A DNA stretch of 64,000 nucleotides from Cohaesibacter marisflavi. Lineage in GTDB: Bacteria; Pseudomonadota; Alphaproteobacteria; Rhizobiales; Cohaesibacteraceae. The stretch lies in contig NZ_FOVR01000006.1 in assembly GCF_900115225.1 (NCBI RefSeq), forward strand, positions 62,001 through 126,000, read 5' to 3'. Under the pieces are notes generated by a model. It saw only the letters and a list, made by a program, of their open reading frames with translations. It made no database searches and was not told the origin of the DNA. A program made the position numbers and the translations under genes. Shown piece by piece: positions 1-64,000 of the stretch; the first letter of the stretch is position 1, and every line of letters starts with the position of its first letter.

Positions 1-671
1 CCTTCGATCAGCGGAATAAGCGGCGCAATATCAACCGGCTTCAAAGCCGCTTCGATCACCAGATCCACCATGCCTATGGCCAACATGCAATAGGCATAGC
101 AATCAACGCCATAGCGCGACAGGCGCACTGCATCCTCAACCCGCTGAAAGGCCTTGAGCTCATCGGGGGCAAAAATATCCGGAGCGGTGGTGAACAAAGT
201 CGCGTCTCCGATCGCCTTGCAAGACCGTGTCTTCACCGGCCGCTTTCCATCCGCCCCCTGATAAAAGGCACTTTTGCCATCGCCGAAAAAGCGCTCTTTG
301 GTGAAAGGCTGGCTCATCATGCCAAGGCTCTGACCACCAGAATGTCGATAGCCGATCAACGTCCCCCAAGTTGGCAGGCCGGAGATAAACGCGCGCGTAC
401 CGTCAATCGGATCAAGAACCCACAGGCCATCGGCATCAAGATCCTTGCCCTCAAATTCTTCCCCCAGAATGCCATGGCTTGGAAACTGCTCCTGGATAAG
501 CCCGCGCAGTTTCAGCTCGGCCTGCTTGTCCGCATCGGTCACCGGATCAAAGCCGCCCTCAAGCTTGTTTTCAATCTCGATTGCCCTGCGGAAAAGCGGC
601 ATGACCGTTTCTCCGGCCAGATCAGCGAGTTGGTGCAGAAAATCAAAATCCGGTGCGCGCTCAATGCTCAT
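1..671 (-). CDS. Inositol monophosphatase family protein, HisN-like (3' end outside window)
   Basis: About 223 residues are visible; the reading frame runs off the left edge, so the C-terminus is missing. The family removes phosphate from small metabolites with Mg2+. The alphaproteobacterial HisN branch is histidinol-phosphate phosphatase, which this resembles. Visible motifs are FDPVTDAD (about residues 41-48), the metal ligands GEE (70-72) and the signature DPIDGTRAFISGLPTWG (87-103), which is typical of the HisN subgroup. The ATG at 671 gives MSIERAPDFD, with a GGGA sequence about 10 nt upstream. The gene lies downstream of the DUF459 gene on the same strand with a 223-bp gap that holds a hairpin, so it is probably transcribed separately. 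A 3'(2'),5'-bisphosphate nucleotidase or inositol phosphatase activity cannot be excluded from this fragment. Confidence 0.85.
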   Translation of the reverse strand, partial: MSIERAPDFDFLHQLADLAGETVMPLFRRAIEIENKLEGGFDPVTDADKQAELKLRGLIQEQFPSHGILGEEFEGKDLDADGLWVLDPIDGTRAFISGLPTWGTLIGYRHSGGQSLGMMSQPFTKERFFGDGKSAFYQGADGKRPVKTRSCKAIGDATLFTTAPDIFAPDELKAFQRVEDAVRLSRYGVDCYAYCMLAIGMVDLVIEAALKPVDIAPLIPLIE

Positions 672-771
672 GATGAAAGTCCCAATTTGCTAACGGTCCG
701 AAGGCTCAAGGCGAAAAGCGCAAGACGAATGCGCTCCGCCCTCTTCTTCAGAGGATCGAAATGAAAACATG

Positions 772-794
772 CAAGGCCACATAGAGAGGCCTTG
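772..794. terminator. Hairpin between the DUF459 and HisN-like genes
   Basis: A perfect 7-bp stem (CAAGGCC at 772-778, GGCCTTG at 788-794) with a 9-nt loop lies between two minus-strand genes. On the minus strand it is followed by CATGTTTTC rather than a clean U tract, so it is a weak terminator candidate for the DUF459 transcript. Confidence 0.3.
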
Positions 795-894
795 TTTCTG
801 TATGGGAAAGACTCATACCCAATGAGACGCAGAGGGGCAATCACAGATCAGGCAAAGGGGGACAAAAGCACAGCTCTCAATGCACAGAACAGGC

Positions 895-2115
895 TTAGTG
901 CTTGCCACCCCAGGCAAAATTATCGCTTCGATATTTGGGAGCATTCTCTGCGGCCGCCAGCTGATCTTCGCCGTCTATTCCGGACGAGAAAGACAGGGTA
1001 AAGACACTGGGATTGATTAAGTCTTCCGACTCAAGCGGTGGCTTTCGCAAAGCATAAATATCGCGCCGCGCTCCCAACCCTTCCCGCAAGGCGGTCTCAT
1101 CGGCCTTGGCGAGCGTCTTGGGCAACACATCCTCATCAACTGACTGGGACAGCACACGGATAACCAGCTTCTCAACATAGAATGCGAGCTTGCGTCGACC
1201 TTCCTTATTGAAGCGAATGGCGTTCTTTAAGCGCAACCGGACATCCTGCCCCGACAAATCCGGACCACGGAACGAGAAGTTCCCCTCCTCATCGGAAAAG
1301 GCGTCCCAGATATCAATAAACTCTTCGTCCCGCTCGGTCAGACGGCTGGAAACAAGGTCGTTGAGATAACGCATGTCAGCAGCAAGTTGCTCATTGCCCA
1401 CGGGCGGCAATCCAACCCAGAAGACAGGCTTGTCTTGCTTGGCAAAAGCAAGACGCACCCGATCGATCTCGCGCTGATAGGCACGGGCCCATTCATCGGT
1501 GCGGAATTCATAAGCCGGCGTAATCTCATTGCCCTCGGCATCTTTGCGCGCAGGCATCTCCCGGCGATCATTCAGCCCTACCATCACAACAGCGAAGTTG
1601 AAGGGATGGGCTGCAAAATAATCCTCGGCATCACTCAAGGGGTTATTCTTGGCCCGATAGATCAGTCCGCTATTGGGCTTGGAATGAATCTCTACCCTGA
1701 CGTCAGGCGCTTTTGCAAAAGCATCTTGAAGCCCCCATGCAATATCCTGCGAAAATTCATCACCGAATACCGCGATCACAGATGCATCTGAATCCTTTTC
1801 AACGGTCTTGATCACCGGCACGACCGGCCCACGCTTCACCGGTTTATTGTCAGAGGTGTCGGGCTTCTTTTCCTTTTTGGGCGTGCGGCGTTTGAAGAGA
1901 AATTCAAAGAATCCCAACGCCACATCATAGCGCCCATCATCCGGGGTGGCCCGCTGCTGGGCTGCGGGCTTCCCATTCATGCTAGAGCCAGAAAGAGATG
2001 GGGCTGCCTGAACGGGCCCGGCCAGCAGAAGCGGAAGCAACAATGAGATTACCGTCACGAGGCATAGCGCCACATGCACAAAGGCAAAACCGGATTGTCC
2101 CTTCTTCAAGCCCAT
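895..2115 (-). CDS. DUF459 / SGNH-fold periplasmic protein, probable pseudoenzyme
   Basis: A 406-residue protein with an N-terminal signal segment (hydrophobic residues about 11-35, cleavage plausible after PVQA at 35-38), then a basic linker and an SGNH-hydrolase-like domain of the DUF459 family. Family members are periplasmic and presumably act on envelope esters. The block III motif GLND and the sequence GRRKLAFYVEK before the C-terminal tail identify the family. The usual block I GDS is GDE here (VFGDEFS, about 117-123). The block V DGxHF motif is NAIRF, so the usual catalytic Ser and His both appear replaced. An esterase annotation would therefore be unsafe. The ATG at 2115 has GGAG 8 nt upstream. 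The lytic transglycosylase gene ends 42 bp upstream on the same strand, suggesting a shared envelope role. Confidence 0.8.
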   Translation of the reverse strand: MGLKKGQSGFAFVHVALCLVTVISLLLPLLLAGPVQAAPSLSGSSMNGKPAAQQRATPDDGRYDVALGFFEFLFKRRTPKKEKKPDTSDNKPVKRGPVVPVIKTVEKDSDASVIAVFGDEFSQDIAWGLQDAFAKAPDVRVEIHSKPNSGLIYRAKNNPLSDAEDYFAAHPFNFAVVMVGLNDRREMPARKDAEGNEITPAYEFRTDEWARAYQREIDRVRLAFAKQDKPVFWVGLPPVGNEQLAADMRYLNDLVSSRLTERDEEFIDIWDAFSDEEGNFSFRGPDLSGQDVRLRLKNAIRFNKEGRRKLAFYVEKLVIRVLSQSVDEDVLPKTLAKADETALREGLGARRDIYALRKPPLESEDLINPSVFTLSFSSGIDGEDQLAAAENAPKYRSDNFAWGGKH

Positions 2116-2157
2116 TGGCCCGTCTCCAACTATATCGCCACCGCAAAAGCGGGATTG

Positions 2158-3408
2158 TCAGCTCTTGCGCAGAGCTTCCAACAGATCACCACTGGCAAAT
2201 CCGTCCGGCACATGACCGTTGCGTTTTTGCCAATGACGGATAGCGGCTCGAGACTTGGAGCCCAGCCGCCCGTCGATGCCACCTGTATCATATCCAAGGC
2301 GGTTCAGAATAGTCTGAAGCTCCTTTCGCTCGGTTGTTTTGAGCATCCGGTCAGAACGTGGCCATTCATGCGCAAAGCCCTGCCCACCGCGAATACGATC
2401 TGCCAGATGGCCAACAGCCAAAGCATAGGATGTGGCATTGTTATAGCGCTTGATGACCGAGAAATTCTTCAAAATGAGGAAGGCTGGTCCGCGGTAGCCA
2501 GCAGGCATGATCAACTGGGCCTGATCGCTTGGCCGCGGGAAGGCGCGCCCGTGCACACGCTTGGCCCCCATCTTCTCCCATTCGGCAAGCGTCTTCGTGA
2601 TTTTTCCATCGGCCAATTCAAAGGGGAAGTTGTTAGGCAGCGACACTTCGTAACCCCATGTCTTGCCGGTTTCCCACCCAGCTTCTTTCAAGAGATTCGC
2701 ACTGGAAGCCAGAGCATCCGGAATGGAGTTCCAGATATCCCGGTGTCCATCACCATCATAATCCACCGCTTTACTCAGGAAGGTGGTGGGAATGAACTGG
2801 GTGTGCCCCATGGCTCCAGCCCACGAGCCAACCATTTCGGAAGGAGCAACATCACCATTCTGCAGGATCTTTAACGCAGCAATCAATTGCGTGCGCCCAA
2901 ACTGTGAACGCTTGGGATCTGCATAGGCCAACATCGCGAGCGACTGAATGGTCGGCTTGATCAAAGCCTTGTTGCTGAAAATGGAGCCGTAAGCGGTTTC
3001 CATGCCCCAGATCGCCAAAAGGACATACCGGTCGACACCAAAGGAATCTTCCAGTCTACCCAGCAGGGACGCATATTTGCTTCGCATCTTCTGGCCATTC
3101 TTGATGCGCAGGTCGCTGACCGCGCCATCCATATAGGACCAGATGGGTTTGACAAATTCCGGCTGGTTGGTCGCCCGCTTGATCACGGAGCTATCGAACT
3201 GCGCACCAGCAAAAGCCGCATTGTAAGTTTTTGCCGTAATACCGGCCGATTGAGCCGTTGGCCAAAAATTCCGTATCCAATTTTGGAACCCTTGCGCCGT
3301 TTGCGCGTTGGACTCTGTAGAGAGAAGTGCAAGCAGCAGAAAGCCTGTGGAAATTAATCCCCGAACGGAGGTGAACCCAAAAAGACTTGTCCAAATTCGT
3401 ATAGGCAT
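2158..3408 (-). CDS. Lytic murein transglycosylase, MltB type, with C-terminal peptidoglycan-binding domain
   Basis: A 416-residue exported enzyme that cleaves the MurNAc-GlcNAc bond to give 1,6-anhydro ends. The signal peptide covers about residues 1-35 (cleavage near ESNA/QTA). The SLT_2/MltB catalytic domain follows, with the catalytic Glu in AIWGMETAYG (E138) and the conserved block MGHTQFIPTTFL. A PG_binding_1 domain (LNRLGYDTGGIDGRLG) occupies the last 60 residues. I chose the ATG at 3408, which has AGGGA 7 nt upstream; an in-frame TTG lies 6 bp further up. The gene is divergent from galU, with about 200 bp between the starts, and probably cotranscribed with the DUF459 gene. Membership of the family is clear; the cellular role (wall turnover versus septation) cannot be told. 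Confidence 0.92.
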   Translation of the reverse strand: MPIRIWTSLFGFTSVRGLISTGFLLLALLSTESNAQTAQGFQNWIRNFWPTAQSAGITAKTYNAAFAGAQFDSSVIKRATNQPEFVKPIWSYMDGAVSDLRIKNGQKMRSKYASLLGRLEDSFGVDRYVLLAIWGMETAYGSIFSNKALIKPTIQSLAMLAYADPKRSQFGRTQLIAALKILQNGDVAPSEMVGSWAGAMGHTQFIPTTFLSKAVDYDGDGHRDIWNSIPDALASSANLLKEAGWETGKTWGYEVSLPNNFPFELADGKITKTLAEWEKMGAKRVHGRAFPRPSDQAQLIMPAGYRGPAFLILKNFSVIKRYNNATSYALAVGHLADRIRGGQGFAHEWPRSDRMLKTTERKELQTILNRLGYDTGGIDGRLGSKSRAAIRHWQKRNGHVPDGFASGDLLEALRKS

Positions 3409-3608
3409 AAACAATCCCTGTTATCGCAAACAAAGCAGCAGTGTGAATCACTATGCTGCCAAATTATGGCCAAGATAGTAACAGTTCACCACTCAAATTA
3501 ATTCTCCACATTTGCATAATTTGCGTTTTTCTGGTTTGAATGGACGCGCACTTTTCTTGAAACGTAGCAATTTTTGAAGAACAAAATCACTTATTGGAGC
3601 AAAATCAA

Positions 3609-4508
3609 ATGGTACAGCCAATCCGCAAAGCCGTATTCCCTGTAGCAGGTCTTGGAACACGCTTCCTTCCAGCGACCAAAGCCCTGCCCAAGGAAATGCT
3701 TACGATTGTCGACCGACCAGTTATTCAATATGTCGTTGACGAAGCCAGGGCTGCGGGGGTCGAACAATTCATTTTCGTTACCGGTAGAAACAAGGCCGTC
3801 ATCGAGGACCATTTCGACGTACAGGTTGAGCTGGAGGACACGCTCAAACAGCGCGGCAAATATGATGTGCTCAAAAGCTTGCGCAAAGACCTACCCAAGG
3901 CAGGCCACACCATGTTTACCCGTCAGCAGCAGCCGCTGGGTCTCGGGCATGCCGTTTTGTGCGCCAAAGAGCTTGTCGGCCATGAACCATTCGCGCTGCT
4001 TCTTCCAGATATGATCATGAAATCGCCCAAGGGCTGCCTCGCCCAGATGATGGACGTCTACAACAAGCGCGCAGGCAACGTCGTTGCACTTGAAGAAGTA
4101 CCGATGGAAATGACCTTCAAATATGGTGTCATTCAGCCGGGCGAAAAATTCGAAGACAGCGTAGAGATCAACGGCATGGTCGAGAAGCCGGAGCCGGGCA
4201 CCGCACCGTCCAACCTGATCCTGTCAGGCCGCTATATCCTGCAGCCTGAAATCTTTGATTATCTCAAGGACCAGCAACCGGGCAGCGGCAACGAAATTCA
4301 GTTGACCGACGCCATGATCAGCCTCAACAATGATCAGTCCTTTACCGGCATGATCTATGATGGTGAAACCTATGACTGCGGGTCCAAATCAGGCTTCCTG
4401 ATGGCCAACGTATCCTACGGCATGGACCGCGATGACATTGCACCGAATGTGGCGTGCACCATCCGCTCCATTATTGAGAAATATGATGCGGAGAATGGGC
4501 ACAAATAA
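3609..4508 (+). CDS. galU: UTP--glucose-1-phosphate uridylyltransferase
   Basis: A 299-residue cytoplasmic enzyme that makes UDP-glucose from UTP and glucose-1-phosphate for polysaccharide synthesis. The nucleotide-binding N-terminus AVFPVAGLGTRFLPATKALPKEM, the VEKP motif and GNEIQLTDA are diagnostic of bacterial GalU, and the length is normal. A TTG occurs in frame at 3594, but the ATG at 3609 has GGAG nine bases upstream (3596-3599), so I chose the ATG. It stands alone, divergent from the transglycosylase gene, and ends at a strong intrinsic terminator. Its product may feed the polysaccharide locus at 22-35 kb, though galU also serves general metabolism. Confidence 0.96.
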   Translation: MVQPIRKAVFPVAGLGTRFLPATKALPKEMLTIVDRPVIQYVVDEARAAGVEQFIFVTGRNKAVIEDHFDVQVELEDTLKQRGKYDVLKSLRKDLPKAGHTMFTRQQQPLGLGHAVLCAKELVGHEPFALLLPDMIMKSPKGCLAQMMDVYNKRAGNVVALEEVPMEMTFKYGVIQPGEKFEDSVEINGMVEKPEPGTAPSNLILSGRYILQPEIFDYLKDQQPGSGNEIQLTDAMISLNNDQSFTGMIYDGETYDCGSKSGFLMANVSYGMDRDDIAPNVACTIRSIIEKYDAENGHK

Positions 4509-4534
4509 AGTGGCTGACATTCTGTCAAAACAAC

Positions 4535-4562
4535 AAAAGCGGGCCATATGGTCCGCTTTTTT
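4535..4562 (+). terminator. Intrinsic terminator of galU
   Basis: The stem GCGGGCC (4539-4545) / GGTCCGC (4550-4556), with one G-T pair and an ATAT loop, is preceded by AAAA and followed by six T residues. Confidence 0.85.
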
Positions 4563-4651
4563 CATATCAGGATGATAGGGCAATCACAAAGACACAAGCT
4601 GTTCGATCTGTTCCGGTCGCAGCAACGGCATTGAAGACAGGCCAAAGCCCT

Positions 4652-5002
4652 TTATTCAACAAGCGTGATGATATTGCCTGAGGGATCGATCAAATGCACA
4701 AGCGATCCACCCCAGAATTGTCTTTCAGGTGGCGCAACAAAGGGAACCCCACGCGCTTTGAGAGTCTGATACAAGGTCGGCAGATCATCAACGGCCAGTG
4801 AAAGACCGGTAAAACGACCGATCAGGGACGCCTGAGGGCCTCGCGCATCTTCTTCTTCGATAATGACCAGCATGCCCGGCTCAAAACCGACGGCTCCCTG
4901 TTCGAAGCGGTCCCAGACCATGGGCCACTTGAGCGAATTGGCATAAAAATCGCGTGCGACTGCAAGATCTCTAACGAAAATCCGGAATGCGGTTACATGC
5001 AT
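4652..5002 (-). CDS. VOC (glyoxalase/bleomycin-resistance fold) family protein
   Basis: A 116-residue protein with the paired beta-alpha-beta-beta-beta modules of the vicinal-oxygen-chelate superfamily. Visible cues are FRIFVRDLAVARDFYANSL at the N-terminus, FTGLSLAVDDLPTLYQTLKARGVPF in the middle and HLIDPSGNIITLVE at the C-terminus, with a likely metal ligand in the final Glu. The frame is open upstream to 5047, but MHVTAF at 5002 matches the family start and has a G-rich ribosome-binding site (GGGGG) about 7 nt upstream. The substrate is unknown; members include dioxygenases, isomerases and resistance proteins. It stands between galU and the DUF2336 gene, which gives no hint of function. 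Confidence 0.8.
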   Translation of the reverse strand: MHVTAFRIFVRDLAVARDFYANSLKWPMVWDRFEQGAVGFEPGMLVIIEEEDARGPQASLIGRFTGLSLAVDDLPTLYQTLKARGVPFVAPPERQFWGGSLVHLIDPSGNIITLVE

Positions 5003-5240
5003 TGGCTGGCCCCCATACTGCCTGTCGGACCTTTTAAACACCGACACTCGAAATCCATAGCAGGCAAAACAGTTGTAATCAACTCAGTGCCTACCAATTT
5101 TACCCGAACATCGAAGCACATCAAAGCTTTGTTTTTACAAGTTGTCTTGAGTGAAAGTGGTATCAAACCGAGAATACAACGAATTTTCAAGAACCGGGAC
5201 ACTACAAATGGTGAAACTGAAAATAAAAGTGACAAACAGA

Positions 5241-5272
5241 AAAAGGTGACCGAATGAAGCGGTCACCTTTTG
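5241..5272 (-). terminator. Intrinsic terminator of the DUF2336 gene (probably bidirectional)
   Basis: An 11-bp-plus stem (AAAGGTGACCG at 5242-5252, CGGTCACCTTT at 5260-5270) with a 7-nt loop has A and T tracts on both flanks. It lies about 65 bp downstream of the stop of the minus-strand DUF2336 gene. Confidence 0.8.
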
Positions 5273-5334
5273 TTTACTTGCGGATCAAGAGCATCAAGCA
5301 ATCACCAATGAACTCAAACCGGTTTAAGCGCCTG

Positions 5335-6414
5335 TCAGTCTAGTATCAGGCCCGTTTTTGGCCAGCTATTGGCGATTTTAAGGGCTTCATCCGTACTCAA
5401 TTGTCTATAACGCTTGAGAACAGCGCTGCATTGATTGGCAGAAAGGCACAACATCCAGGGCCCGCATTCCAACACGTCGCGCACCAGCTCGTCTGAGAAA
5501 GACTGCAAACGAAACAGGCTGAGCACCTGATCCCACTCCAGACACGCCATCATGCGCGCGATGATCTGATGAGGGAAGCCGGTCATCTTGGCAATGCCAC
5601 AAACCAGATCGGCAAATTGATCATTGCAGGCAAACTGCCGCAACACGCCATTGCCCAGAAATCCCTGCATATGAAGCTTGTCAATTTTGGTCAAAGAGGA
5701 ATCAAACCGGTATCGCGCCAGATAGGAATGGCGCGACAGATTGTAGAAATGCTCGTCAACCATCGGTTCTATGCAGGCCCACACACCGCTGAGATCAACA
5801 TGCTTTCTAGCTGAAGCCTGTTTGCTCAGAACTGGAGCAGAGCGCTGATTGTCCGCGATCCTGTTGGCCAGTTCCCGAGCAAGAAAACGGTCATTGTCCG
5901 CAGCCTGCTCCAGAAGCCGTTGACCATCTTCGGAGAGATCGGCGCCACAATTGGCTGCCAATTTGATCATCACGGTTTCGCGCCCGGATTTGACAAGCAC
6001 ATCAGTTACCACGCTGCTGATGCTCTTGCGCGTGCAGATAGAGACCATATGATCTTCGCTATTCGCCTCGGTGAGTTCAATCAAATCATCATCCGTCAAA
6101 ACCGGCGAATGGCGCAGCACGGGGTCAGCAACCTTGATGGCATCAAAGGCAAAGCGGCGAATGATATTATGCGGGGCATTTTCGAGATGGCAGATCTTTT
6201 GTGCAGCAAAAGAACGCGTATCCTCACACACAAGATCTGCAAGCCGCTGCATAACCGTGTCATAGGTGGCTAACTGCTCATCATCGCAATGAGACGCTGT
6301 CAGCGAAAACAAGGACGCGACATGGCGCATCAATTCGTCGCTCTTACCACTATCGCTCTGACCGCTAAGAACTTTCCAGTCCACAAGTTCGGTTTTTACG
6401 TTGGCAGCCTGCAT
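5335..6414 (-). CDS. DUF2336 domain-containing protein
   Basis: A 359-residue, mostly helical protein of the DUF2336 family, which is common in Hyphomicrobiales and related alphaproteobacteria and has no assigned biochemical function. The family core is visible at about residues 60-190: paired short helices with LTDDDLIELTEANSEDHMVSICTRKSIS and the following leucine-rich SEDGQRLLEQAADNDRFLARELANRI, giving a HEAT-like look. No membrane segment or signal peptide is seen. The ATG at 6414 has GGGA about 9 nt upstream. The gene is monocistronic, flanked by a terminator and a long AT-rich upstream region. The family assignment is firm, the function unknown. Confidence 0.85.
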   Translation of the reverse strand: MQAANVKTELVDWKVLSGQSDSGKSDELMRHVASLFSLTASHCDDEQLATYDTVMQRLADLVCEDTRSFAAQKICHLENAPHNIIRRFAFDAIKVADPVLRHSPVLTDDDLIELTEANSEDHMVSICTRKSISSVVTDVLVKSGRETVMIKLAANCGADLSEDGQRLLEQAADNDRFLARELANRIADNQRSAPVLSKQASARKHVDLSGVWACIEPMVDEHFYNLSRHSYLARYRFDSSLTKIDKLHMQGFLGNGVLRQFACNDQFADLVCGIAKMTGFPHQIIARMMACLEWDQVLSLFRLQSFSDELVRDVLECGPWMLCLSANQCSAVLKRYRQLSTDEALKIANSWPKTGLILD

Positions 6415-6784
6415 TTTGACAATTCCCGTTCTGATATGAAATCCCCGTTTGGAAATTCGATTTCAGGCCAAACTACAGACAAGCGATCTATAAACGCCTA
6501 AACAGCAAACCAGAATTTGAAGATAAACTCCTGAAAAATATAGATAAATTCAATTAAAATTTGAAATACTTCATTTCAATACATTCAAAACATGTGATTT
6601 ATCAAATATTTCAACAACTAAACTCAAATCCACCGCATGTTTATCAAAAGTTGCAATATTGCTTGAAGGCCAATTTTTACGGAAAAACAGCCCCTGCAAT
6701 CACATGTGGAAGAAAGCTGTCAGTGCCCAAAAGACGCCGCCCAGAGCACATCCAGAGAGGTCAAATCTTAACAATTCCCAAACA
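6415..6784. other. AT-rich intergenic region between the DUF2336 gene and ettA
   Basis: No gene is seen. The plus-strand reading frames here are not supported by ribosome-binding sites or recognisable protein. The stretch presumably carries the minus-strand promoter of the DUF2336 gene, but I could not pick a convincing -35/-10 pair. Confidence 0.5.
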
Positions 6785-6814
6785 AAAAGCCCTGCTCGGA
6801 GGAGCAGGGCTTTC
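6785..6814 (-). terminator. Intrinsic terminator of ettA
   Basis: The stem GCCCTGCTC (6789-6797) / GAGCAGGGC (6802-6810) has a 4-nt loop. On the minus strand it is followed by five T residues. It lies 33 bp past the ettA stop codon. Confidence 0.9.
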
Positions 6815-6847
6815 TTTGAAATTCAGACTGTCAATGCGTATGCAAGA

Positions 6848-8500
6848 TCAGCGCGTGAATGGCTTGTATTTGACACGCTTGGGATTGACAGCATCCGGGC
6901 CGAGACGGCGCACTTTGTCCTTCTCGTAATCCTCGAAGTTGCCTTCAAACCATTCCACATGGCTATCGCCTTCAAAGGCAAGAATATGCGTGGCAAGACG
7001 GTCAAGGAACATACGATCATGGCTGATGACCACGGCGCAACCGGCAAAATCCTCGAGAGCATCTTCCAGAGCGGCAAGGGTTTCCGTATCCAGATCGTTG
7101 GTCGGCTCATCGAGCAGCAACACGTTGGCGCCCGATTTCAGAACCTTGGCCAGATGCACACGGTTGCGCTGTCCACCAGAAAGAGAGCCCACTTTCTGCT
7201 GCTGGTCGCCGCCCTTGAAATTGAAGGCGGAGCAGTAGGCGCGGCTGTTCATCTCGCGTTTGCCCAGCTTGATGATGTCGTCCCCTTCGGAGATTTCTTC
7301 CCAAACGGTCTTGTCCGAGTCCAGAGCATCTCGAGACTGGTCAACATAACCAAGATGCACAGTCTCACCCAGAGTGATGGAGCCTTCATCTGGCTGGTCA
7401 TGGCCGGTCAACATCTTGAACAGGGTGGTTTTGCCAACGCCGTTCGGACCGATCACACCAACAATGCCACCCGGTGGCAGTTTGAAATCCAGACCATCGA
7501 TCAGCAAACGCTCGCCGAAGCCCTTTTTGAGCCCCTCGACGTCAATCACCACATCTCCAAGACGCTCTCCTGGCGGAATGATGATCTGGGCGGTCCCCGG
7601 TGCGCGCTCTTCATTGCGCTTGAGCAGCTCATCATAGGCCTTGATACGAGCCTTCGATTTGGCCTGACGGGCTTTCGGGCTGGCAGCAATCCACTCCTGT
7701 TCGCGCGACAGGGCACGCTGACGGGCAGCCTCTTCACGCCCTTCCTGAGCCAGGCGTTTTGCCTTGGCTTCGAGATAGGCCGTATAGTTACCTTCATAAG
7801 GAATACCGCGGCCACGGTCCAGCTCGAGAATCCAGCCCGTCACATTGTCAAGGAAGTAGCGGTCATGGGTGATGATCAGCACGGCGCCCTTGAATTCGCG
7901 CAGATGCTTTTCAAGCCAGTTGACCGTTTCAGCATCCAGATGGTTGGTCGGTTCGTCGAGAAGCAGCAAATCCGGCTCTGCGAGCAACAGTTTGCAAAGA
8001 GCCACGCGGCGCTTTTCACCACCGGAAAGAACAGATACATCGGCATCAGACGGCGGGCAACGCAATGCGTCCATGGCCATCTCTACCTGAGACTGCAGAT
8101 CCCACAGATTCTGGCTGTCGATGACATCCTGAAGTTTGGCACCTTCTTCCGCGGTCTCATCGGAATAATTCATCATCAGTTCATTGTAGCGATCCAGAAT
8201 GGCCTGCTTTTCGGCAACCCCTTCCATCACGTTGCCAAGAACATCCTTGCTCTCGTCAAGAACCGGCTCCTGAGGCAGATAGCCAATCTTGGCCCCATCT
8301 GCGGCCCAGGCTTCACCAGTGAATTCGTTGTCCAGCCCGGCCATGATCCGAAGCACGGTGGATTTACCTGCACCGTTCGGGCCGAGAATACCGATTTTCG
8401 CATCAGGGTAGAAAGAAAGATGGACATTCTCCAAAACCTTCTTGCCGCCACCGTAGGTCTTGGAAAGACCATGCATGTGATAAATGAATTGTCGCGCCAT
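6848..8500 (-). CDS. ettA: Energy-dependent translational throttle protein EttA (ABC-F ATPase)
   Basis: A 550-residue ABC-F protein without membrane segments. EttA binds the ribosomal E site and gates the first elongation steps according to ATP/ADP. Two ATPase domains are present: Walker [10 protein letters not shown] (about residue 39) and GPNGVGKTT (about 350), signatures LSGGEKRR and LSGGQRNR, and Walker [12 protein letters not shown] and [11 protein letters not shown]. The P-tL linker with [22 protein letters not shown] lies between them, and the C-terminus RVKYKPFTR is typical of EttA. The length matches the family (about 555). The ATG at 8500 is used. It is a single-gene unit with its own terminator. 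The 620-codon plus-strand frame antisense to it is a shadow. Confidence 0.96.
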
Positions 8501-8717
8501 ATATCGCTACCGTCCGAATAGAGTGTTTGCGCGCAAATTGGTCACCGTGGGGACCAAACGCGTGGTTCCAAAGGATTTCCGCCTCACCCGCAATTCTGGA
8601 ATCATGGAAATTGCACGAGGGAAATCATGAGTTGCCTCGTTGTAAAGACCTCTGCGCGGCGTTTCAATCCCCATTCTGGAGACTTTTCGCCGCCGCGAGC
8701 GAACAAACACCATGCAT

Positions 8718-9722
8718 CTAGCGAGACGCGTTGAGCTTCTTGCCATCAAGGTGAAAACATCCGCGACCTTCAGCTTTGCTCAGATAGAGCTGTTTGTCAG
8801 CCTGCTCGACGACGGCTTCGGCTGACTTGCCCATATCAGAAAGGGCCGCCCCTATGGATACCGAGAAGGAGAGCATTTCTCCTTCGAGATCCATCCAGGA
8901 TTCCTTAATGAGAAGATCCAGCCGGTTCCCCACGATTTCGAGCCCTCGTGGGCTTGCATTCGGCAGCAGGATAAGAAATTCATCACCGCCAAGTCGGCAA
9001 ACGATGTCGGAAGGCCTCAGGATGGCCGCCATCGTTTTGGCAATGGCCACGATCACGCGATCGCCAACGCCATGACCCCATGTGTCATTGATGGACTTGA
9101 AATTATCGATATCCGCCACAATCACGCCATATGGCTTATATTCTCTGCTTTGCATCACCTGCAAACGGTCCAGCGAAATGTCGGCAAAGCGCCGGTTTCC
9201 GACGCCAGTCAGAGGATCGGTAACCACCTCCTGCTGCAAGGATTCAAATTCGGAAACCATCGTCAGATGTTGGCTGTTATCCTTGAACACCTCGACAGAA
9301 CCGGTGATTTTCCCAACTTCATTGCGAATGGGAAAGGACCGGATGCTAACCGGTATCCGATGTCCCGCCTTATGATGCATATAGACATCGACTTCACGTG
9401 ATTGTCCGTCGCGCATGCAAGCTGCCAATGGACAGCCCTGTAGACACAGGCAATTGCCTTCATCGTCAACATGATTAAGCGTATGGTCTGCGCAACTCTT
9501 GCCCAAAACGTCTTCTGCAGTAAAGCCGCTAAGCCGTTCGGCCCCCTTGTTCCAATATAGAACCCGACGCTTGCGGTTGACGAAATAAACCCCGTCATTC
9601 AGCGCATCAAGGACAGTCATATAAAAGGACTTGTCCAGATTTTCCAATATATGTGGCACGAATTTATCCCGATCAATCCCCAGAATGAGCCCCCTTCTGG
9701 AAATATTTAAGGTTTCGAACAT
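8718..9722 (-). CDS. PAS domain diguanylate cyclase
   Basis: A 334-residue cytoplasmic sensor enzyme that makes c-di-GMP from two GTP. A PAS domain spans about residues 30-150 and contains a cysteine-rich insert (CLCLQGCPLAAC) seen in a subset of PAS domains. The GGDEF domain spans about 165-330. The active-site GGDEF is intact at 245-249 and the inhibitory I-site RPSD lies at 236-239, so both catalysis and product inhibition look functional. There is no membrane segment. The ATG at 9722 gives MFETLNISRRG. It stands alone between ettA and the AI-2E transporter gene. The PAS ligand is unknown; the cysteines could bind metal or sense redox state. Confidence 0.92.
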   Translation of the reverse strand: MFETLNISRRGLILGIDRDKFVPHILENLDKSFYMTVLDALNDGVYFVNRKRRVLYWNKGAERLSGFTAEDVLGKSCADHTLNHVDDEGNCLCLQGCPLAACMRDGQSREVDVYMHHKAGHRIPVSIRSFPIRNEVGKITGSVEVFKDNSQHLTMVSEFESLQQEVVTDPLTGVGNRRFADISLDRLQVMQSREYKPYGVIVADIDNFKSINDTWGHGVGDRVIVAIAKTMAAILRPSDIVCRLGGDEFLILLPNASPRGLEIVGNRLDLLIKESWMDLEGEMLSFSVSIGAALSDMGKSAEAVVEQADKQLYLSKAEGRGCFHLDGKKLNASR

Positions 9723-9828
9723 CAGAATATTTTATTCAGTATCGTTTTGAATTGTTTAAATTTGGTAATGCACAACCGACTTTTTGCACGGACAGCGAGA
9801 AAATTTTCAGCATGCTAACTGTCAGGAT

Positions 9829-10929
9829 TTAAGCATTTTTCTCTGAGTCGATAAAATCGCTGTGATTGACAACAATCTGCCCGATCAACAGGACCGGGAC
9901 AGCAATGAAGCCGCCAATTGGCCCCCACAGCCAGATCCAGCCGACCAGAGAAAGGAAGATCAGAAACGGATTGACCGTCATGATGCGCCCAAGCGCCAGA
10001 GGCGTCGCAAACTGCGCTTCGAGGAAATTGATAAAGAGATAAACAGCAGCTGGTGCCACGATCATCGAAAACTGCCCATAGAGCGAAAGCCCCACCGCAA
10101 GCATGATGCAGACCATAATCGCAGGCCCGATATAGATGATGAAGTTGAGCATACCAGCCAGAAGCCCCCATAGCATGGGTGATGGCACCCCAAGCATCCA
10201 CATAGCGCCGGAAACAACCACAGCCAGCAGCAGGTTGATCATGGAAACGCTCAGCATATAGCTGGAAAGGCGGCTCTCGACATCATCGAACATGGTCGCA
10301 AGCTTCTTGCGACGTGTGCCATGGTCCGCGCGCGTCAGGATCGAATAGCGCACCTGATGCCGCGTGGCGATGAAGAAAAACAGTCCCGCCAGAAACAGGA
10401 TGATCTGGGCCGCAAGCGAGGGAGCAAAAAAGGCAACCTGCTTGACGGTATCGCCACCAGCGACATTGACAGTCATTGAGGCAGGATCACCACCGGCAAT
10501 TTCACTGAACTGATCCTGAAGGCTGGCGAGCGAGGCAAACAGCCCCTTCCAGTTGGCCAGCTCGGCCTGCAAGCGCGACCAAATCACCGGCAGCCGATCC
10601 ATCCAGTCGGCCAACGGCACTGCAAAGCCCGTAATGGCAACACCGATAAGCGCAAGAAGCAGCAAGACCGCAGTCATGGCTGAAAACCAAGCCGGGACTC
10701 CATAGGCCTCGATGCGATCAACCAACGGCCCGAAAACCAAGCCGATAATCACAGCCAGAACCAGCGGTGAGAGAATGGACTGGGCGAAGTCCAGCGCCGC
10801 CACGAGCGTTACAAAACCGATTATGATCAGCGCGCTATAAGCGACGCGCCGCAACCGCTCTTCGGTTGTGATCCCCGTAACTTCTGCGCGTACAGATCCG
10901 GATTGGGCAGTGGGAAGCGAATTGGACAT
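9829..10929 (-). CDS. AI-2E family transporter (TqsA/PerM type)
   Basis: A 366-residue polytopic inner-membrane protein with about seven to eight hydrophobic segments, first at about residues 35-75 (LIIIGFVTLVAALDFAQSILSPLVLAVIIGLVFGPL). The central soluble stretch and late PxxWGLLAGMLNFIIYIGP block are characteristic of the AI-2E exporter family (PF01594). Characterised members export AI-2 or act as Na+/H+ antiporters, so the substrate is uncertain. The frame is open to 11025, but MSNSLPTAQSG at 10929 has GAGAG upstream and gives the usual family length. It is a single gene preceding ung on the same strand. Confidence 0.88.
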   Translation of the reverse strand: MSNSLPTAQSGSVRAEVTGITTEERLRRVAYSALIIIGFVTLVAALDFAQSILSPLVLAVIIGLVFGPLVDRIEAYGVPAWFSAMTAVLLLLALIGVAITGFAVPLADWMDRLPVIWSRLQAELANWKGLFASLASLQDQFSEIAGGDPASMTVNVAGGDTVKQVAFFAPSLAAQIILFLAGLFFFIATRHQVRYSILTRADHGTRRKKLATMFDDVESRLSSYMLSVSMINLLLAVVVSGAMWMLGVPSPMLWGLLAGMLNFIIYIGPAIMVCIMLAVGLSLYGQFSMIVAPAAVYLFINFLEAQFATPLALGRIMTVNPFLIFLSLVGWIWLWGPIGGFIAVPVLLIGQIVVNHSDFIDSEKNA

Positions 10930-11040
10930 AAAATAGCTCTCTGAACATGACTGCTTGTACCCACATTCAACGCCAGAGACCGCACCTTTGTTCCAAAGAA
11001 GCGGAGTAGCTTGTGCCCATAGCACTGCGCAAGAGAAAGC

Positions 11041-11751
11041 TCAGAGTGCGCACCAGTCGATGGGCGCACGGCCGTTTCCCTCAAGAAACCGATTGGCCCG
11101 AAGGAAACAGTGAGACCCCAGAAAGGCCTCGAAATCAACGCCCGCCTTGCGTGCGCCCAAGGGGCTCGGATGCGAGGTGCGGATCACCTGATGCCGGCCC
11201 TCGTCGATGCCCGCAGCCAGCTTGTGACTATGCTTGCCCCAGGCCAGAAAGACCACCGGATCAGCAGCCCTGTTGACACAGGAAAGCACCGCTGCGGTGA
11301 AAGCTTCCCACCCTCGTTTGGCATGGGAGGCGGAAGCGCCTTGTCGCAGTGTCATGGTGCTGTTGAGCATCAAGACGCCTTGTTCAGCCCATGCAGACAA
11401 ATCTCCATGGCCGGGCGGCACAAGGCCATAATCTGCGGCCAGTTCCTTGTAGATATTATTGAGCGAGCGCGGAGGCTTCACCCCATGCGGCACGGAAAAG
11501 GAGAGCCCCATGGCGTGAGGCACCATGCCCTCAAGACCCGGATAGGGGTCTTGACCGGTGATGACCACCTTCACCTTTTCCTGCGGTGTCTTGCGCAAGG
11601 CGTTCAGACGCAGCCCACGCTCGGGCAAAATCTGATAAAGCCGTTCTTCCTCTTTCAGCCAACGTTCAATCTCTGCAAGGCGTGGCTTTTCTGCAGCCAA
11701 AGCCTCGCGCCACCCTGCGCAGGCGGCCAATTCGTCAAGCAAGCTTTCCAT
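11041..11751 (-). CDS. ung: Uracil-DNA glycosylase, family 1
   Basis: A 236-residue DNA repair enzyme that removes uracil from DNA. The catalytic water-activating motif is ITGQDPYPG (D68), FSVP packs the uracil, LNSTMTLRQG is the strand motif, and SHPSPLGA is the DNA-intercalation loop with the catalytic His. The residue after Tyr is Pro rather than the His of E. coli Ung, a variant seen in some bacterial members. The reading frame is open far upstream (to 12240), but that extension lies inside the GNAT gene. The ATG at 11751 gives MESLLDELAA, begins four bases after the GNAT stop codon and yields the normal length, so the two genes form a tight operon. Confidence 0.94.
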   Translation of the reverse strand: MESLLDELAACAGWREALAAEKPRLAEIERWLKEEERLYQILPERGLRLNALRKTPQEKVKVVITGQDPYPGLEGMVPHAMGLSFSVPHGVKPPRSLNNIYKELAADYGLVPPGHGDLSAWAEQGVLMLNSTMTLRQGASASHAKRGWEAFTAAVLSCVNRAADPVVFLAWGKHSHKLAAGIDEGRHQVIRTSHPSPLGARKAGVDFEAFLGSHCFLRANRFLEGNGRAPIDWCAL

Positions 11752-11755
11752 CAGG

Positions 11756-12274
11756 TCAATTCCCAGCCAGCACAGCAAAGGCATCACCCCGCGCCACATA
11801 AAGACGTTCCGTATCGGACCATTCAAGCCCGCACGCTTCATAGAAGCCCTGCGCGTTGACATTGTTGGCATCAACAGACAAGCGCACATAGGCATAGCCC
11901 TTCGCAAGGCCATGCTGCGCCACCTGCTCAAGCAGCAAGCGTCCCAGCTTGAGGCCGCGCGCCTTGGGCGAGACATAAAGATCCTGAACATAAAGCCCCG
12001 GCTTACCCGCCCATGTCGAGAAGCTGTCAAAGAACAGGCACATGCCCACCGCGTCCCCCGCGACCTCGGCAATGATCGCCTCAAATCTGGGTCGATCACC
12101 AAAGCCATGGATCTCATAATCGGCCACGCTGGCCGTGTGCTTGCCAGCCTCATCCAGATAGTTGGCAAGATCGGCAACCATCTGATGGATAAGCGCTGCA
12201 TCCTCCCGCTTTGCAAGACGGAAGGAAACAGACGCACCATTGGTATCGCACGTGGTGTCAGATGAAGAGGTCAT
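11756..12274 (-). CDS. GNAT family N-acetyltransferase
   Basis: A 172-residue acetyl-CoA-dependent acetyltransferase. The pattern resembles diamine/spermidine acetyltransferase-like GNATs: SFRLAKREDAALIHQMVADLANYL at the N-terminus, the beta4 strand PGLYVQDLYVSPKARGLKLGRLLLEQVA carrying the acetyl-CoA pyrophosphate loop (RGLKLG), and VDANNVNAQGFYEACGL near the end. The substrate is unknown. The frame is open to 12343, but MTSSSDTTCD at 12274 has AAGG about 8 nt upstream. It is immediately followed by ung with a 4-bp gap, so they are cotranscribed; the functional link is not obvious. Confidence 0.85.
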   Translation of the reverse strand: MTSSSDTTCDTNGASVSFRLAKREDAALIHQMVADLANYLDEAGKHTASVADYEIHGFGDRPRFEAIIAEVAGDAVGMCLFFDSFSTWAGKPGLYVQDLYVSPKARGLKLGRLLLEQVAQHGLAKGYAYVRLSVDANNVNAQGFYEACGLEWSDTERLYVARGDAFAVLAGN

Positions 12275-12393
12275 GAGAAGAGCCTTGCAGAATGTCTGAT
12301 TTTGGCTTGGACCATACAGAGCTTTGCCCCAACAATCAAACACACCTTGCCCCGCCCCATGGGTGCGGCATCTCCAACAACCCCCTCCATCTC

Positions 12394-12423
12394 AAAATTA
12401 AATCAATCGATTGATTAAATTTT
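12394..12423. promoter_or_regulatory. Palindromic operator candidate for the CecR-type regulator
   Basis: A 30-bp palindrome with a perfect 16-bp core AATCAATCGATTGATT (12401-12416) and only one mismatched base pair in the full span. It ends 61 bp before the tetR start codon. TetR proteins bind such sites and usually repress their own operon. Confidence 0.65.
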
Positions 12424-12484
12424 ACGTCGGTGCTACATTGCGCTTCAGACAATAGCAAAATGCGCAACCAGTCAGCGACATCCC

Positions 12485-13138
12485 ATGGCACAAACCCGAT
12501 CGGACACAACTAAAACATTGCTCATAATGGCAGCCTTCAAGCTCTTTGCTGAAAAAGGCTATGAGGGTGCTTCCACGCGCGAAATTGCCGCAGCGGCCCA
12601 AACCAACATCGCCTCGATCAACTATCATTTCGGCGGCAAGGCCGGCTTGCGGCTGGCATGCGCAGAAACCATCGTCGCCCGCTTCAACCGCCTGCGGCAG
12701 GACCCCGAAGCGATCCAACTGCCCACTTGTCTCAAAGAGCCACAGTCCCTGTTTGAGAATGCCTTGCTGCGACAAGCTGTCGTAATCTTGAGCCTTGAAG
12801 AAGCGCAGCCGATCATGCGGTTCATGTTGCGCGAAGCCCATGAAGAAGGCGAAGTCTTTGAGCATGTCTATGCACATTTCTTCAATCCCACCTTCACCAT
12901 GCTCTACCAGCTTTTCCTGCAAGCAACCGGCAGAGACGATAGCGAGGCGGAGCGAGAGGAGTTGAAGGTCGCGATTTTCTCCCAGATCAGCATGCTCGCC
13001 TATTTCCGCATCGGCGAGCCAGTCATTCTGCGCCACCAAAACTGGTCCTCCTATCAGTCTGGCCAAATCGATATCATCCTTCAGGTTTTACAAACCAACA
13101 TTCGCAATATCGTTGAAACCTACAGGAGAAAAACATGA
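12485..13138 (+). CDS. TetR/AcrR family regulator, CecR (YbiH) type
   Basis: A 217-residue repressor. The N-terminal TetR helix-turn-helix (residues 11-57) reads AAFKLFAEKGYEGASTREIAAAAQTNIASINYHFGGK. The C-terminal part, with NALLRQAVVILSLEEAQPIMRFMLREA and LYQLFLQATGRDDSEAEREEL, resembles the DUF1956 ligand domain of CecR. In E. coli CecR controls the ybhGFSR exporter genes, and here the same kinds of genes follow directly, which supports the assignment by context. Its stop overlaps the next start (ATGA at 13135-13138), so the two are translationally coupled. The palindrome at 12394-12423 is the likely autoregulatory site. The inducer is unknown. Confidence 0.88.
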   Translation: MAQTRSDTTKTLLIMAAFKLFAEKGYEGASTREIAAAAQTNIASINYHFGGKAGLRLACAETIVARFNRLRQDPEAIQLPTCLKEPQSLFENALLRQAVVILSLEEAQPIMRFMLREAHEEGEVFEHVYAHFFNPTFTMLYQLFLQATGRDDSEAEREELKVAIFSQISMLAYFRIGEPVILRHQNWSSYQSGQIDIILQVLQTNIRNIVETYRRKT

Positions 13139-14097
13139 GTTTTCTCTGCTCCCTTCCCGTCATCGGCGTTTTGATCGCCGCATGCCTGCCCCCCTCCCCA
13201 TTGGCGACAGGCTATGTGGAAGGCACCTATATCAAAGTCGCTCCCATAGAGACGGCTAGGATCATCGACGTACCTGTGCAACGGGGCGATCATGTCGTTC
13301 CTGACCAGATCGTCGCACGCCTTGAAAAACAGGATGCAGCCATCGCCGTAGACAATGCCAAGGCCGCCCTGTCGCAGGCCAAAAGCACGCTGGCCAATCT
13401 GGAGCAGGGCGCCCGACCGGAGAAGATCGCGGCCCTTCAGGCCTCTCTGAAAGCCGCCGAATTAAGCGCACGGCAAGCAGAGCGTGACATGACGCGCCAG
13501 CGCACCCTGCTTGAAAAGGGGTCTGTTGCCCAAAGCGTTTATGACACCGCCCGCACAGCCTATGACGTGGCCAAGGCACAGGCCGAGGAAATCCGCTCCA
13601 ATCTGGCCTATACCAGCCTGCCAGCCCGAGAGAATGAAATCGCAGCAGCCAAGGCTGCGGTAGAACAGGCCGAGGCCGCGCTCAAATCTGCGCAATGGAA
13701 AGAGGAACAACGCACTCTTATGGCATCCGTCACCGGTGTGGTGACGGACATCATCCACGAAGCAGGCGAGATGGCCGGCCCTCAGGTGCCCATTCTAGAA
13801 ATTCTGCCCGATGATGGCATTAAGCTGAAACTCTACATTCCCGAGGAAAGCCTCGCCAGCATCCAGATGGGCAGCAAACTGACCATCACCTGCGATTCCT
13901 GCGGCGATGATCTCAGCGCTACCGTAAGCTACATTTCAGACGGGCCGGAATTCACCCCACCGGTGATCTATTCCCTCGAAAACCGGCAGAAACTCGTCTA
14001 TCTCATCGAAGCCAAAGCCAGCGAGGGATCAAAACTCAATCCCGGTCAAATCGTCTCGGCATGGCTGACAGATGCAGGGAGCGGAGGCAGCAGATGA
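13135..14097 (+). CDS. HlyD-family periplasmic adaptor, YbhG-like
   Basis: A 320-residue membrane-fusion protein linking an inner-membrane ABC exporter to the outer membrane. The hydrophobic N-terminus ends in VLIAAC, which fits a lipobox although the basic n-region is missing. The biotinyl-lipoyl half VQRGDHVVPDQIVARLEKQDA (about 44-64) precedes a coiled-coil hairpin rich in Ala, Lys and Glu (about 70-190). The second lipoyl half and beta-barrel (GVVTDIIHEAGEMAGPQVPILEI) follow. It overlaps both neighbours by ATGA, so regulator, adaptor and ATPase are coupled. It matches E. coli YbhG in size and order. The substrate is unknown; YbhG-type systems handle drugs and cations. Confidence 0.88.
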   Translation: MSFLCSLPVIGVLIAACLPPSPLATGYVEGTYIKVAPIETARIIDVPVQRGDHVVPDQIVARLEKQDAAIAVDNAKAALSQAKSTLANLEQGARPEKIAALQASLKAAELSARQAERDMTRQRTLLEKGSVAQSVYDTARTAYDVAKAQAEEIRSNLAYTSLPARENEIAAAKAAVEQAEAALKSAQWKEEQRTLMASVTGVVTDIIHEAGEMAGPQVPILEILPDDGIKLKLYIPEESLASIQMGSKLTITCDSCGDDLSATVSYISDGPEFTPPVIYSLENRQKLVYLIEAKASEGSKLNPGQIVSAWLTDAGSGGSR

Positions 14098-15032
14098 AGG
14101 CGATCGACGTCCGCAATCTGGTCAAACGCTTTGGCGACAAGACGGTGGTCGACAATGTAACCCTGTCAGTTGAGGAAGGCGAGATTTCCGGCTTCCTCGG
14201 CCCTAACGGGTCCGGTAAAACGACCACCATCCGCGTCATGTGTGGTCTGCTCACCCCCGATGCAGGCGAAGGCTCTGTGCTGGGGTATGATCTGCATGCC
14301 GATCAACTCAAGATCAAGCGGCAGGTGGGCTATATGACACAGAAATTCTCCTTCTATACCGATCTGACGATTGAGGAGAATCTCTACTTTGTTGCCCGTC
14401 TTTACGGCCTGTCGCCCGCCCGCACCTATGTGCGTGACACACTGGACAAACTCGGCCTCACCTCTCGGCGCCATCAATTAGCGGGCTTGCTTTCAGGCGG
14501 TTGGAAGCAGCGACTGGCGCTTGCCGCCTGCATCATGCACAAGCCAAAGCTGCTGCTGCTCGATGAACCAACCGCGGGAGTTGACCCCAAGGCGCGACGG
14601 GAATTCTGGGATGAAATCCACGATCTCGCAGCCGGAGGCATGACAGTCATGGTCTCTACCCACTATATGGACGAAGCCGAACGCTGCCACCGTATCAACT
14701 ATATCGCCTATGGCAAATTGCTCACCTCGGGCACCGTTGATGAGGTTGTCGCCCAGGCGGGCCTTCACACCTTCATTCTCTCAGGCAAAGGCGCTCAATC
14801 GGCCTCGCGCATGTTGCAGGCTGAGAACGGGGTCGACCAGATCGCCCCCTTCGGTAACAGCCTGCATGTGGTGGGCAAGAACAAGGCCCTGCTGGAAACC
14901 GCGGTCAACAAGGCGAGCCATCAGTTTGACGTCCGTTGCGAACCCGGCCAGACCACCCTTGAGGATGTTTTCATCCAATATATGAGTGGCTCCACAGACA
15001 ACATGGCCGAGCCGGAACTGGAGGGAAAATGA
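14094..15032 (+). CDS. ABC exporter ATP-binding protein, YbhF-like (single ATPase domain)
   Basis: A 312-residue cytoplasmic ATPase. Walker A is GPNGSGKTT (about residues 38-46), the Q-loop is YMTQKFSFY, the signature is LSGGWKQRLAL and Walker B is [13 protein letters not shown] with a following H-loop STHYMDEAE. These fit the DrrA/YbhF class that powers ABC-2 permeases. E. coli YbhF is a tandem double ATPase of nearly twice this length, so this is a single-domain version. The open frame starts at 14061, but the ATG at 14094 overlaps the adaptor stop and begins MKAIDVRNLVKRFG. The C-terminal 80 residues hold the usual regulatory domain of this class. Confidence 0.93.
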   Translation: MKAIDVRNLVKRFGDKTVVDNVTLSVEEGEISGFLGPNGSGKTTTIRVMCGLLTPDAGEGSVLGYDLHADQLKIKRQVGYMTQKFSFYTDLTIEENLYFVARLYGLSPARTYVRDTLDKLGLTSRRHQLAGLLSGGWKQRLALAACIMHKPKLLLLDEPTAGVDPKARREFWDEIHDLAAGGMTVMVSTHYMDEAERCHRINYIAYGKLLTSGTVDEVVAQAGLHTFILSGKGAQSASRMLQAENGVDQIAPFGNSLHVVGKNKALLETAVNKASHQFDVRCEPGQTTLEDVFIQYMSGSTDNMAEPELEGK

Positions 15033-15033
15033 T

Positions 15034-16158
15034 ATGAACCATCTCTTCTCCTTCTCCCGCCTCTTTGCCTTGCTTGCCAAGGAAATGACCCAGATGATGC
15101 GCGACCGCATCACCTTCGGCATGATGATAGGCATTCCCCTTGTGCAATTGGCCCTGTTCGGCTTTGCCATCAACACCGACCCCAAACAATTGCCAGCGGC
15201 GCTGGTGACGACATCGCAGGACCAGTTTACCCGCGCCATCGTTTCTGCGCTTGAGGTCACAAATTACTACCGCTTCGACTATGTCGGCATTTCGGCTAAA
15301 GACGCCGACGAGCTGATGCTGGAGGGCAAGGTCTCCTTCATTGTCACCATTCCGGCAGACCTCTCAAAGCGTGTACTGCGTGGCGATGAACCGCAAATTC
15401 TCATAGAGGCCGATGCGTCGGACCCTTCTGCGTCATCTGGCGCCGTGTCCACGCTTTCGACCGTTGCCAAGCAGGCCCTCACCCGCGCGTTGGGCACCCA
15501 GAGCCAGCAAGACAGCCAGTTGGATATCGTCGTCCATCGTCGCTATAACCCCGAAGGCATTTCACAATATAACATCGTCCCCGGTCTACTCGGCGTTATC
15601 CTACAGTTGGTCATGGTGATGATGACCGCCATGGCCCTCACCCGCGAAGTGGAACGCGGCACGATGGAAAATCTGCTTGCCATGCCTGCCACTCCCTTCG
15701 AGATCATGTTAGGCAAGATATTGCCTTATCTCGGCGTTGGTGCCGTGCAGGTCATTGTTATTCTGGTTGCGGCCAAGATGGTCTTCCATGTACCCTTTGT
15801 GGGCTCTCTGGCGCTGCTGATCAGCGGCATTCTGGTTTTCATCTCGTCGCTTGTGCTGATCGGCTATTTCATCTCCACTGTCGCTGGCAGCCAGATGCAG
15901 GCCATGCAGATGAGTTTCTTCTTCTTCCTGCCTTCCCTGATGTTGTCGGGCTTCATGTTCCCCTTCAAGGGCATGCCTTATTGGGCCCAGATGATTGGTG
16001 AAATTTTCCCGCTCACCCATTTCTTGCGCCTTGTGCGCGGGGTGATGCTCAAGGGGGCAGATCTGGAGGCGATGCGATCCCCCATGCTTGCTCTCATGGG
16101 CTTCACCATCATTCTTGTCATTCTCTCCCTTGCCCGTTTCCGCAAGACTCTGGATTGA
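15034..16158 (+). CDS. ABC-2 type permease, YbhS/YbhR-like
   Basis: A 374-residue membrane protein with one N-terminal membrane segment (about residues 25-45, FGMMIGIPLVQLALFGFAIN), a large periplasmic domain (about 50-175) and five C-terminal membrane segments, as in the ABC2_membrane_3 family. The motif LTREVERGTMENLLAMPATPFEIMLGKILPY is diagnostic. It starts two bases after the ATPase stop. E. coli has two permeases in this operon (YbhS and YbhR); only one is present here, so it probably works as a homodimer. The downstream spacing of about 170 bp to the next ATPase suggests a second exporter unit. Confidence 0.9.
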   Translation: MNHLFSFSRLFALLAKEMTQMMRDRITFGMMIGIPLVQLALFGFAINTDPKQLPAALVTTSQDQFTRAIVSALEVTNYYRFDYVGISAKDADELMLEGKVSFIVTIPADLSKRVLRGDEPQILIEADASDPSASSGAVSTLSTVAKQALTRALGTQSQQDSQLDIVVHRRYNPEGISQYNIVPGLLGVILQLVMVMMTAMALTREVERGTMENLLAMPATPFEIMLGKILPYLGVGAVQVIVILVAAKMVFHVPFVGSLALLISGILVFISSLVLIGYFISTVAGSQMQAMQMSFFFFLPSLMLSGFMFPFKGMPYWAQMIGEIFPLTHFLRLVRGVMLKGADLEAMRSPMLALMGFTIILVILSLARFRKTLD

Positions 16159-16330
16159 TACGGGAAATGATCTCAGGATTGAATCTTGGATTTGTCTGGG
16201 AAAAGAGCCAGCAAGAAGCAAAGAAATGATGTATGATAAACGGAGCGCGAAAAGGTCGAGATACAAACCAATCTTGATGCGACACGCTCAATAAGGCTCC
16301 CCTACCCGACCCCTCAGTGAGGCAACTCAG

Positions 16331-17053
16331 ATGCAGGACAATTCAGGCAAGCCTTTCGCCTTCAGAACACAGGGCCTCACCAAGGTCTATGGCGAAGGCA
16401 ATGCAGCGGTTCACGCCCTGCGCGGCGTGGATCTGGAAATTCCTGCTGGCGAGATCGTGGTTTTGCTCGGCCCCTCGGGCAGCGGCAAATCCACCTTGCT
16501 CAACATCATCGGCGGACTGGATAGCGCCACCGATGGCGACGTCTATTTTCAAGACCTCTGCCTATCCGATCTGCCGGACGACAAGCTGACCCTCTATCGC
16601 CGCGATCATGTGGGCTTTGTTTTCCAGTTCTACAATCTGATGCCAAGCCTGACGGCCCATGAGAATGTCGAGCTCGTCACAGAGATTGCCGATGATCCAT
16701 TGGAGCCAGAAGAAGCCTTGGCGCTGGTTGGCCTTGCCGAGCGCGCCGATCATTTCCCTGCCCAACTCTCGGGCGGCGAACAGCAACGTGTTGCCATCGC
16801 ACGCGCCATTGCCAAGCAACCCACCGTTCTCTTCTGTGATGAGCCTACCGGCGCGCTCGATAGCAAGACCGGTAAGGTGGTGCTCAAGGTGCTCAAGGAT
16901 ATCAACGAGAAGCTGGGCGCGACCGTACTCATCGTCACCCATGCAGCCAACACCGCTGCCATGGCTGACCGCGTCATTCATTTCGCCGATGGTCACATCA
17001 GGGAAGTGGTGGAGAATGACGCAAAGCGCGACCCTGAAGACATCGAGTGGTAG
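16331..17053 (+). CDS. ABC exporter ATP-binding protein, MacB/LolD-like
   Basis: A 240-residue ATPase of the type VII (mechanotransmission) ABC class. Walker A is GPSGSGKST (about residues 47-55), the Q-loop [20 protein letters not shown], the signature [16 protein letters not shown] and Walker [17 protein letters not shown], followed by VTHAAN. These motifs match LolD/MacB/FtsE-like proteins that pair with FtsX-fold permeases. The next gene is such a permease, 12 bp downstream, so the pair is one exporter. It uses ATP on the cytoplasmic side to move periplasmic substrate through conformational coupling. Confidence 0.93.
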
Positions 17054-17065
17054 GAGAGGCATCCC

Positions 17066-19429
17066 ATGTCACCACTTGACCAAAAGCTGACACGCGATCT
17101 CTGGCGCATCAAGGGGCAAGCCATTGCAATTGCCATGGTGATCGCCACCGGCGTCACGTTGCTGGTGATGATGGCCGGTGTCATCAACTCGCTGGAAGAA
17201 ACCCGACGGGTCTATTATGAGCGCCACCGTCTCGGGGATGTCTTCGCTCCAGTCAAGCGCGCCCCTTCCCATATTATCCGCAAACTGGCAGCCCTGCCTG
17301 GCATTTCCGCAGCCGAGGGGCGTATCACCGGTTCCGCATTGATCAGCCTGCCGAGCCTTGATCTGCCATTACGTGCCATCGCCATCTCCCTGCCCGACAG
17401 TGGAGAACCACGCCTTAACGCCATTCACCTTACCGACGGACGTCGGATGGATGCCAAGGATGCCGACGAGATCGTCCTGCTCAACAGTTTTGCCCATGCG
17501 CATAATCTCAAACCAGGCGATACTCTGTCGGCCACGATGAACGGCGCCAAACGCACCTTGACCATCGTCGGCCTCGCCCAGTCGCCGGAATATCTCTACA
17601 GCGTCGCACCGGGGGAAATGATCTCTGATGACAGCCGCTTCGGTGTCATCTGGATGAGCCGCACCGCCCTTGCCGCCGCCTTCGACATGCAAGGGGCTTT
17701 CAACGAAGCCATTCTCTCCATCGGGCGCAGCAACAATCTGCAGGCAACGCTAGATCGGGTCGACAGCATTCTCTCGCCCTATGGTGGGCTCGGTTCCTAT
17801 GGCCTCAAGGACCTTACGTCCAACCGCTTCGTCACCGAAGAAATCGAAGGCATGCGCTCTTCGTCTCGTGTTGTGCCACCATTATTTCTGGCCGTTGCGG
17901 CCTTCCTGCTCAACATCGTCATTTCCCGCATGGTGGAAGCAGAGCGCGAACAGATCGGCCTCATCAAGGCCTTCGGCTACACCAACAGGGAAGTGGGCCT
18001 GCACTATTTCAAGTTTGTGCTGGTCATCGCCATCGGCGGCGCCCTTCTGGGCTGTATCGGCGGCATAGCCCTTGGGCGAGCCATGATGCCGCTTTACCTC
18101 ACCTATTACAAATTCCCCATGCTGGTCTTCCGGCTTGACCCGGCCTCTTTTGCCACGGCAATCCTCACGTCCATCGCGGCGGCCTCTGCCGGTGGTCTTC
18201 TGGTGTTGCGCAAGGTCTTTGCCCTCACGCCAGCGGTTGCCATGCGCCCGCCAGCACCGCCGGATTATTCCAGAACCAATCGCTTCGGCAAACGCCTCAA
18301 CCACCTGCTCGATCAACCCAGCCGCATGGTACTGAGGCGCATCACCCGTCAACCGGGACGGATGATCGGCTCTCTTATGGGCATCGCCTGCGGCATGGCG
18401 CTTTCAGTTTCAATGATCTCCATGCTGGCAGGCTTTGACCACACCATTGACCTCACCTACACGGTGATGGACCGATCCGATGTGACCGTAACCTTCACCC
18501 ATCCCTTGGGGGCAAAAACCATCCACGAACTGGAAAGCATCCCCGGAATCATCGAAACAGAGCCAGAGCGCAGCATCGCCGTCGTCTTTCACAATGGCGT
18601 GGAAAGCTATCGCGGCGCCATCACCGGACTTGTACCCCACCCGCGCCTGAAACGGGCGCTCGATGAAAAGAGCGCACCCATTACCCTGCCCGAGCGCGGC
18701 ATCATCCTGTCGCGGTCTCTGGCGACAGAACTGGATATCCAACCCGGAGAGATCCTCAATATCGATGTGCTGGAAGGCGCCCGCCCCAGCTTGCGCGTTC
18801 CGGTGAGCGGCGTGGCCGAGAGCCTGCTGGGCTCCCCCGCCTATATGCAGATGGATACACTGACCAGACTATTGGGCGAACCGGGACGCATTTCTGCTGT
18901 CTATCTACGCATTGACAAAAACAGAGCCAGCGCCATCTTCAGGGCGCTCAAGAGCCGCCCCTATGTGGCCGGTGTCAGCATGAAATCAGACGCCCGCGCC
19001 GCCTTCCAGAAAATGATGGATACCGGCGCAGGCTCCATGCGCTACATCATGTTGGTCATCGCGGCAGTCATCACCTTCGGCATCGTCTATAACGCCGCCC
19101 GCATCGCTTTTGCCGAACGTCAGCGCGACCTTGCCAGTCTCAGGGTGATGGGTTTCACCCGATCGGAAGTCTCTTTCGTTCTGTTAGGGGAACTGGCGGT
19201 CATCACGCTGGCCGCCCTGCCAATCGGCTCCATTCTGGGCTATTATTTCACCATGGTGATTGCCAAGGGGTTCAGCACGGATCTTTACCAGATCCCGATC
19301 CTTTTCATCCCCGAAAGCTACGGCAGAGCGGCGCTTGCGGTCCTTGCTGCCTCTGTTTTTTCAGGCTGGATCGTGCGGCGCGATATTGATCGCGCAGATC
19401 TCGTCTCGGCCCTGAAAATACGGGAATGA
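17066..19429 (+). CDS. FtsX-like ABC permease with two FtsX domains
   Basis: A 787-residue inner-membrane protein. One membrane segment lies near the N-terminus (AIAIAMVIATGVTLLVMMAGVI, about 20-41), followed by a periplasmic MacB-like domain. A first FtsX block at about 270-400 includes SRMVEAEREQIGLIKAFGYTNREVGLHY. A fifth membrane segment at about 440 precedes a second periplasmic domain, and a second FtsX block lies at about 655-775 (AFAERQRDLASLRVMGFTRSEVSFVLLGE). This doubled layout fits the predicted permease family with about ten membrane segments in one chain. GGAG lies upstream of the ATG at 17066. It partners the ATPase before it and the adaptor after it. Confidence 0.9.
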   Translation: MSPLDQKLTRDLWRIKGQAIAIAMVIATGVTLLVMMAGVINSLEETRRVYYERHRLGDVFAPVKRAPSHIIRKLAALPGISAAEGRITGSALISLPSLDLPLRAIAISLPDSGEPRLNAIHLTDGRRMDAKDADEIVLLNSFAHAHNLKPGDTLSATMNGAKRTLTIVGLAQSPEYLYSVAPGEMISDDSRFGVIWMSRTALAAAFDMQGAFNEAILSIGRSNNLQATLDRVDSILSPYGGLGSYGLKDLTSNRFVTEEIEGMRSSSRVVPPLFLAVAAFLLNIVISRMVEAEREQIGLIKAFGYTNREVGLHYFKFVLVIAIGGALLGCIGGIALGRAMMPLYLTYYKFPMLVFRLDPASFATAILTSIAAASAGGLLVLRKVFALTPAVAMRPPAPPDYSRTNRFGKRLNHLLDQPSRMVLRRITRQPGRMIGSLMGIACGMALSVSMISMLAGFDHTIDLTYTVMDRSDVTVTFTHPLGAKTIHELESIPGIIETEPERSIAVVFHNGVESYRGAITGLVPHPRLKRALDEKSAPITLPERGIILSRSLATELDIQPGEILNIDVLEGARPSLRVPVSGVAESLLGSPAYMQMDTLTRLLGEPGRISAVYLRIDKNRASAIFRALKSRPYVAGVSMKSDARAAFQKMMDTGAGSMRYIMLVIAAVITFGIVYNAARIAFAERQRDLASLRVMGFTRSEVSFVLLGELAVITLAALPIGSILGYYFTMVIAKGFSTDLYQIPILFIPESYGRAALAVLAASVFSGWIVRRDIDRADLVSALKIRE

Positions 19430-19503
19430 AAATACGGGAGTAAGCAAGAGGCAGAAATGAATATCAACACAGCGGCAATTGCAAACCGAAAGGGCTAACA
19501 GTC

Positions 19504-20727
19504 ATGGCCAGAAAAAGATCCCGGTCCTATTTCGCCATCACGGCAACGGTTCTCGTCGTGGCTGCTCTGGCCTATGCCTTCTGGCCGCAGCCCACGTCTG
19601 TCGATATGGGCGAAGCGAAGATGGGAGCCATGCAAGTCACCGTCAATGAGGAAGGCTTCACCCGCGTTCATGATGCCTATGTGGTATCCAGCCCTGTTGC
19701 CGGGCGGCTGCTGCGTGTGGAAGTGGAGCCCGGAGACCCTGTGGTCAAGGGAGAGACTGTCATCGCCCAGATGCGCCCCTCCAGCCCAGCCATGCTGGAT
19801 ATCAGAACCCGCGAACAGGCCCGCGCATCTGTAACCGCTGCAGAAGCCACCCTGCGGGTAGCAAGAGCCGACCTCAACAAGGCCAAATCCGATCTGGACC
19901 TTGCCAGCCAGGAACTGGACCGCACACGCAGGCTTGCCGAAACAGACACCGCCAGCAAGGCCGCACTGGATCGCGCTGAAGCGGAATATCGCGCAGCCAG
20001 CGCAACCAAGGACAATGCCGAAGCGGTGATCGCCGTAAGAGAAGCAGAACTCGACAATGCCCGCGCCCGCCTGATCGGCTTTGAAGAGGACGCCGCAGGC
20101 GCAACCAGTGACAGCTCCGCCCCTGTCCCCCTGACAGCGCCGACCACCGGAACCGTATTGCGCGTCATCCAGAAAAGCGAGACCACGCTCTCTGCGGGCA
20201 CCGACATCATGGAAATCGGCAATATCGATCATGATCTGGAAGTCGTCGTGGAATTGCTCTCCACCGATGCCGTACAGGTCAGCCCGGGAGACCGCGTCAT
20301 GATCGCAGATTGGGGGGGCAACAGCGAACTGGAAGGCACCGTGGAGCGGGTCGAGCCATGGGGTTACACCAAATATTCCTCCCTTGGGGTGGAAGAACAA
20401 CGCGTCAAGGCGATCATCCGCTTCACCAGCCCCAAAAACGAACGCGAGAAGCTCGGGCATGGCTATCGGGTGGAATTAAAAATCGTCATCTGGTCCGATG
20501 ATAATACCCTACTCATACCATCCAATGCTCTCTTCAGGGATGGCGAGACATGGGCGGTCTTCAGGGTCGTGGACAAAACTGCATATCAAACCCGTGTAAA
20601 GGTCGGAAAAGACAATGGCATTTCAGCGCAAATTCTTGATGGTCTAAGCGCAGGAGACCAGATCGTCCTCTATCCTTCCGCAGGCCTTGCAGATGGCGTG
20701 AAGGTGGTGCGCAGAATGGTGCAGTAA
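19504..20727 (+). CDS. Periplasmic adaptor (membrane-fusion protein) of the MacB-like exporter
   Basis: A 407-residue membrane-fusion protein with an N-terminal anchor (SYFAITATVLVVAALAYAFWP, about 7-27). The first lipoyl half is VEPGDPVVKGETVIAQMRP (about 76-94), then a long alpha-helical hairpin (about 100-190, rich in Ala, Glu, Arg), the second lipoyl half VPLTAPTTGTVLRVIQKSETTLSAGTDIMEI and beta-barrel/membrane-proximal domains. It follows the FtsX-type permease by 74 bp, so ATPase, permease and adaptor make a MacAB-like tripartite pump without an outer-membrane channel gene nearby; a TolC-type protein encoded elsewhere would be needed. Confidence 0.9.
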   Translation: MARKRSRSYFAITATVLVVAALAYAFWPQPTSVDMGEAKMGAMQVTVNEEGFTRVHDAYVVSSPVAGRLLRVEVEPGDPVVKGETVIAQMRPSSPAMLDIRTREQARASVTAAEATLRVARADLNKAKSDLDLASQELDRTRRLAETDTASKAALDRAEAEYRAASATKDNAEAVIAVREAELDNARARLIGFEEDAAGATSDSSAPVPLTAPTTGTVLRVIQKSETTLSAGTDIMEIGNIDHDLEVVVELLSTDAVQVSPGDRVMIADWGGNSELEGTVERVEPWGYTKYSSLGVEEQRVKAIIRFTSPKNEREKLGHGYRVELKIVIWSDDNTLLIPSNALFRDGETWAVFRVVDKTAYQTRVKVGKDNGISAQILDGLSAGDQIVLYPSAGLADGVKVVRRMVQ

Positions 20728-20786
20728 AGAGGGCCTCAACGCCTCCGAGCAAAACGGCAGCAATCCCGTCACCAAAGGCCCGACAA

Positions 20787-22232
20787 ATGACAGACAAGTC
20801 CATCGCCAACGCCCCGACCCGTCCACAGATGGCAAAAGACATGGCAGACCTCTACCGCCCTGAGCAGGTCTTGAGCCATGATGGCACCCCTCAGGACGCC
20901 CAGACATCGCCCGCAGACTGGGACCCGATTGGCCCTGCCCTTCACGGCTACGCCCGCGCTCTGAAACCCGATTATCGCGTTGATCCGGGCGACATGAGCA
21001 AGCCGGATTGCTTTGCCTCCATTCAGCAGGCCATCAGCCACGCCATTTCCGAGGCCAAAAGCAAAGGGCTGACAAAGCGCATCTTTATCGAAATCGCGCC
21101 GGGCACCTATAACGAGCTGGTCTATATCCCAGCGCTCGAAATCAACGGGCAGAAGGTGCCGATCACACTCTATGGCCGCGCCGAAGATGCACGCCAAACC
21201 ATCATCTCGGTGGATATCGATCAGGGCCTTACCGCCGACGCTTACACCATGCGCTTCGGCTCGGCTTTCCTTAATACCGAGGAGAGCATCAGGGCGATGT
21301 TCGATGAGGTTTCCGCTCGGGGTGACTTTGACATCGGCACCACCAATTCCTGCGTCATGCGCGTGCGCAACGACGGTTTCGAAGCACTCAATCTCACAAT
21401 CGAGAACAGCTATAACGAAGACCGTGTCACACCGGATATCGTCGACAGGACAGATGTGACCCGCAACGCAAAAGGCCAGCTGTCTCACGGGCAGCATCAG
21501 GCGGTTGCCGTGCTCGTGGATGCAGCTGATCGTGTGATGCTTGAAAATGTCCGCCTGCTGGGCGATCAGGATACGCTCTATTTCAAGACCAACGAACCGC
21601 GCGTCACCGTCAAATCCTATTATAAAAACTGCACTATCGAGGGCGATGTCGATTTCATCTTTGGCAACAGCACCGCCTTTTTCGACCATTGCGAAATCCG
21701 CTCGAAAGGTGCACGCACCGCTGACAGCTATGTCGCAGCTCCCAGCACCAACATCCATATTCCCTATGGCATTGTCTTCTGGGATTGCAGCTTCACCCAT
21801 GATGACAGCGAAGCCGCGAGGCATGGAGGCTTCTATCTTGGCCGGCAATGGTTCGAGCGCGTGCGCGCAACCCCTTACGGCATCTCCCCCGTTAAGGGCT
21901 ATCGCTGCACGCTGGGCGAGCTATCCCATTATGAAGCCCCCACTGGCACCATAGCGCTCAAGACGCTGGAAGCGGTCGGCAAGGTCGCAGTGCTGCATAG
22001 CCGGATTGGCGCACACATCAATCCTTGCGCCCCATGGACAGACTGGAACGGCGGAGATTTCGATAAGGATGGCACTTATCATCCAGCGCCTTGGGCGCCG
22101 CGCTTCCGTCCTGTGCAATATGGCATAGAGGACTTCAACCGCACTCTGTCAAACTGGCTGGAAGCTGAGGGGCTTTCATACCCCAACGAGGAAATACCCC
22201 TGCCCTTCATTGCCGAATATGGCAACAGCTAG
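20787..22232 (+). CDS. Pectinesterase family protein (YbhC/PemB-like)
   Basis: A 481-residue right-handed beta-helix protein of carbohydrate esterase family 8. Family motifs are all present: GTYNELVYIP, HQAVAVLV, LLGDQDTLYF with the catalytic Asp, VDFIFGNSTAFFDHC with the second catalytic Asp, and YLGRQWF carrying the conserved Arg. E. coli YbhC, an outer-membrane lipoprotein in this family, acts on acyl-CoA thioesters, whereas PemB is a pectin methylesterase. No signal peptide or lipobox is visible here, since the N-terminus MTDKSIANAPTRPQM is polar, which is unusual. The gene sits 59 bp behind the exporter operon in the same direction and may be cotranscribed. Confidence 0.88.
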   Translation: MTDKSIANAPTRPQMAKDMADLYRPEQVLSHDGTPQDAQTSPADWDPIGPALHGYARALKPDYRVDPGDMSKPDCFASIQQAISHAISEAKSKGLTKRIFIEIAPGTYNELVYIPALEINGQKVPITLYGRAEDARQTIISVDIDQGLTADAYTMRFGSAFLNTEESIRAMFDEVSARGDFDIGTTNSCVMRVRNDGFEALNLTIENSYNEDRVTPDIVDRTDVTRNAKGQLSHGQHQAVAVLVDAADRVMLENVRLLGDQDTLYFKTNEPRVTVKSYYKNCTIEGDVDFIFGNSTAFFDHCEIRSKGARTADSYVAAPSTNIHIPYGIVFWDCSFTHDDSEAARHGGFYLGRQWFERVRATPYGISPVKGYRCTLGELSHYEAPTGTIALKTLEAVGKVAVLHSRIGAHINPCAPWTDWNGGDFDKDGTYHPAPWAPRFRPVQYGIEDFNRTLSNWLEAEGLSYPNEEIPLPFIAEYGNS

Positions 22233-22304
22233 GCGGCAATCGGGAATAGTTTTCAGCCTCCCCCGGACGGCCTTAGCCGCATACCGGGGAAGGCCATATC
22301 CGGT

Positions 22305-23477
22305 TTAACGCATCATTTGCGACAAGGCCTCAACAGCCTCAGGGATCGGATAATGATGGTTGCCGACAAACAGCCCATGCTGGTCGATATAATCGGCATT
22401 CTTCAAATCCTGATGGATCGAATAATCAAAATACTGCATCACTTCGTTTCTGGCGAAATTGCCCGCGACGATAGGACGGCATTCAAATCCGGCCGCAACG
22501 AGGGCCTTGACCAGATCCGCACGTGCAACATCGACCTCGGGGCGTATCACCAGTGAGAAGCCAAACCAGCTGGCAGCTCCGATTTCCTTCTGAATCATGA
22601 AGACCGGATGGTCAGATAGCTGCGCTTGCACCAGTGCCGCATTCGCCCGTCGCCCTTCAATGAGAGCAGGCAGTTTTTCCAACTGCTCGATCCCCAGAGC
22701 GCCGGACATTTCAAGCGGGCGCAAATTGTAGCCAGGCAGGACAAACCGGAAGCTTTCCTCGAATGGATCATCTGATTTCTCGCCCGTCACCTGATTGAAC
22801 TTGGGCAGATTGCGAGTCCAGCCATGGGCTCGCAACACAAGCATGACATGGTAGAGCTCTTCATCATCGGTCACCACCACGCCACCTTCCATGGTGGAGA
22901 TATGGTGCGAGAAGAAACAGGAGAAGGAGCCCATCACGCCGAAGGTGCCTGCCTGTTTGCCTCCGAACGTTGCGCCCATCGATTCACAATTGTCCTCGAT
23001 GACGACGATTTCCCGTTCGCCAATGATCCGCTTGATCTCGTCAAAATCATTGGGGTTGCCAAGCAGGTTGACCACCATGATCGCACGGGTCTTGTCGCTG
23101 ATCGCCGCTTCCAGCGCCTCAAGATCATAATTGAGGGTTTCCAGATCGATATCGACAAATTTGAGATGCAGCCCATATTGATTGAGCGGATAATAGGTCG
23201 TTGACCAGCTCACGGCAGGCACGATGATTTCATCACCACGGGAGAGCTTATAGTGAGGATTTTTGGTAAAGGCCAGAGCGGCGGTCATCAACAGATTGGC
23301 CGAAGAGCCCGAATTGACCATGACGGCATATTTCGAGCCGAAATAGTCCGCAAAGCGTTGCTCAAAGTCAGCAACTTCATTGCCCATGGAATAACGATCT
23401 GACGCAACAACGCGCTGAATGGCATCCAGCTCTTTCTGATCCCAGGAAGAGGTGGCAAGCGGAAAACGGACACTCAT
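22305..23477 (-). CDS. colD: GDP-4-keto-6-deoxy-D-mannose 3-dehydratase (ColD type)
   Basis: A 390-residue fold-type I enzyme of the DegT/DnrJ/EryC1/StrS superfamily. ColD removes the C3 hydroxyl of GDP-4-keto-6-deoxymannose with pyridoxamine phosphate and glutamate, the key step to colitose. The PLP lysine expected in the SFxxxK region is replaced by His: FFSHHISTMEGG, with H191 aligned to the catalytic H188 described for ColD. The blocks SGSSANLLM, GDEIIVPAVSWSTTYYPL, LLGNPNDFDEI, EDNCESMGATF, RAHGWTRNLPK and FVLPGYNLRPLEMSGA match ColD through the whole length (E. coli ColD is about 388 residues). Its start overlaps the previous gene's stop (ATGA), so it is coupled to the reductase/epimerase gene. 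An ordinary aminotransferase is unlikely given the missing Lys. Confidence 0.9.
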   Translation of the reverse strand: MSVRFPLATSSWDQKELDAIQRVVASDRYSMGNEVADFEQRFADYFGSKYAVMVNSGSSANLLMTAALAFTKNPHYKLSRGDEIIVPAVSWSTTYYPLNQYGLHLKFVDIDLETLNYDLEALEAAISDKTRAIMVVNLLGNPNDFDEIKRIIGEREIVVIEDNCESMGATFGGKQAGTFGVMGSFSCFFSHHISTMEGGVVVTDDEELYHVMLVLRAHGWTRNLPKFNQVTGEKSDDPFEESFRFVLPGYNLRPLEMSGALGIEQLEKLPALIEGRRANAALVQAQLSDHPVFMIQKEIGAASWFGFSLVIRPEVDVARADLVKALVAAGFECRPIVAGNFARNEVMQYFDYSIHQDLKNADYIDQHGLFVGNHHYPIPEAVEALSQMMR

Positions 23478-24406
23478 TTCGTAGCCTCATTGAGATAAAA
23501 ATCATAGGTCGCACGGATGCCATCAACCAGCGAGGTTGAGGCCGACCAGCCCCATTCGGTTTGACGATCCGTTGCGCAGAGCTTCTTTTTCATGCCCACG
23601 GGGCGGGACAGATCGTGAGTAAAGTCTCCATCCCAACCGATAACATCGGCAACGCTCTGATAATAGGTATTGATTTCGTGATCATGACCAAGCCCGCAAT
23701 TCATCAGCTCGGGCAAGGCGTCGATATCACCTGCCGCCTTCATGACGGCATCGGCAAGGTCACCGGCATACATGAATTCACGTCGTGCCGTGCCATCGCC
23801 CCAGATTTCAACCGTCTCCTCACCCTTTTCCTTGGCCATATGCACCTTGTGAATGATGGCGGGTAGAAGATGGGAATGCTTTGGGTCGAATTTATCATGA
23901 CGCCCGAAGAGATTACACGGAATGATGGTCTTGTAATTCGCGCTTGCGTCTTCGCGGCGAATATATTGGCAAAGGCGGGTCGCCATGATCTTGGCAAGGG
24001 CGTAGCCTTCGTTGGTCGGCTCCAACTCGCCCATGAGGATCATGTCTTCGCGCAACGGATTTTCCGCCGCCCGAGGATACATGCAGGTCGAGGCCAAATT
24101 CAGGAAATTCTTCACGCCAGCCTTGTGCGCCGCCATGATAATATTGCGGCCGATGGCCATGTTCCGTTCCAGAAACGCCACTGGGTGGGCCATATTGGCC
24201 TGAATGCCACCCACCTGCCCTGCAGCATGGATCACTAGGTCCGGCTTATGCTCAGCAACATAGGCATCAACAGACCCTGCGTCCGTGAGATCAAGCTCTT
24301 TGGACCCCGGAGCGAGAATATGCCAAGCGCTGACAGTCGGATGCTCGAGAATATTGCGCCCGACCATACCGGAGCCTCCGGTAAGGAGCAGTGTTTTCTT
24401 AGTCAT
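23474..24406 (-). CDS. fcl: GDP-L-fucose synthase / GDP-L-colitose synthase family (epimerase-reductase)
   Basis: A 310-residue NADP(H)-binding extended SDR. The Rossmann motif TGGSGMVGRNI lies at the N-terminus, the catalytic YxxxK is YALAK (NEGYALAKIMA), and NLFGRHDKFDP and GDGTARREFMYAGDLADA are standard for GDP-fucose synthase. GDP-fucose synthase and ColC are homologous: both epimerise C5 and reduce C4. Because it is the only such gene here, lies directly between gmd and colD and is translationally coupled to colD, ColC activity (GDP-colitose) is as likely as Fcl activity, or it may do both. The ATG at 24406 begins MTKKTLLLTGG, 5 bp after the gmd stop. Confidence 0.87.
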   Translation of the reverse strand: MTKKTLLLTGGSGMVGRNILEHPTVSAWHILAPGSKELDLTDAGSVDAYVAEHKPDLVIHAAGQVGGIQANMAHPVAFLERNMAIGRNIIMAAHKAGVKNFLNLASTCMYPRAAENPLREDMILMGELEPTNEGYALAKIMATRLCQYIRREDASANYKTIIPCNLFGRHDKFDPKHSHLLPAIIHKVHMAKEKGEETVEIWGDGTARREFMYAGDLADAVMKAAGDIDALPELMNCGLGHDHEINTYYQSVADVIGWDGDFTHDLSRPVGMKKKLCATDRQTEWGWSASTSLVDGIRATYDFYLNEATK

Positions 24407-24411
24407 TGATG

Positions 24412-25533
24412 TCAGCTTTCCGTGCACACAGGCAGCTCCAGCCCATGCTCGCGCAAGAGCCGCGCACGGCGGGCATTCTTGAGATCATTGGCGACCATTT
24501 CAGAACACATTTCCTGCACGGTAATGACCGGCTCCCAGCCCAGCTTTTCCTTGGCCTTGGCCGGATTGCCCAAAAGGGTCTCCACTTCGGCGGGCCGGAA
24601 ATAGCGCGGATCAATCCGCACGATCACATCCCCGACCTTGAGCGCAGGCGCGTCCTCGCCAGAGATGGCCTCCACGATACCAACCTCTTTGAGCCCCTCA
24701 CCTTCGAAGCGAATAGTAATGCCCAACTCGGCGGCAGACCATTCGATGAACTGGCGCACGGAATATTGCACGCCGGTCGCGATGACAAAATCATCCGGCT
24801 CATCTTGCTGCAGCATCATCCATTGCATCCGGACATAGTCCTTGGCATGACCCCAGTCCCTCAGAGCATCGATATTGCCCATATAAAGGCAAGGCTCCAG
24901 CCCTTGCGCGATATTGGCAAGGCCACGGGTAATCTTGCGGGTGACGAAGGTTTCTCCACGACGCGAGGATTCATGGTTGAACAGGATGCCATTGCAGGCA
25001 TACATTCCATAGGCCTCACGATAGTTGACCGTGATCCAATAGGCATAAAGCTTGGCAACCGCATAAGGAGAGCGCGGGTGGAACGGCGTGGTCTCGGTCT
25101 GGGGGGTTTCCTGAACAAGACCATAAAGCTCGGAGGTGGATGCCTGATAAAAGCGCGCCTTTTCCTCTAGCCCCAAAAAGCGGATGGCTTCCAGCAGGCG
25201 CAAGGCGCCGGTTGCATCCACATCAGCAGTATATTCAGGGCTCTCGAAACTCACGGCCACATGGCTTTGCGCCGCAAGGTTATAAACCTCGTCCGGCTTC
25301 ACTTCCTGCAAAATACGGGTCAGGTTCGAGCTATCGGTCAGGTCACCATAATGCAGCTTGAAACGCACATTATCGGTATGTGGATCTTCAAAAATATGAT
25401 CAATACGCTGGGTGTTGAAAGAGGATGCGCGGCGTTTGATACCATGCACCTCATAGCCTTTTTCAAGCAGGAATTCGGCCAGATATGAGCCATCCTGCCC
25501 AGTGACACCGGTGATAAGCGCCCGTTTTGTCAT
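24412..25533 (-). CDS. gmd: GDP-mannose 4,6-dehydratase
   Basis: A 373-residue extended SDR that converts GDP-D-mannose to GDP-4-keto-6-deoxy-D-mannose. The NADP motif is [15 protein letters not shown]. The substrate region is GDLTDSSNL and [34 protein letters not shown], with the catalytic YxxxK as YAVAK in [16 protein letters not shown]. The C-terminal [26 protein letters not shown] is diagnostic of Gmd. The frame is open to 25626, but MTKRALITG at 25533 has GAGAG about 6 nt upstream and gives normal length. It is the first gene of the gmd-fcl-colD operon and supplies the branch-point sugar. Confidence 0.95.
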
Positions 25534-25970
25534 CTTTGCTCTCTTCAAGTTCAATTTTGTTGGCCCGTGAAAAGGATCGCCGCAAAAACCAGCTCCAATT
25601 TCCAGCCAAAATTCGTCGTCAGGCACAGGACCCTCGCAGCCTATAAAGGAAGCCGCAGAGATGGAGCATGCACATCGGAAGCAAGGTCAAACCGGTTTGG
25701 TCAGACCATGGCCAAGTTGGCGCGATCATAGACCAACTCTGCTCAACCTGTCACCTGTTAACCCAAGCTTTGCGCAAAGCCTGTTTGCATTTGGATTTAC
25801 AGGTTCAACCCAGCTGGGGAGTTCCACTCTAGGCACACCAAATATGGCCATTCAATGGATGACAGGCCGGAAACAAATGGTCTATTCTCGGACGCTCTGG
25901 CCCACGGGTGTATCCGGCAATTCCAAAGGCCCCTTCCAGCCGCTGTGATCAATTTATACAGGCGGTAACA
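25534..25970. other. Intergenic region between divergent gmd and the WaaE-like gene
   Basis: No gene is seen in these 437 bp. The region must hold the divergent promoters of the gmd operon and the glycosyltransferase. No convincing sigma-70 pair, inverted repeat or full ops (JUMPstart) element was found. Confidence 0.5.
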
Positions 25971-26780
25971 ATGAGCGTGTGCATGCAGAATTCAAATGAC
26001 AAAATTTCCCTTCCCGTTTCAGCCTTCATCATTACGCTCAATGAAGAGGACCGGATAGAAAAGGCCATTCTCAGCGTTATCGATTGGGTGGACGAGGTAA
26101 TCGTCGTCGATTCCGGCTCCACCGACAACACGACCGCGCTTGCCGAGGCCTTGGGCGCAAAGGTCCATTTCAATGCCTGGCCGGGCTATGGGCGCCAAAA
26201 GCGCTTCGGCGAAGATTTGTGTCGCAATGACTGGCTCCTGAATATTGACGCAGATGAAGAAGTCACCCCGGAACTGCGTGATAAAATTTGCTCCATTTTC
26301 AAGATCGGCCCGGATGTCGACATATACAAGATCGAGATCCTTGACGTCTTCGCGCATGAAGACAAGCCAAAGAAATGGGCTTACGGCTATTGGCAATACC
26401 GTCTCTATAACCGTAACAAGGGCCGTTTTTCCGAATCCACCGTGCATGACACGGTAAGGCCTGAGAAAGACGCAACGATCAAGAAGCTCGACGAAAAGAT
26501 TGCACATTACTCCATTCGTTCGGTCCAGTGGGCCGTGGAGAAGATGAACCGCTATTCGGACATGCAGAGAGACGACATCGTCGCAAAGGGACGCCATATC
26601 TCTCGCTGGCGTCTGGTCTATGAATTTCCGCTTAGCTTCCTGAAAAGCTATATCCTGCGCCGCAGCTACCGTTATGGTTTCTGGGGGCTGGTGTTGGCTC
26701 ACAATTATGCCTTTTCACGCTTCTTGCGCATCGCCAAGATCTACGAGCATCAGCTCTTGTCGGATGCAAAGAAGAAATAA
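25971..26780 (+). CDS. Family 2 glycosyltransferase, WaaE/KdtX type
   Basis: A 269-residue inverting GT-A glycosyltransferase resembling the LPS-core enzymes WaaE/KdtX. It has SAFIITLNEEDRIEKAILSVIDWVDEVIVVDSGSTDNT at the N-terminus (UDP-sugar binding), the DxD-like LNIDADEEVTPELRDKI and the family signature with aromatic residues YGYWQYRLYNRNKGRFSESTVHDTV. A C-terminal amphipathic/basic segment (LSFLKSYILRRSYRYGFWG) could associate with the membrane. The frame begins at 25908, but MSVCMQNSND at 25971 has AGGCGG 7 nt upstream; an ATG at 25983 is also possible. It is the only plus-strand gene in the polysaccharide locus and converges on the acetyltransferase gene. Confidence 0.85.
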   Translation: MSVCMQNSNDKISLPVSAFIITLNEEDRIEKAILSVIDWVDEVIVVDSGSTDNTTALAEALGAKVHFNAWPGYGRQKRFGEDLCRNDWLLNIDADEEVTPELRDKICSIFKIGPDVDIYKIEILDVFAHEDKPKKWAYGYWQYRLYNRNKGRFSESTVHDTVRPEKDATIKKLDEKIAHYSIRSVQWAVEKMNRYSDMQRDDIVAKGRHISRWRLVYEFPLSFLKSYILRRSYRYGFWGLVLAHNYAFSRFLRIAKIYEHQLLSDAKKK

Positions 26781-26795
26781 GCGTGCAAGACAGGA

Positions 26796-27335
26796 TCAAA
26801 CAGCAAACATATTAACCTTCAGCTGCTTCATAATCGTGCGCGCCCGTTCCAGATCCTCTTCCCACCATTGGCTCTTAAGAATTGCCTCTCTCTGCGCCTC
26901 GGAAAACCGAAAGCCGATCAGGCGTGCAGGCGAACCAACCACAATGCCAAAATCCGGAACATCGGCATTCACAAAGGAGTTGGCCCCGACAACGCCTCCG
27001 ATTCCAATGGAAACCCCTCGGCGGATGATGGCGTCCACACCGACCCAGGCATCGCTTCCCAGAGAGCAATCTCCTTGGGTAAGCTCTTCATATGGATCAT
27101 CGTAAAATAGGCTGCTGGTGGAAATATTAGTCAAATGATGTTCGCCGGAGCCAATCGAAACATTATTCGCGATGGAGACATAATTGCCAATCGTCGCCTT
27201 GGTTATGTCGCTGTAGTTGCCAACATAGCAATATTTTCCCAGTTGGGTGTCATCGCTAATGCGAGCACTCGCGCTCACCTTGGTCGTTTCATGAAAGCGC
27301 TTGCGAGCATTGTTATTCGATCGCCAAAATACCAT
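26796..27335 (-). CDS. Hexapeptide-repeat acetyltransferase (CatB/XAT-like left-handed beta-helix)
   Basis: A 179-residue O-acetyltransferase of the left-handed beta-helix class. Hexapeptide repeats run through about residues 20-150 (ARISDDTQLGKYCYVGNYSDITKATIGNYVSIANNVSIGSGEHH), then SDAWVGVDAIIRRGVSIGIGGVVGANSFVNADVPDFGIVVGSPARLI, as in the xenobiotic/VatD-type group. GEHH supplies the likely catalytic His. The substrate is probably a sugar hydroxyl of the glycan assembled by the neighbouring transferases. The frame extends to 27440; MVFWRSNNN at 27335 has AAGG about 10 nt upstream and is preferred. It is the last gene of the manC-manB-GT operon, about 135 bp behind the GT2 gene. Confidence 0.82.
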   Translation of the reverse strand: MVFWRSNNNARKRFHETTKVSASARISDDTQLGKYCYVGNYSDITKATIGNYVSIANNVSIGSGEHHLTNISTSSLFYDDPYEELTQGDCSLGSDAWVGVDAIIRRGVSIGIGGVVGANSFVNADVPDFGIVVGSPARLIGFRFSEAQREAILKSQWWEEDLERARTIMKQLKVNMFAV

Positions 27336-27469
27336 TACTATAGGCCTTGTTCCCCTTTCGCTTCTTTTGCGAAAAGACTTTGTTTCAAACTGTATCCATA
27401 TCTTGAAACTATTGCGCCGTGTGCAATGAGCAAACCCCAAGGATACGTCTTTGTCGCGCCGACACCCAA

Positions 27470-28543
27470 TCAGAATGGTTTGAAGCCATGGCGAAGAGCG
27501 CGGGATGGGTTGGTCTTGAGCGCAAAAAGCATCGCTTTCAGTGCCAGCCCGCGCAGGCCGCGCCGTCTGGCTTCCTGCACAATGTGATGGGCGAGCACCT
27601 GCCGCACCTTGGCGCTTCCAAAGAAAGACTTGCTCTTTAAGCCATCAAGCAGCGCATCAAGATCCTCTGACGCGAGGTCCTTAATGCCGTTGAGCGTCAA
27701 AATGCGGTCAATCAGATGGTAGTAGCGAAAAAGCGCCACCATATTCGCTGGCGCAGCCAGAAGCTGGGGCGACGTTGCAGTCCAGTCAAACGAAGGCACA
27801 CAATCCCAGCCTTTTGAAGGATCATCCCGACCGGCTTCCAATTCTTTGGCAATGAGAATAATCAGATCCTGAGAGAAGCGTTGCCGCACGATGGATGTCT
27901 GGGTGACCTGCCCCTCATGCAGCCGGTAGTCCAGAAGCACATCTGCCAAGCCAGCCAGCTTGGTTCTCTTGCTCATGCGATACCAGAGATCCAGATCCTC
28001 TGCGCCCTTGAAGACGTCCCGATAGCCGCCAGCACCCAACATCTCGGAGCGTCTGGCCATCACAGTGGGATGATGCGGCAGACAATTGCCCTTACTCAAC
28101 GCTACGGCCACATCTTGCGGTGATGTACGCGTATTGGTCACTTTGCCAATCGGTTTACCTTGCGCATCGACCTTGTTCATCTGGGCGAAAACCAGCCCGA
28201 CATCGGGATTGTCTTTGAGAAACTGCCACTGCTTGGAAAAGCGATTGGGGTAGGAAATGTCGTCGGCATCCATTCTGGCGATAAGCGGCGCACGCGCTTC
28301 CTCAAGCCCCCAATTGAGGGCAGAAACAAGCCCGTCATTGTCCCGCGCGAGGATCCGGATGCGCTCATCCTGCGCGGCAAGCCGCTCCAAGATCGCCTCA
28401 GTGCCATCAACCGAACCGTCATTGATGACCAGCAGTTCGAAGTCGGTAAAATCCTGCTCCAATATGCTGATCAGGGCTGCTTCGATATATTTTTCGCCAT
28501 TATATACCGGCAAGACAACTGAGATTTCGGGTATTTTTTCCAT
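27470..28543 (-). CDS. Family 2 glycosyltransferase
   Basis: A 357-residue GT-A enzyme. The N-terminal domain has SVVLPVYNGEKYIEAALISILEQDFTDFELLVINDGSVDGTEAIL, the DxD motif as ARMDADDISYPNRF (about 92-94) and GGYRDVFKGAEDLDLWYRMSK, which is the acceptor-binding ED motif of GT2 proteins. The C-terminal third is helical and does not resemble a known domain. The frame is open to 28660, but MEKIPEISVV at 28543 matches the usual start and lies 25 bp behind the GT4 stop. The sugar donor and acceptor are unknown; the setting predicts a role in the colitose- or fucose-containing glycan. Confidence 0.88.
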   Translation of the reverse strand: MEKIPEISVVLPVYNGEKYIEAALISILEQDFTDFELLVINDGSVDGTEAILERLAAQDERIRILARDNDGLVSALNWGLEEARAPLIARMDADDISYPNRFSKQWQFLKDNPDVGLVFAQMNKVDAQGKPIGKVTNTRTSPQDVAVALSKGNCLPHHPTVMARRSEMLGAGGYRDVFKGAEDLDLWYRMSKRTKLAGLADVLLDYRLHEGQVTQTSIVRQRFSQDLIILIAKELEAGRDDPSKGWDCVPSFDWTATSPQLLAAPANMVALFRYYHLIDRILTLNGIKDLASEDLDALLDGLKSKSFFGSAKVRQVLAHHIVQEARRRGLRGLALKAMLFALKTNPSRALRHGFKPF

Positions 28544-28568
28544 TATGTCCACTATCCGGTCTTCGCCT

Positions 28569-29609
28569 TTATCCGACAGTTTTTCTATAGACGTCGTCCA
28601 GACAATGGACGGTCTGCTGCAAGTCGAATTTCTGGACCTGTTGAGCCCCAAGAGCCGCAAAATGCGCGTGCTCGTCGGCCATTTTCATCAAACAAGCGGC
28701 AATCTCCTCAACATCGAGACTTTCAAGGAAGATACCTGCCTTACCGATGGTTTCTGGCAAGGCCCCATTCGCCGTGGAAACCACCCCGGCCCCGGCGGCG
28801 AAAGATTCAATGGCGACGAGGCAAAAGCTCTCACGCTCCGAGCAGATAAGCGATATTTTTGCCTCCTGCAAACGTTGCTTTATGGTTTCATGGGGCAATC
28901 CATCCAGCAAGGTGAGACGCTCACTGCCTGCAACGGCCCGCTTCACTTTTGCCACATATTCATCAGACCCGCTAAACCCACCGACCAGACAGCCCGACCA
29001 ATCAGGCCGCTGCGCGACAAATTGCGCCATCGCCTCAGCCGCTGGAAGCGCATTCTTCTGTGGCTCGATGCGACCGATAAAAAGGATCTCGTTTTTCTTA
29101 CCCTTATCCGCGTGCCAGAGCGAACAATCGATCCCGTTAAAGACCGTATAGAGCGGCGTCTTGATGGCTGGATATCGCTCCAGAAAGCTCGTCCGGCACG
29201 TGTCTGATACGAAGATAAGCCCCTGCAAGGCTTCATAGCGCTTCTGATGACGCCACTTCTTAAACCAGGACAGCTTGCCACCATCTTCAAAATTATGCCG
29301 ATGAAGCATAACCGGAACGGGGCGAAAGAGCTTTGCAACATTTTGCGCCGTCGGTCCGTGCTGCTGGACCACGATCAGGTCTGGCTGAAACTCGGCAACG
29401 ATGGCTTGCAGCTGCCGCAGCTTTTGCTTGCGGCTGCCACTAAACAGCATCCTCAGCGCCACATCGTCAAAGGGCTTATCGATTTCGTCGCAGACCACCA
29501 GAATTTCATGCTCGCTTCTCACGCTCTGCTGATGAACGCACAGATCAATGGACGTGGCTCTGGCCGGTCCAAAATGCATGTTGCGTGGCAAATAATTCAA
29601 AACTTTCAT
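28569..29609 (-). CDS. Family 4 glycosyltransferase
   Basis: A 346-residue retaining GT-B enzyme. The C-terminal domain carries the family signature: EILFIGRIEPQKNALPAAEAM, a middle GGFSGSDEYVAKVKRAV, and the donor-binding ESFCLVAIESFAAGAGVVSTANGALPETIG with the E-x7-E motif (about 255-263). The N-terminal half binds the acceptor (VVQQHGPTAQNVAKLFRPVPVMLHRHNF). The frame opens at 29696, but MKVLNYLPRNMHFG at 29609 has GAGAG 7 nt upstream. It sits between the GT11 and GT2 genes in one operon. Donor is not predictable. Confidence 0.88.
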   Translation of the reverse strand: MKVLNYLPRNMHFGPARATSIDLCVHQQSVRSEHEILVVCDEIDKPFDDVALRMLFSGSRKQKLRQLQAIVAEFQPDLIVVQQHGPTAQNVAKLFRPVPVMLHRHNFEDGGKLSWFKKWRHQKRYEALQGLIFVSDTCRTSFLERYPAIKTPLYTVFNGIDCSLWHADKGKKNEILFIGRIEPQKNALPAAEAMAQFVAQRPDWSGCLVGGFSGSDEYVAKVKRAVAGSERLTLLDGLPHETIKQRLQEAKISLICSERESFCLVAIESFAAGAGVVSTANGALPETIGKAGIFLESLDVEEIAACLMKMADEHAHFAALGAQQVQKFDLQQTVHCLDDVYRKTVG

Positions 29610-29680
29610 CGAAACGCTCTCATGAGATAGTCTTTTTTCGCTATGTGGCGAGCATATAGAAGCCCGTTGCAAAGGGCACG

Positions 29681-30580
29681 TCAGATCGTCAGCCACCCCT
29701 CAGGGAACAGATCTGCCACAGATCGGCGTTTCAAGGCCTCGGGCGAGAACCAGTTTTTCGGAGCCAAAACCTGCTTGTCACCACTCTGGTTGAGCATAGC
29801 CCCCCACCAGCTGAAGCTGCTATTGGCAATAATATTGTGACGGCAACAGCTCATCAGTGCCAGATCTTGCTGTTGGTTGTTACCCTCAATGAAGAGCGTT
29901 CGATCCCAGTGGGACAGCATGTCCTTTGCCGCCTCCGGAGCATCGGAAAAAATGCAATAAAGATCCGGTTGGTGATCCCGCTCCAACTGCTCTCGTGCCC
30001 GATCATAATAGTCCGCTTCAACAATACCATGAACGGCCAAAGCCTCGGGGTTTTTCAAGAAATCCCCACGGCGAATATGAACACTGACCGTGTTATTGCC
30101 CGTCAATTGAGAAACCAAAGCCGGATCACACGTCTCAAGAATGGGCTGCAACTTTATAATCTCGGCCAGCTGATCGACAAGGGATGCAAAATAGCGCGGG
30201 CTCTGCCAATAGCCTGACAACAGAATGCCCTTCGACAGATTTTCAAAGCCCGACCAATAGTGAAAATGCGGCTCGGTTACCGGCTTTAAAGGCCACAGAC
30301 CCAGCATCGTTCTGAAGTGATCGCCCAACCGGCGATCCTTCTTGCGGCGGGAACGACGCATCAGGGCATCGGGCAGCTCGATATAGTCAGGCTTTATGCC
30401 CACCAGCTCAAGCCCTGACTGATGCATAATGCCGCCATCCTGCGCACAGTACAAAGGGCAATCATGCTTGTGCGCCAGGGCCAGACCGGCCAGATATTGA
30501 AACAGGATATTTCCCAGCCCGCCCTGCAGCTTCGTTACGATGACCTTGTCCAGCTCCGGACTGTTAGACGTTGCTTGCAT
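29681..30580 (-). CDS. GT11 family alpha-1,2-fucosyltransferase (possible colitosyltransferase)
   Basis: A 299-residue GT-B enzyme. Bacterial GT11 members add L-fucose alpha-1,2 to galactose, and in colitose O-antigens related enzymes add colitose. Family motif I is VSVHIRRGDFLKNP (about 159-172), with the HxRRxD signature. The N-terminus VIVTKLQGGLGNILFQYLAGLALA and the C-terminal SNANSSFSWWGAMLN-like stretch (IIANSSFSWWGAML) complete the set. The frame is open to 30751 inside the upstream gene; MQATSNSPEL at 30580 starts 4 bp after the GT10 stop, so the two are coupled. Whether the donor is GDP-fucose or GDP-colitose cannot be read from sequence. Confidence 0.9.
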   Translation of the reverse strand: MQATSNSPELDKVIVTKLQGGLGNILFQYLAGLALAHKHDCPLYCAQDGGIMHQSGLELVGIKPDYIELPDALMRRSRRKKDRRLGDHFRTMLGLWPLKPVTEPHFHYWSGFENLSKGILLSGYWQSPRYFASLVDQLAEIIKLQPILETCDPALVSQLTGNNTVSVHIRRGDFLKNPEALAVHGIVEADYYDRAREQLERDHQPDLYCIFSDAPEAAKDMLSHWDRTLFIEGNNQQQDLALMSCCRHNIIANSSFSWWGAMLNQSGDKQVLAPKNWFSPEALKRRSVADLFPEGWLTI

Positions 30581-30584
30581 GGAG

Positions 30585-31616
30585 CTACTGCCTTTCGAAG
30601 AGGGAGAGATACATCTTGCGAGACACTGGGCGCAAAGGCTTGGGCACAGAGCAGAGCTTTTTCCATTTCGGCACGCGATTGGGGCAGAAAGAAAAGGCCC
30701 TTTCCAGCCTCTGAAAATCACCATCCCCCTGACGGGTTTCAATGGTCTCAATGACCCGGCTGCATAGAGAGAAGAAATTGTTCTGCTGCATTAGGCGCTG
30801 TTTGTTTTCCTTCATCGCCGCACCTGCCTTCATGGCAAGATCGCGATCAAGAATATCAAGGACTTTCGCAACCGCTTGCCTAGGCTTGGTGATATCGATA
30901 GAGGCAAAGCCTTCCGGGTTGAAATAATCACCCAGATTGGGGCTCCCGGCACTGATAGGAAAAACCCCGCCCAGAATAGGATCAGCCAGCTTTTCGGTCC
31001 ATCCATCTTTGAGCAGGTTATTCTCCAGCACCAGATGATAGCGATAGCCGTCGATGGCCTCCCTCTTGTCCGCGATAGGACGAAAACCACGGCCATACAG
31101 CGTAATCCGGTCGCCCAACGCCTCTTTCAGCATAGAGAGAAAGCGGATACGGCGGCTCTGGTTGATATTCATATTCTTGGTGGAACAGACGACCGACAGC
31201 TCGCCCTTATGCGGCACGGCTCTATCGGCGGCCAGCGCGTCCCATTGATAGGCCTCTTGGGGTCGTTCAAAATCGAGACCATACATCCAGGGCAAAGCCA
31301 CCTGAGACAAGATCGTCTGCCCATCAAACGACGGATTGTCATCAATGGAGACAACAGCCCCAAACTGATTCAGAAAGTCCGCCGAATAATATTTGATACT
31401 CTTGGGTTCGGTACGAAACAGAATCCGACGCTCCCTGGGCAAATCTGTTTCACATATCTTGTTGGGCTCATCATAGGCGACGAGCCAGTCGGCATGGTGC
31501 CGTCCATCGACCAGATCGAACTGATTGTCTCCCCATATCCCATCGCCCTTCGGCGTTTGACGGAAGAAAAACTCCAGATTGTTGTTGCTTGTCAGTTGGA
31601 CGATTTTTCTGGTCAC
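30585..31616 (-). CDS. GT10 family alpha-1,3/4-fucosyltransferase (possible colitosyltransferase)
   Basis: A 343-residue GT-B enzyme. The family signature is visible at about 193-222: YRYHLVLENNLLKDGWTEKL followed by ADPILGGVFPISAGSPNLGDYF, equivalent to the FxL/VxFENS...DYxTEK block of Lewis-type fucosyltransferases. SVVCSTKNMNINQSRRIRFL is the nucleotide-binding start of the C-terminal domain. GT10 enzymes transfer fucose to GlcNAc or Glc. Together with the coupled GT11 gene the pair could build a doubly substituted, Lewis-like unit. The ATG at 31616 is used. It follows manB by 88 bp in the same operon. Confidence 0.88.
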   Translation of the reverse strand: MTRKIVQLTSNNNLEFFFRQTPKGDGIWGDNQFDLVDGRHHADWLVAYDEPNKICETDLPRERRILFRTEPKSIKYYSADFLNQFGAVVSIDDNPSFDGQTILSQVALPWMYGLDFERPQEAYQWDALAADRAVPHKGELSVVCSTKNMNINQSRRIRFLSMLKEALGDRITLYGRGFRPIADKREAIDGYRYHLVLENNLLKDGWTEKLADPILGGVFPISAGSPNLGDYFNPEGFASIDITKPRQAVAKVLDILDRDLAMKAGAAMKENKQRLMQQNNFFSLCSRVIETIETRQGDGDFQRLERAFSFCPNRVPKWKKLCSVPKPLRPVSRKMYLSLFERQ

Positions 31617-31704
31617 CGGCTGGTTCTCTTGGTTAGTCCTGAAGGCTCCGCTTGATCATCAAGTCTGCGGCTTTAAATCAAATAATCGCAATACTTAGGC
31701 AAAA

Positions 31705-33120
31705 TCAGACAGTGAAATTTTTCAACAGCCCCAGCCCTTTTTGCAAAAGTGCCTTGGCTGCCGCTTCATTTTCCGCTTCCACATAGCAACGCATTTCAGG
31801 TGCATTGCCCGAGGGGCGGAAATGGACCATCTCGCCACTCTTTAGCAAAACACGCAGTCCATCAATGTCGCTTTTGGAAGCCACAGCGCCAATAGGCTCA
31901 AAGAATTGCGCAAGATTATCATCACTCTCGCGCAAAAATGTCATCAGGGCAGAGCCGCGCTCCTGCGCATAATTCTTGATCCGGTCAGCATCCGCATAAG
32001 GCAACGCATAGTCCGCAACAAGCTCGGACAGAGACTTGTTCGCGCTAAACGCGCTATGGAGCGTAGCAAGAATAGGCAGGAAACAATCCCGTGTGGGCAA
32101 AGCGGTAAGCGGATGTCCGTTCGGAGCAAAGGCAGTCGCCGTCAAATAGCCACCATTGGCTTCAAACCCGACGATATTGCATTTGCCTTGAGACAGGGCT
32201 TCCATCATGCCGGCGATGACAAAGGGCGAGCCAACCTTGGTACGCACCACTTCAAAAGCCCCGTTTTTCTCGATGCCGGAGTTGGACGTAATGGGCGTAA
32301 CCGCCACCTCAGCACCAAGAGAGCCCGAGGTAATGAGGCCGACAAGATCCCCCCGCAGCGGCAGGCCGGTTTCATCGGCCACCAAGGGCCGGTCTGCATC
32401 GCCATCAGCCGAGACAACAGCGTCAAGACCATGCTCCCGGGCCCAGCCTTGCAGCAGGGCAACAGTCTCGCTCGATACGGCTTCCGTATCGACCGGAATG
32501 AACGCATCAGACCACCCCAGAGGAACAACCTCTGCGCCATAATCCTCAAGGCAAGAAACCAGCATAGAGCGGCAAGTGGTGGAATGCTGATAGACACCAA
32601 TCTTTTTGCCCTTGAATGCCCCTTCTGGCAAAAGGCATGCAGCCCGCTGCAAAAAGGCAGAAATGGCTGCACCACCATCGCTTTCTGAAACGCCCTTTTC
32701 CTCGAGAACCGAACCGCTCAGCTTTTCGGCCCACGCAACAATCGCAAGCTCATCTTCCTTGGTAATCTCGCCAGAAGGCACATAGAATTTGATGCCATTG
32801 CGATCTGCCGGAATATGCGAGCCGGTAATCATCACCGAGGCAGCATTCTGCCCCATGGCAGAAAGGGCCAGCGCAGGGGTCGGCAGGATACCGCAATCAA
32901 TCGGCACAAAGCCGCAAGACTTGATGGCTCCGAAGCACAGCGCTGCAATCTCCGGGCTGGATGGGCGCAGATCCTGCCCCACCAGAAGGACGTCCCCCTT
33001 TTGAGCAAGCCCTTTTTCTTCCAGAAAGCGGCAAAAAGCGGTCATATATAAAGCACTTGGAAGCCCCGTCAACTCGCTCGAAAGCCCGCGCAGACCACTT
33101 GTCCCAAATTTCACTTCCAT
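31705..33120 (-). CDS. manB: Phosphomannomutase (ManB/CpsG-like)
   Basis: A 471-residue alpha-D-phosphohexomutase interconverting mannose-6-phosphate and mannose-1-phosphate. FGTSGLRG opens domain 1. The phosphoserine loop is ITGSHIPADRNGIKFY (Ser in TGSH, about residue 97), somewhat unlike the usual TASHNP. The metal loop DGDADRPL (about 241-248) and the C-terminal phosphate-binding RPSGNAPEMRCYVEAE complete the active site. Phosphoglucosamine mutase is a possible alternative, but the position directly after manC supports phosphomannomutase. It supplies mannose-1-phosphate for GDP-mannose. A 106-bp gap separates it from manC. Confidence 0.9.
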   Translation of the reverse strand: MEVKFGTSGLRGLSSELTGLPSALYMTAFCRFLEEKGLAQKGDVLLVGQDLRPSSPEIAALCFGAIKSCGFVPIDCGILPTPALALSAMGQNAASVMITGSHIPADRNGIKFYVPSGEITKEDELAIVAWAEKLSGSVLEEKGVSESDGGAAISAFLQRAACLLPEGAFKGKKIGVYQHSTTCRSMLVSCLEDYGAEVVPLGWSDAFIPVDTEAVSSETVALLQGWAREHGLDAVVSADGDADRPLVADETGLPLRGDLVGLITSGSLGAEVAVTPITSNSGIEKNGAFEVVRTKVGSPFVIAGMMEALSQGKCNIVGFEANGGYLTATAFAPNGHPLTALPTRDCFLPILATLHSAFSANKSLSELVADYALPYADADRIKNYAQERGSALMTFLRESDDNLAQFFEPIGAVASKSDIDGLRVLLKSGEMVHFRPSGNAPEMRCYVEAENEAAAKALLQKGLGLLKNFTV

Positions 33121-33226
33121 AATTTCATTCCAAATGCCTGAGAGATACGGCTTGAAGGATCAATTATCCCTACTCTTATGGTCTGGCAAGATCGGCACAC
33201 CAACCGCCATAGCTCGGAGCGATACC

Positions 33227-34648
33227 CTAATCTCTTGAATAGATATCCTCATAGCGAACGATATCATCTTCGCCAAGATAAGAACCCGTTTGCACTTCGA
33301 TTAGCACCATATGCACCTTGCCCGGATTTTCCAGACGGTGGGTTTCTCCAAGGGGAATATAAACCGACTGATTCTCCGTCAGCAGCTTAGACTCTGCTCC
33401 GATGGTAACCTTGGCGGTTCCTTCGACCACAATCCAATGCTCGGCCCGATGATGATGCGATTGCAAGGACAGGGCCGCGCCGGGTTTGACTACGATGCGC
33501 TTCACCTGAAAACGCCCGCCGACAACAAGACTTTCAAACCAGCCCCATGGGCGATGATCCAGCGGGAAAGCCTCGGCCTGCCGCACCTTTTTCTCTTTGA
33601 GAGCATCAACGGCCTTGCGGATGTCCTGCGTTCGGCTTGCATCAGCAATGAGAACGGCATCCGGCATCGCGACAGCCAGCACATTATTCAGCCCGACGCC
33701 AACAATCTCCAGCCCTTCAGCCTCGGAGCGGAGCAGCGAGTTGGAGCAGTCAATAGAGGTCGCATTGCCAGAAAGCGCCACGCCCTTGTCGTCCCGTTCG
33801 CTTTCCTTCCAGACGGCCCCCCAGTCGCCAAGATCAGACCAACCAGCAGAAAAAGGCACCACGGCCAGATTATCCGCCCGCTCCATCACCGCATAGTCAA
33901 TCGAGATATCTTCCGCTTTGGCCCAGCTTTCCGGCTCCAGACGCAGAAAGCCCAGATCAGGCACAGCCTTGCGCACGGAATGTTCGATTGGCTCCATCAG
34001 ATTGGGAGCATGCTTTTTGAACGCCTCGATGATCGCCTTGGCGGAGAACAGAAAAATGCCCGCATTCCAGAGGAACTTCCCTGACGCAACCATTTTCTCC
34101 GCGTCCGGTAGATCCGGCTTCTCGACAAAGCGTTCAAGGCTCATAGCCCGCGCCTTGTCAGCCCCCAGACAGTCGGAAAGCTCCAGATAGCCATAGCCTG
34201 TTTCCGGATGGGTTGGCTCAATACCAAAGGTAACAAGTTTGCCTTCCTTGGCTGCAGCTTCGCCAATCTTGACCACGGCGCGGAAGGCATCTGCATTCGG
34301 AACCACATGATCCGAAGGCGCCACCAGCATGAGGGCATCGGGGTCTTTCTCTGCCAGATAGAGCGCCGCCGCCAAAACCGCCGGGGCCGTGTTGCGTCGA
34401 TCCGGCTCGATCAGAATCGCCCCCGGATCGATGCCGACCTCGAGAAGCTGCTCCGGCACAATGAAACGGAAGTCGGCGTTGGTCACGATAACCGGTTCAT
34501 TATATCCCTCTCCGGACAACCGCTTGGCAGAGGCCTGAAACAGGGTCTCTTCACCAATCAGAGGCACAAACTGCTTGGGATAGCTTTTGCGAGAAAGAGG
34601 CCAAAGGCGCGTACCAGACCCACCACATAAAAGAACCGGAGTAATCAT
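33227..34648 (-). CDS. manC: Mannose-1-phosphate guanylyltransferase / mannose-6-phosphate isomerase
   Basis: A 473-residue bifunctional enzyme making GDP-mannose. The N-terminal pyrophosphorylase signature is LLCGGSGTRLWPLSRKSYPKQF (residues 7-28), with RRNTAPA and FVEKPD further on. The C-terminal type II isomerase is a cupin: HRPWGWFESLVVGGRFQVKRIVVKPGAALSLQSHHHRAEHWIVVEGTAKV with the metal-binding QSHHHRAEHW. The frame is open to 34816, but MITPVLLCGG at 34648 is the family start. It is the first gene of the manC-manB-GT10-GT11-GT4-GT2-acetyltransferase operon. Its product feeds Gmd. Confidence 0.95.
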   Translation of the reverse strand: MITPVLLCGGSGTRLWPLSRKSYPKQFVPLIGEETLFQASAKRLSGEGYNEPVIVTNADFRFIVPEQLLEVGIDPGAILIEPDRRNTAPAVLAAALYLAEKDPDALMLVAPSDHVVPNADAFRAVVKIGEAAAKEGKLVTFGIEPTHPETGYGYLELSDCLGADKARAMSLERFVEKPDLPDAEKMVASGKFLWNAGIFLFSAKAIIEAFKKHAPNLMEPIEHSVRKAVPDLGFLRLEPESWAKAEDISIDYAVMERADNLAVVPFSAGWSDLGDWGAVWKESERDDKGVALSGNATSIDCSNSLLRSEAEGLEIVGVGLNNVLAVAMPDAVLIADASRTQDIRKAVDALKEKKVRQAEAFPLDHRPWGWFESLVVGGRFQVKRIVVKPGAALSLQSHHHRAEHWIVVEGTAKVTIGAESKLLTENQSVYIPLGETHRLENPGKVHMVLIEVQTGSYLGEDDIVRYEDIYSRD

Positions 34649-34819
34649 GACGTCTCGTATCCGTGCAAACAAATGAGAATATGAAAGTTCATGATCTATA
34701 AGCCAGCATGACCTCTGTAGCAAGGTGCCAGACTGGCTGAGGATGGTTTGAAAGAAGGACTGGGACAAATCGTCTCCGAGCGGGGAAAACCTCCCCACCA
34801 GCCAACCCGACACCACTTA

Positions 34820-35743
34820 TCAGACCGCCGATCCGGCCACTCCATCTGGCGCAGATATGGCAGCAACAGCCTCCGCAACTTCCCTCTTCAGAATCGCAGC
34901 AAAATGCTGGGTCACAAGGCTCGGCGCACGACTGGAATAATGCAGAACCACCCCAAGAGACGGCAAATCTGGCAAGCCATAGTCTGCGCAGGAAAGCGGA
35001 TGCACATTGGCCGGCCGGCCGATCTCGCTTCGCAGTGCGATCCCCAGCCCCGCTTCGGTTGCCGCCCAGAGGCCTGCAAGACTGGGGCTTTCAAAGGCAA
35101 TCCGCCAAGCGGAGGCCTGTCTGTCGAGACAGTCGCACGCGATGACACGCATCTGACATGGCATTTCCAACGCAACCAACGGCACGAAAGAGGCGGCATT
35201 CTGCTTTAAAAGAAGCGCGCCAATGTCACTGGCCAGCCAACGAAGCCGAATATCGGCGAGCTTTTCCGCATTGTCCCCCGATCCACCATCACTCCAGGCC
35301 AGAGCGAGATCAAGCTGTCCGTTGGCAACCTTTTCGCGCAATTCCTTGTTGCGGGCAATGCGCCCCTCGATGCGAACCTTGGGGTGCGTCCGCGCAAACT
35401 GATTAAGGATGGAGGGAAGCAGCCGTTCGCCGAAATCTTCCTGCAGGCCCACCCGAACCCAGCCTTCCAGATCGGGGTCGAACAAGGCGCTGATGGCTTC
35501 ATCATTCAGCTCGATCAACCTGCGCCCGTAGGATAATAGCTGTTCACCCGTATCGGTCAGGGCAAGACCCCGCCCAGACTTTTGGGTCAAGGGGCTGCCG
35601 ATCTGGCTTTCCAGCTTTTTAAGTTGCGCACTGACCGCAGAAGTAGAACGCCCCAGACGATCCGCCGCAAGTGCAAATGAGCCCGCCTCAATGCCCGTCA
35701 CGAATGTGCGCAGGGCGGCCATATCCAGATTGATTTTCCGCAT
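34820..35743 (-). CDS. LysR family transcriptional regulator
   Basis: A 307-residue regulator. The winged helix-turn-helix covers about residues 1-62 (MAALRTFVTGIEAGSFALAADRLGRSTSAVSAQLKKLESQIGSPL), followed by a substrate-binding effector domain to about residue 300. MRKINLDMAAL at 35743 is taken; an ATG two codons earlier (35749) is equally possible. It is divergent from the DUF4865 gene with about 170 bp between starts, and LysR regulators often control the gene divergent from them. The inducer is unknown. Confidence 0.9.
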   Translation of the reverse strand: MRKINLDMAALRTFVTGIEAGSFALAADRLGRSTSAVSAQLKKLESQIGSPLTQKSGRGLALTDTGEQLLSYGRRLIELNDEAISALFDPDLEGWVRVGLQEDFGERLLPSILNQFARTHPKVRIEGRIARNKELREKVANGQLDLALAWSDGGSGDNAEKLADIRLRWLASDIGALLLKQNAASFVPLVALEMPCQMRVIACDCLDRQASAWRIAFESPSLAGLWAATEAGLGIALRSEIGRPANVHPLSCADYGLPDLPSLGVVLHYSSRAPSLVTQHFAAILKREVAEAVAAISAPDGVAGSAV

Positions 35744-35914
35744 CACCATCCCGTTTTTCAGGATTATCACTCAAAAACTATGTGATTTTCAGCACAATCA
35801 TGATGCGATAGACAAGAGATGTCAATCAGCATCACCAAGATGGATAAGATGAAAACGCGATATATGCGCGGTCCATTCGGTGCCTTGGACCCACCCTAGA
35901 TACGGAGCATTTCA

Positions 35915-36469
35915 ATGATCGCAATGCAATATAGCTTCACCTTGCCTGCCGACTACGACATGACGCGCATTGATGAGCGAATAAAGAGCAAAGGCCATTT
36001 GCTCAACGGATTTCCGCATCTCAAATGCAAGGCCTATCTGTCTGCCAAGCGGCAGGATGAGGCCTATAGCAGTCAGCACAATCTCTATGCACCATTCTAT
36101 ATTTGGGATGACGCCGAAGGGGCAAGCGCATTTCTTGCCAGTCAGGGCTTTGAAGCGCTTAAAGACAGTTTCGGCAGGCCCGACATCGAAATCTGGCTTC
36201 CCCTTGCTCATTGCGTAACCGATGATGTGGCGAAAAGCCAGTTCGCCACACGCCACATAGCTCCCATAGCACCGCAAACCAGCCTTGCCGATCTACGCAA
36301 AGACATGGAGGAAGCTGTCAGCACCGCTATCAAACGAGGGGCAACGGCGGCCTTTGCTGGCTTTGACCCTCATACATGGCGCCAGATCTACTTTGAGATG
36401 GGGCAGCACCTTCCAGTTCAGCGTGATGAGAGGACGCAAATCTATCGCGTCGGCTATATTGCGCAGTAA
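35915..36469 (+). CDS. DUF4865 family protein
   Basis: A 184-residue protein of the DUF4865 family, which has no established function. The family pattern MIAMQYSFTLPADYDMTRIDERIKSKGHLLNGFPHLKCKAYL at the N-terminus and NLYAPFYIWDDAEGASAFLASQGFEALKDSFGRP in the middle is clear, in the style of a dimeric alpha-beta-barrel fold. The ATG at 35915 has GGAG 7 nt upstream (35903-35906); a second in-frame ATG lies three codons down. It is divergent from a LysR gene, the arrangement often seen for this family, so it is likely a regulated target. A terminator follows it. Confidence 0.85.
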   Translation: MIAMQYSFTLPADYDMTRIDERIKSKGHLLNGFPHLKCKAYLSAKRQDEAYSSQHNLYAPFYIWDDAEGASAFLASQGFEALKDSFGRPDIEIWLPLAHCVTDDVAKSQFATRHIAPIAPQTSLADLRKDMEEAVSTAIKRGATAAFAGFDPHTWRQIYFEMGQHLPVQRDERTQIYRVGYIAQ

Positions 36470-36494
36470 GCCCCCCCTGTGAGGAACCGACAAC

Positions 36495-36530
36495 AAAGCC
36501 CCGCGCGATTTCCGCGCGAGGCTTTCTTTT
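36495..36530. terminator. Bidirectional intrinsic terminator between DUF4865 and amidohydrolase genes
   Basis: The stem AAAGCC-CGCGCG / CGCGCG-GGCTTT has a short loop (about 36507-36512) and an A tract on one side and TTTCTTTT on the other. It separates two convergent genes. Confidence 0.85.
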
Positions 36531-36558
36531 CATGGTTGGTAAAACTCCACAAAAAGAA

Positions 36559-38064
36559 TCAATCAAAAAGAGGGATTTCGATCCCGGCAGCCTCGAACAA
36601 ATAATCGCGCGATGCCGTGATCTTGTCGCGCAGCGCAGCGATATCCTGTCCGACCAGCTGGCCTTGCCATTTCTTGATCTGACCGGCAACCATGACGGTC
36701 TCGACATTGGAGCGTTCCATCAACGTCACAACAGCCCCCGGAGCATTGTTGAGCGGGGCAACGTTGAGGGCTTCGGCATCGAGCAGAATAATGTCCGCTT
36801 CCTTGCCCGGCGTCAGAGAGCCGGTCTTGTGATCCAGTTTCAAACCCTTTGCACCGTTGATGGTGGCTAACTTGAGCACATCACGCGCATGGAGCAATGC
36901 TGGTGCATTCTCCGGCCCATCTTCCAGCGCCTGCTGGTTGGCCATGGCCCGCTGCAGGGTGATGGCACTGCGCATCTGGGTGAAGAAGTCCGAGGTCATG
37001 GTACATTCCACATCAACCGACAGGGACGGATCCATGCCCATGTCGATGGCCTTCTGGATCGGCGGCATGCCATGGCGCATCTGCATTTCTATAGGCACCG
37101 AGAGGGAAACATGGGCACCAACTTCCTTGGCACGATCCCAGGCCCTATCCGACATACCGGTCATGTGAATGAACAGATGCTTGTCGGTATAATGCGGAAT
37201 GAGGCGATCCATGGTTTCCTGCATACCCAATGAGCCGACCACATGCAGACCGACCATCAGGTCGAGTTCCTTGCCCAGATTCCAGAGGTCCAGCGGGTCG
37301 ATGTTAGGCAAATAGGCTTCCCCGCCCATCAGCATGGTCAGGAGCTGATCATCGGAGGCAAAATACTCATCGCGAATGCGGCGCGCATCCTGCGGATAGG
37401 CCAGATCCGGACCATAACCTTCGAAATAGCCAAAGACACCACGGCGGCCCACATCTTTCATGCCCTCGATGACGGCATTCGAATGCTCTGGCGAATGGTG
37501 GATCTGGGACACATCGAGCACCGTCGTCACACCGGCATCAAGTTGACTGAGCCCGCCGAACAACTCGGCGATATAGACATCCTCGGGGCGATAGACCTTT
37601 GAGAATTTGCCCAGAATGTCATCGAGATAGTTCGGTTCTCCCGAGCGGGTCGGATCGGCAAACATGATACCGTTGGGCAGGAAGGAACGCAGCGCCGTTT
37701 CGAACTGGTGATGATGGGTATCAACAAAACCGGGCATGACGACACGCCCCTTGGCATTGATGACCGCAGCATCAGAGGCCTCGACAGAGGGAGCCACTTT
37801 AAGGATTTTCTTCCCCTCGACCAACACGTCCCCAACGAAATCTCCAACAGAGGGGTCTTGAGAAAGAATATAGCCGCCTTTTACAAGTGTACGCCGACCT
37901 GAAGTGCCCACACCCTTGGGCAATTCAGAGGCCTCGGCCGAACGGTTGAGCAGGGTGGGAAATAGCGCGGCTGCCGTCGCTCCGGCCATCGCGCTCTTCA
38001 GGATGTTTCTGCGTGAGGTGCCCGTTTCGCGATGAGGAAGTCCCGCCTTACAGAATTCACACAT
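36559..38064 (-). CDS. Amidohydrolase family protein with Tat-type signal (SsnA/chlorohydrolase-like)
   Basis: A 501-residue metal-dependent hydrolase. Residues about 17-23 (SRRNILK) followed by a hydrophobic stretch match the twin-arginine signal SRRxFLK, so a folded protein may be exported to the periplasm. A composite beta-sandwich and TIM barrel follow. Metal ligands: FVDTHHHQF (HxH), later His residues in GLHVVG and IHMTG, and Asp in SVDVECTMTSD. The nearest families are chlorohydrolase and cytosine/guanine-deaminase types; the substrate cannot be given. The ATG at 38064 has AAGGAG 9 nt upstream and removes the longer frame to 38133. It is divergent from an HxlR regulator, with an inverted repeat between them. 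Confidence 0.85.
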   Translation of the reverse strand: MCEFCKAGLPHRETGTSRRNILKSAMAGATAAALFPTLLNRSAEASELPKGVGTSGRRTLVKGGYILSQDPSVGDFVGDVLVEGKKILKVAPSVEASDAAVINAKGRVVMPGFVDTHHHQFETALRSFLPNGIMFADPTRSGEPNYLDDILGKFSKVYRPEDVYIAELFGGLSQLDAGVTTVLDVSQIHHSPEHSNAVIEGMKDVGRRGVFGYFEGYGPDLAYPQDARRIRDEYFASDDQLLTMLMGGEAYLPNIDPLDLWNLGKELDLMVGLHVVGSLGMQETMDRLIPHYTDKHLFIHMTGMSDRAWDRAKEVGAHVSLSVPIEMQMRHGMPPIQKAIDMGMDPSLSVDVECTMTSDFFTQMRSAITLQRAMANQQALEDGPENAPALLHARDVLKLATINGAKGLKLDHKTGSLTPGKEADIILLDAEALNVAPLNNAPGAVVTLMERSNVETVMVAGQIKKWQGQLVGQDIAALRDKITASRDYLFEAAGIEIPLFD

Positions 38065-38093
38065 GTCTTGCTTCTCCTTTATAACGAACAAAA

Positions 38094-38108
38094 TGTATGT
38101 TACATACA
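38094..38108. promoter_or_regulatory. Inverted repeat, HxlR operator candidate
   Basis: Perfect 7-bp arms TGTATGT (38094-38100) and ACATACA (38102-38108) with a 1-bp spacer. The repeat lies in the 81-bp divergent region between the amidohydrolase start (38064) and the hxlR start (38146), where a regulator would control both. Confidence 0.6.
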
Positions 38109-38145
38109 ATAGTAGCGTCATAGAGCCGCGCAAGGAGGCACAACT

Positions 38146-38523
38146 TTGAAGCTAGGTAACATGAGTGTTCCCGGAGACTGCGGCAGCATCTCTCCGATTC
38201 TGGCCCGTATAGGCGACAAGTGGTCGACCCTTATCATTCTGGTTTTATCAGAAGGACCAAAGCGTTACAGCGTTTTGAGACGAGAAATAGAGAGCATTTC
38301 ACAACGCATGCTGACACTGACCTTGCGCGCTTTGGAGCGCGACGGACTGATTTTGCGTACTGTCCACGCCGATAAAAATCCGCCTCAGGTAGAATATGAG
38401 TTGACGGACTTGGGGAAAACCCTGATCGATCCACTCTATGCCCTTTGCCTCTGGGCATCGCAAAATTGCGACGCAATCGAAGAAAACCGCAAGAAACATG
38501 AAGCCGAGCAGGCCGACGCTTAA
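38146..38523 (+). CDS. HxlR family transcriptional regulator
   Basis: A 125-residue winged helix-turn-helix regulator. The family core ILARIGDKWSTLIILVLSEGPKRYSVLRREIESISQRMLTLTLRALERDGLILRTVH and PQVEYELTDLGKTLIDPLYAL occupies residues 17-107. Codon 1 is TTG at 38146, favoured because GGAGG (38134-38138) sits 7 nt upstream; the first ATG (38161) is too far from it. HxlR proteins sense aldehydes, quinones or oxidants and bind short inverted repeats. It is divergent from the exported amidohydrolase and probably regulates it. Confidence 0.9.
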   Translation: MKLGNMSVPGDCGSISPILARIGDKWSTLIILVLSEGPKRYSVLRREIESISQRMLTLTLRALERDGLILRTVHADKNPPQVEYELTDLGKTLIDPLYALCLWASQNCDAIEENRKKHEAEQADA

Positions 38524-38741
38524 GGCGCTCGTCACACAGCCTTCTTCCAAGCGTACGGCCAGCATTCATTTCTCCATCTCTCGAAAAGTCAGCAAGCCAT
38601 GTCAAGTATGAGGCTCACGAAGCCGCTAGGTTGCGACCACTGGCAAAACAGGATGGGCAGAGGTCAAACCCCAATTGCCCAAGTAGCGCAAAAGATCAAC
38701 GCCGTCCTGTTTTTGGGAACAAGAGCGATGAAGGATGAACC

Positions 38742-39650
38742 ATGAAGACAAGCAGTGTGAAAGAGTATGAGACCCGTTTGCTCCGGGTTCTCGAGCATAT
38801 TGATGCCAACCTGACAGACCCATCAAGTCTGCAGGAGCTGGCGAGCATTGCCCACTTTTCACCGTTCCACTTTCATCGAATTTTCAAAGGCATGACAGGA
38901 GAAACCATCGGTGGATACATCCGGCGACGTCGCCTTGAGGTGGCCGGAGAGCAGCTGGTTTCACAAGATCACTCCGTCACATGCGTTGCCTTTGATGCCG
39001 GATTTGAAAATAGCGAGAGCTTCTCTCGTGCTTTCAAGATTCATTTCGGCATGTCTCCAAGCCAGTACCGAATCACGGGAAAATCGCTAATGACCTCAAG
39101 GGCGCTCAAAGCCGCCCGATTGGGGATGCTTCATTCGCAAGCCCGTGCCCTCGCCCACTATATGGCAACTGAAGGAAGACGAACCATGTTCGACGTTGAA
39201 ATCAAAAACATTCCCGAAATTCATGTGGCCAGCATGCGTCACACCGGCCCCGACAACGAATGCGGCGCTGCATTCGAACAGCTCTGCAGCAAAGCTGCCC
39301 AAGACAATTTGTTCCGACAGGATACGGTATCCATGTCCATCTGCTATGACGATCCCCATTCGGTGGAGGCAGAAAAACTGCGATGCGATGTCTGTATCAC
39401 CCTGCCCGAAGACACCACGGTGACGGCCCCCATGCAGAGAAAAACCATCCCTGCGGGTGACTATGCTGTGGCGCTTCACAAGGGATCCTATGACGGCCTG
39501 CAGGCAGCCTATGATTGGCTGTTTGGCCAATGGCTACCGCATTCAGGGCGCGAGGCAACCGATGAGAATTCCATTGAGGTCTATCTGACAGACCCGTCCA
39601 CAACCAGGCCGGAAGACAACCTCACCGAGATCCGTATTCCACTGGTCTGA
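38742..39650 (+). CDS. AraC family regulator with GyrI-like effector domain
   Basis: A 302-residue protein. The N-terminal AraC-type double helix-turn-helix covers residues 10-110 (LLRVLEHIDANLTDPSSLQELASIAHFSPFHFHRIFKGMTGETIGGYIRRRRLE), with FDAGFENSESFSRAFKIHFGMSPSQYR. The C-terminal part (about 148-302) is a GyrI-like/SOUL-type small-molecule-binding domain as in Rob and SbmC-like regulators (FDVEIKNIPEIHVASMRHTG). Such fusions often control multidrug or stress responses. The ATG at 38742 follows AAGGATG. It stands alone on the plus strand and converges on the SDR gene. Confidence 0.9.
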   Translation: MKTSSVKEYETRLLRVLEHIDANLTDPSSLQELASIAHFSPFHFHRIFKGMTGETIGGYIRRRRLEVAGEQLVSQDHSVTCVAFDAGFENSESFSRAFKIHFGMSPSQYRITGKSLMTSRALKAARLGMLHSQARALAHYMATEGRRTMFDVEIKNIPEIHVASMRHTGPDNECGAAFEQLCSKAAQDNLFRQDTVSMSICYDDPHSVEAEKLRCDVCITLPEDTTVTAPMQRKTIPAGDYAVALHKGSYDGLQAAYDWLFGQWLPHSGREATDENSIEVYLTDPSTTRPEDNLTEIRIPLV

Positions 39651-39692
39651 TAGATCTCACACCAGAAATTTGAGCCACAAATGGCACAAATG

Positions 39693-39723
39693 AAAAGGGG
39701 CGTCTCTCACAAGAAGACGCCCC
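39693..39723 (-). terminator. Intrinsic terminator of the SDR gene
   Basis: A 9-bp stem, GGGGCGTCT (39697-39705) and AGACGCCCC (39715-39723), with four T residues on the minus-strand 3' side. It lies 28 bp past the SDR stop codon. Confidence 0.85.
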
Positions 39724-39750
39724 ACAACCAATATTTCGGCAAAGCAAATG

Positions 39751-40461
39751 CTATTTCCGCACCGGAGCCAGCACGATCTCATGCAGAGCCACACCGGGCT
39801 GCATATCTGCAACAAACAGGGCAGTTTTCGCCATGTCTTCCGGCTGGATCATGCCAACCATCGTGCTCTCATCGAAATTCGGGCGCTGTTTGAGCAATGG
39901 CGTTGCCACTTCAGCAGGGCACAAAGCGGTCGAGCGGATGCCATTCTTGCCTTCTTCATCATTCAAACTGGCAGAGATATCCGATAAGGCATGTTTGGAA
40001 GCGCCATAGGCAACTCCACCCACCGAATAGTGATAGCGCCCCGCCCAGCTTGATGTATGGATCAGAACACCATCTTTTTGCGCCCGCATCACCGGCAGAC
40101 AGGCCGCGATCACATTCAGCGCACCGGTGATATTCACCTCGATGACCTTATCCCAGCTCGGCCAATCCAGCTCGGCCCACGAGCGCTTGGGAACATTCAG
40201 ACCGGCATTGTTGCATAGCACATGCAAGCCGTCCCCCCAGTCTGCAATTTTTTCTGCAGCCAGAACCATGCCCTCACGATCCGCAACATCGCCCGGCAGA
40301 ACCAGATAATCAGCACCAGCAGGCAAGCTACGGGCCACATCCAGCAGCTTGTCTTCGCTGCGTCCGGTAAGGACAACCCGGTCGCCCGCCTTTGCAAATG
40401 CAACGGCCATTGCTGCGCCGATCCCTGAGCCGGCCCCCGTAATCCAAACGGTTCTCGTCAT
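39751..40461 (-). CDS. SDR family NAD(P)-dependent oxidoreductase
   Basis: A 236-residue classical short-chain dehydrogenase. The cofactor motif is TGAGSGIGAAM (residues 8-18), NNAG (LCNNAGLNV, about 89-92) stabilises the fold, and the catalytic Ser-Tyr-Lys set appears as HTSSWAG and YGASKHA. The substrate cannot be deduced. The ATG at 40461 gives MTRTVWITG. It is the last chromosomal gene before the AT-rich element, with a terminator downstream. Confidence 0.92.
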   Translation of the reverse strand: MTRTVWITGAGSGIGAAMAVAFAKAGDRVVLTGRSEDKLLDVARSLPAGADYLVLPGDVADREGMVLAAEKIADWGDGLHVLCNNAGLNVPKRSWAELDWPSWDKVIEVNITGALNVIAACLPVMRAQKDGVLIHTSSWAGRYHYSVGGVAYGASKHALSDISASLNDEEGKNGIRSTALCPAEVATPLLKQRPNFDESTMVGMIQPEDMAKTALFVADMQPGVALHEIVLAPVRK

Positions 40462-40787
40462 TGATCAATTCCTTGATTATGCGTGTGTCTTTATATTTTG
40501 CAATCACCGCCCAACCTACCGCCTTTTAAATCGCCGGTATAGGGCAAGAGCGACGGTTATGCCCCCGACAACGAGGCATTGAAGGGAAAAGACAAGCTGG
40601 TCAACAGTGCCGCAACAGGAAGCTAAGTGTCTGAAATTTGCACAAAAGGCGTCGGAAGATGGCAGCGCGCATTCACTGCGATGAGCAGACTGAAAACACT
40701 GAATTGGTAAAAACTGTCCCACGCGCCCAATTTTCGTGGGGCATTTTCTTTGTAAGATATTGTATCTGCATAGATTTTAAAGGAGAG
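40462..40787. other. Gene-free stretch before the element boundary
   Basis: I see no gene. A hairpin CCCACG (40718-40723) / CGTGGG (40735-40740) followed by TTTTCTTT looks like a plus-strand terminator, but nothing recognisable ends at it. Confidence 0.45.
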
Positions 40788-40803
40788 TGGTGGGCCCGGA
40801 GGG
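40788..40803 (-). other. tRNA 3'-end fragment, probable attachment-site repeat (attR-like)
   Basis: On the minus strand these 16 bases read CCCTCCGGGCCCACCA, which is what the 3' strand of a tRNA T-stem and acceptor stem plus CCA looks like. The rest of the tRNA is absent because the sequence to the right is AT-rich. Integration into a tRNA 3' end by a tyrosine recombinase leaves exactly such a copy at the distal end of the element, with the intact tRNA at the other end, here predicted beyond 64 kb. The tRNA identity is not determined. Confidence 0.6.
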
Positions 40804-41148
40804 CTTTCAATAATTCTAGAATGATAAATATAATCAATTAGTTCATGGACCAACACACCGCAACAACTGGCCCAAATGATTCAATGGCTTATGAAAGATG
40901 TGGACCAGACTGCCTAGAAAATTCGAAGAAGTACGCAACGGACATTCGCCGCGCTTGCGAGATCTCTGGTGTAATCGGCGAAAGCGGCCTTTCAATCGAT
41001 CTATCTGTATTCAGCTCTATATTCTGATTGGAAGAAGCTAGATTGACTTCCATTTTGCCGTCCTCTCAAGGCTTGCAATGGATGGAACTCGGTGTTCAAA
41101 TTCATTTGGTAATTGCATGCTTATCGCGATAATTGGGGATCGATTGGG
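40804..41148. other. Short AT-rich stretch between the attachment-site fragment and the HNH gene
   Basis: A 60-codon frame (40845-41027) is open, but its protein has no recognisable features and no ribosome-binding site, so I do not call it a gene. No integrase or remnant was seen here. Confidence 0.4.
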
Positions 41149-42174
41149 ATGAAGCCAAGATTTAGCACAAAGACTATTCTCACACTTGCGCAGCGCGCCG
41201 CGTATCGTTGCTCTAATCCTGACTGCCGGAAACTGACTGTGGGTCCAAACTCGGAAGAAGACAAGGCCACTATCCTTGGTGAAGCAGCCCATATATTCGG
41301 TGCAAACTCAGGATCTGCAAGATTTGATCCGTCAATGAGTGAAAATTCTCGCGCCGCAATCACCAATGGAATTTGGCTCTGCGCCAATTGCCACACTATG
41401 GTTGACAAAGATGTGCAGGCCTATTCTGCTGCTCTACTATTCCGGTGGAGAGAAATCCATGATGACTTCGTGGCTTCAGAACTGAGCAGTATCAGCGATA
41501 AAATTCGATTTGAAGAACGTGCATCTGAATCCGAAAAGTTTTCAGGCTATCCACCAATTATACGCCGAATAGTCATGGATCGCCCTACAGCTTGGGAATG
41601 GTCATTGACCGCTGAGCTTCTCCGATATCTTACCGCCCCTCACATGCGAAAGCTCCGAGATGTACGTCAAGATTTGTACACACGACCGTTGCAACGAGTT
41701 CAATTGGACGATTTTATAGATTGGACCATGCAACAAACCTCACGAATACAAGGCTTCTTTTCTTCGCTTGCTGGCATTATGGAAAATCTCAACGAAGCTT
41801 GGGGCAAACCCGGAGAGCCTGGGGATCTTGAGGAAATTCATCACTCATGTTTATTAATAAATGACTTTTTTAAGCAGGCAGTCTTGTTCGAGGAGGAACT
41901 GAAGTTCATTCATGTTGATGAAGAATGCGTGCCGCTTCTCAATCTATTGAGGGGCATAATAGCCGCCCAAGCAGAAAAATTATTAGAGATCTCTGAAAGC
42001 CTAGATAAGGTAATTTTGCTGGTAGATACAGAGCATGAAGGTACTAAAGAGAAGCCATTAATTGTCACCCACAGCCTAGAATGCACGTTGCCAGATAATT
42101 GGTCCGAAAAGGTGAATGCCGAACTTGCACGCATCAGAAATATTGTTATGGAGCATCAACAGGAAGTCCTCTGA
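41149..42174 (+). CDS. HNH endonuclease domain protein with uncharacterised C-terminal region
   Basis: A 341-residue protein. The HNH/zinc-finger nuclease is N-terminal (about residues 15-105): CSNPDC (about 24-29) and CANC (about 80-83) flank GEAAHIFG, which supplies the invariant His, and NGIWLCANCHTMVDKD carries the final His and Asn. The other 230 residues are helical and do not match a domain I know. Many HNH proteins of this size act in defence against phage or are restriction-type nucleases. The ATG at 41149 has GGGGA about 10 nt upstream. It is the first gene of the cargo block on the plus strand and has lower GC than the flanking chromosome. Confidence 0.75.
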   Translation: MKPRFSTKTILTLAQRAAYRCSNPDCRKLTVGPNSEEDKATILGEAAHIFGANSGSARFDPSMSENSRAAITNGIWLCANCHTMVDKDVQAYSAALLFRWREIHDDFVASELSSISDKIRFEERASESEKFSGYPPIIRRIVMDRPTAWEWSLTAELLRYLTAPHMRKLRDVRQDLYTRPLQRVQLDDFIDWTMQQTSRIQGFFSSLAGIMENLNEAWGKPGEPGDLEEIHHSCLLINDFFKQAVLFEEELKFIHVDEECVPLLNLLRGIIAAQAEKLLEISESLDKVILLVDTEHEGTKEKPLIVTHSLECTLPDNWSEKVNAELARIRNIVMEHQQEVL

Positions 42175-42326
42175 AACTTAACAGTGTATTGTAAATTTTG
42201 CTTCACTGCTCTAACCGCTTCAAACGCCCATCAGCCGCATAATTTCTACATCTTGATCAGGCAAGCTCTCTCTTGCGTTTGAACTTGCTTGTTTCTATGC
42301 CGAGGACCATTACAGGAAATTGACGA

Positions 42327-42587
42327 ATGCTAGAACGCTCAAAACCTATTGCTGCGGCTATTTGGAAATGGTTTCGTAGCTATCCACTTTTCATCCAGCT
42401 TCTTTTGGTCATCCCCATCGTATGTGCCATGGCTCTCACACTTTTAGTCGGAAACATGGGGTTGGCTTTGATGGGCACCGCCGTCGCGATTAATTCGTTT
42501 GTTGCAGGTTGGATTGGTGGGTTTTTTGTTCTTGTTTTGGGTAAGGCTGGCATCATCATCGCCAAAGACCACAAAAAGAAGGACTGA
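42327..42587 (+). CDS. Small membrane protein of unknown function
   Basis: An 86-residue protein with two membrane segments (about 22-44, LLLVIPIVCAMALTLLVGNMGL, and about 52-74, AINSFVAGWIGGFFVLVLGKAG) and a positively charged C-terminal tail (KDHKKKD). It resembles no family I know. The position between two probable defence genes makes a membrane-acting accessory or effector conceivable, but that is only inference. The ATG at 42327 follows AGGAAATTGACGA. Confidence 0.5.
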   Translation: MLERSKPIAAAIWKWFRSYPLFIQLLLVIPIVCAMALTLLVGNMGLALMGTAVAINSFVAGWIGGFFVLVLGKAGIIIAKDHKKKD

Positions 42588-42739
42588 CGACTCTTTGTTA
42601 TGAGATGGCCCAATTCTGACGTTTCGCTGTTGTCACGAACCTTGAAGTGGCTTCCCCATTGCTGCCATTCCTTCAGTGTGCAGCATTTTGATACAGGGAA
42701 CTTCAGCAAGGCGGACGAAGCTGCCGTTCATTGCCATGC

Positions 42740-43597
42740 CTACAGATAGGCACTTTCATCGAATTTACCTTCTGCATCGAGGAATGTGTCGTCATTTGTG
42801 TCCAAATGTCTGAGAAGACCGAATTCTTCTATTAGCAACTTCATTTTCGACCCGCGCATCGACAATCCGTTAAGGAATATAAGTATTAGCTCATCATCAG
42901 ACAGCTGCGCCCTCAACAAATCAATGTACATTTCTTTCTTGTTGCTTTCTGAAAACTTCAGAAATTTTATAATATTGTACAGCAATCGGAAATAATGCCC
43001 CAAATCATTCCGAAATGACTTATAAATCTCTTCATATATTTCCTCAGAAGATATTCTAGTGTCTGGAATATTTTTGGAGGATGACATCTTACCCGCCTCT
43101 GCTTTCCTCTGTAAGAGTCGATCCTTTGCGATTTTGGGAGCTTTGTCTCCACGTCCTTTCACACGTAGTGCAAGAACGTGAAACACGTCTTTGCCAGTCG
43201 TTGTCACTTCGCCCTGACTGCTTAGGTCCATGTTGTTGACAACGTCCATCAACAGCGAAAGCATATTAAAGAATGTGCTCTCCACAGATTGCTCGGCTAG
43301 ATAGTTCTGTTGAGCAATCGTGAGGCTTTGCTGCTCCGAAAGAGTTTTTTGTGCTGTTTGTAATTCCTTCTGAGCAACTCCAACTTCTTGCTTTTGAAGC
43401 GTAATTGAAATTATCAATGCAACTAAAGCTGCGCCAGTAAATATAGAATTAGCTGCCCCAAACATATCTCCAAAAGTACCACGTGTCTCATTCTGTAAAG
43501 AAAACAGAGCTATAAGGTTTATTATCCAGATAATAGGAATTAGAGCGGACAGCAATATCGTCCAATTGGGAAGAGACGTACTAGGTTTTGAGCCCAT
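42740..43597 (-). CDS. Putative phage abortive infection protein (PutAbiC family)
   Basis: A 285-residue membrane-anchored protein matching the PutAbiC family (PF16872). Two membrane segments lie near the N-terminus (about 14-37, ILLSALIPIIWIINLIALFSL, and 45-68). The family block RGTFGDMFGAANSIFTGAALVALIISITLQKQEVGVAQKEL leads into a coiled coil (about 70-105). Then come VESTFFNMLSLLMDVVNNM and FRNDLGHYFRLLYNIIKFL, which are the strongly conserved parts. The family is thought to trigger host shutdown on infection, though evidence for most members is indirect. The frame opens at a TTG (43642); I prefer MGSKPSTSLPNW at 43597. The gene is single and unpaired. Confidence 0.78.
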   Translation of the reverse strand: MGSKPSTSLPNWTILLSALIPIIWIINLIALFSLQNETRGTFGDMFGAANSIFTGAALVALIISITLQKQEVGVAQKELQTAQKTLSEQQSLTIAQQNYLAEQSVESTFFNMLSLLMDVVNNMDLSSQGEVTTTGKDVFHVLALRVKGRGDKAPKIAKDRLLQRKAEAGKMSSSKNIPDTRISSEEIYEEIYKSFRNDLGHYFRLLYNIIKFLKFSESNKKEMYIDLLRAQLSDDELILIFLNGLSMRGSKMKLLIEEFGLLRHLDTNDDTFLDAEGKFDESAYL

Positions 43598-43828
43598 CTT
43601 TTGCACCACTTGGTTATCTTTTGGGGTTTGTGCACTCAGCAAAACGATTTAATTACCGAGAGACTGCAACGATTCTGACTTATACCATAAGAGCCTTATT
43701 GAGTTTGTCTCAAAGATTGCAATTTTTCATGTGCACCTTGGGCTCCAAGCAGACTGTTGCAACGCAAGATCATCTGGCTTTCTGTATTCAATTGAATTTA
43801 AGCAATTTTTACTAATATTCGGGACTCA

Positions 43829-44947
43829 TTATTTTGGCAAATATTGAGCGTTATTGTTTTCGTTCCTAGCAATGTCACCCAACCTTACAAAAGCGTTTTC
43901 GACACAATTGTCAGGAATCCTTGGCGTTCTGATGGCTAGGCGGCGTGCTGCGCCCCCCTTCATAAAACTACTTTTTGGAGGACGAACACAGCCTGCTCTC
44001 AGCAAGAAATCATTTAAATCAGCCATGGGGCCAAATATTGTTGGTGGATCGTCTGCGTAAAACCACGCGTGATCAAAAAAATCTTGATCTGCGCGAAGAC
44101 ATTTCCCCAAGCCCACTAGAGAAAAACAAAGAGAGGCACCAGAAATATTTATATAAGTTTTATCAATGTATGTGTTTTCTTTGATGTCAGCACCGAGGAG
44201 AAAACTAGACGTGAAGTCAATATTACCCATTTTTACACTACGAAATTTTGCATCTTGAAGGTCGCTATCGCTCCATTTGATATCAGTCAAAGTTCCACCA
44301 TTAAATACGGCTTGAGAGAAGCCTGTTCTACTGAGGTCTGAAAAATAAAGAGATAAATTATCAAATTTTGCATAATAGAACGAGTTGTCCGAGAAATTGG
44401 ACTCAGAAATAAACCAGTTTTCGTCTTTTGGTGCTTGTAAATGCAGATAATCAAAATTTGGAGGAGTCGTACAAACTCCTTTCTCGTCTATACGGTTGAT
44501 TGCACTACAGCTGAGATCGAGTCCAGATAATTTCCCTCCCACCAAATCCATAAGAGTGACTAGCGCATACCGTCGACCTGGTGCACTAGGAGATGGTGAT
44601 GCTAGAATCTGCCATGCAGCAATTGTCGTTTGTTCCTTTATATTTTCGCGCTGCACATCGAGTGCCATTCTTGCAAGGCGCGTCTGCTCATTTGCAGTTT
44701 TTAAGCTGGCAATTGCGAATGCCGTAGCGATAAGCCCAGCTAGAATTGTTAAGAATTCACCAATTCTTAGAACACTTCCCCACAATTTATGATCCCACCA
44801 TGGAGGATCTGGTTGTGGTGGGAGTTCAAGCTGCAATGATATAGGTGGTTGCCGCTTTGATATACCTGGTATTACTTTGCTACGCTTCGATTTTTTTTGC
44901 AAATGCCAGACGAATGTCTTTCTAATTTTTCTTTGCTCATTATTCAT
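43829..44947 (-). CDS. Pentapeptide-repeat protein with a membrane segment
   Basis: A 372-residue protein. The N-terminus is basic and proline-rich. One hydrophobic segment at about 68-92 (LTILAGLIATAFAIASLKT) should anchor it. Pentapeptide-repeat-like strings in the A(D/N)LxX style run from about 135 to 280 (SNFSDNSFYYAKFDNLSLYFSDLSRTGFSQAVFNGG, SDLQDAKFRSVKMGNIDF), which would form a right-handed quadrilateral helix. Such proteins can mimic DNA or scaffold complexes, and some occur in phage defence loci. The specific role is unknown. The ATG at 44947 gives MNNEQRKIRK. Confidence 0.72.
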   Translation of the reverse strand: MNNEQRKIRKTFVWHLQKKSKRSKVIPGISKRQPPISLQLELPPQPDPPWWDHKLWGSVLRIGEFLTILAGLIATAFAIASLKTANEQTRLARMALDVQRENIKEQTTIAAWQILASPSPSAPGRRYALVTLMDLVGGKLSGLDLSCSAINRIDEKGVCTTPPNFDYLHLQAPKDENWFISESNFSDNSFYYAKFDNLSLYFSDLSRTGFSQAVFNGGTLTDIKWSDSDLQDAKFRSVKMGNIDFTSSFLLGADIKENTYIDKTYINISGASLCFSLVGLGKCLRADQDFFDHAWFYADDPPTIFGPMADLNDFLLRAGCVRPPKSSFMKGGAARRLAIRTPRIPDNCVENAFVRLGDIARNENNNAQYLPK

Positions 44948-45627
44948 CGGTTTATTATTTCTTTATTTCCATGATTTAATTTCGATGTTTATATTTGAAA
45001 TGACATTCTCACCTAAATTAGAGCGTAGGCAGTATAGTCAAATAAGCGAGATATAAAAACCTTATTTTATCATCGATATTTGACAATATAACAACACCAT
45101 CATCAGGCTCTGGCTTTGCGAGCTCCCGCTGGGGTTTTCAAATTAACAAGCATAGACTCTGCAGGTTCCAGTGGGTCATTACGTAGATGCTGGCCAGCCA
45201 TAGCTAATATCCGAGATGGGCTCCTACCGGACTGGTGTGACGCACCATTAATAAGAAACAGTCATCCAGACGTGTGATTTACAATCAGCCCTTTGTAGAC
45301 CTTCGACTGACATCTGATATTGCAACGCAGTGTTCTTGGAGTTGGCATTTGTACAACTTGCCGCAAGGGAAGACAGCTATCTTATTGATAAAACGCTAAT
45401 AATTCACATTAAAAATAATTATTCAGCAAAAAAACACATACTTACAACCAGCGTCTGAGTTAGTTGAACTGAAAACCACCAATGATCTCTTCAAAACAAG
45501 CAAAGAAAGCCACATTGTCCAGTAGTCTATCACTCTGAGTAGACCTACTTTGAAGGCATTCGTGGAACTATTTCTCTCAACCAAAAAGCAAGTTAGAGCG
45601 TTTATCTTAGAAGATTGAGCACTATAC
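44948..45627. other. AT-rich gap of about 680 bp with a possible decayed frame
   Basis: No intact gene is seen. On the minus strand a 52-codon open stretch (45103-45261), ending in a Lys/Arg-rich tail, has a start ATG at 45201 and no recognisable domain; it could be the remnant of a larger gene. The rest is low-complexity AT-rich sequence with no repeats of note. Confidence 0.4.
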
Positions 45628-46245
45628 TTAAGTAGAAGAAATGACCATCGGCAATTGTGGAATGGGTGGACGACTTACAACGTGGCCTTGTTCTAACACA
45701 TAAATGCACTGTAATACCATTGATATGCCCATCATGCCCCAATTAAATAGCTTGAAAAGCTCCAATGCATCAGCATAAGTTGGCACACAAGGAACCCACC
45801 AATATTTAGAATTATCAAGATTGAGAGGGCCGCGAACCCTCCATTCCCTCTCGTGCATCCAATCGATTTTCTGATGCAACCTGCCCAATTTGGTATAGAC
45901 AATTCGGAAACGCTCGCTCTCGGGCCATATTTGAGCATCTCCTATATCTGTATAGATTGCAGGACGCCCTCCTCTTTCCCACAAATCATCCTTTGCAACA
46001 GCAATTCCAAAACCCGTCCGGCCATTTGGATTAGTCGCAACAAGTTGCAGCCAAAAGCAAGGCGGCACATCATAGAAAGAAGTTGCCCCGGCGGGATCAT
46101 ATCTTGTGACCCAGTCACTAATAGAAGCTTTGATCTGCCAGCTTTGGAGGATAGATTTCAGTTGATCACAGTTTCGAGTAAGGTGGATGAGAGCAGGAGA
46201 AATATCTCCGCGGCATTGAGCACGCTGATAGCTACCGAAATCCAT
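45628..46245 (-). CDS. AbiGi-like protein (abortive-infection-associated family, tentative)
   Basis: A 205-residue protein. The layout resembles the AbiGi/DUF2971 type: ISPALIHLTR at the start, a short SILQSWQIKAS region, then FYDVPPCFWL, a conserved GFGIAVAKDDLWERGGRPAIYTDI and EREWRVRGPLN near the end. This resembles AbiGi (PF10899), the antitoxin-like partner of the AbiG abortive infection system, but no AbiGii-like toxin is next to it. Sequence reading alone cannot separate it from DUF2971. The ATG at 46245 has AAGGA about 8 nt upstream. It is divergent from the SIR2 gene with about 260 bp between them. Confidence 0.45.
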   Translation of the reverse strand: MDFGSYQRAQCRGDISPALIHLTRNCDQLKSILQSWQIKASISDWVTRYDPAGATSFYDVPPCFWLQLVATNPNGRTGFGIAVAKDDLWERGGRPAIYTDIGDAQIWPESERFRIVYTKLGRLHQKIDWMHEREWRVRGPLNLDNSKYWWVPCVPTYADALELFKLFNWGMMGISMVLQCIYVLEQGHVVSRPPIPQLPMVISST

Positions 46246-46504
46246 CTCCTGTATTCCTTTCCAGCTTGTAGTTCTTTAGCTTTCCTGCACTCATGTTGAT
46301 GTGAATTACACAATCAGTGATTGACTATTTTACCTTCCAAGGCTCGATGTAATCGTCTCTATTTGAAAACATGTGCTCAAGTCTCGATTGAGCTTATGAT
46401 ATCCATAATCTCGAAAACAAAACCAATAAAAAGATTGCGGTTAAGCCTGTTTCAATGCAATTTATTGGTCAGGTGTAAAATTCACTCTCACACCCCCCAC
46501 AAAG

Positions 46505-48076
46505 ATGGTTCCCATGCAGACAGATCTCTACGAGCATCTATCAAAATTCGATTCCAGCCCAATTCTTTTCGTAGGCTCAGGATTCTCCCGACGCTATCTC
46601 GGGTTGGAAGATTGGTTCCATCTATTGGCAAAATTTTCAGAAGAGATTGGGCAAAACATCAACTACTACGTTTCATCGTCTAATGGTAGCTTGCCAGCCG
46701 CGGCATCTTTGCTCGCAATGGATTATCATAACACTTGGTGGAATGAAGATAAGTATTCCAATGCCAGAGAGCGTTATAGCGATGCATGTAAGGTGACCTC
46801 TTCGGCATTGAAGATCGAAATCGCTCGCTATATCAAAGAAATTTCTGAAACATCTCCCACAGATGAAACCCTACAGCACGAGCTTGAGCTACTCCAGAAA
46901 TCGTGCATAGACGGTATCATAACTACTAATTGGGATCTGATGCTTGAACGCTTATTCCCAGAATACAAAGTATTTATCGGGCAAGAGGGTGCTATATTCA
47001 ACAACTTTCAGGGTGTTGGCGAAATATTCAAGATACATGGCTGTTGCTCAGATCCTAACAGCCAGATTCTTACAGAAGAAGACTATAATTCTTTCGACAG
47101 TAAATACCCTTATCTCACATCTAAACTTCTCACATTTTTTGTAGAGCACCCTGTAATTTTCATTGGATACTCTCTAAGCGACACCAACATTGTTGATATT
47201 TTAAGAAGCATTGGGCAGTGCCTTTCAGGTGACAGCTTAGAGAAACTTCGAGACAGAATTATTGTCATCGATTGGAAACCTGAAGAAGAACCTACGTTTA
47301 GCGATGGGACCATAAAAATTGGGGAAACAACTGTACCTATAAAGACCATCCGAACAAACTCATTTATTCCAGTTTTTTCTGCCCTTGCATCCATAAAACG
47401 GCGTTTTCCAGCGAATGTTCTCAGAGAACTAAAAGAGTATGTGTTTGATCTAGTACGTACGAACGATCCAAAGGGGAATCTACTTGTTGCGGATATCGAT
47501 AGCACTAACACCCATGAAAATCTTGAGGTGGTTTTCGGGGTTGGCGCTATTACTAAATACCATGAGACCGGCTACAAAGGTTTGAACCGATATGATCTCT
47601 GTCGAGATCTGATCTTCGATAACGGTCGTTTCGATCCAGGACATGTCTTAAGTGTGACAATGCCAGACTTTCCTCCCGCATCATATTTCCCTGTATTTAA
47701 ATACTTGAGGGAGGCGGGAAGAATAATGGAAGACGGACGAATAAATACTGAAGAGCTGTGTGACAAGGTTATTCGAAGAGCCGCATACACTCAAAGAAAT
47801 TTTAATAATCCAGGCGCTGTTCGAAACGTTATTACACGCATGCCTGAATTTGAGCATGGTCTGACAGAGTTCTACGAGGCACACGGTTTCACGCAAGTTC
47901 TTGCGCACTCATCGAAACAAGACTTAACACCTGCAGATGCAAAGAATCTGAAATCAATCATCAGGCTTCATTTTGATGAACATGTTAAAAATGGCAAACT
48001 GCTTACGCCGCTGGCCAAAATTATTTGCCTCTATGACTGGCTGGACTACCGATATGCTATTGAGTTTGATCAATAG
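46505..48076 (+). CDS. SIR2 family protein, probable defence-associated NADase
   Basis: A 523-residue protein with an N-terminal SIR2 domain (about 1-280) and an unrecognised C-terminal half. NAD-binding motifs are visible: ILFVGSGFSRRY (GAG-type loop, about 20-31), IITTNWDLMLE (TNWD, about 140-150), FKIHGCCSD with the catalytic His (about 177-185), and VIFIGYSLSDTNIVDIL. Prokaryotic SIR2 defence proteins degrade NAD+ on phage infection. The C-terminal part (about 300-523) does not look like SLOG, APAZ or another partner I can name. The ATG at 46505 begins MVPMQTDL; the ATG at 46514 has a better-placed upstream purine run and could be the true start. It is a single gene in the cargo block. 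Confidence 0.78.
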   Translation: MVPMQTDLYEHLSKFDSSPILFVGSGFSRRYLGLEDWFHLLAKFSEEIGQNINYYVSSSNGSLPAAASLLAMDYHNTWWNEDKYSNARERYSDACKVTSSALKIEIARYIKEISETSPTDETLQHELELLQKSCIDGIITTNWDLMLERLFPEYKVFIGQEGAIFNNFQGVGEIFKIHGCCSDPNSQILTEEDYNSFDSKYPYLTSKLLTFFVEHPVIFIGYSLSDTNIVDILRSIGQCLSGDSLEKLRDRIIVIDWKPEEEPTFSDGTIKIGETTVPIKTIRTNSFIPVFSALASIKRRFPANVLRELKEYVFDLVRTNDPKGNLLVADIDSTNTHENLEVVFGVGAITKYHETGYKGLNRYDLCRDLIFDNGRFDPGHVLSVTMPDFPPASYFPVFKYLREAGRIMEDGRINTEELCDKVIRRAAYTQRNFNNPGAVRNVITRMPEFEHGLTEFYEAHGFTQVLAHSSKQDLTPADAKNLKSIIRLHFDEHVKNGKLLTPLAKIICLYDWLDYRYAIEFDQ

Positions 48077-48402
48077 TGACAGGTACCGCATTTCACCGAC
48101 ATCAACGGGATTAAACTTAGAACTCAGACTGTTCCAAATTTGATCTGGTCATAATGCCCGCTTCTGCAAAACTCCATCGAGCCATTACTGCACCGCAGCA
48201 TGTCTGCAATCCGCCCTTCCAACCAGATGGTCATTTCATCGACCCGAATGCCTCAATGGTCCGCTCATCCGGCCCGTATTCTTAGCTGAACACAGAAAGT
48301 GCTGCGCTGCGCCCAAATGACAGCGAAGAGCTAATTCTCGCGACTTGATCAATGATGTGAGTATCATTGCGCACAGCGTTACACAAAGCCAGCAAGGCAC
48401 AA
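48077..48402. other. Gene-free stretch between the SIR2 gene and the prophage lysis end
   Basis: No gene, repeat or promoter that I can support was found in these 326 bp. It may include the boundary between cargo and structural prophage genes. Confidence 0.45.
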
Positions 48403-48436
48403 AAAAAGCCCGCCGATATGAAATCGGCGGGCTTTT
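48403..48436 (-). terminator. Strong terminator at the end of the prophage late operon
   Basis: The 10-bp stem GCCCGCCGAT (48408-48417) / ATCGGCGGGC (48423-48432) has a 5-nt loop, followed on the minus strand by seven T residues. It lies immediately past the last lysis-module gene. Confidence 0.92.
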
Positions 48437-48439
48437 ATA

Positions 48440-48646
48440 CTATTTAGCAGCGGCATTAGCCTCTCGGAGCTGATTGCGCTTGATCCGCCAGTCCTGCCAT
48501 CTATTCAGGATCAACATGAACATGGCAACGATAGTGAAGATCAGCAGGACACCCTGCAAAACGGGATTGAAGTACTGATCCCAATAATACGCCATTCCAT
48601 TGACCCCCAATGCGGCAGCGACTTTTGTTTCCGACTGAGAGATCAT
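48440..48646 (-). CDS. Small membrane protein in the lysis module
   Basis: A 68-residue protein with one membrane segment (about 29-47, VLQGVLLIFTIVAMFMLIL) and a basic tail with a possible dimerising helix (RWQDWRIKRNQLREANAAAK). It starts at an ATGA overlap with the Rz1-like gene (48643-48646). It could be an antiholin or another lysis regulator; nothing identifies it further. Confidence 0.6.
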   Translation of the reverse strand: MISQSETKVAAALGVNGMAYYWDQYFNPVLQGVLLIFTIVAMFMLILNRWQDWRIKRNQLREANAAAK

Positions 48647-48921
48647 TGGCCAGCCCTTAAGCGAGCACCACGAACCTTCTTATAGAATTGCACAGCATCG
48701 CGGTGACGATTGCGACATTCAGCCAAGGATTGACGATGACGAGCGATCACCGCCCGGGCGTCCCGACCGCTCTGGACGCCCGGATCCGCGCACTGGCGTT
48801 GCAGATCGGCAGGCATAGGCGGCAAATAGTCCGCCCCGACCGCCTCACCGAATGTCTTGCAACCGGCTAACGTCATCATCAGTAAGGATGCAAGCATCAG
48901 CCTGACCAAGTTGCGCCTCAT
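48643..48921 (-). CDS. Rz1-like o-spanin lipoprotein
   Basis: A 92-residue lipoprotein with signal MRRNLVRLMLASLLMMTLAGC, whose lipobox LAGC (residues 18-21) puts Cys21 as the first residue of the mature protein. The mature chain is short, with proline-containing (YLPPMPADL) and basic segments. It overlaps the Rz-like gene by 77 bp in another frame, as in lambda-type Rz/Rz1. O-spanins sit in the outer membrane and, with the inner-membrane partner, disrupt it at lysis. Confidence 0.8.
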   Translation of the reverse strand: MRRNLVRLMLASLLMMTLAGCKTFGEAVGADYLPPMPADLQRQCADPGVQSGRDARAVIARHRQSLAECRNRHRDAVQFYKKVRGARLRAGQ

Positions 48922-49189
48922 AGTCTTTTACCTTCTGCTCAAGGTTTGATTGTTCAGCCTCACGGGTTTGCGCGCGTATAACGGCATTTTCCAAGGCCTC
49001 GGCATTGATTTTGATGGATCGGGTCAGGCTCTTGATATGGCCATCCTTGAGATCGATCTGCACTTTTTGTGCCTCGATCTGGGCAATTCTGAATTGATCC
49101 AGACGCCCTTTGCCATAGGCAGCGCACACGACTAGGAGGAAAGCCACGGCAAACCACACCCGCCGATCCGTTAAAAACGACAGCCACAT
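48845..49189 (-). CDS. Rz-like i-spanin
   Basis: A 114-residue inner-membrane protein with one N-terminal membrane segment (about 9-24, RVWFAVAFLLVVCAAY) and a long coiled-coil periplasmic helix (about 34-95). This is the architecture of an i-spanin. The end of the gene overlaps the Rz1-like o-spanin, and the start lies just after the holin stop. It is the third gene of the lysis cassette. Confidence 0.8.
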   Translation of the reverse strand: MWLSFLTDRRVWFAVAFLLVVCAAYGKGRLDQFRIAQIEAQKVQIDLKDGHIKSLTRSIKINAEALENAVIRAQTREAEQSNLEQKVKDYEAQLGQADACILTDDDVSRLQDIR

Positions 49190-49191
49190 AA

Positions 49192-49512
49192 TCAGTCACC
49201 CGCCTCCATTCGCCCCGGATCCGGCGGAAAGAAACCGTCAGCGCCGTGACGCTTTTCCCACGAGCGGCCAATGGTATGAGCGCCAGTCACTGCACCACCG
49301 GTGCCTATCATCACAATCAGGAGATTTGAGGCATCATCGAGCTGAGCCTGCCCCACGGCCAGCAAGAGCAGGACCGTCAGCGCCAACGCAGCAAAGAAGA
49401 GAATAAAGACCAAGGCAAAAAGAGGACGCCAGAGACGCCGCAATTGCCAAGCATGGACATAGGCGGGGTCTGGCAAGAGATAGCCCTTGGTGTTTGGCAC
49501 ATTGTCTCTCAT
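49192..49512 (-). CDS. Putative holin
   Basis: A 106-residue membrane protein with two hydrophobic segments (about 31-53, LFALVFILFFAALALTVLLLLAV, and about 63-80, NLLIVMIGTGGAVTGAHTI) and a charged C-terminus. It overlaps the endolysin stop by ATGA (49509-49512) and precedes the spanin genes. Position, size and membrane segments fit a class II holin; the sequence itself does not identify a holin family. Confidence 0.7.
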   Translation of the reverse strand: MRDNVPNTKGYLLPDPAYVHAWQLRRLWRPLFALVFILFFAALALTVLLLLAVGQAQLDDASNLLIVMIGTGGAVTGAHTIGRSWEKRHGADGFFPPDPGRMEAGD

Positions 49513-50216
49513 CGCGTTACCCCATAGCCAGAGGATGGACGCGTCCCTGCAAAAGACGCATAGATCTTGCCTTCCTCAGAAGGTGGCACGCGGAAGGCTA
49601 TGAAGTGACGAATATGGAAACTGTCATAGCCGATCCGGTCTTTCTGATTGCAGCCCAACAGGGTGACCATGCCGGTCTTGCGATCATAATTGGCAACAAC
49701 CCCGATATGACCAGCCTTTGCGCTCCAGCGGATAACCCCGAATGATCCGATCAACGGCCCACCAGCATCAACGCCATAAGAACGCCAGTTTTGAGCAAAG
49801 AACGGGTTTGAAGGAACCGGCTCCGATGGGAACATTTCCAGTGCAGCATTCTCGGCCCCCTCACCACACCAAGGAAGCTGTTTAGGGTTGCCCAGCATCT
49901 TGCCAAAGGCTCGAAACCAATGCATCAGATCAAGCGTATTGCGGCCCTCATGCCAGCCAAGGCGCTGGATAAGAGGCCGAGCAAGAGGCGGAATGTCCAG
50001 CTCCACGCCCTTTGCATTGGTCTTGGCCTCAAACAGCATGCGCAAAGTGATCGGGCCAACCTTATCGCGAGGGTTGAGGTTGACCGATTTTTTAAAGGCG
50101 ATGATCGCCGCCGAGGTCATTGGACCCGGCAAGCCATCAATAGGCCCCGGATCGAAGCCCAAAGCCTTGAGCCTGACTTGCACGCGCCTGAGTTGCTCGG
50201 TTGAAAGGTTTCTCAT
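49509..50216 (-). CDS. Endolysin: peptidoglycan-binding domain plus TIGR02594/CHAP-like domain
   Basis: A 235-residue protein. The N-terminal 70 residues form a PG_binding_1 domain (RVQVRLKALGFDPGPIDGLPGPMTSAAIIAFKK). The C-terminal domain resembles the TIGR02594 family of NlpC/P60-CHAP amidases or endopeptidases: PWCGEGAENAALE gives the catalytic Cys (Cys in WCGE) and GHIGVVANYDR the catalytic His. It digests the cell wall at the end of the phage cycle. The ATG at 50216 has AGGA about 8 nt upstream. The holin follows by a 4-bp overlap. Confidence 0.85.
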   Translation of the reverse strand: MRNLSTEQLRRVQVRLKALGFDPGPIDGLPGPMTSAAIIAFKKSVNLNPRDKVGPITLRMLFEAKTNAKGVELDIPPLARPLIQRLGWHEGRNTLDLMHWFRAFGKMLGNPKQLPWCGEGAENAALEMFPSEPVPSNPFFAQNWRSYGVDAGGPLIGSFGVIRWSAKAGHIGVVANYDRKTGMVTLLGCNQKDRIGYDSFHIRHFIAFRVPPSEEGKIYASFAGTRPSSGYGVTR

Positions 50217-50230
50217 TTCTCTATCCTCAT

Positions 50231-50252
50231 AAAAAAAGCCGCCTAAAAGGCA
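50231..50252 (-). terminator. Terminator-like hairpin upstream of the endolysin gene
   Basis: On the minus strand AGCTGCC pairs with GGCGGCT (one G-T wobble) and is followed by seven T residues. It lies 15 bp before the endolysin start, so it may separate lysis transcription from the tail operon. Confidence 0.65.
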
Positions 50253-50426
50253 GCTATCTCAAGTCACTTTGGTGAGGTGTTTATCGTGGCCAATTAGCGG
50301 CCAAAGCACGGATCCACTTTTTCTAGAGCACAGCGCTCCATATCAGCGGCATTGATCACGGCCCCTATAGTCGACCGCCCAAACAGAACAAAAAATCAAA
50401 CGCGGTTCGCTTGCATATTGCGCATA

Positions 50427-50471
50427 ATAATGCACTTTTCCATTGATTAAATCAAAAAAATAGTGCATTAT
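50427..50471. promoter_or_regulatory. hicAB operator candidate: 10-bp inverted repeat over the promoter
   Basis: Perfect arms ATAATGCACT (50427-50436) and AGTGCATTAT (50462-50471), 25 bp apart, flank and overlap a plus-strand TATAAT (50469-50474) and a TTGATT (50443-50448; spacing is 20, longer than ideal). HicB-type antitoxins bind such repeats to repress their own operon. Confidence 0.65.
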
Positions 50472-50493
50472 AATAAACACAGGAAGGGCGGTA

Positions 50494-50676
50494 ATGGAAA
50501 GAAACTCAAGTAAGATCATCAAGAGGCTAAGGTCTGAAGGGTTTGAACTAATTAGTATTTCTGGTTCACACCACAAACTAAAAAAGGGAGACAGGATTGT
50601 GATCGTTCCTCACCCCAAGAAAGACCTCCCAACAGGGACAGCCCGAAAGATAGCAAAAATGGCAGGGTGGCTTTAG
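50494..50676 (+). CDS. hicA: HicA toxin (mRNA interferase)
   Basis: A 60-residue protein of the dsRNA-binding-like HicA fold, which cleaves mRNA. Family motif LRSEGFELISISGSHHKLKK has the catalytic His in GSHHKL (about residue 26). The C-terminus VIVPHPKKDLPTGTARKIAKMAGW is typical. Length matches the family. An AGGA ribosome-binding site precedes the ATG. It is followed 39 bp later by hicB. The pair is read on the plus strand, opposite to the surrounding phage genes. Confidence 0.92.
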   Translation: MERNSSKIIKRLRSEGFELISISGSHHKLKKGDRIVIVPHPKKDLPTGTARKIAKMAGWL

Positions 50677-50715
50677 CGCCACCCTTTCCACCGCCAACAT
50701 AACAGAGGATACAAC

Positions 50716-51114
50716 ATGGATTATTATATCGCAGAAATCGAAAAAGATCCTGATAGCACCTATGGGGTGAGCTTTCCCCAGTTGGAAACTGTGTTTTCTG
50801 CGGGCGATAGCTTGGATGAAGCAGCAAGAAACGCTGCTGAAGCCTTGAGGCTCTACTTTGAGGACAATCCAACCGAGCGTCCCGTGCCATGGACTATGGC
50901 TGAAGTAGTTGCGATACCCGATGTGCAAGAAGACATTCACAATGGAGCTGTCTTGGTGGTGATCCCGTACATCGAAATGACAGGCCGTAGCGTACGCGCC
51001 AACCTGACCTTTGATGCAGGCTTGCTCGCCGCCATCGATCAAGACGCCAGCAACAAAAACATCACACGCGCTGCATGGTTAGCATCCGCCGCGCGAACCA
51101 TGCTTGCAGGATGA
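50716..51114 (+). CDS. hicB: HicB antitoxin with ribbon-helix-helix DNA-binding domain
   Basis: A 132-residue antitoxin. The N-terminal HicB fold covers about residues 1-75 (YYIAEIEKDPDSTYGVSFPQLETVFSAGDSLDEAARNAAEALRLYFED), and a C-terminal Arc-type ribbon-helix-helix domain begins near SVRANLTFDAGLLAAIDQDASNKNITRAAWLASAAR (about 95-130). It neutralises HicA and likely represses the operon through the inverted repeat at 50427-50471. Ribosome binding is by GAGG upstream of the ATG. A terminator follows it within 10 bp. Confidence 0.92.
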   Translation: MDYYIAEIEKDPDSTYGVSFPQLETVFSAGDSLDEAARNAAEALRLYFEDNPTERPVPWTMAEVVAIPDVQEDIHNGAVLVVIPYIEMTGRSVRANLTFDAGLLAAIDQDASNKNITRAAWLASAARTMLAG

Positions 51115-51120
51115 CAAGCC

Positions 51121-51146
51121 CCCCGCGCCACCCGGTGCGGGGTTTA
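51121..51146 (+). terminator. Intrinsic terminator of hicAB
   Basis: The stem CCCCGCGCC (51121-51129) / GGTGCGGGG (51134-51142), with one G-T pair and a 4-nt loop, is followed on the plus strand by TTTAATTC. The next gene on the other strand ends 3 bp away, so the hairpin closes the moron. Confidence 0.75.
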
Positions 51147-51148
51147 AT

Positions 51149-52261
51149 TCATACACCACCAAAGGTCACCCCGTATCCGCTTGGCTCACTGGATGAGTCA
51201 GAACGCGACCGGGTTGCGGCCTGCTTTTTGCGGTCGTCTTTACCGGCCCCGCCCTTTGGTAATTCGATTTGTAAGCTGCAAAGATAGCCTGAGTCATTGA
51301 GCGTATGGGTGCAGCTCTTGACCCGGTATTGGCCATCCACCCCAGCCCGCGCGCCTTTGAGGTTGATCAGACCGCCCGCAAAGATCGCAGAGTTACCATC
51401 ACAGGTGATTGTACCGCTCCCAGCAGCCCGCTCAGCGCCTTCCTTGTCTGACTTGGCCGCAGCCTCGGCCTCTTCTTTTGTGGCCTTGAGTGAAGCGCTG
51501 GAGCGCGCCTTGGCCTTGGCCTCTTTCTTGCCCTCGGCCTCAACCTCAACCACCTCTCCTTTTTCAAAATCAAAATAGCGCGCTGCAAAGGCGGAATGCG
51601 CGAACCGGCTTTGCTTTGGTGAGATCGACCAGCCGGTCAGATTGGGCGACTGGTCCGACCAAATGACATCGACCGGCACAAGTGAGCGACCGCTCGCAGA
51701 CTTGCCACCATTGGACTCGATCATGACCGGCAAGTCATCAAACAGGCTTGACTTGCCTCCAACCTCACGGCCTATGCGCTTGGCAAATTCCAGATAGCTC
51801 TCGCCATCGGCCACCTCGCTGACACGGATGATTTTGCCGATTGCCTCATCAATGCGAGGAGGCTGGAGACCCGCCTCTTTTGCTGCATCGGTCAAAATGT
51901 CTTTGACAGACTTGTTTTGCCAACTCTTTTGCAAGGGCTGTTTTGCCTTGCCTGTCAGGTCAGCCGCATCAGCCAAAACCGATAAAGTCCGGCCACCATT
52001 ACCGCCACTTGAGGTGACATTGCTTACCTTGCCCCGGAATGTCTCTTGCGCGCCACCTTTCGACCGCCCCAAGGTGATAGACACCGGGTCATTCTTTTGC
52101 GGCAAATAGATCACCCCATCCTTGTCATCGAGCCTCAGGGATGCCGTAGCAGCCGCCTCATCGGGATCATTGATTGTCAGGCTGATCACCCGCGCCGGAT
52201 CATCCTCACTGGATAGGCGCAATTGACCAGCGATTGATACCGCATAATAGCTTGCACCCAT
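51149..52261 (-). CDS. Phage late control protein D (tail hub), P2 gpD family
   Basis: A 370-residue baseplate hub protein. The P2 gpD-like N-terminal barrel (SYYAVSIAGQLRLSSEDDPARVISLTINDPDEAAATASLRLDDKDGVI) is followed by GQETFRGKV-style stretches, and a C-terminal beta-sheet region (VKSCTHTLNDSGYLCSLQIEL) is conserved. An unusual Lys/Ala/Glu-rich stretch (about 243-285, EKGEVVEVEAEGKKEAKAKARSS...) inserts a flexible helix. The start overlaps the gpX stop (TGATG). The order T-U-X-D is exactly that of P2 tail genes. Confidence 0.85.
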   Translation of the reverse strand: MGASYYAVSIAGQLRLSSEDDPARVISLTINDPDEAAATASLRLDDKDGVIYLPQKNDPVSITLGRSKGGAQETFRGKVSNVTSSGGNGGRTLSVLADAADLTGKAKQPLQKSWQNKSVKDILTDAAKEAGLQPPRIDEAIGKIIRVSEVADGESYLEFAKRIGREVGGKSSLFDDLPVMIESNGGKSASGRSLVPVDVIWSDQSPNLTGWSISPKQSRFAHSAFAARYFDFEKGEVVEVEAEGKKEAKAKARSSASLKATKEEAEAAAKSDKEGAERAAGSGTITCDGNSAIFAGGLINLKGARAGVDGQYRVKSCTHTLNDSGYLCSLQIELPKGGAGKDDRKKQAATRSRSDSSSEPSGYGVTFGGV

Positions 52262-52488
52262 CAGTCAAAAATCCTCACTGCAGTAACTTGCTCAGCCGCC
52301 TCGAAGCTGGAGGCGACCGGCACCTTGATCTCAATTCCGAGCGGAAGCTCGACAAAAGCCGATAGACCGGCATTGAGGTGCAACACCTCCTCGACCGCCC
52401 CCACAATGCGCCGCCGATAGTGAGACCAGAGCAGGTCTGACAGTTTCAGACCGGTTGCCCTGACCTTGATCACTTCATAATCAGACAT
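52261..52488 (-). CDS. Phage tail protein X (P2 gpX family, LysM-like)
   Basis: A 75-residue protein. The motif YEVIKVRATGLKLSDLLWSHYRR is the small LysM-like fold of gpX that binds the tail hub. N-terminus overlaps the gpU stop (TAATG) and C-terminus the gpD start, so the three are coupled. Confidence 0.88.
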   Translation of the reverse strand: MSDYEVIKVRATGLKLSDLLWSHYRRRIVGAVEEVLHLNAGLSAFVELPLGIEIKVPVASSFEAAEQVTAVRIFD

Positions 52489-52928
52489 TACAAGCCGAGC
52501 CTTTCCATGAGATTGTTGAGACGGTTCGTGGCAGCGGATCGATCTGGCTTGAGCGTCAATTCCAGCTCAAGAGTAACATCAATCACCCGCCCGATCCCGC
52601 GACCGCTCAAATGCCTGTCAGACATCTCGCAAGACGCGACTGTATACCAGCCCATCACCGACCCATCACCACGCGCCACAAAAACCGGGTTTGCATTATC
52701 ACACGCCTCCTCAAGCCCGGTGACCTCAGGAAAGCCACCAAGCTCAAAAGGCGCAATCTTGCCCTCAAGGGTGAATTTCTTGTCACCCTTGCCGATCTTC
52801 TCATGAGTTTTCCGACCACCCAGCACGCCCTTGCGAGCGACCCGCGCGGTGGTCGATTGGGAGGATCTCAGCCCACCGAAGACCTGCCCCTTGATCACGA
52901 CCCCATCAATGACAAATAGATCAGACAT
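52488..52928 (-). CDS. Phage tail protein U (P2 gpU family)
   Basis: A 146-residue tail-completion/terminator protein, which caps the tail. Family pattern: MSDLFVIDGVVIKGQVFGGLRSSQSTTARVARKGVLGG at the N-terminus and IDVTLELELTLKP near the C-terminus. The ATG at 52928 overlaps the tape-measure stop (ATGA); a GTG lies one codon earlier. Confidence 0.85.
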   Translation of the reverse strand: MSDLFVIDGVVIKGQVFGGLRSSQSTTARVARKGVLGGRKTHEKIGKGDKKFTLEGKIAPFELGGFPEVTGLEEACDNANPVFVARGDGSVMGWYTVASCEMSDRHLSGRGIGRVIDVTLELELTLKPDRSAATNRLNNLMERLGL

Positions 52929-55582
52929 CACGCAAACTCCGAATTGTGAAAGCTGCTCATCTTTTGGTCACGCCAAAGTCGTTCAAGCTCGGCCCGAACA
53001 GCCTGAGCAATCGCAGCCGGATCCATACCGCCGCCGCTGATATGGATCTGAGGCGCAAAGACATCGCCGCCGCCCCGTTGGCCAGCTACCGCCGCCATGC
53101 TATCCTTGCGGGATAAAACACGGCCATTCTTGGCGAATATGGCAACCTCAGTGCCATCCTCATTGACTTGATAGGAGGCCCCGGCATAGCCCGGACCACC
53201 CAAGGCCCTTTGACCATCGACAGGCTTGGGCGCGGCCCCGCCCGACACATTGACGGATCGGATTTGCGCCGCCTTTTCCGCCAAGGCCTGAGCGAGAGGC
53301 GCTGAGCGCACCCCCATAGCCTGAGCCTGCAAGGCCTTGTCAATCTCGGCCTGACGGATCCGCGCGGTCAGTCCATCGATCTCGCCAGACAGTTGCGACC
53401 GCTCAGCCTCAAGGCTGGCAGAGCCACCACCTGACGAAATCTGCGCATTGACCGCCTGCAAGCGTTGCTGCTTGGAGGCCAGATCATCCCGGATCGGCAA
53501 GCCTGCGCCGGACGATTGACCTAAGCCGAGGCTTGACCGCACTCCCTTGGTCCACTTGTAAAGGCTCCCAATGACCGGCAGATTTTCCGCCGCCTTGTTC
53601 TGCGCGTCCAACTTACGATCAAGCGCCTTTTTCCCGGCCGCCTTTTCTTCTGGCGACATCTCGTCAAGGCGTTTCATCTCGCTGAAAGCCTGTCCCGTTT
53701 CATAGGCAGCAAACCCCAGCGTTGCCACATTGAGCAAGCCAGCTTTACCAACCAGCCCTTTCACTGAAGCCTTGAGCCCGCGCGTTTTGACGGCCGCTTT
53801 TTCGGCCTTGGTGGAATAATCATCGAGTGCACTGCCAAAGGAACCAAAAGACCGGACCAGACCGCCAGCCCGAAAGGTTGCCTTGAGCAAGGCAATGGAG
53901 CCAACAACCCCAGCTAGAGCAAAGGCGGCACCACCGCCGACCACCAACAGGGAGCCAACACCCCCAGCCAACACAGCAATGGTCTTGGTCAATTCCGGGT
54001 TGGCCTTGGCCCATTCACGCCCGGCATTAATCAGCTCGGTGGTAGTGTGCAAAAGCTCACGATAGTCGGGCAAAAGCTGAGTGCCGATTTCCGTCTTGAG
54101 CGCCGACCATGCCGACCCCAAAACTTTCTCATCACCCGCAGCATTGTCCCCCATGATAGTGGCCATTTCCTTGGCCTCACCTTTTGCAGCTTTCAGCTCA
54201 TCACGCAGTTTTTTGATATGCGCCCTTTGCTCCAACAAAACAGTGAAAGCACTTGACCCCTCCTCACCGGCGATTTTCTTGGTCAACTCGATCTGCTCAG
54301 CACTACCGAGATCTTTCATTTTATCAGCGATCTCATCGAGCAGTTCCTCGAATGGTCTGAGATTGCCATTGAGATCCTTGGTTTCAACGCCGAGACGCGC
54401 AAGAGCCTTTTTCGCCATTTCAGGCGGACCAGCAAGCCGTGAGATAACAGTCCGGAGCGCCGTACCAGCCATTGAGCCCTGAATACCAGCGTCTCCAAGT
54501 TTGCCGGTCGCCGCTGCAACATACTCCAGCTCTAGCCCCGCCGCCTTGGCTTTTGGCCCGACATATTTGAGGGTTTCGCCAATCTGTTTCACGTTGACAT
54601 TGGACCGGGTGAAAGTGCCAACCAGCACATCAGAAATCCGCCCCATATCCTTGCCGGTCATGCCATAGCCAGACATGATATTGGAGGCAATATCCGCCGT
54701 GCCAGCAAGATCGGTGCGCCCAGCCTTGGACAGGTTGAGAACCGAGGGCATAGAGCTGAGAATGTCGGACACCGACATGCCTGCCATGCCAAGAAAGCGC
54801 TGAGCGCCTGCCGCATCGACATTGGTAAAACTCGTGGTTTCCCCCAGCCGGAGCGCCTGATCGCGTAGCTGACCAAATTTCTTCTTGTCGCGGATCGTGC
54901 GGGTCACAGCGCCAACCGCGACCATTTCCTCTTCAAAATTCTTGGCCTCATCGACCGGATTTTTCAAGCCAGACAAGACCCGGCTTCCAGTATGCACCCC
55001 AGCATAACCGGTCGCAGTCAAACCGGTTGCCCGGTTTAGACTCTCATCAAGTTTGCGCTTTGCCTCGGCCCACTTTTTCTGTTGGGCGGTAACCTTCTTG
55101 AATTTGCTATAGTTAGCATCCAGACGGGAATTGACCGTGCCAACCGCAGAGGCAAGCTCACGTTCTTTATCGGCCAGGTTTTTGACACTGATCCCGGCAG
55201 TCTTGAGCGCCTCACGGTTACCCCGCAATGCCGCACGGTTGGCCTTGAATTCTGAGGAGGCCTTTCTCGCAGCACTTTGCGCCCGCTCCAGCTCAACCCG
55301 CATTTTCGCGGTTGGTCGAGTCGCATTCTTGAAAGCCTGACCAAGCTCTTTGGCTCGACTTTTCGCGGCCTTCATTTTGGTTGCCGACTTACCGAGTTGG
55401 CTTTCTGCCTTGCGGAAATCCTCGATCAGCTTGACCGGCCCGCGCAGTTTTTCGAGCTGGCCCAACTCACGCTTTGCCTTGGTACCGAATTTGCCAGCCG
55501 CGCCGGACATTTTGCCAAGGGTCCCGGTGAGCTTATCGACACCCCGCACCGTTAGTTTGGTTTCAATTTCCCGCGTTGACAT
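52928..55582 (-). CDS. Phage tail tape measure protein (P2 gpT-like)
   Basis: An 884-residue protein that sets tail length. The N-terminal 200 residues are rich in Lys/Ala/Glu coiled coils (ERELASAVGTVNSRLDANYSKFKKVT). A TP901-type core lies at about 225-400 (FEEEMVAVGAVTRTIRDKKKFGQLRDQALRLGETTSFTNVDAAGAQRFLGMAG). Hydrophobic segments at about 540-590 (VLAGGVGSLLVVGGGAAFALAGVVGSIALL) would sit in the tube or host membrane, followed by a helical C-terminus. GGAGG lies 8 nt upstream of the ATG at 55582. It is separated from E by a terminator-like hairpin. Confidence 0.9.
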   Translation of the reverse strand: MSTREIETKLTVRGVDKLTGTLGKMSGAAGKFGTKAKRELGQLEKLRGPVKLIEDFRKAESQLGKSATKMKAAKSRAKELGQAFKNATRPTAKMRVELERAQSAARKASSEFKANRAALRGNREALKTAGISVKNLADKERELASAVGTVNSRLDANYSKFKKVTAQQKKWAEAKRKLDESLNRATGLTATGYAGVHTGSRVLSGLKNPVDEAKNFEEEMVAVGAVTRTIRDKKKFGQLRDQALRLGETTSFTNVDAAGAQRFLGMAGMSVSDILSSMPSVLNLSKAGRTDLAGTADIASNIMSGYGMTGKDMGRISDVLVGTFTRSNVNVKQIGETLKYVGPKAKAAGLELEYVAAATGKLGDAGIQGSMAGTALRTVISRLAGPPEMAKKALARLGVETKDLNGNLRPFEELLDEIADKMKDLGSAEQIELTKKIAGEEGSSAFTVLLEQRAHIKKLRDELKAAKGEAKEMATIMGDNAAGDEKVLGSAWSALKTEIGTQLLPDYRELLHTTTELINAGREWAKANPELTKTIAVLAGGVGSLLVVGGGAAFALAGVVGSIALLKATFRAGGLVRSFGSFGSALDDYSTKAEKAAVKTRGLKASVKGLVGKAGLLNVATLGFAAYETGQAFSEMKRLDEMSPEEKAAGKKALDRKLDAQNKAAENLPVIGSLYKWTKGVRSSLGLGQSSGAGLPIRDDLASKQQRLQAVNAQISSGGGSASLEAERSQLSGEIDGLTARIRQAEIDKALQAQAMGVRSAPLAQALAEKAAQIRSVNVSGGAAPKPVDGQRALGGPGYAGASYQVNEDGTEVAIFAKNGRVLSRKDSMAAVAGQRGGGDVFAPQIHISGGGMDPAAIAQAVRAELERLWRDQKMSSFHNSEFA

Positions 55583-55608
55583 GGTGCGCCTCCAAAAAGA
55601 AAAGCCGC

Positions 55609-55626
55609 CAGCCGATCACTCGGCTG
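55609..55626 (-). terminator. Terminator-like hairpin between E' and the tape measure gene
   Basis: The stem CAGCCGA (55609-55615) / TCGGCTG (55620-55626) with a 4-nt loop contains the E' stop codon. On the minus strand a GCGGC and TTTTCTTTTT follow, just before the GGAGG of the next gene, so it could attenuate transcription. Confidence 0.55.
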
Positions 55627-56019
55627 ACGACCTGTCAGATATCAGGGAATGGAGAAAGCCCAGCTCACCAAGAGGCAGGGCCATCAGATCAGGCAGAGAC
55701 CAGCCGGTCTCTGAGGCGATCTCAAAGCAGACCCGGTAAAGATCTACTTTGATCGGGTTCGCTTTGGTAAAATCAGAAACTAGATCAGATCTGGAAAAAA
55801 AGCCGCTTTACCGCGCGCTGCAGCCGCCCAGAAGTCCTTTTCAGGCATCGAGCGGATATCATCAAGCGTCACATCAGCCATAAGAGCAGCCGCCTTGGCA
55901 TAGCTCACAAGAACCGGCTCATTTTCATCAAGCGCAGCATAATAATCAATAATATCGCCACCGGTTGGCTCCTTAAAGAAGAGATCGGAAAAAGTGAGTT
56001 TCTTTTTGCTCTCGGTCAT
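55616..56019 (-). CDS. Tail assembly protein E+E' made by a -1 frameshift (P2 type)
   Basis: Translation starts at ATG 56019 as gpE. At the seven-T run 55795-55801 (minus strand), a -1 shift joins the frame to E' and gives an E+E' product of about 134 residues (75 from E plus 59 from E'), close to P2 E+E' (142). The E' part reads SRSDLVSDFTKANPIKV to SDRSSAE and has no start codon of its own; its stop codon is at 55616-55618. The family acts as a chaperone between tape measure and tail tube. Evidence for shifting is the slippery run and the fit of the two frames; no experiment is implied. Confidence 0.7.
55780..56019 (-). CDS. Phage tail assembly protein E (P2 gpE-like)
   Basis: A 79-residue protein between tail tube and tape measure genes. 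MTESKKKLTFSDLFF at 56019 has AAGGA about 8 nt upstream, so I reject the longer frame to 56055. The body MADVTLDDIRSMPEKDFWAAAARGKAAFF ends at the slippery T run that also gives E'. The stop codon lies at 55780-55782. Confidence 0.78.
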   Translation of the reverse strand: MTESKKKLTFSDLFFKEPTGGDIIDYYAALDENEPVLVSYAKAAALMADVTLDDIRSMPEKDFWAAAARGKAAFFPDLI

Positions 56020-56043
56020 TGGTCTTTCCTTTGAGTGAGAAAA

Positions 56044-56062
56044 GGCGGGCCACAAGCCCGCC
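56044..56062 (-). terminator. Terminator-like hairpin between the tail tube and E genes
   Basis: The stem GGCGGGC (56044-56050) / GCCCGCC (56056-56062) with a 5-nt loop is followed on the minus strand by TTTTCT. It may limit readthrough into the genes that are needed in smaller amounts. Confidence 0.65.
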
Positions 56063-56086
56063 TCAGGGGATGTAAATTTTCAAACC

Positions 56087-56605
56087 TTAAACAAGGCCGA
56101 GGATTGCATCGTCCTCGGCCTCAATCTTGACACCGGCAAAGCGAGGGCTTTCGCCCCACGCCCACCCAAACAGCTCTTTGCCATTCTCGGAGATCTCAGC
56201 CGCCATGATGCTTTTCAGCTCATAGTCATGCTTGTGAAGACCCGTTCGATTTTTGGCCTCAGGCGTGATGCCGCCAAGACGGCAGGTGGCAGTGACCTCA
56301 TGCGGCACCTTTTCGCCGGTCACCTCATTCTCAACAACGCCGGTGAAGGTCCAGACGGCCTTTTTGCGGAATACCGCATAGAGATCCGAATGGTTGCCCA
56401 GCATTTTGAGGGTCATGGTCAGCTTTTCCATTTGACCGGTGCTGATCTCAATGGTCGGGCCGGACGCACCTGCACCGTCAAAATCCTCATAGCCATCCAC
56501 CAGAGCAGGAAAGCCCAATTCCTCGATCAGCTCGGCAAAGACCTGATCGGGCAGCTCAGAGCAGGTTGCAGCAACCCGCTTCATTACCTTGAATTTTTGC
56601 GCCAT
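56087..56605 (-). CDS. Phage major tail tube protein (P2 gpFII family)
   Basis: A 172-residue tube subunit of a contractile tail. MAQKFKVMKRVAATCSELPDQ at the N-terminus, FDGAGASGPTIEISTGQMEKLTMTLKMLG in the middle and RLGGITPEAKNRTGLHKHDYELKSIM follow the gpFII pattern. It lies 12 bp behind the sheath gene, its usual partner. Confidence 0.88.
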   Translation of the reverse strand: MAQKFKVMKRVAATCSELPDQVFAELIEELGFPALVDGYEDFDGAGASGPTIEISTGQMEKLTMTLKMLGNHSDLYAVFRKKAVWTFTGVVENEVTGEKVPHEVTATCRLGGITPEAKNRTGLHKHDYELKSIMAAEISENGKELFGWAWGESPRFAGVKIEAEDDAILGLV

Positions 56606-56617
56606 GGGGTCAGCTCC

Positions 56618-57892
56618 TTACAGGCTCAGATTTTTGGCAAAGGTTTCGAGTTCGGCGATCTCCAGCTCAATGCCGGCATCGTCGCGCTCCATAGTCAGAT
56701 CGATCTGTGTGAGAGGGGCACGCGGCTCAGCGCGACCGGTAAAGGCCAGTTTGCCTTTGCGCCAATCGCTTGGCGTTTCAGCATCAGGCACAAACAGCAC
56801 CTTGGGCGCGGAATAAATGATTTCCCGCTGAGCCATCCCCACCAGCCAATTGTTGGTCTGTTTGATAGCCGCCTTGATCGCCCGTTTGGGGTTCATGTTG
56901 TATTTGAGCAGAAACACTTTGTAAGAACGCAACAGCGTGAGCAGGATGTAATTCTGCATTCTCACCACGTTGTAATATCGCTCCAGCGGATCACTGGACA
57001 AAGTGTTGCAAGTCACAAGGATCATGCCGCCCTCGCCCGCCGCGAAATCACCCCCAACGCGGCCTCGCACGATAATGTCACATTGCGCATTGAGGAGCCG
57101 CTGACCTTCCGTCGATGGATCCATCCAGTCAAAGGTCATCTCTCGGCCCGGCGCGGCAATGCGCAAAGCTCGATTGCCAGCCACATGAGACGGCACGCCA
57201 TCATGCTCGGCATCGACCGCCGCCTGCAATCCGGCCACAAAGCCAGACGCCCCGACGGTCTCAAGATCGTTGCTCTCATCGGCAATCTGCACACCGGTCT
57301 CAATCATCGTGAGGCTCGGATCCGAATAGAGCGAGCGCACCGCCTTAGCCTCCACCTCGGTACTGTTTGGCCCATTGATAAAGGCATGACCAAAGGTTGA
57401 GGCATTGACCGCCGTCAGCGCCGTCACAATGGGGTTTGCGGTATTGTCTTGGATGAATGCATCGTAACCGCCCGCAATCGTGTTGAGACGCGGCATGAGC
57501 GCCCCTTGTGCGACCGCATGCTTAAGGGCATAAACACCGGATTTTTGATCATCCAGACCGCGCAAGGCCGCAATATTGGCATCGCGTTTAGCGGTCGGGT
57601 CGGTCTCGGTGCTATCCTTGACCGGAACCACCGTCACATTGAGCGCTTGCTTGCCACTTGGCAGGCCGCGACCGATGGCGCGGATCTGATCGACCAGATC
57701 CCCTTCACCAAAGCGAGCGACCAAATCGGAGTCATTGGTGGCAACCGTATAGCAACGGTTTTGCTCGGTGCCTTCTGGCAAATTCTGGCAGATACCGGTC
57801 ACACTCGGCACGCTAAAATCAGCCTGCTTGATCGGTCGGGCCTGATTGGACAGATCCCAACGACCCGACAGACCGACTGCAATTTCTGACAT
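56618..57892 (-). CDS. Phage tail sheath protein (P2 gpFI family)
   Basis: A 424-residue contractile-sheath protein. Family pattern blocks: FSVPSVTGICQNLPEGTEQNRCYTVATNDSDL, the central GVYALKHAVAQGALMPRLNTIAGGYD, PGREMTFDWMDPSTEGQRLLNAQCDIIVRGRVGGDFAAG and NMNPKRAIKAAIKQTNNWL. The ATG at 57892 begins MSEIAVGLSG. It heads the sheath/tube pair and makes a Myoviridae-type tail. Confidence 0.9.
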   Translation of the reverse strand: MSEIAVGLSGRWDLSNQARPIKQADFSVPSVTGICQNLPEGTEQNRCYTVATNDSDLVARFGEGDLVDQIRAIGRGLPSGKQALNVTVVPVKDSTETDPTAKRDANIAALRGLDDQKSGVYALKHAVAQGALMPRLNTIAGGYDAFIQDNTANPIVTALTAVNASTFGHAFINGPNSTEVEAKAVRSLYSDPSLTMIETGVQIADESNDLETVGASGFVAGLQAAVDAEHDGVPSHVAGNRALRIAAPGREMTFDWMDPSTEGQRLLNAQCDIIVRGRVGGDFAAGEGGMILVTCNTLSSDPLERYYNVVRMQNYILLTLLRSYKVFLLKYNMNPKRAIKAAIKQTNNWLVGMAQREIIYSAPKVLFVPDAETPSDWRKGKLAFTGRAEPRAPLTQIDLTMERDDAGIELEIAELETFAKNLSL

Positions 57893-57918
57893 AGTTTTTC
57901 TCCATTCAGAGAGACATG

Positions 57919-57949
57919 AAAAATCCCGCTCTGACAGGCGTCAGGCGGG
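57919..57949 (-). terminator. Terminator-like hairpin upstream of the sheath gene
   Basis: The stem CCCGC-CTGAC (57925-57935, with one bulged base) / GTCAG-GCGGG (57940-57949) is followed on the minus strand by ATTTTTC. It lies between the fibre-assembly gene and the sheath gene. Confidence 0.65.
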
Positions 57950-58000
57950 TGGTGAAAGGGTATTGATTTTGGTGAGGTTCAGACGAGCCGGGTTTTCAAT

Positions 58001-58432
58001 TTAGCTTTGGGCTGGCCAGTTTGGCACCGGCAGCTCGGCAAGAAGCTCTTCGAGTGTCGGTTGCTCCCGCTCACCTGCTAGGACAGCATCAAGCTGCTGA
58101 TAGGCATAACGCCAAACAGTATCACGCCACTTGACGAATGCTTGCGCCTCTGCGGCCCACTCAGGATCCTGAGAGGTTACGTAGGTAGCAAAAGCAGTGG
58201 CGCCTTGTTTGTAACGGCGACTGCGGGCGGTTTCTTCAAGCAGATTCTGGATTGCCTCCTCATAGTCGTCTTGAGTGGGAGCAGGACTTTCTTTTACAGG
58301 AGCAGAGAATGTTCCATCCGGGTTCTGTAGAAATCCCGCAAACACACCGTCTGAAACAGGCACCCAATCAGGTGCAACCTGTTCGAATGAGATGCTATCG
58401 ACGATATCTTCAATCACTAATGCGTATCTCAT
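58001..58432 (-). CDS. Phage protein, possibly tail-fibre assembly
   Basis: A 143-residue acidic protein with a proline-containing middle (NPDGTFSAPVKESPAPTQDDYEEAIQ) and a helical C-terminal half (RSRRYKQGATAFATYVTSQDPEWAAEAQAFVKWRDTVWRYAYQQLD). It lies directly downstream of the fibre gene, where P2-like phages have a fibre-assembly gene (gpG). Its sequence does not match gpG clearly, so the assembly role rests on position. Confidence 0.5.
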   Translation of the reverse strand: MRYALVIEDIVDSISFEQVAPDWVPVSDGVFAGFLQNPDGTFSAPVKESPAPTQDDYEEAIQNLLEETARSRRYKQGATAFATYVTSQDPEWAAEAQAFVKWRDTVWRYAYQQLDAVLAGEREQPTLEELLAELPVPNWPAQS

Positions 58433-58446
58433 GCTTTGCCCTCCCT

Positions 58447-60666
58447 TTAGCCAATGAGCATCACTCTTGTATAAACCTCGACACCAGCGCCACTAGCGCT
58501 CACGTTCGAGAGAACCATATTGTCCTTCTGTTCAACGCGGTATTTTTTCCCGGCAGTAAGACGGGCGAAGAATGTGTTTGGAAATGTATATCCACCACCG
58601 GAATAGCTGTAGGTTACTCCTGTGGCGGGTTTATTGTTTGTGACATTCCAAAGGCGATACTGTGATATGTCACGCCCCGGCGAGGATATGATCGCGAAGC
58701 AGTCTTTTGACACGGTGAATGCATTACTCGCCAGAGTAACTATTCCATCTGGGTCACTCACCTCTGTGTTTAGATGGCGAACATACCATGACGTTGAGCC
58801 AACTTGACCATGCACCCCGGATGGCTTTTGATCTTCGAGAAGGGCGATAGACGCCCCCAATTCACTCGCGTGCTTCCCGTCCACTTTGTCACTATCTGCC
58901 GCCTTTGCAGCTTTTCCCAGATACCGGCTGTCAGACGTTGTTTTGTTGTAATAGTTGCCCAAGCTGGTTGCTGCTGCAAAATAGCTCGCCAGATGCCCAC
59001 CCAGTTTGGTAGCGTTCGCTGCAGTGGCCCCCTTCCCGAGGAAACGCCCGTCAGCGATGGACTTGGTGTAATACCGGTCATCATGTGTATGACCGGTATT
59101 AGATTTGTCACTCAAGGCGCTATTGATATCGGTTGATGACATCACACCAAGATTGGAGCGCACTGTGCTCGCCCCACCCGCACCGAGCAAATTTTGCAAA
59201 GCCCATGCGGTAACGTTGCTTGCATCGAGCTTGGACGCAATCTGGTTCGCGACGGTCGTGGCAAAATTCGGATCATCGCCGATGGCATCAGCCAACTCAT
59301 GGATTTGGTCGAGCGTCGCGGGCGCACCACCCACTAGTGCATCAATCGCCGCATCGATGGATGCTTTCATCAAGGCAGCATCAACAACAACACCAGCAAT
59401 GCCCTGACTGCCTTGCGTTGGCGTTGCAAGTATAACCTTGCCGTGCTTTGTTGTATCAGCCTCAGGCACCAAAGCATCAATGGCGGCTTTGGTACGCCGC
59501 GCAGTCATCGCTTTAGTCCCATTCGTTCCCTGCCGAGCCTCAGCATCGGACGCCTCAGGAACATCAATCACCCGATCCGCACTGAGATCCCCGCCTCCCG
59601 TCGCCAAGCCCGAGCCGGTCACTTTACGCACCTTATCAGCCTTGGCTGATCGATCAGTATCAGCGGTTGATCTCAGATCAGCAAGAGCCGCCTCAACCGT
59701 TGCACCATCCACACCGCCAGCACCAACCGTGCGCGAGATCTTCTCGGATGAGTAGTCACCAACCTGAGCCGTGACATTGCCCATGCGGCCGAAAACAGAC
59801 GTAACCTCAGAACCAACAGGCACATAAGAAACCGTCCAGCCATTACCATCATAGATCTTTTTGACCTTATCGACCGTGTTGTAATATTCGGCCCCTTTGA
59901 CCAGCGGATCGCCATTGAGATCGAGCAACGGGTCAACAGCGAAAGCCCCAAGATAGATTTTGCTTTGAGAGCCCTTGATGGTTTCAAGCTCATCAATCGC
60001 ATCCTCTGCCCGATCCGCATCATTATGGATCGATTGGGCAAATGCCTCGGTCTCACCGCGCGCTTGCTCTGTAAGCTCTTGTGCTTTAACCGCCCCCGCC
60101 TGAGCGAGCTTGGCCTCATTCTTATATTCCTTTGTGTCATCGCGCGCTTGAAAGACGCCCACAATCGCGTCAACGGTATCAGATGGATTGCCCACTGTGA
60201 CCGTCCAGCCGCCACCGTAACCAGTGCCCTCAGCCTTGGTTACATCAACGACCAGTTCACCGGTATCCTTGGTATAGGACACCACTTCACCAAGCATTGC
60301 AGCTTGGGGGCTTTCCATCCGATAAATCGTGACATAGGCAGGAGCGGCAAAGGAAAGACGATGGCCCTCATCGATATAGAAGACCTTACCGCCCAATGAA
60401 AGATCATGCTCAGTGGCAGAAGTGGTGCGCAAGAGTGCGCCCACATCAGCCATCTCATGAACCTCTTTGATCAAAGGCAGCAATACCTCATTGGCCTTTT
60501 CACGAAAGACCTGACGCCCTTCCTCGATGACCTCCTCAAGAGTATCACGCTGCTCTTCATTTACAGAAATTCGCGCGTCAATGTCCTTAAACTTCCGGTC
60601 CCAATAATTGGGATCACCAAGATCATCATTGCGCTTGGTCCGATACAAATCCATACGCGAGGCCAT
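58447..60666 (-). CDS. Phage tail fibre protein
   Basis: A 739-residue structural protein. The N-terminus (MDLYRTKRNDDLGDPNYWDRKFKDIDARI, with helical stretches to about 80) would attach to the baseplate. The middle has ring-stabilising segments, and near the C-terminus is the repeated fibre motif NATKLGGHLASYF, YYNKTTSDSRYLGK and DSDKVDGKHASEL that is common in tail fibres. The ATG at 60666 has AGGAG 8 nt upstream; the frame open to 60675 begins with a GTG. It recognises host receptors and is expected to vary quickly. The receptor here might be a surface polysaccharide. Confidence 0.82.
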   Translation of the reverse strand: MASRMDLYRTKRNDDLGDPNYWDRKFKDIDARISVNEEQRDTLEEVIEEGRQVFREKANEVLLPLIKEVHEMADVGALLRTTSATEHDLSLGGKVFYIDEGHRLSFAAPAYVTIYRMESPQAAMLGEVVSYTKDTGELVVDVTKAEGTGYGGGWTVTVGNPSDTVDAIVGVFQARDDTKEYKNEAKLAQAGAVKAQELTEQARGETEAFAQSIHNDADRAEDAIDELETIKGSQSKIYLGAFAVDPLLDLNGDPLVKGAEYYNTVDKVKKIYDGNGWTVSYVPVGSEVTSVFGRMGNVTAQVGDYSSEKISRTVGAGGVDGATVEAALADLRSTADTDRSAKADKVRKVTGSGLATGGGDLSADRVIDVPEASDAEARQGTNGTKAMTARRTKAAIDALVPEADTTKHGKVILATPTQGSQGIAGVVVDAALMKASIDAAIDALVGGAPATLDQIHELADAIGDDPNFATTVANQIASKLDASNVTAWALQNLLGAGGASTVRSNLGVMSSTDINSALSDKSNTGHTHDDRYYTKSIADGRFLGKGATAANATKLGGHLASYFAAATSLGNYYNKTTSDSRYLGKAAKAADSDKVDGKHASELGASIALLEDQKPSGVHGQVGSTSWYVRHLNTEVSDPDGIVTLASNAFTVSKDCFAIISSPGRDISQYRLWNVTNNKPATGVTYSYSGGGYTFPNTFFARLTAGKKYRVEQKDNMVLSNVSASGAGVEVYTRVMLIG

Positions 60667-60690
60667 ACCGGTCACTCCTATATTTGCGGA

Positions 60691-60879
60691 TCAAACCGCG
60701 TCTTTTGGTTCTTCTATTAGATCCGCCGATTTAATGATCCCATCCTCAAGCTCATTGAGCACGCGCCCTCTAAGCTGATAAGTGTGGCGAGGACGCAGAG
60801 GCGTCCCCTTAAATCGAACCACTTTGGCCACCCGAACAGAGTACATCTGATCCGGGGCATATTTGGTTTTCTCAGGCAT
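60691..60879 (-). CDS. Small conserved-looking phage protein of unknown function
   Basis: A 62-residue protein (MPEKTKYAPDQMYSVRVAKVVRFKGTPLRPRHTYQLRGRVL) between the two large fibre/baseplate genes, in the same direction, with close spacing on both sides. A ribosome-binding site (AAGGAGATGATCTC) precedes the ATG. No domain is recognised. Confidence 0.6.
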   Translation of the reverse strand: MPEKTKYAPDQMYSVRVAKVVRFKGTPLRPRHTYQLRGRVLNELEDGIIKSADLIEEPKDAV

Positions 60880-60891
60880 GAGATCATCTCC

Positions 60892-63126
60892 TTAAAGCTC
60901 GATATCAACGCGTTCCTCAACATGGAACACATCGAGCGCAGTTGTGGTTGTGCCTTCCGCCACGATCACGAAGCTTGGGGCAAGTTGGGAGAGGTTGAAG
61001 GTCATCACACGCTTAATCCGATCCTCAGGCAAAGGAGTGTCTTCAACGATATCCGGCTGCTCATCGCCATGAGGCGTTTTGAGCTTGGCCGTGAATGTGT
61101 GACGCGATCCGTTCCAATTGCCGAGCTGCCACTCAATCCGCACCCTGTCACTGGCCGCAGCCAAAATCCGCGAGGTTGAAATATGCCGGAAATAAGTACG
61201 GGGTCGCTGGAGTTTGACTTGCGAGCCCGTTAGAAACAGACCGGCATGCAAATCGGGCGTGCCTTGGAACACGATTCGAAACGGCAGATTAGGCGGGAGC
61301 CCCGCGAGTTTGCTAGGCGAGACTGACGAGATTGAAACCCACCCCGTTGGCAACTGCACCTCATAGGTCAGCTCACAAGCATCAGGCGAAACCATCGGAG
61401 CCATGATATCGATACCAGCAATCCCACCATTGAGCTGGAGCGATTTCATATTGACAACCACACGGCTGCTATCAAATTTCGCAAAGCGCAGACCAAACAT
61501 CATATCTTTGGTGAGATCGCCCTCATAATAGGCGCCATCAGTCGAATAGAAGAAAGTCCCCGACAGATAGCGGCCACCATCAGCCATCGCGACAAAATGG
61601 TTACCTTGCGTTATCAGCACCACCGCGTAACGGCCACCAGCCTTAAGATAGGTTGGCGTGAGATTCACCTTGGTCTTTTCCGGGAAAAGCTTCAATTTAA
61701 GGAAAGTCAGCGTTTTCCGCGCGATCACCTTTTTAGGATCAGGTGAGCCACTTGGCGTCACTTCTGTTACCAAGACATGCACATCACCGGATGTGCCGCG
61801 TTTGGTGAAATTCAGGTCAATGCCGGTCAACCATCCTTCTTGCGTATTCAGGAAGGTTTGAGCCACCTGAGCGCCGTTGAGGGTATAATTGGTTTCAACA
61901 ACCGACCAATAAGGCTCCTCATAGGTATCACGCCAGAATTGACGCAAACGGATCCAACGGTGATTGGTATTCACATCACCCGACAAGACCTGAAAGCTCT
62001 CGCCATTGCGGGTAAAGACGCCCGTCACAGAGTCATAATTACCTTCACGCCACCATTGCGAGTTGGTGCAATATTCGTAAGTCCCACCCCAGCGTACACG
62101 CTCGCGAGACATGGTTTTTTGAACCATCTCATAACCGGTTTGCGAATATTGCGAGATGGACAAATCATCGACATAACCACTGACCGAAAAACGCAAAAGA
62201 GACTTGTATTTCGGCAGGATCATCCCATTGATCTGGGTGATATGCGGATCGATGGAGGAAAAGACACCTAGCTCAGAGATGCCCTCATTCTCAGGAGAGA
62301 AGCGAACCCCCTCTTCGAGGCGTGCCATCCATTCCGCATTTTGCGTGTCACTTTCATCCCCATTGAGAAAGTGGTCGGCCCCATAATCCGAATAATCATC
62401 AGGAAGGCCAAACCGCTCTTTCAAGCGGGCAACATCACCGGCAATCCCGAACAAATCAGCATTGGTCACAAGACCGCGTGACTTGTTGGCAAGGTTGGCA
62501 ACATCAGAGCCAAGGGTCTGAATACGAGGAGACGCCTCTGCCTGAAACTGCTCGACAAGTGTCAAACGAATATCATTTTTCTTTGTCGGGGATAGATCAT
62601 CATCAGCATTTGCGGAGATGCTCTCAATGCCAGTTGGCGACAGAATAACAAAGGCCACTGCAATACGATCAAGAGGAATGTTCGGCGATTGAGGGTCACC
62701 ACTTTCCATGCCACCAATCGCCGCCAAATGCGCAACGCGCGCGCTCTGGATGTTGATTTGCCGCGCCTCGGTTTCCTCCGTTTCCAGATTGACAACAAAG
62801 TCGCGATAAACCGGTTCTTGTTCGACATCGCCACCCCAAACCACGATGGCAACCATTTTCTTATTCGCAACAGGCTGATGCTGCACAAGGTCAAGGCTCA
62901 TCGGCGCACGCCGCATATAGGTTTTGCCAGCGTTAAAATAGACACCTTCCCCAATTGTGATGCCAAAGCTGCCATCTTTAGCAACCTCAAACCCACCATA
63001 GACCTGACCATCATGGATGGCATGCTTGACGAGCATATCCACCCCAGACCGCACATGGCCTTGAATGTTCATGAAGTCCTCAGCGGAAACCTCTTGATAG
63101 TCCTTAATTATGACCTGACGATCCAT
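60892..63126 (-). CDS. Large phage tail-associated structural protein, unassigned
   Basis: A 744-residue protein that does not match a family I can name. The N-terminus (MDRQVIIKDYQEVSAEDFMNIQGHVRSGVDMLVKHAIHDGQVYGGFEV) and mid-region are beta-rich with Gly and Asn turns (TYMRRAPMSLDLVQ, GYVDDLSISQYSQTGYEMVQ). Its place between the fibre gene and the 283-residue protein, in phage orientation, suggests a baseplate or fibre component. The ATG at 63126 begins the frame. Confidence 0.55.
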   Translation of the reverse strand: MDRQVIIKDYQEVSAEDFMNIQGHVRSGVDMLVKHAIHDGQVYGGFEVAKDGSFGITIGEGVYFNAGKTYMRRAPMSLDLVQHQPVANKKMVAIVVWGGDVEQEPVYRDFVVNLETEETEARQINIQSARVAHLAAIGGMESGDPQSPNIPLDRIAVAFVILSPTGIESISANADDDLSPTKKNDIRLTLVEQFQAEASPRIQTLGSDVANLANKSRGLVTNADLFGIAGDVARLKERFGLPDDYSDYGADHFLNGDESDTQNAEWMARLEEGVRFSPENEGISELGVFSSIDPHITQINGMILPKYKSLLRFSVSGYVDDLSISQYSQTGYEMVQKTMSRERVRWGGTYEYCTNSQWWREGNYDSVTGVFTRNGESFQVLSGDVNTNHRWIRLRQFWRDTYEEPYWSVVETNYTLNGAQVAQTFLNTQEGWLTGIDLNFTKRGTSGDVHVLVTEVTPSGSPDPKKVIARKTLTFLKLKLFPEKTKVNLTPTYLKAGGRYAVVLITQGNHFVAMADGGRYLSGTFFYSTDGAYYEGDLTKDMMFGLRFAKFDSSRVVVNMKSLQLNGGIAGIDIMAPMVSPDACELTYEVQLPTGWVSISSVSPSKLAGLPPNLPFRIVFQGTPDLHAGLFLTGSQVKLQRPRTYFRHISTSRILAAASDRVRIEWQLGNWNGSRHTFTAKLKTPHGDEQPDIVEDTPLPEDRIKRVMTFNLSQLAPSFVIVAEGTTTTALDVFHVEERVDIEL

Positions 63127-63140
63127 TAACTTAACTCCTG

Positions 63141-64000
63141 TTAGCTTCTGGTCATCTGACCCGCGAGGATCGGTTGACCTGCAAAATGTGGCTGACCGGC
63201 CAAGAAAGGCCGATAGGTCTGACTATTGATCAACACGCAATCAGCCAGCGCTTTGGCTGACCGCATCGCCTCGAAGCTCTCGCTAAGGCGGGCTTTATCC
63301 ACCTTGTTGGCGAAACTGCCAGCAGGCTTGACGCCAGCAAAGAAACCGTGCCGCAGCGATTTGCCAGGCATTGAAACCTTTAGCTCAGCCGTATGCGCTG
63401 GCATTTCCAAAGGCGTAAATGAGGCATAGGCGGTTGAGTTGCGCGGCTCTGGAGGAGCCAGATCACCAGCAAGAGCGATCTGCATGAAATAACGATAGTG
63501 CCCCGTAGGAAACGCAGCGAAACGCCGGAAAAGACGCGCACCGGCAAAGAATGCTCTGCCAATCTTCTTTGGTTCTGAGCCATAGGTTGGCAAGAGACCA
63601 TTCCCAGAACCAGCAGGCCGCAGAGGACGCGCAAGCTTTGGATGCTCAGCCATTTTATCGGCTGCAATCCGGGCAACCTGTTTTGAAGCGGTCGAACGAA
63701 CCGGCACTTGACCGACAAACCGGCCAGCAAAGGCCCGCTTGCCAACGGAGCGCCGCAAATGAACCGTCTGATAACCGTCCGCATCGAAACCAACACCGAT
63801 CTCTTGCGAAATGCCATCCTCGATCAAGACGGCCCGCTGACGAGAGCGCACGGTTGCCGTTGACGGCATCGCCACACGCCGAGCAAGAAAAAAGGGCTTA
63901 ATCGCCCCGCCTGCATAAATCCTCGATCTCTTATTCTGAGGGTGAACATTCCGAAAGATTTTCACTTTCGGCAACCCTTCAAGCCAAGCCAACCTTTGCT
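63141..64000 (-). CDS. Phage protein of unknown function (5' end probably outside the window)
   Basis: At least 283 residues are readable from a TTG at 63992, and the frame stays open to the right edge, so the real start is probably outside. The C-terminal tail contains FLAGQPHFAGQPILAGQ, a short repeated unit. Arg/Lys-rich stretches and aromatic residues point to a nucleic-acid- or structure-binding protein, but no domain is recognised. It lies upstream of the large structural gene in the same operon, perhaps a baseplate component. Confidence 0.5.
   Translation of the reverse strand, partial: QRLAWLEGLPKVKIFRNVHPQNKRSRIYAGGAIKPFFLARRVAMPSTATVRSRQRAVLIEDGISQEIGVGFDADGYQTVHLRRSVGKRAFAGRFVGQVPVRSTASKQVARIAADKMAEHPKLARPLRPAGSGNGLLPTYGSEPKKIGRAFFAGARLFRRFAAFPTGHYRYFMQIALAGDLAPPEPRNSTAYASFTPLEMPAHTAELKVSMPGKSLRHGFFAGVKPAGSFANKVDKARLSESFEAMRSAKALADCVLINSQTYRPFLAGQPHFAGQPILAGQMTRS

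What the first reader, a model, noticed from the sequence alone, without database searches (positions are those of the whole stretch)
40788..48076. Cargo block of probable anti-phage genes next to the attachment end of a P2-like prophage
Between a tRNA-like 3' fragment and the prophage lysis genes lie an HNH protein, a PutAbiC-family protein, a pentapeptide-repeat membrane protein, an AbiGi-like protein and a SIR2 protein, with visibly lower GC than the chromosome. None is a structural or replication gene. Established knowledge: P2-like prophages carry variable defence genes. The proteins are mostly unlinked single genes, so they might be separate systems or an undescribed multi-gene one.
Basis: partly seen in the sequence, partly recalled or inferred. 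Interest (0 to 1): 0.75.

Follow-up and report, generated by a model that had tools for sequence, protein, structure and literature searches.

The report
Swappable defence cargo at prophage end
A dormant virus in a bacterial chromosome carries, at one end, a swappable set of unrelated genes that look like defences against rival viruses, and one of them belongs to a poorly understood family that is predicted to have the shape of an enzyme known for tagging viral DNA.

Summary
A ~44-kb prophage sits at tRNA-Met(CAT): a 17-bp copy of the tRNA 3' end lies at 40787-40803, the intact tRNA beyond the integrase. Between it and the lysis genes lie 7.6 kb at 43% GC (flanks 54%) with the five named genes plus a small membrane ORF. 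In three same-genus genomes with this lysis cassette, similarity stops at 48.27-48.39k; the slot is nearly empty, holds one different gene, or holds other genes. So it is a cargo slot. No fetched relative carries two cargo families: probably solo genes, not one system. SIR2 is PADLOC candidate PDC-S25 with DSR2's catalytic Asn/His; homologues sit beside integrases in Gram-positive phages. Most informative: the 205-aa gene is homologous to AbiGi (profile E 5.5e-18) and DUF2971; two family models match ADP-ribosyltransferases first, DarT on top (PDB ranks 1-25 and 1-5), though no match reaches E<0.001. No DarG-like partner was found. 'P2-like' fits the tail only. Protection is untested. A known kind of hotspot, with a new, testable reading of AbiGi as a solo ADP-ribosyltransferase.

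The parts
40787..40803 (.). attachment-site core: 17-bp copy of the 3' end of tRNA-Met(CAT), cargo-side end of the prophage
   Evidence: exact repeat with L003:810-826, next to intact tRNA-Met and integrase
41149..42174 (+). HNH-domain protein, 341 aa (353 from an upstream TTG), C-terminal two thirds without known family
   Evidence: PF13391 E 4e-4 (sub-cut-off), PADLOC PDC-M68A E 1e-27 residues 16-135, PDB 9om4 HNH endonuclease E 2.6e-9
42327..42587 (+). 86-aa membrane ORF (possible gene, unassigned)
   Evidence: hydrophobic over residues 15-80; no family match better than E 0.038
42740..43642 (-). putAbiC-family protein, 300 aa, two N-terminal membrane segments
   Evidence: PF16872 E 3e-21, PADLOC AbiP 2e-9 and AbiC 9e-9, phrog_8999 E 4e-23; hydrophobic 23-51 and 60-84
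43829..44947 (-). pentapeptide-repeat protein, 372 aa, one N-terminal membrane segment
   Evidence: PF13599 E 1.3e-7 residues 181-245, PF00805 over cut-off; hydrophobic 59-85
45628..46245 (-). 205-aa AbiGi/DUF2971-superfamily protein with predicted DarT-like ADP-ribosyltransferase fold
   Evidence: profile comparisons, AlphaFold models and Foldseek, invariant R12, D14, H21, P61, R94, Y98
46505..48076 (+). stand-alone SIR2-domain protein, 523 aa, PADLOC candidate PDC-S25
   Evidence: E 2.5e-164; N142/H178 align with DSR2 N133/H171
48404..48436 (.). hairpin followed by T-rich bases (terminator-like) near the cargo/lysis boundary
   Evidence: 14-pair stem; nucleotide similarity to three related prophages ends at 48392, 48391 and 48267
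48440..50216 (-). lysis cassette (small membrane proteins, spanin-like, endolysin) that bounds the cargo

Best explanation
The block is the cargo slot of a temperate tailed phage, between its lysis cassette and one attachment end. Cargo there differs while the lysis genes stay the same (shown in three relatives). The present load is a set of independent, solo, defence-like genes rather than one system (supported). Most likely they protect the lysogen, and so the prophage, from other phages (inferred): SIR2 by NAD+ depletion when its C-terminal part senses an infecting phage; HNH by nucleic-acid cleavage; putAbiC and the pentapeptide protein as membrane-anchored abortive-infection effectors; and the 205-aa AbiGi-like protein as an ADP-ribosyltransferase with a DarT-like fold that uses NAD+ to modify a nucleic acid or protein during infection. 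For the last, homology to AbiGi/DUF2971 is shown, the fold is predicted twice, catalysis and target are inferred.
For: Slot: similarity at 85.7-95.3% identity over the lysis genes ends at 48.27-48.39k in 3 of 3 relatives; beyond it lie about 1.0 kb with a 94-aa ORF, 1.4 kb with one 198-aa gene, or other genes (1406-aa protein with weak AAA_16 match, 382 aa, SEC-C protein; outer end not delimited). GC drop. Solo genes: of 230 non-own loci 110 hold one cargo family and none holds two; 0 of 80 AbiGi-like loci hold another; phage SIR2 homologues lie between endolysin and integrase (BK5-T) or beside the integrase (Javan227, SVep1). SIR2 Asn/His invariant in 5 of 5. Fold: window model pLDDT 84.3, pTM 0.82, PDB ranks 1-25 all ADP-ribosyltransferases, DarT first; second member L125, just over Pfam's AbiGi cut-off, pLDDT 89.7, pTM 0.86, ranks 1-5 DarT and Arr (best: DarT with NAD analogue and ssDNA, probability 0.99), 6 the NatRT complex, 7 tankyrase. 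The H...Y...E triad guess was written down before folding.
Against: No gene was assayed. No Foldseek match reaches E<0.001 (best 0.15 and 0.0051; TM 0.40 and 0.49), no unrelated model was run as a control, and DarT profiles do not align significantly with the family (prob 3.4 and 0.9). The HEREW motif's invariance is partly imposed by the scan pattern. Only three related lysis loci were available, at more than one chromosomal site. Relatives of HNH, pentapeptide and putAbiC were few and mostly partial, so the co-occurrence test has little power for them. The pentapeptide protein has no PADLOC hit.
Confidence: 0.65

Rival explanations
1. The genes form one undescribed multi-gene defence system.
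For: They lie together in one slot; HNH, SIR2 and membrane effectors do occur in multi-gene systems (recalled; PADLOC lists such models).
Against: No relative carries any two of the families (0 of 230 loci; 0 of 80); genes point in both directions with a 680-bp gap; in three phages the SIR2 homologue has no cargo relative beside it.
Confidence: 0.07
2. Two sub-pairs are real: putAbiC with the pentapeptide protein (both minus strand, both membrane-anchored, 186 bp apart) and/or HNH with the 86-aa membrane ORF (both plus strand), each a two-gene system; the rest is solo.
For: Strand, spacing and similar membrane-anchor architecture.
Against: Three class genomes hold both a putAbiC and a pentapeptide match, but on different contigs (G242, G355, G369); the 86-aa ORF has no match better than E 0.038 in the family libraries.
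Confidence: 0.15
3. The AbiGi-like protein is not an enzyme: a degenerate ADP-ribosyltransferase fold used for binding, or an antitoxin as Pfam's AbiGi label says.
For: Pfam names AbiGi an antitoxin; fold matches are remote; AbiGi, expressed alone in E. coli, was not toxic in one study (PMC3985639, passages).
Against: R12, D14, H21, P61, R94, Y98 invariant in 53 of 53 diverse sequences; ExE[W/Y/F/I]R in 15 of 20 DUF2971 ORFs, 0.41 expected in shuffles (the Pfam profile covers that region); no partner family in more than 2 of 141 neighbours.
Confidence: 0.3
4. The block is ordinary lysogenic-conversion or stray DNA without a defence role.
For: No assays; weak or partial matches for HNH and pentapeptide genes; swapping alone does not prove defence; three of six ORFs have no PADLOC match at E<0.01.
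Against: Three of six ORFs hit PADLOC models at E<1e-8 and a fourth is AbiGi-homologous; one relative's slot also holds a SEC-C/Mrr-like and an AAA-like protein.
Confidence: 0.17

Closest known systems
[quoted passage not shown] second P2 locus with fun, Vassallo 2022, PMC9519451; passages read)
   Same: Swappable defence cargo at a fixed place in a temperate phage with a contractile tail.
   Different: P2's slots lie next to cos between the replication and portal genes, or at fun; here the slot lies between lysis genes and the attachment end, in a phage with a lambda-type head whose nearest named relative by terminase infects a rhizobium.
AbiGi (PF10899) and DUF2971 (PF11185)
   Same: Profile homology over most of the domain: AbiGi E 5.5e-18, DUF2971 E 3.2e-7, each for one comparison; shared motifs.
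   Different: Not detected by either Pfam model on its own; no AbiGii-type family among the cargo ORFs.
DarT (PF14487), toxin of DarTG
   Same: Top structural match of both family models, beside other ADP-ribosyltransferases; similar size; Glu-bearing strand in the C-terminal part.
   Different: No significant sequence-profile match; no macrodomain antitoxin found beside it.
PDC-S25 (PADLOC candidate), DSR2, KomC, ThsA SIR2 domains
   Same: Full-length match to PDC-S25; SIR2 domain with the catalytic Asn/His of DSR2.
   Different: 523 aa; the PDB matches cover the SIR2 domain only, DSR2 has 1005 aa; no partner gene recognised.
putAbiC (PF16872), lactococcal AbiC/AbiP
   Same: C-terminal putAbiC domain over Pfam cut-off, N-terminal membrane anchor.
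   Different: PADLOC AbiC/AbiP matches are partial and weak.
Rhizobium phage vB_RleM_PPF1
   Same: Closest terminase among 50,697 phage records, 49% identity.
   Different: No nucleotide match to the cargo or lysis region in that collection.

Membership tests
Prophage defence hotspot | fixed position in the phage with variable cargo between relatives | tested here: met
   3 of 3 related lysis loci, different content
Prophage defence hotspot | cargo protects against phages | not testable with these tools
   no assay possible
P2-like phage | P2-type contractile tail module | tested here: met
   sheath phrog_23, tape measure phrog_28, baseplate phrog_6, tail protein phrog_52; that these are P2-type is recalled
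P2-like phage | P2-type head and packaging genes | tested here: not met
   GpA-type terminase PF05876/PF20454 and phrog_15, portal phrog_21, fused protease-capsid phrog_4523; that P2 uses other types is recalled
AbiGi (PF10899) | sequence over Pfam cut-off | tested here: not met
   no hit at E<=1 for the window protein; relative L125 is just over it, 22.5 against 22.4 bits
AbiGi (PF10899) | homology by profile comparison | tested here: met
   99.0% probability, E 5.5e-18, 128 columns, against ORFs of 3 of 4 loci over the AbiGi cut-off; ORFs were picked by a loose motif, L247 gave none, and L246 carries the full HEREWR motif and bridges the families
AbiG system | paired AbiGii gene | tested here: not met
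   no such family among cargo ORFs
DUF2971 (PF11185) | homology by profile comparison | tested here: met
   93.1% probability, E 3.2e-7, 123 columns, 20 ORFs of 23 loci
DarTG | ADP-ribosyltransferase fold close to DarT | tested here: inconclusive
   DarT ranks first twice, only ADP-ribosyltransferases in PDB ranks 1-25 and 1-5, but best E 0.15 and 0.0051
DarTG | DarT family by sequence profile | tested here: not met
   probabilities 3.4 and 0.9 against 6 ORFs of 9 loci
DarTG | DarG macrodomain partner | tested here: not met
   none among cargo ORFs; no Pfam family in more than 2 of 141 neighbours of relatives, and none of those seen twice is a macrodomain
ADP-ribosyltransferase | NAD+-dependent ADP-ribosylation | not testable with these tools
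   needs purified protein
PDC-S25 | full-length match to the PADLOC model | tested here: met
   E 2.5e-164, residues 4-516, model 8-515 of 517
DSR2 | about 1000-aa architecture matching the Dsr2 model | tested here: not met
   NCBIfam Dsr2 15.6 bits against a cut-off of 1400
putAbiC (PF16872) | domain over Pfam cut-off | tested here: met
   76.2 against 22 bits

The most novel reading that the evidence does not exclude
AbiGi, DUF2971 and the prophage gene here form one large, widely scattered superfamily of stand-alone ADP-ribosyltransferases with a DarT-like fold that act in abortive infection without a macrodomain antitoxin; AbiGi would then be the enzyme of AbiG rather than, as Pfam labels it, an antitoxin.
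Probability: 0.45. Interest if true: 0.68.

Novelty: new variant of a known kind. Interest (0 to 1): 0.52.

Why it matters
It shows a cargo slot at the lysis/attachment end of a temperate phage group, where swapping can be followed between closely related prophages. More generally, a fold prediction for the AbiGi/DUF2971 superfamily (160 relatives found by one motif scan) gives a concrete enzymatic hypothesis and candidate residues for an abortive-infection family described in 1996 (reference list seen), for whose biochemical activity I found no account in the passages read.

Tried and rejected
Looked for close relatives of four cargo proteins (SIR2, 205-aa, pentapeptide, HNH) in 2.9 million viral contigs: none confirmed. 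Looked for the block in 50,697 phage records by DNA: no match. Considered the pentapeptide protein as a Hailong HalA effector: only a repeat-region match, E 0.08, 12 bits against a cut-off of 250; a paper search gave 98 papers, none of the 6 listed relevant; dropped. Considered the HNH gene as PDC-M68A: only its N-terminal third matches; not filed. Considered the 86-aa ORF as a CBASS 2TM effector: E 0.07; dropped. Considered conserved partners of the AbiGi-like gene: a crude ORF caller gave 151 immediate neighbours in 80 loci; one was dropped by the script and nine by hand, 141 were scanned; no Pfam family occurs in more than 2. Only the first 25 of 122 Pfam and of 249 PADLOC families are shown; they mix defence-like ones (GajB models in two, Mrr_cat two, DUF2357 two; XhoI, SAVED, nSTAND3, AbiTii one each) with housekeeping ones; there was no control set, so no enrichment is claimed. 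A first extraction of DUF2971/DarT ORFs ignored strand and was discarded, then redone. Literature: DUF2971 1 paper, unrelated by its listing; PDC-S25, putAbiC, PDC-M68 0 papers; AbiGi 13 papers; AbiG with ADP-ribosyl and abortive infection 6 papers. Of these I read passages of PMC3985639, PMC3710099 and PMC4012209, listings of the rest; none that I saw assigns this fold. Passages only of PMC9122126, PMC9519451, PMC11514479 and PMC9503650; listings only for the rest.


Full report
1. The element. The window is G000:C24:62001-126000 of an unnamed 5.34-Mb genome. A 17-bp exact repeat links window 40787-40803 with L003:810-826, about 44 kb apart. The second copy is the 3' end of an intact tRNA-Met(CAT) (L003:811-887), just beyond a tyrosine integrase that ends at L003:735. 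Between the two lie tail, baseplate, head, packaging and replication genes. By PHROGs the tail is of the P2 kind (sheath, tape measure, baseplate), but terminase, portal and the fused protease-capsid are of the lambda kind (the naming of kinds is recalled). The closest terminase in 50,697 phage records is that of Rhizobium phage vB_RleM_PPF1, 49%; the cargo and lysis region has no nucleotide match there.

2. The cargo. From 40804 to 48391 GC is 0.427, against 0.541 for the host part and 0.539 for the phage part of the window. Genes in order: HNH protein (+), 86-aa membrane ORF (+), putAbiC (-), pentapeptide protein with membrane anchor (-), 205-aa protein (-), SIR2 protein (+). Family matches are: HNH, putAbiC and SIR2 hit PADLOC models at E<1e-8; the other three do not. 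A 14-pair hairpin at 48404-48436 lies between SIR2 and the lysis genes; in the block as a whole, promoter-like (6, shuffles 15.4) and terminator-like sites (4, shuffles 6.2) are not more frequent than in shuffles.

3. Swapped cargo. An endolysin search in 101 genomes gave three close same-genus matches besides the own one (90-95% identity). The loci share the lysis genes at 85.7-95.3% and similarity ends at window 48392 (G013), 48391 (G008) and 48267 (G012). Beyond it: G013 has one 198-aa gene, then tRNA-Met; G008 has a 94-aa ORF within about 1 kb, then tRNA-Met; G012 has a 1406-aa protein with a weak AAA_16 match (below cut-off), a 382-aa protein, an IS110-like transposase (by eye), a 158-aa protein and a SEC-C protein with a sub-cut-off Mrr match; its outer end was not found. 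In G008 the terminase (96%) lies near the end of one contig and the lysis genes near the end of another; I infer one split prophage, so a closely related phage with an almost empty slot. In G013 and G008 the tRNA-Met has other host neighbours than in the window, so the chromosomal site differs.

4. One system or several? tblastn of six cargo proteins (E<=1e-5) against 230 fetched non-own loci finds one family in 110 (85 AbiGi-like, 9 HNH, 9 SIR2, 4 pentapeptide, 3 putAbiC) and two in none; most loci carry only 1.5-6 kb of flank, so distant linkage would be missed, and power is low for the rarer families. SIR2: 9 of 101 genomes match, own included; only G073 matches over most of the protein (residues 9-407, 43%), the rest over part of the SIR2 domain region. 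In G073 the gene lies beyond phage-like and metal-resistance-like genes (by eye). In 8 phage records it is found at 25-41% identity: in BK5-T between endolysin and integrase, in Javan227 and SVep1 beside the integrase. putAbiC: 5 of 289 class genomes, own included, and 1 phage record, a gene of an inovirus. HNH: 8 of 289, own included, the others only over the N-terminal third; 279 plasmid records match, none over 80% of the protein. Pentapeptide: 18 of 289, own included, the others over the repeat region and its surroundings. The cargo is therefore best read as independent solo genes.

5. SIR2. N142 and H178 are invariant in five diverse members and align with N133 and H171 of DSR2; H171A is a mutant in deposited structures. 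Active NAD+ cleavage is inferred. No paper in the library names PDC-S25.

6. The 205-aa protein. It has no hit on its own in the family libraries, and only chance-level PDB matches. tblastn finds 5 plasmid records at E<=0.01, one annotated DUF2971. A six-sequence alignment was used for one scan of genome contigs: 192 stretches matched the motif, 160 encode relatives, 80 were kept, from many phyla by their titles. In relatives of the host the family is absent apart from a weak partial match (2 of 101 genomes including the own). In 53 sequences R12, D14, H21, P61, R94 and Y98 are invariant; DWxHEREWR is too, but the scan pattern selected for most of it. Before folding I noted H...Y...E as a possible ADP-ribosyltransferase triad (the triad is recalled knowledge). 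The window model (pLDDT 84.3, pTM 0.82) gives 64 PDB matches at E<=10; ranks 1-25 are all ADP-ribosyltransferases, DarT first (E 0.15, TM 0.40), the rest pertussis, cholera and heat-labile toxin chains, many of them copies of one another. Among viral models DarT is rank 9 and an ADP-ribosyltransferase rank 14; the better ranks are uncharacterised or unnamed. An independent member, L125 (pLDDT 89.7, pTM 0.86), over the AbiGi cut-off by 0.1 bit, gives DarT at ranks 1-3 (best E 0.0051, probability 0.99, TM 0.49), Arr at 4-5, the NatRT complex at 6 (NatT is a related NAD+-using toxin, recalled; the chain's identity is not shown) and tankyrase at 7; rank 8 is unrelated. No match reaches 0.001 in either search, and no unrelated model was run as a control.

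7. Kinship. hhalign, E for one comparison: family against ORFs of 3 of 4 loci over the AbiGi cut-off 99.0%, E 5.5e-18; against 20 DUF2971 ORFs (of 23 loci) 93.1%, E 3.2e-7; against 6 DarT ORFs (of 9 loci) 3.4%, not significant; against SIR2 as control 0.5%. With the second alignment: 98.5, 89.7, 0.9 and 0.3%. The AbiGi ORFs were picked by a loose motif (H, then E[WFY]R), which gave none for L247, so the presence of ExE in 3 of 3 of them is no independent test. ExE followed by W, Y, F or I and R occurs in 15 of 20 DUF2971 ORFs, 0.41 expected in shuffles; the Pfam profile covers this region, so this too is not fully independent. In the window model E134 begins strand 134-138; the catalytic Glu of DarT is similarly placed (recalled). 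In relatives no Pfam family is found in more than 2 of 141 neighbours.

8. Mechanism. Best reading: NAD+-dependent ADP-ribosylation during infection. With no antitoxin found, either the protein is autoinhibited or its target appears only on infection; this is inference. AbiGi alone was not toxic in E. coli in one study (PMC3985639, passages), which fits either an infection-triggered enzyme or a non-enzyme.

9. Verdict. The hotspot is a known kind of thing in a new place (compare PMC9122126 and PMC9519451, passages). The fold assignment for AbiGi/DUF2971 is the part worth testing.

Noticed in passing
window 50494-51114 (+): A HicA toxin / HicB antitoxin pair (Pfam E 1.1e-16 and 1.1e-20) between the endolysin and a tail gene, on the opposite strand; DNA similarity is interrupted here in G013 and G008 but not G012, so it may be a second variable slot. 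G013 has a different 236-aa ORF there.
   Followed up: partly
L079:5085-14646: G012's genes in the same slot: 1406-aa protein with weak AAA_16 match, 382-aa protein, 158-aa protein, SEC-C/Mrr-like protein; PADLOC matches only weak (PDC-S57 E 0.007) or confined to the SEC-C motif (E about 1e-5). Possible undescribed defence genes.
   Followed up: partly
L077:10159-10755: 198-aa cargo gene of G013, HEPN-like by eye only; no Pfam or PADLOC hit.
   Followed up: partly
L200:4007-5617 (phage BK5-T ORF30): Gene annotated as hypothetical between endolysin and integrase of a lactococcal phage, related to the window's SIR2 protein (26% identity).
   Followed up: partly
L203:2887-3735: putAbiC relative in a Vibrio filamentous phage.
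   Followed up: no
window 44948-45627: 680 bp without an ORF of 60 aa or more between the pentapeptide and 205-aa genes; possibly remnants of older cargo.
   Followed up: no
G000:C19:102818-104476: A second GpA-type terminase (32% identity) suggests another prophage in the same genome.
   Followed up: no
L084:5549-15568: In G073 the SIR2 relative lies beyond phage-like genes and a copper-resistance-like gene block, by eye.
   Followed up: no
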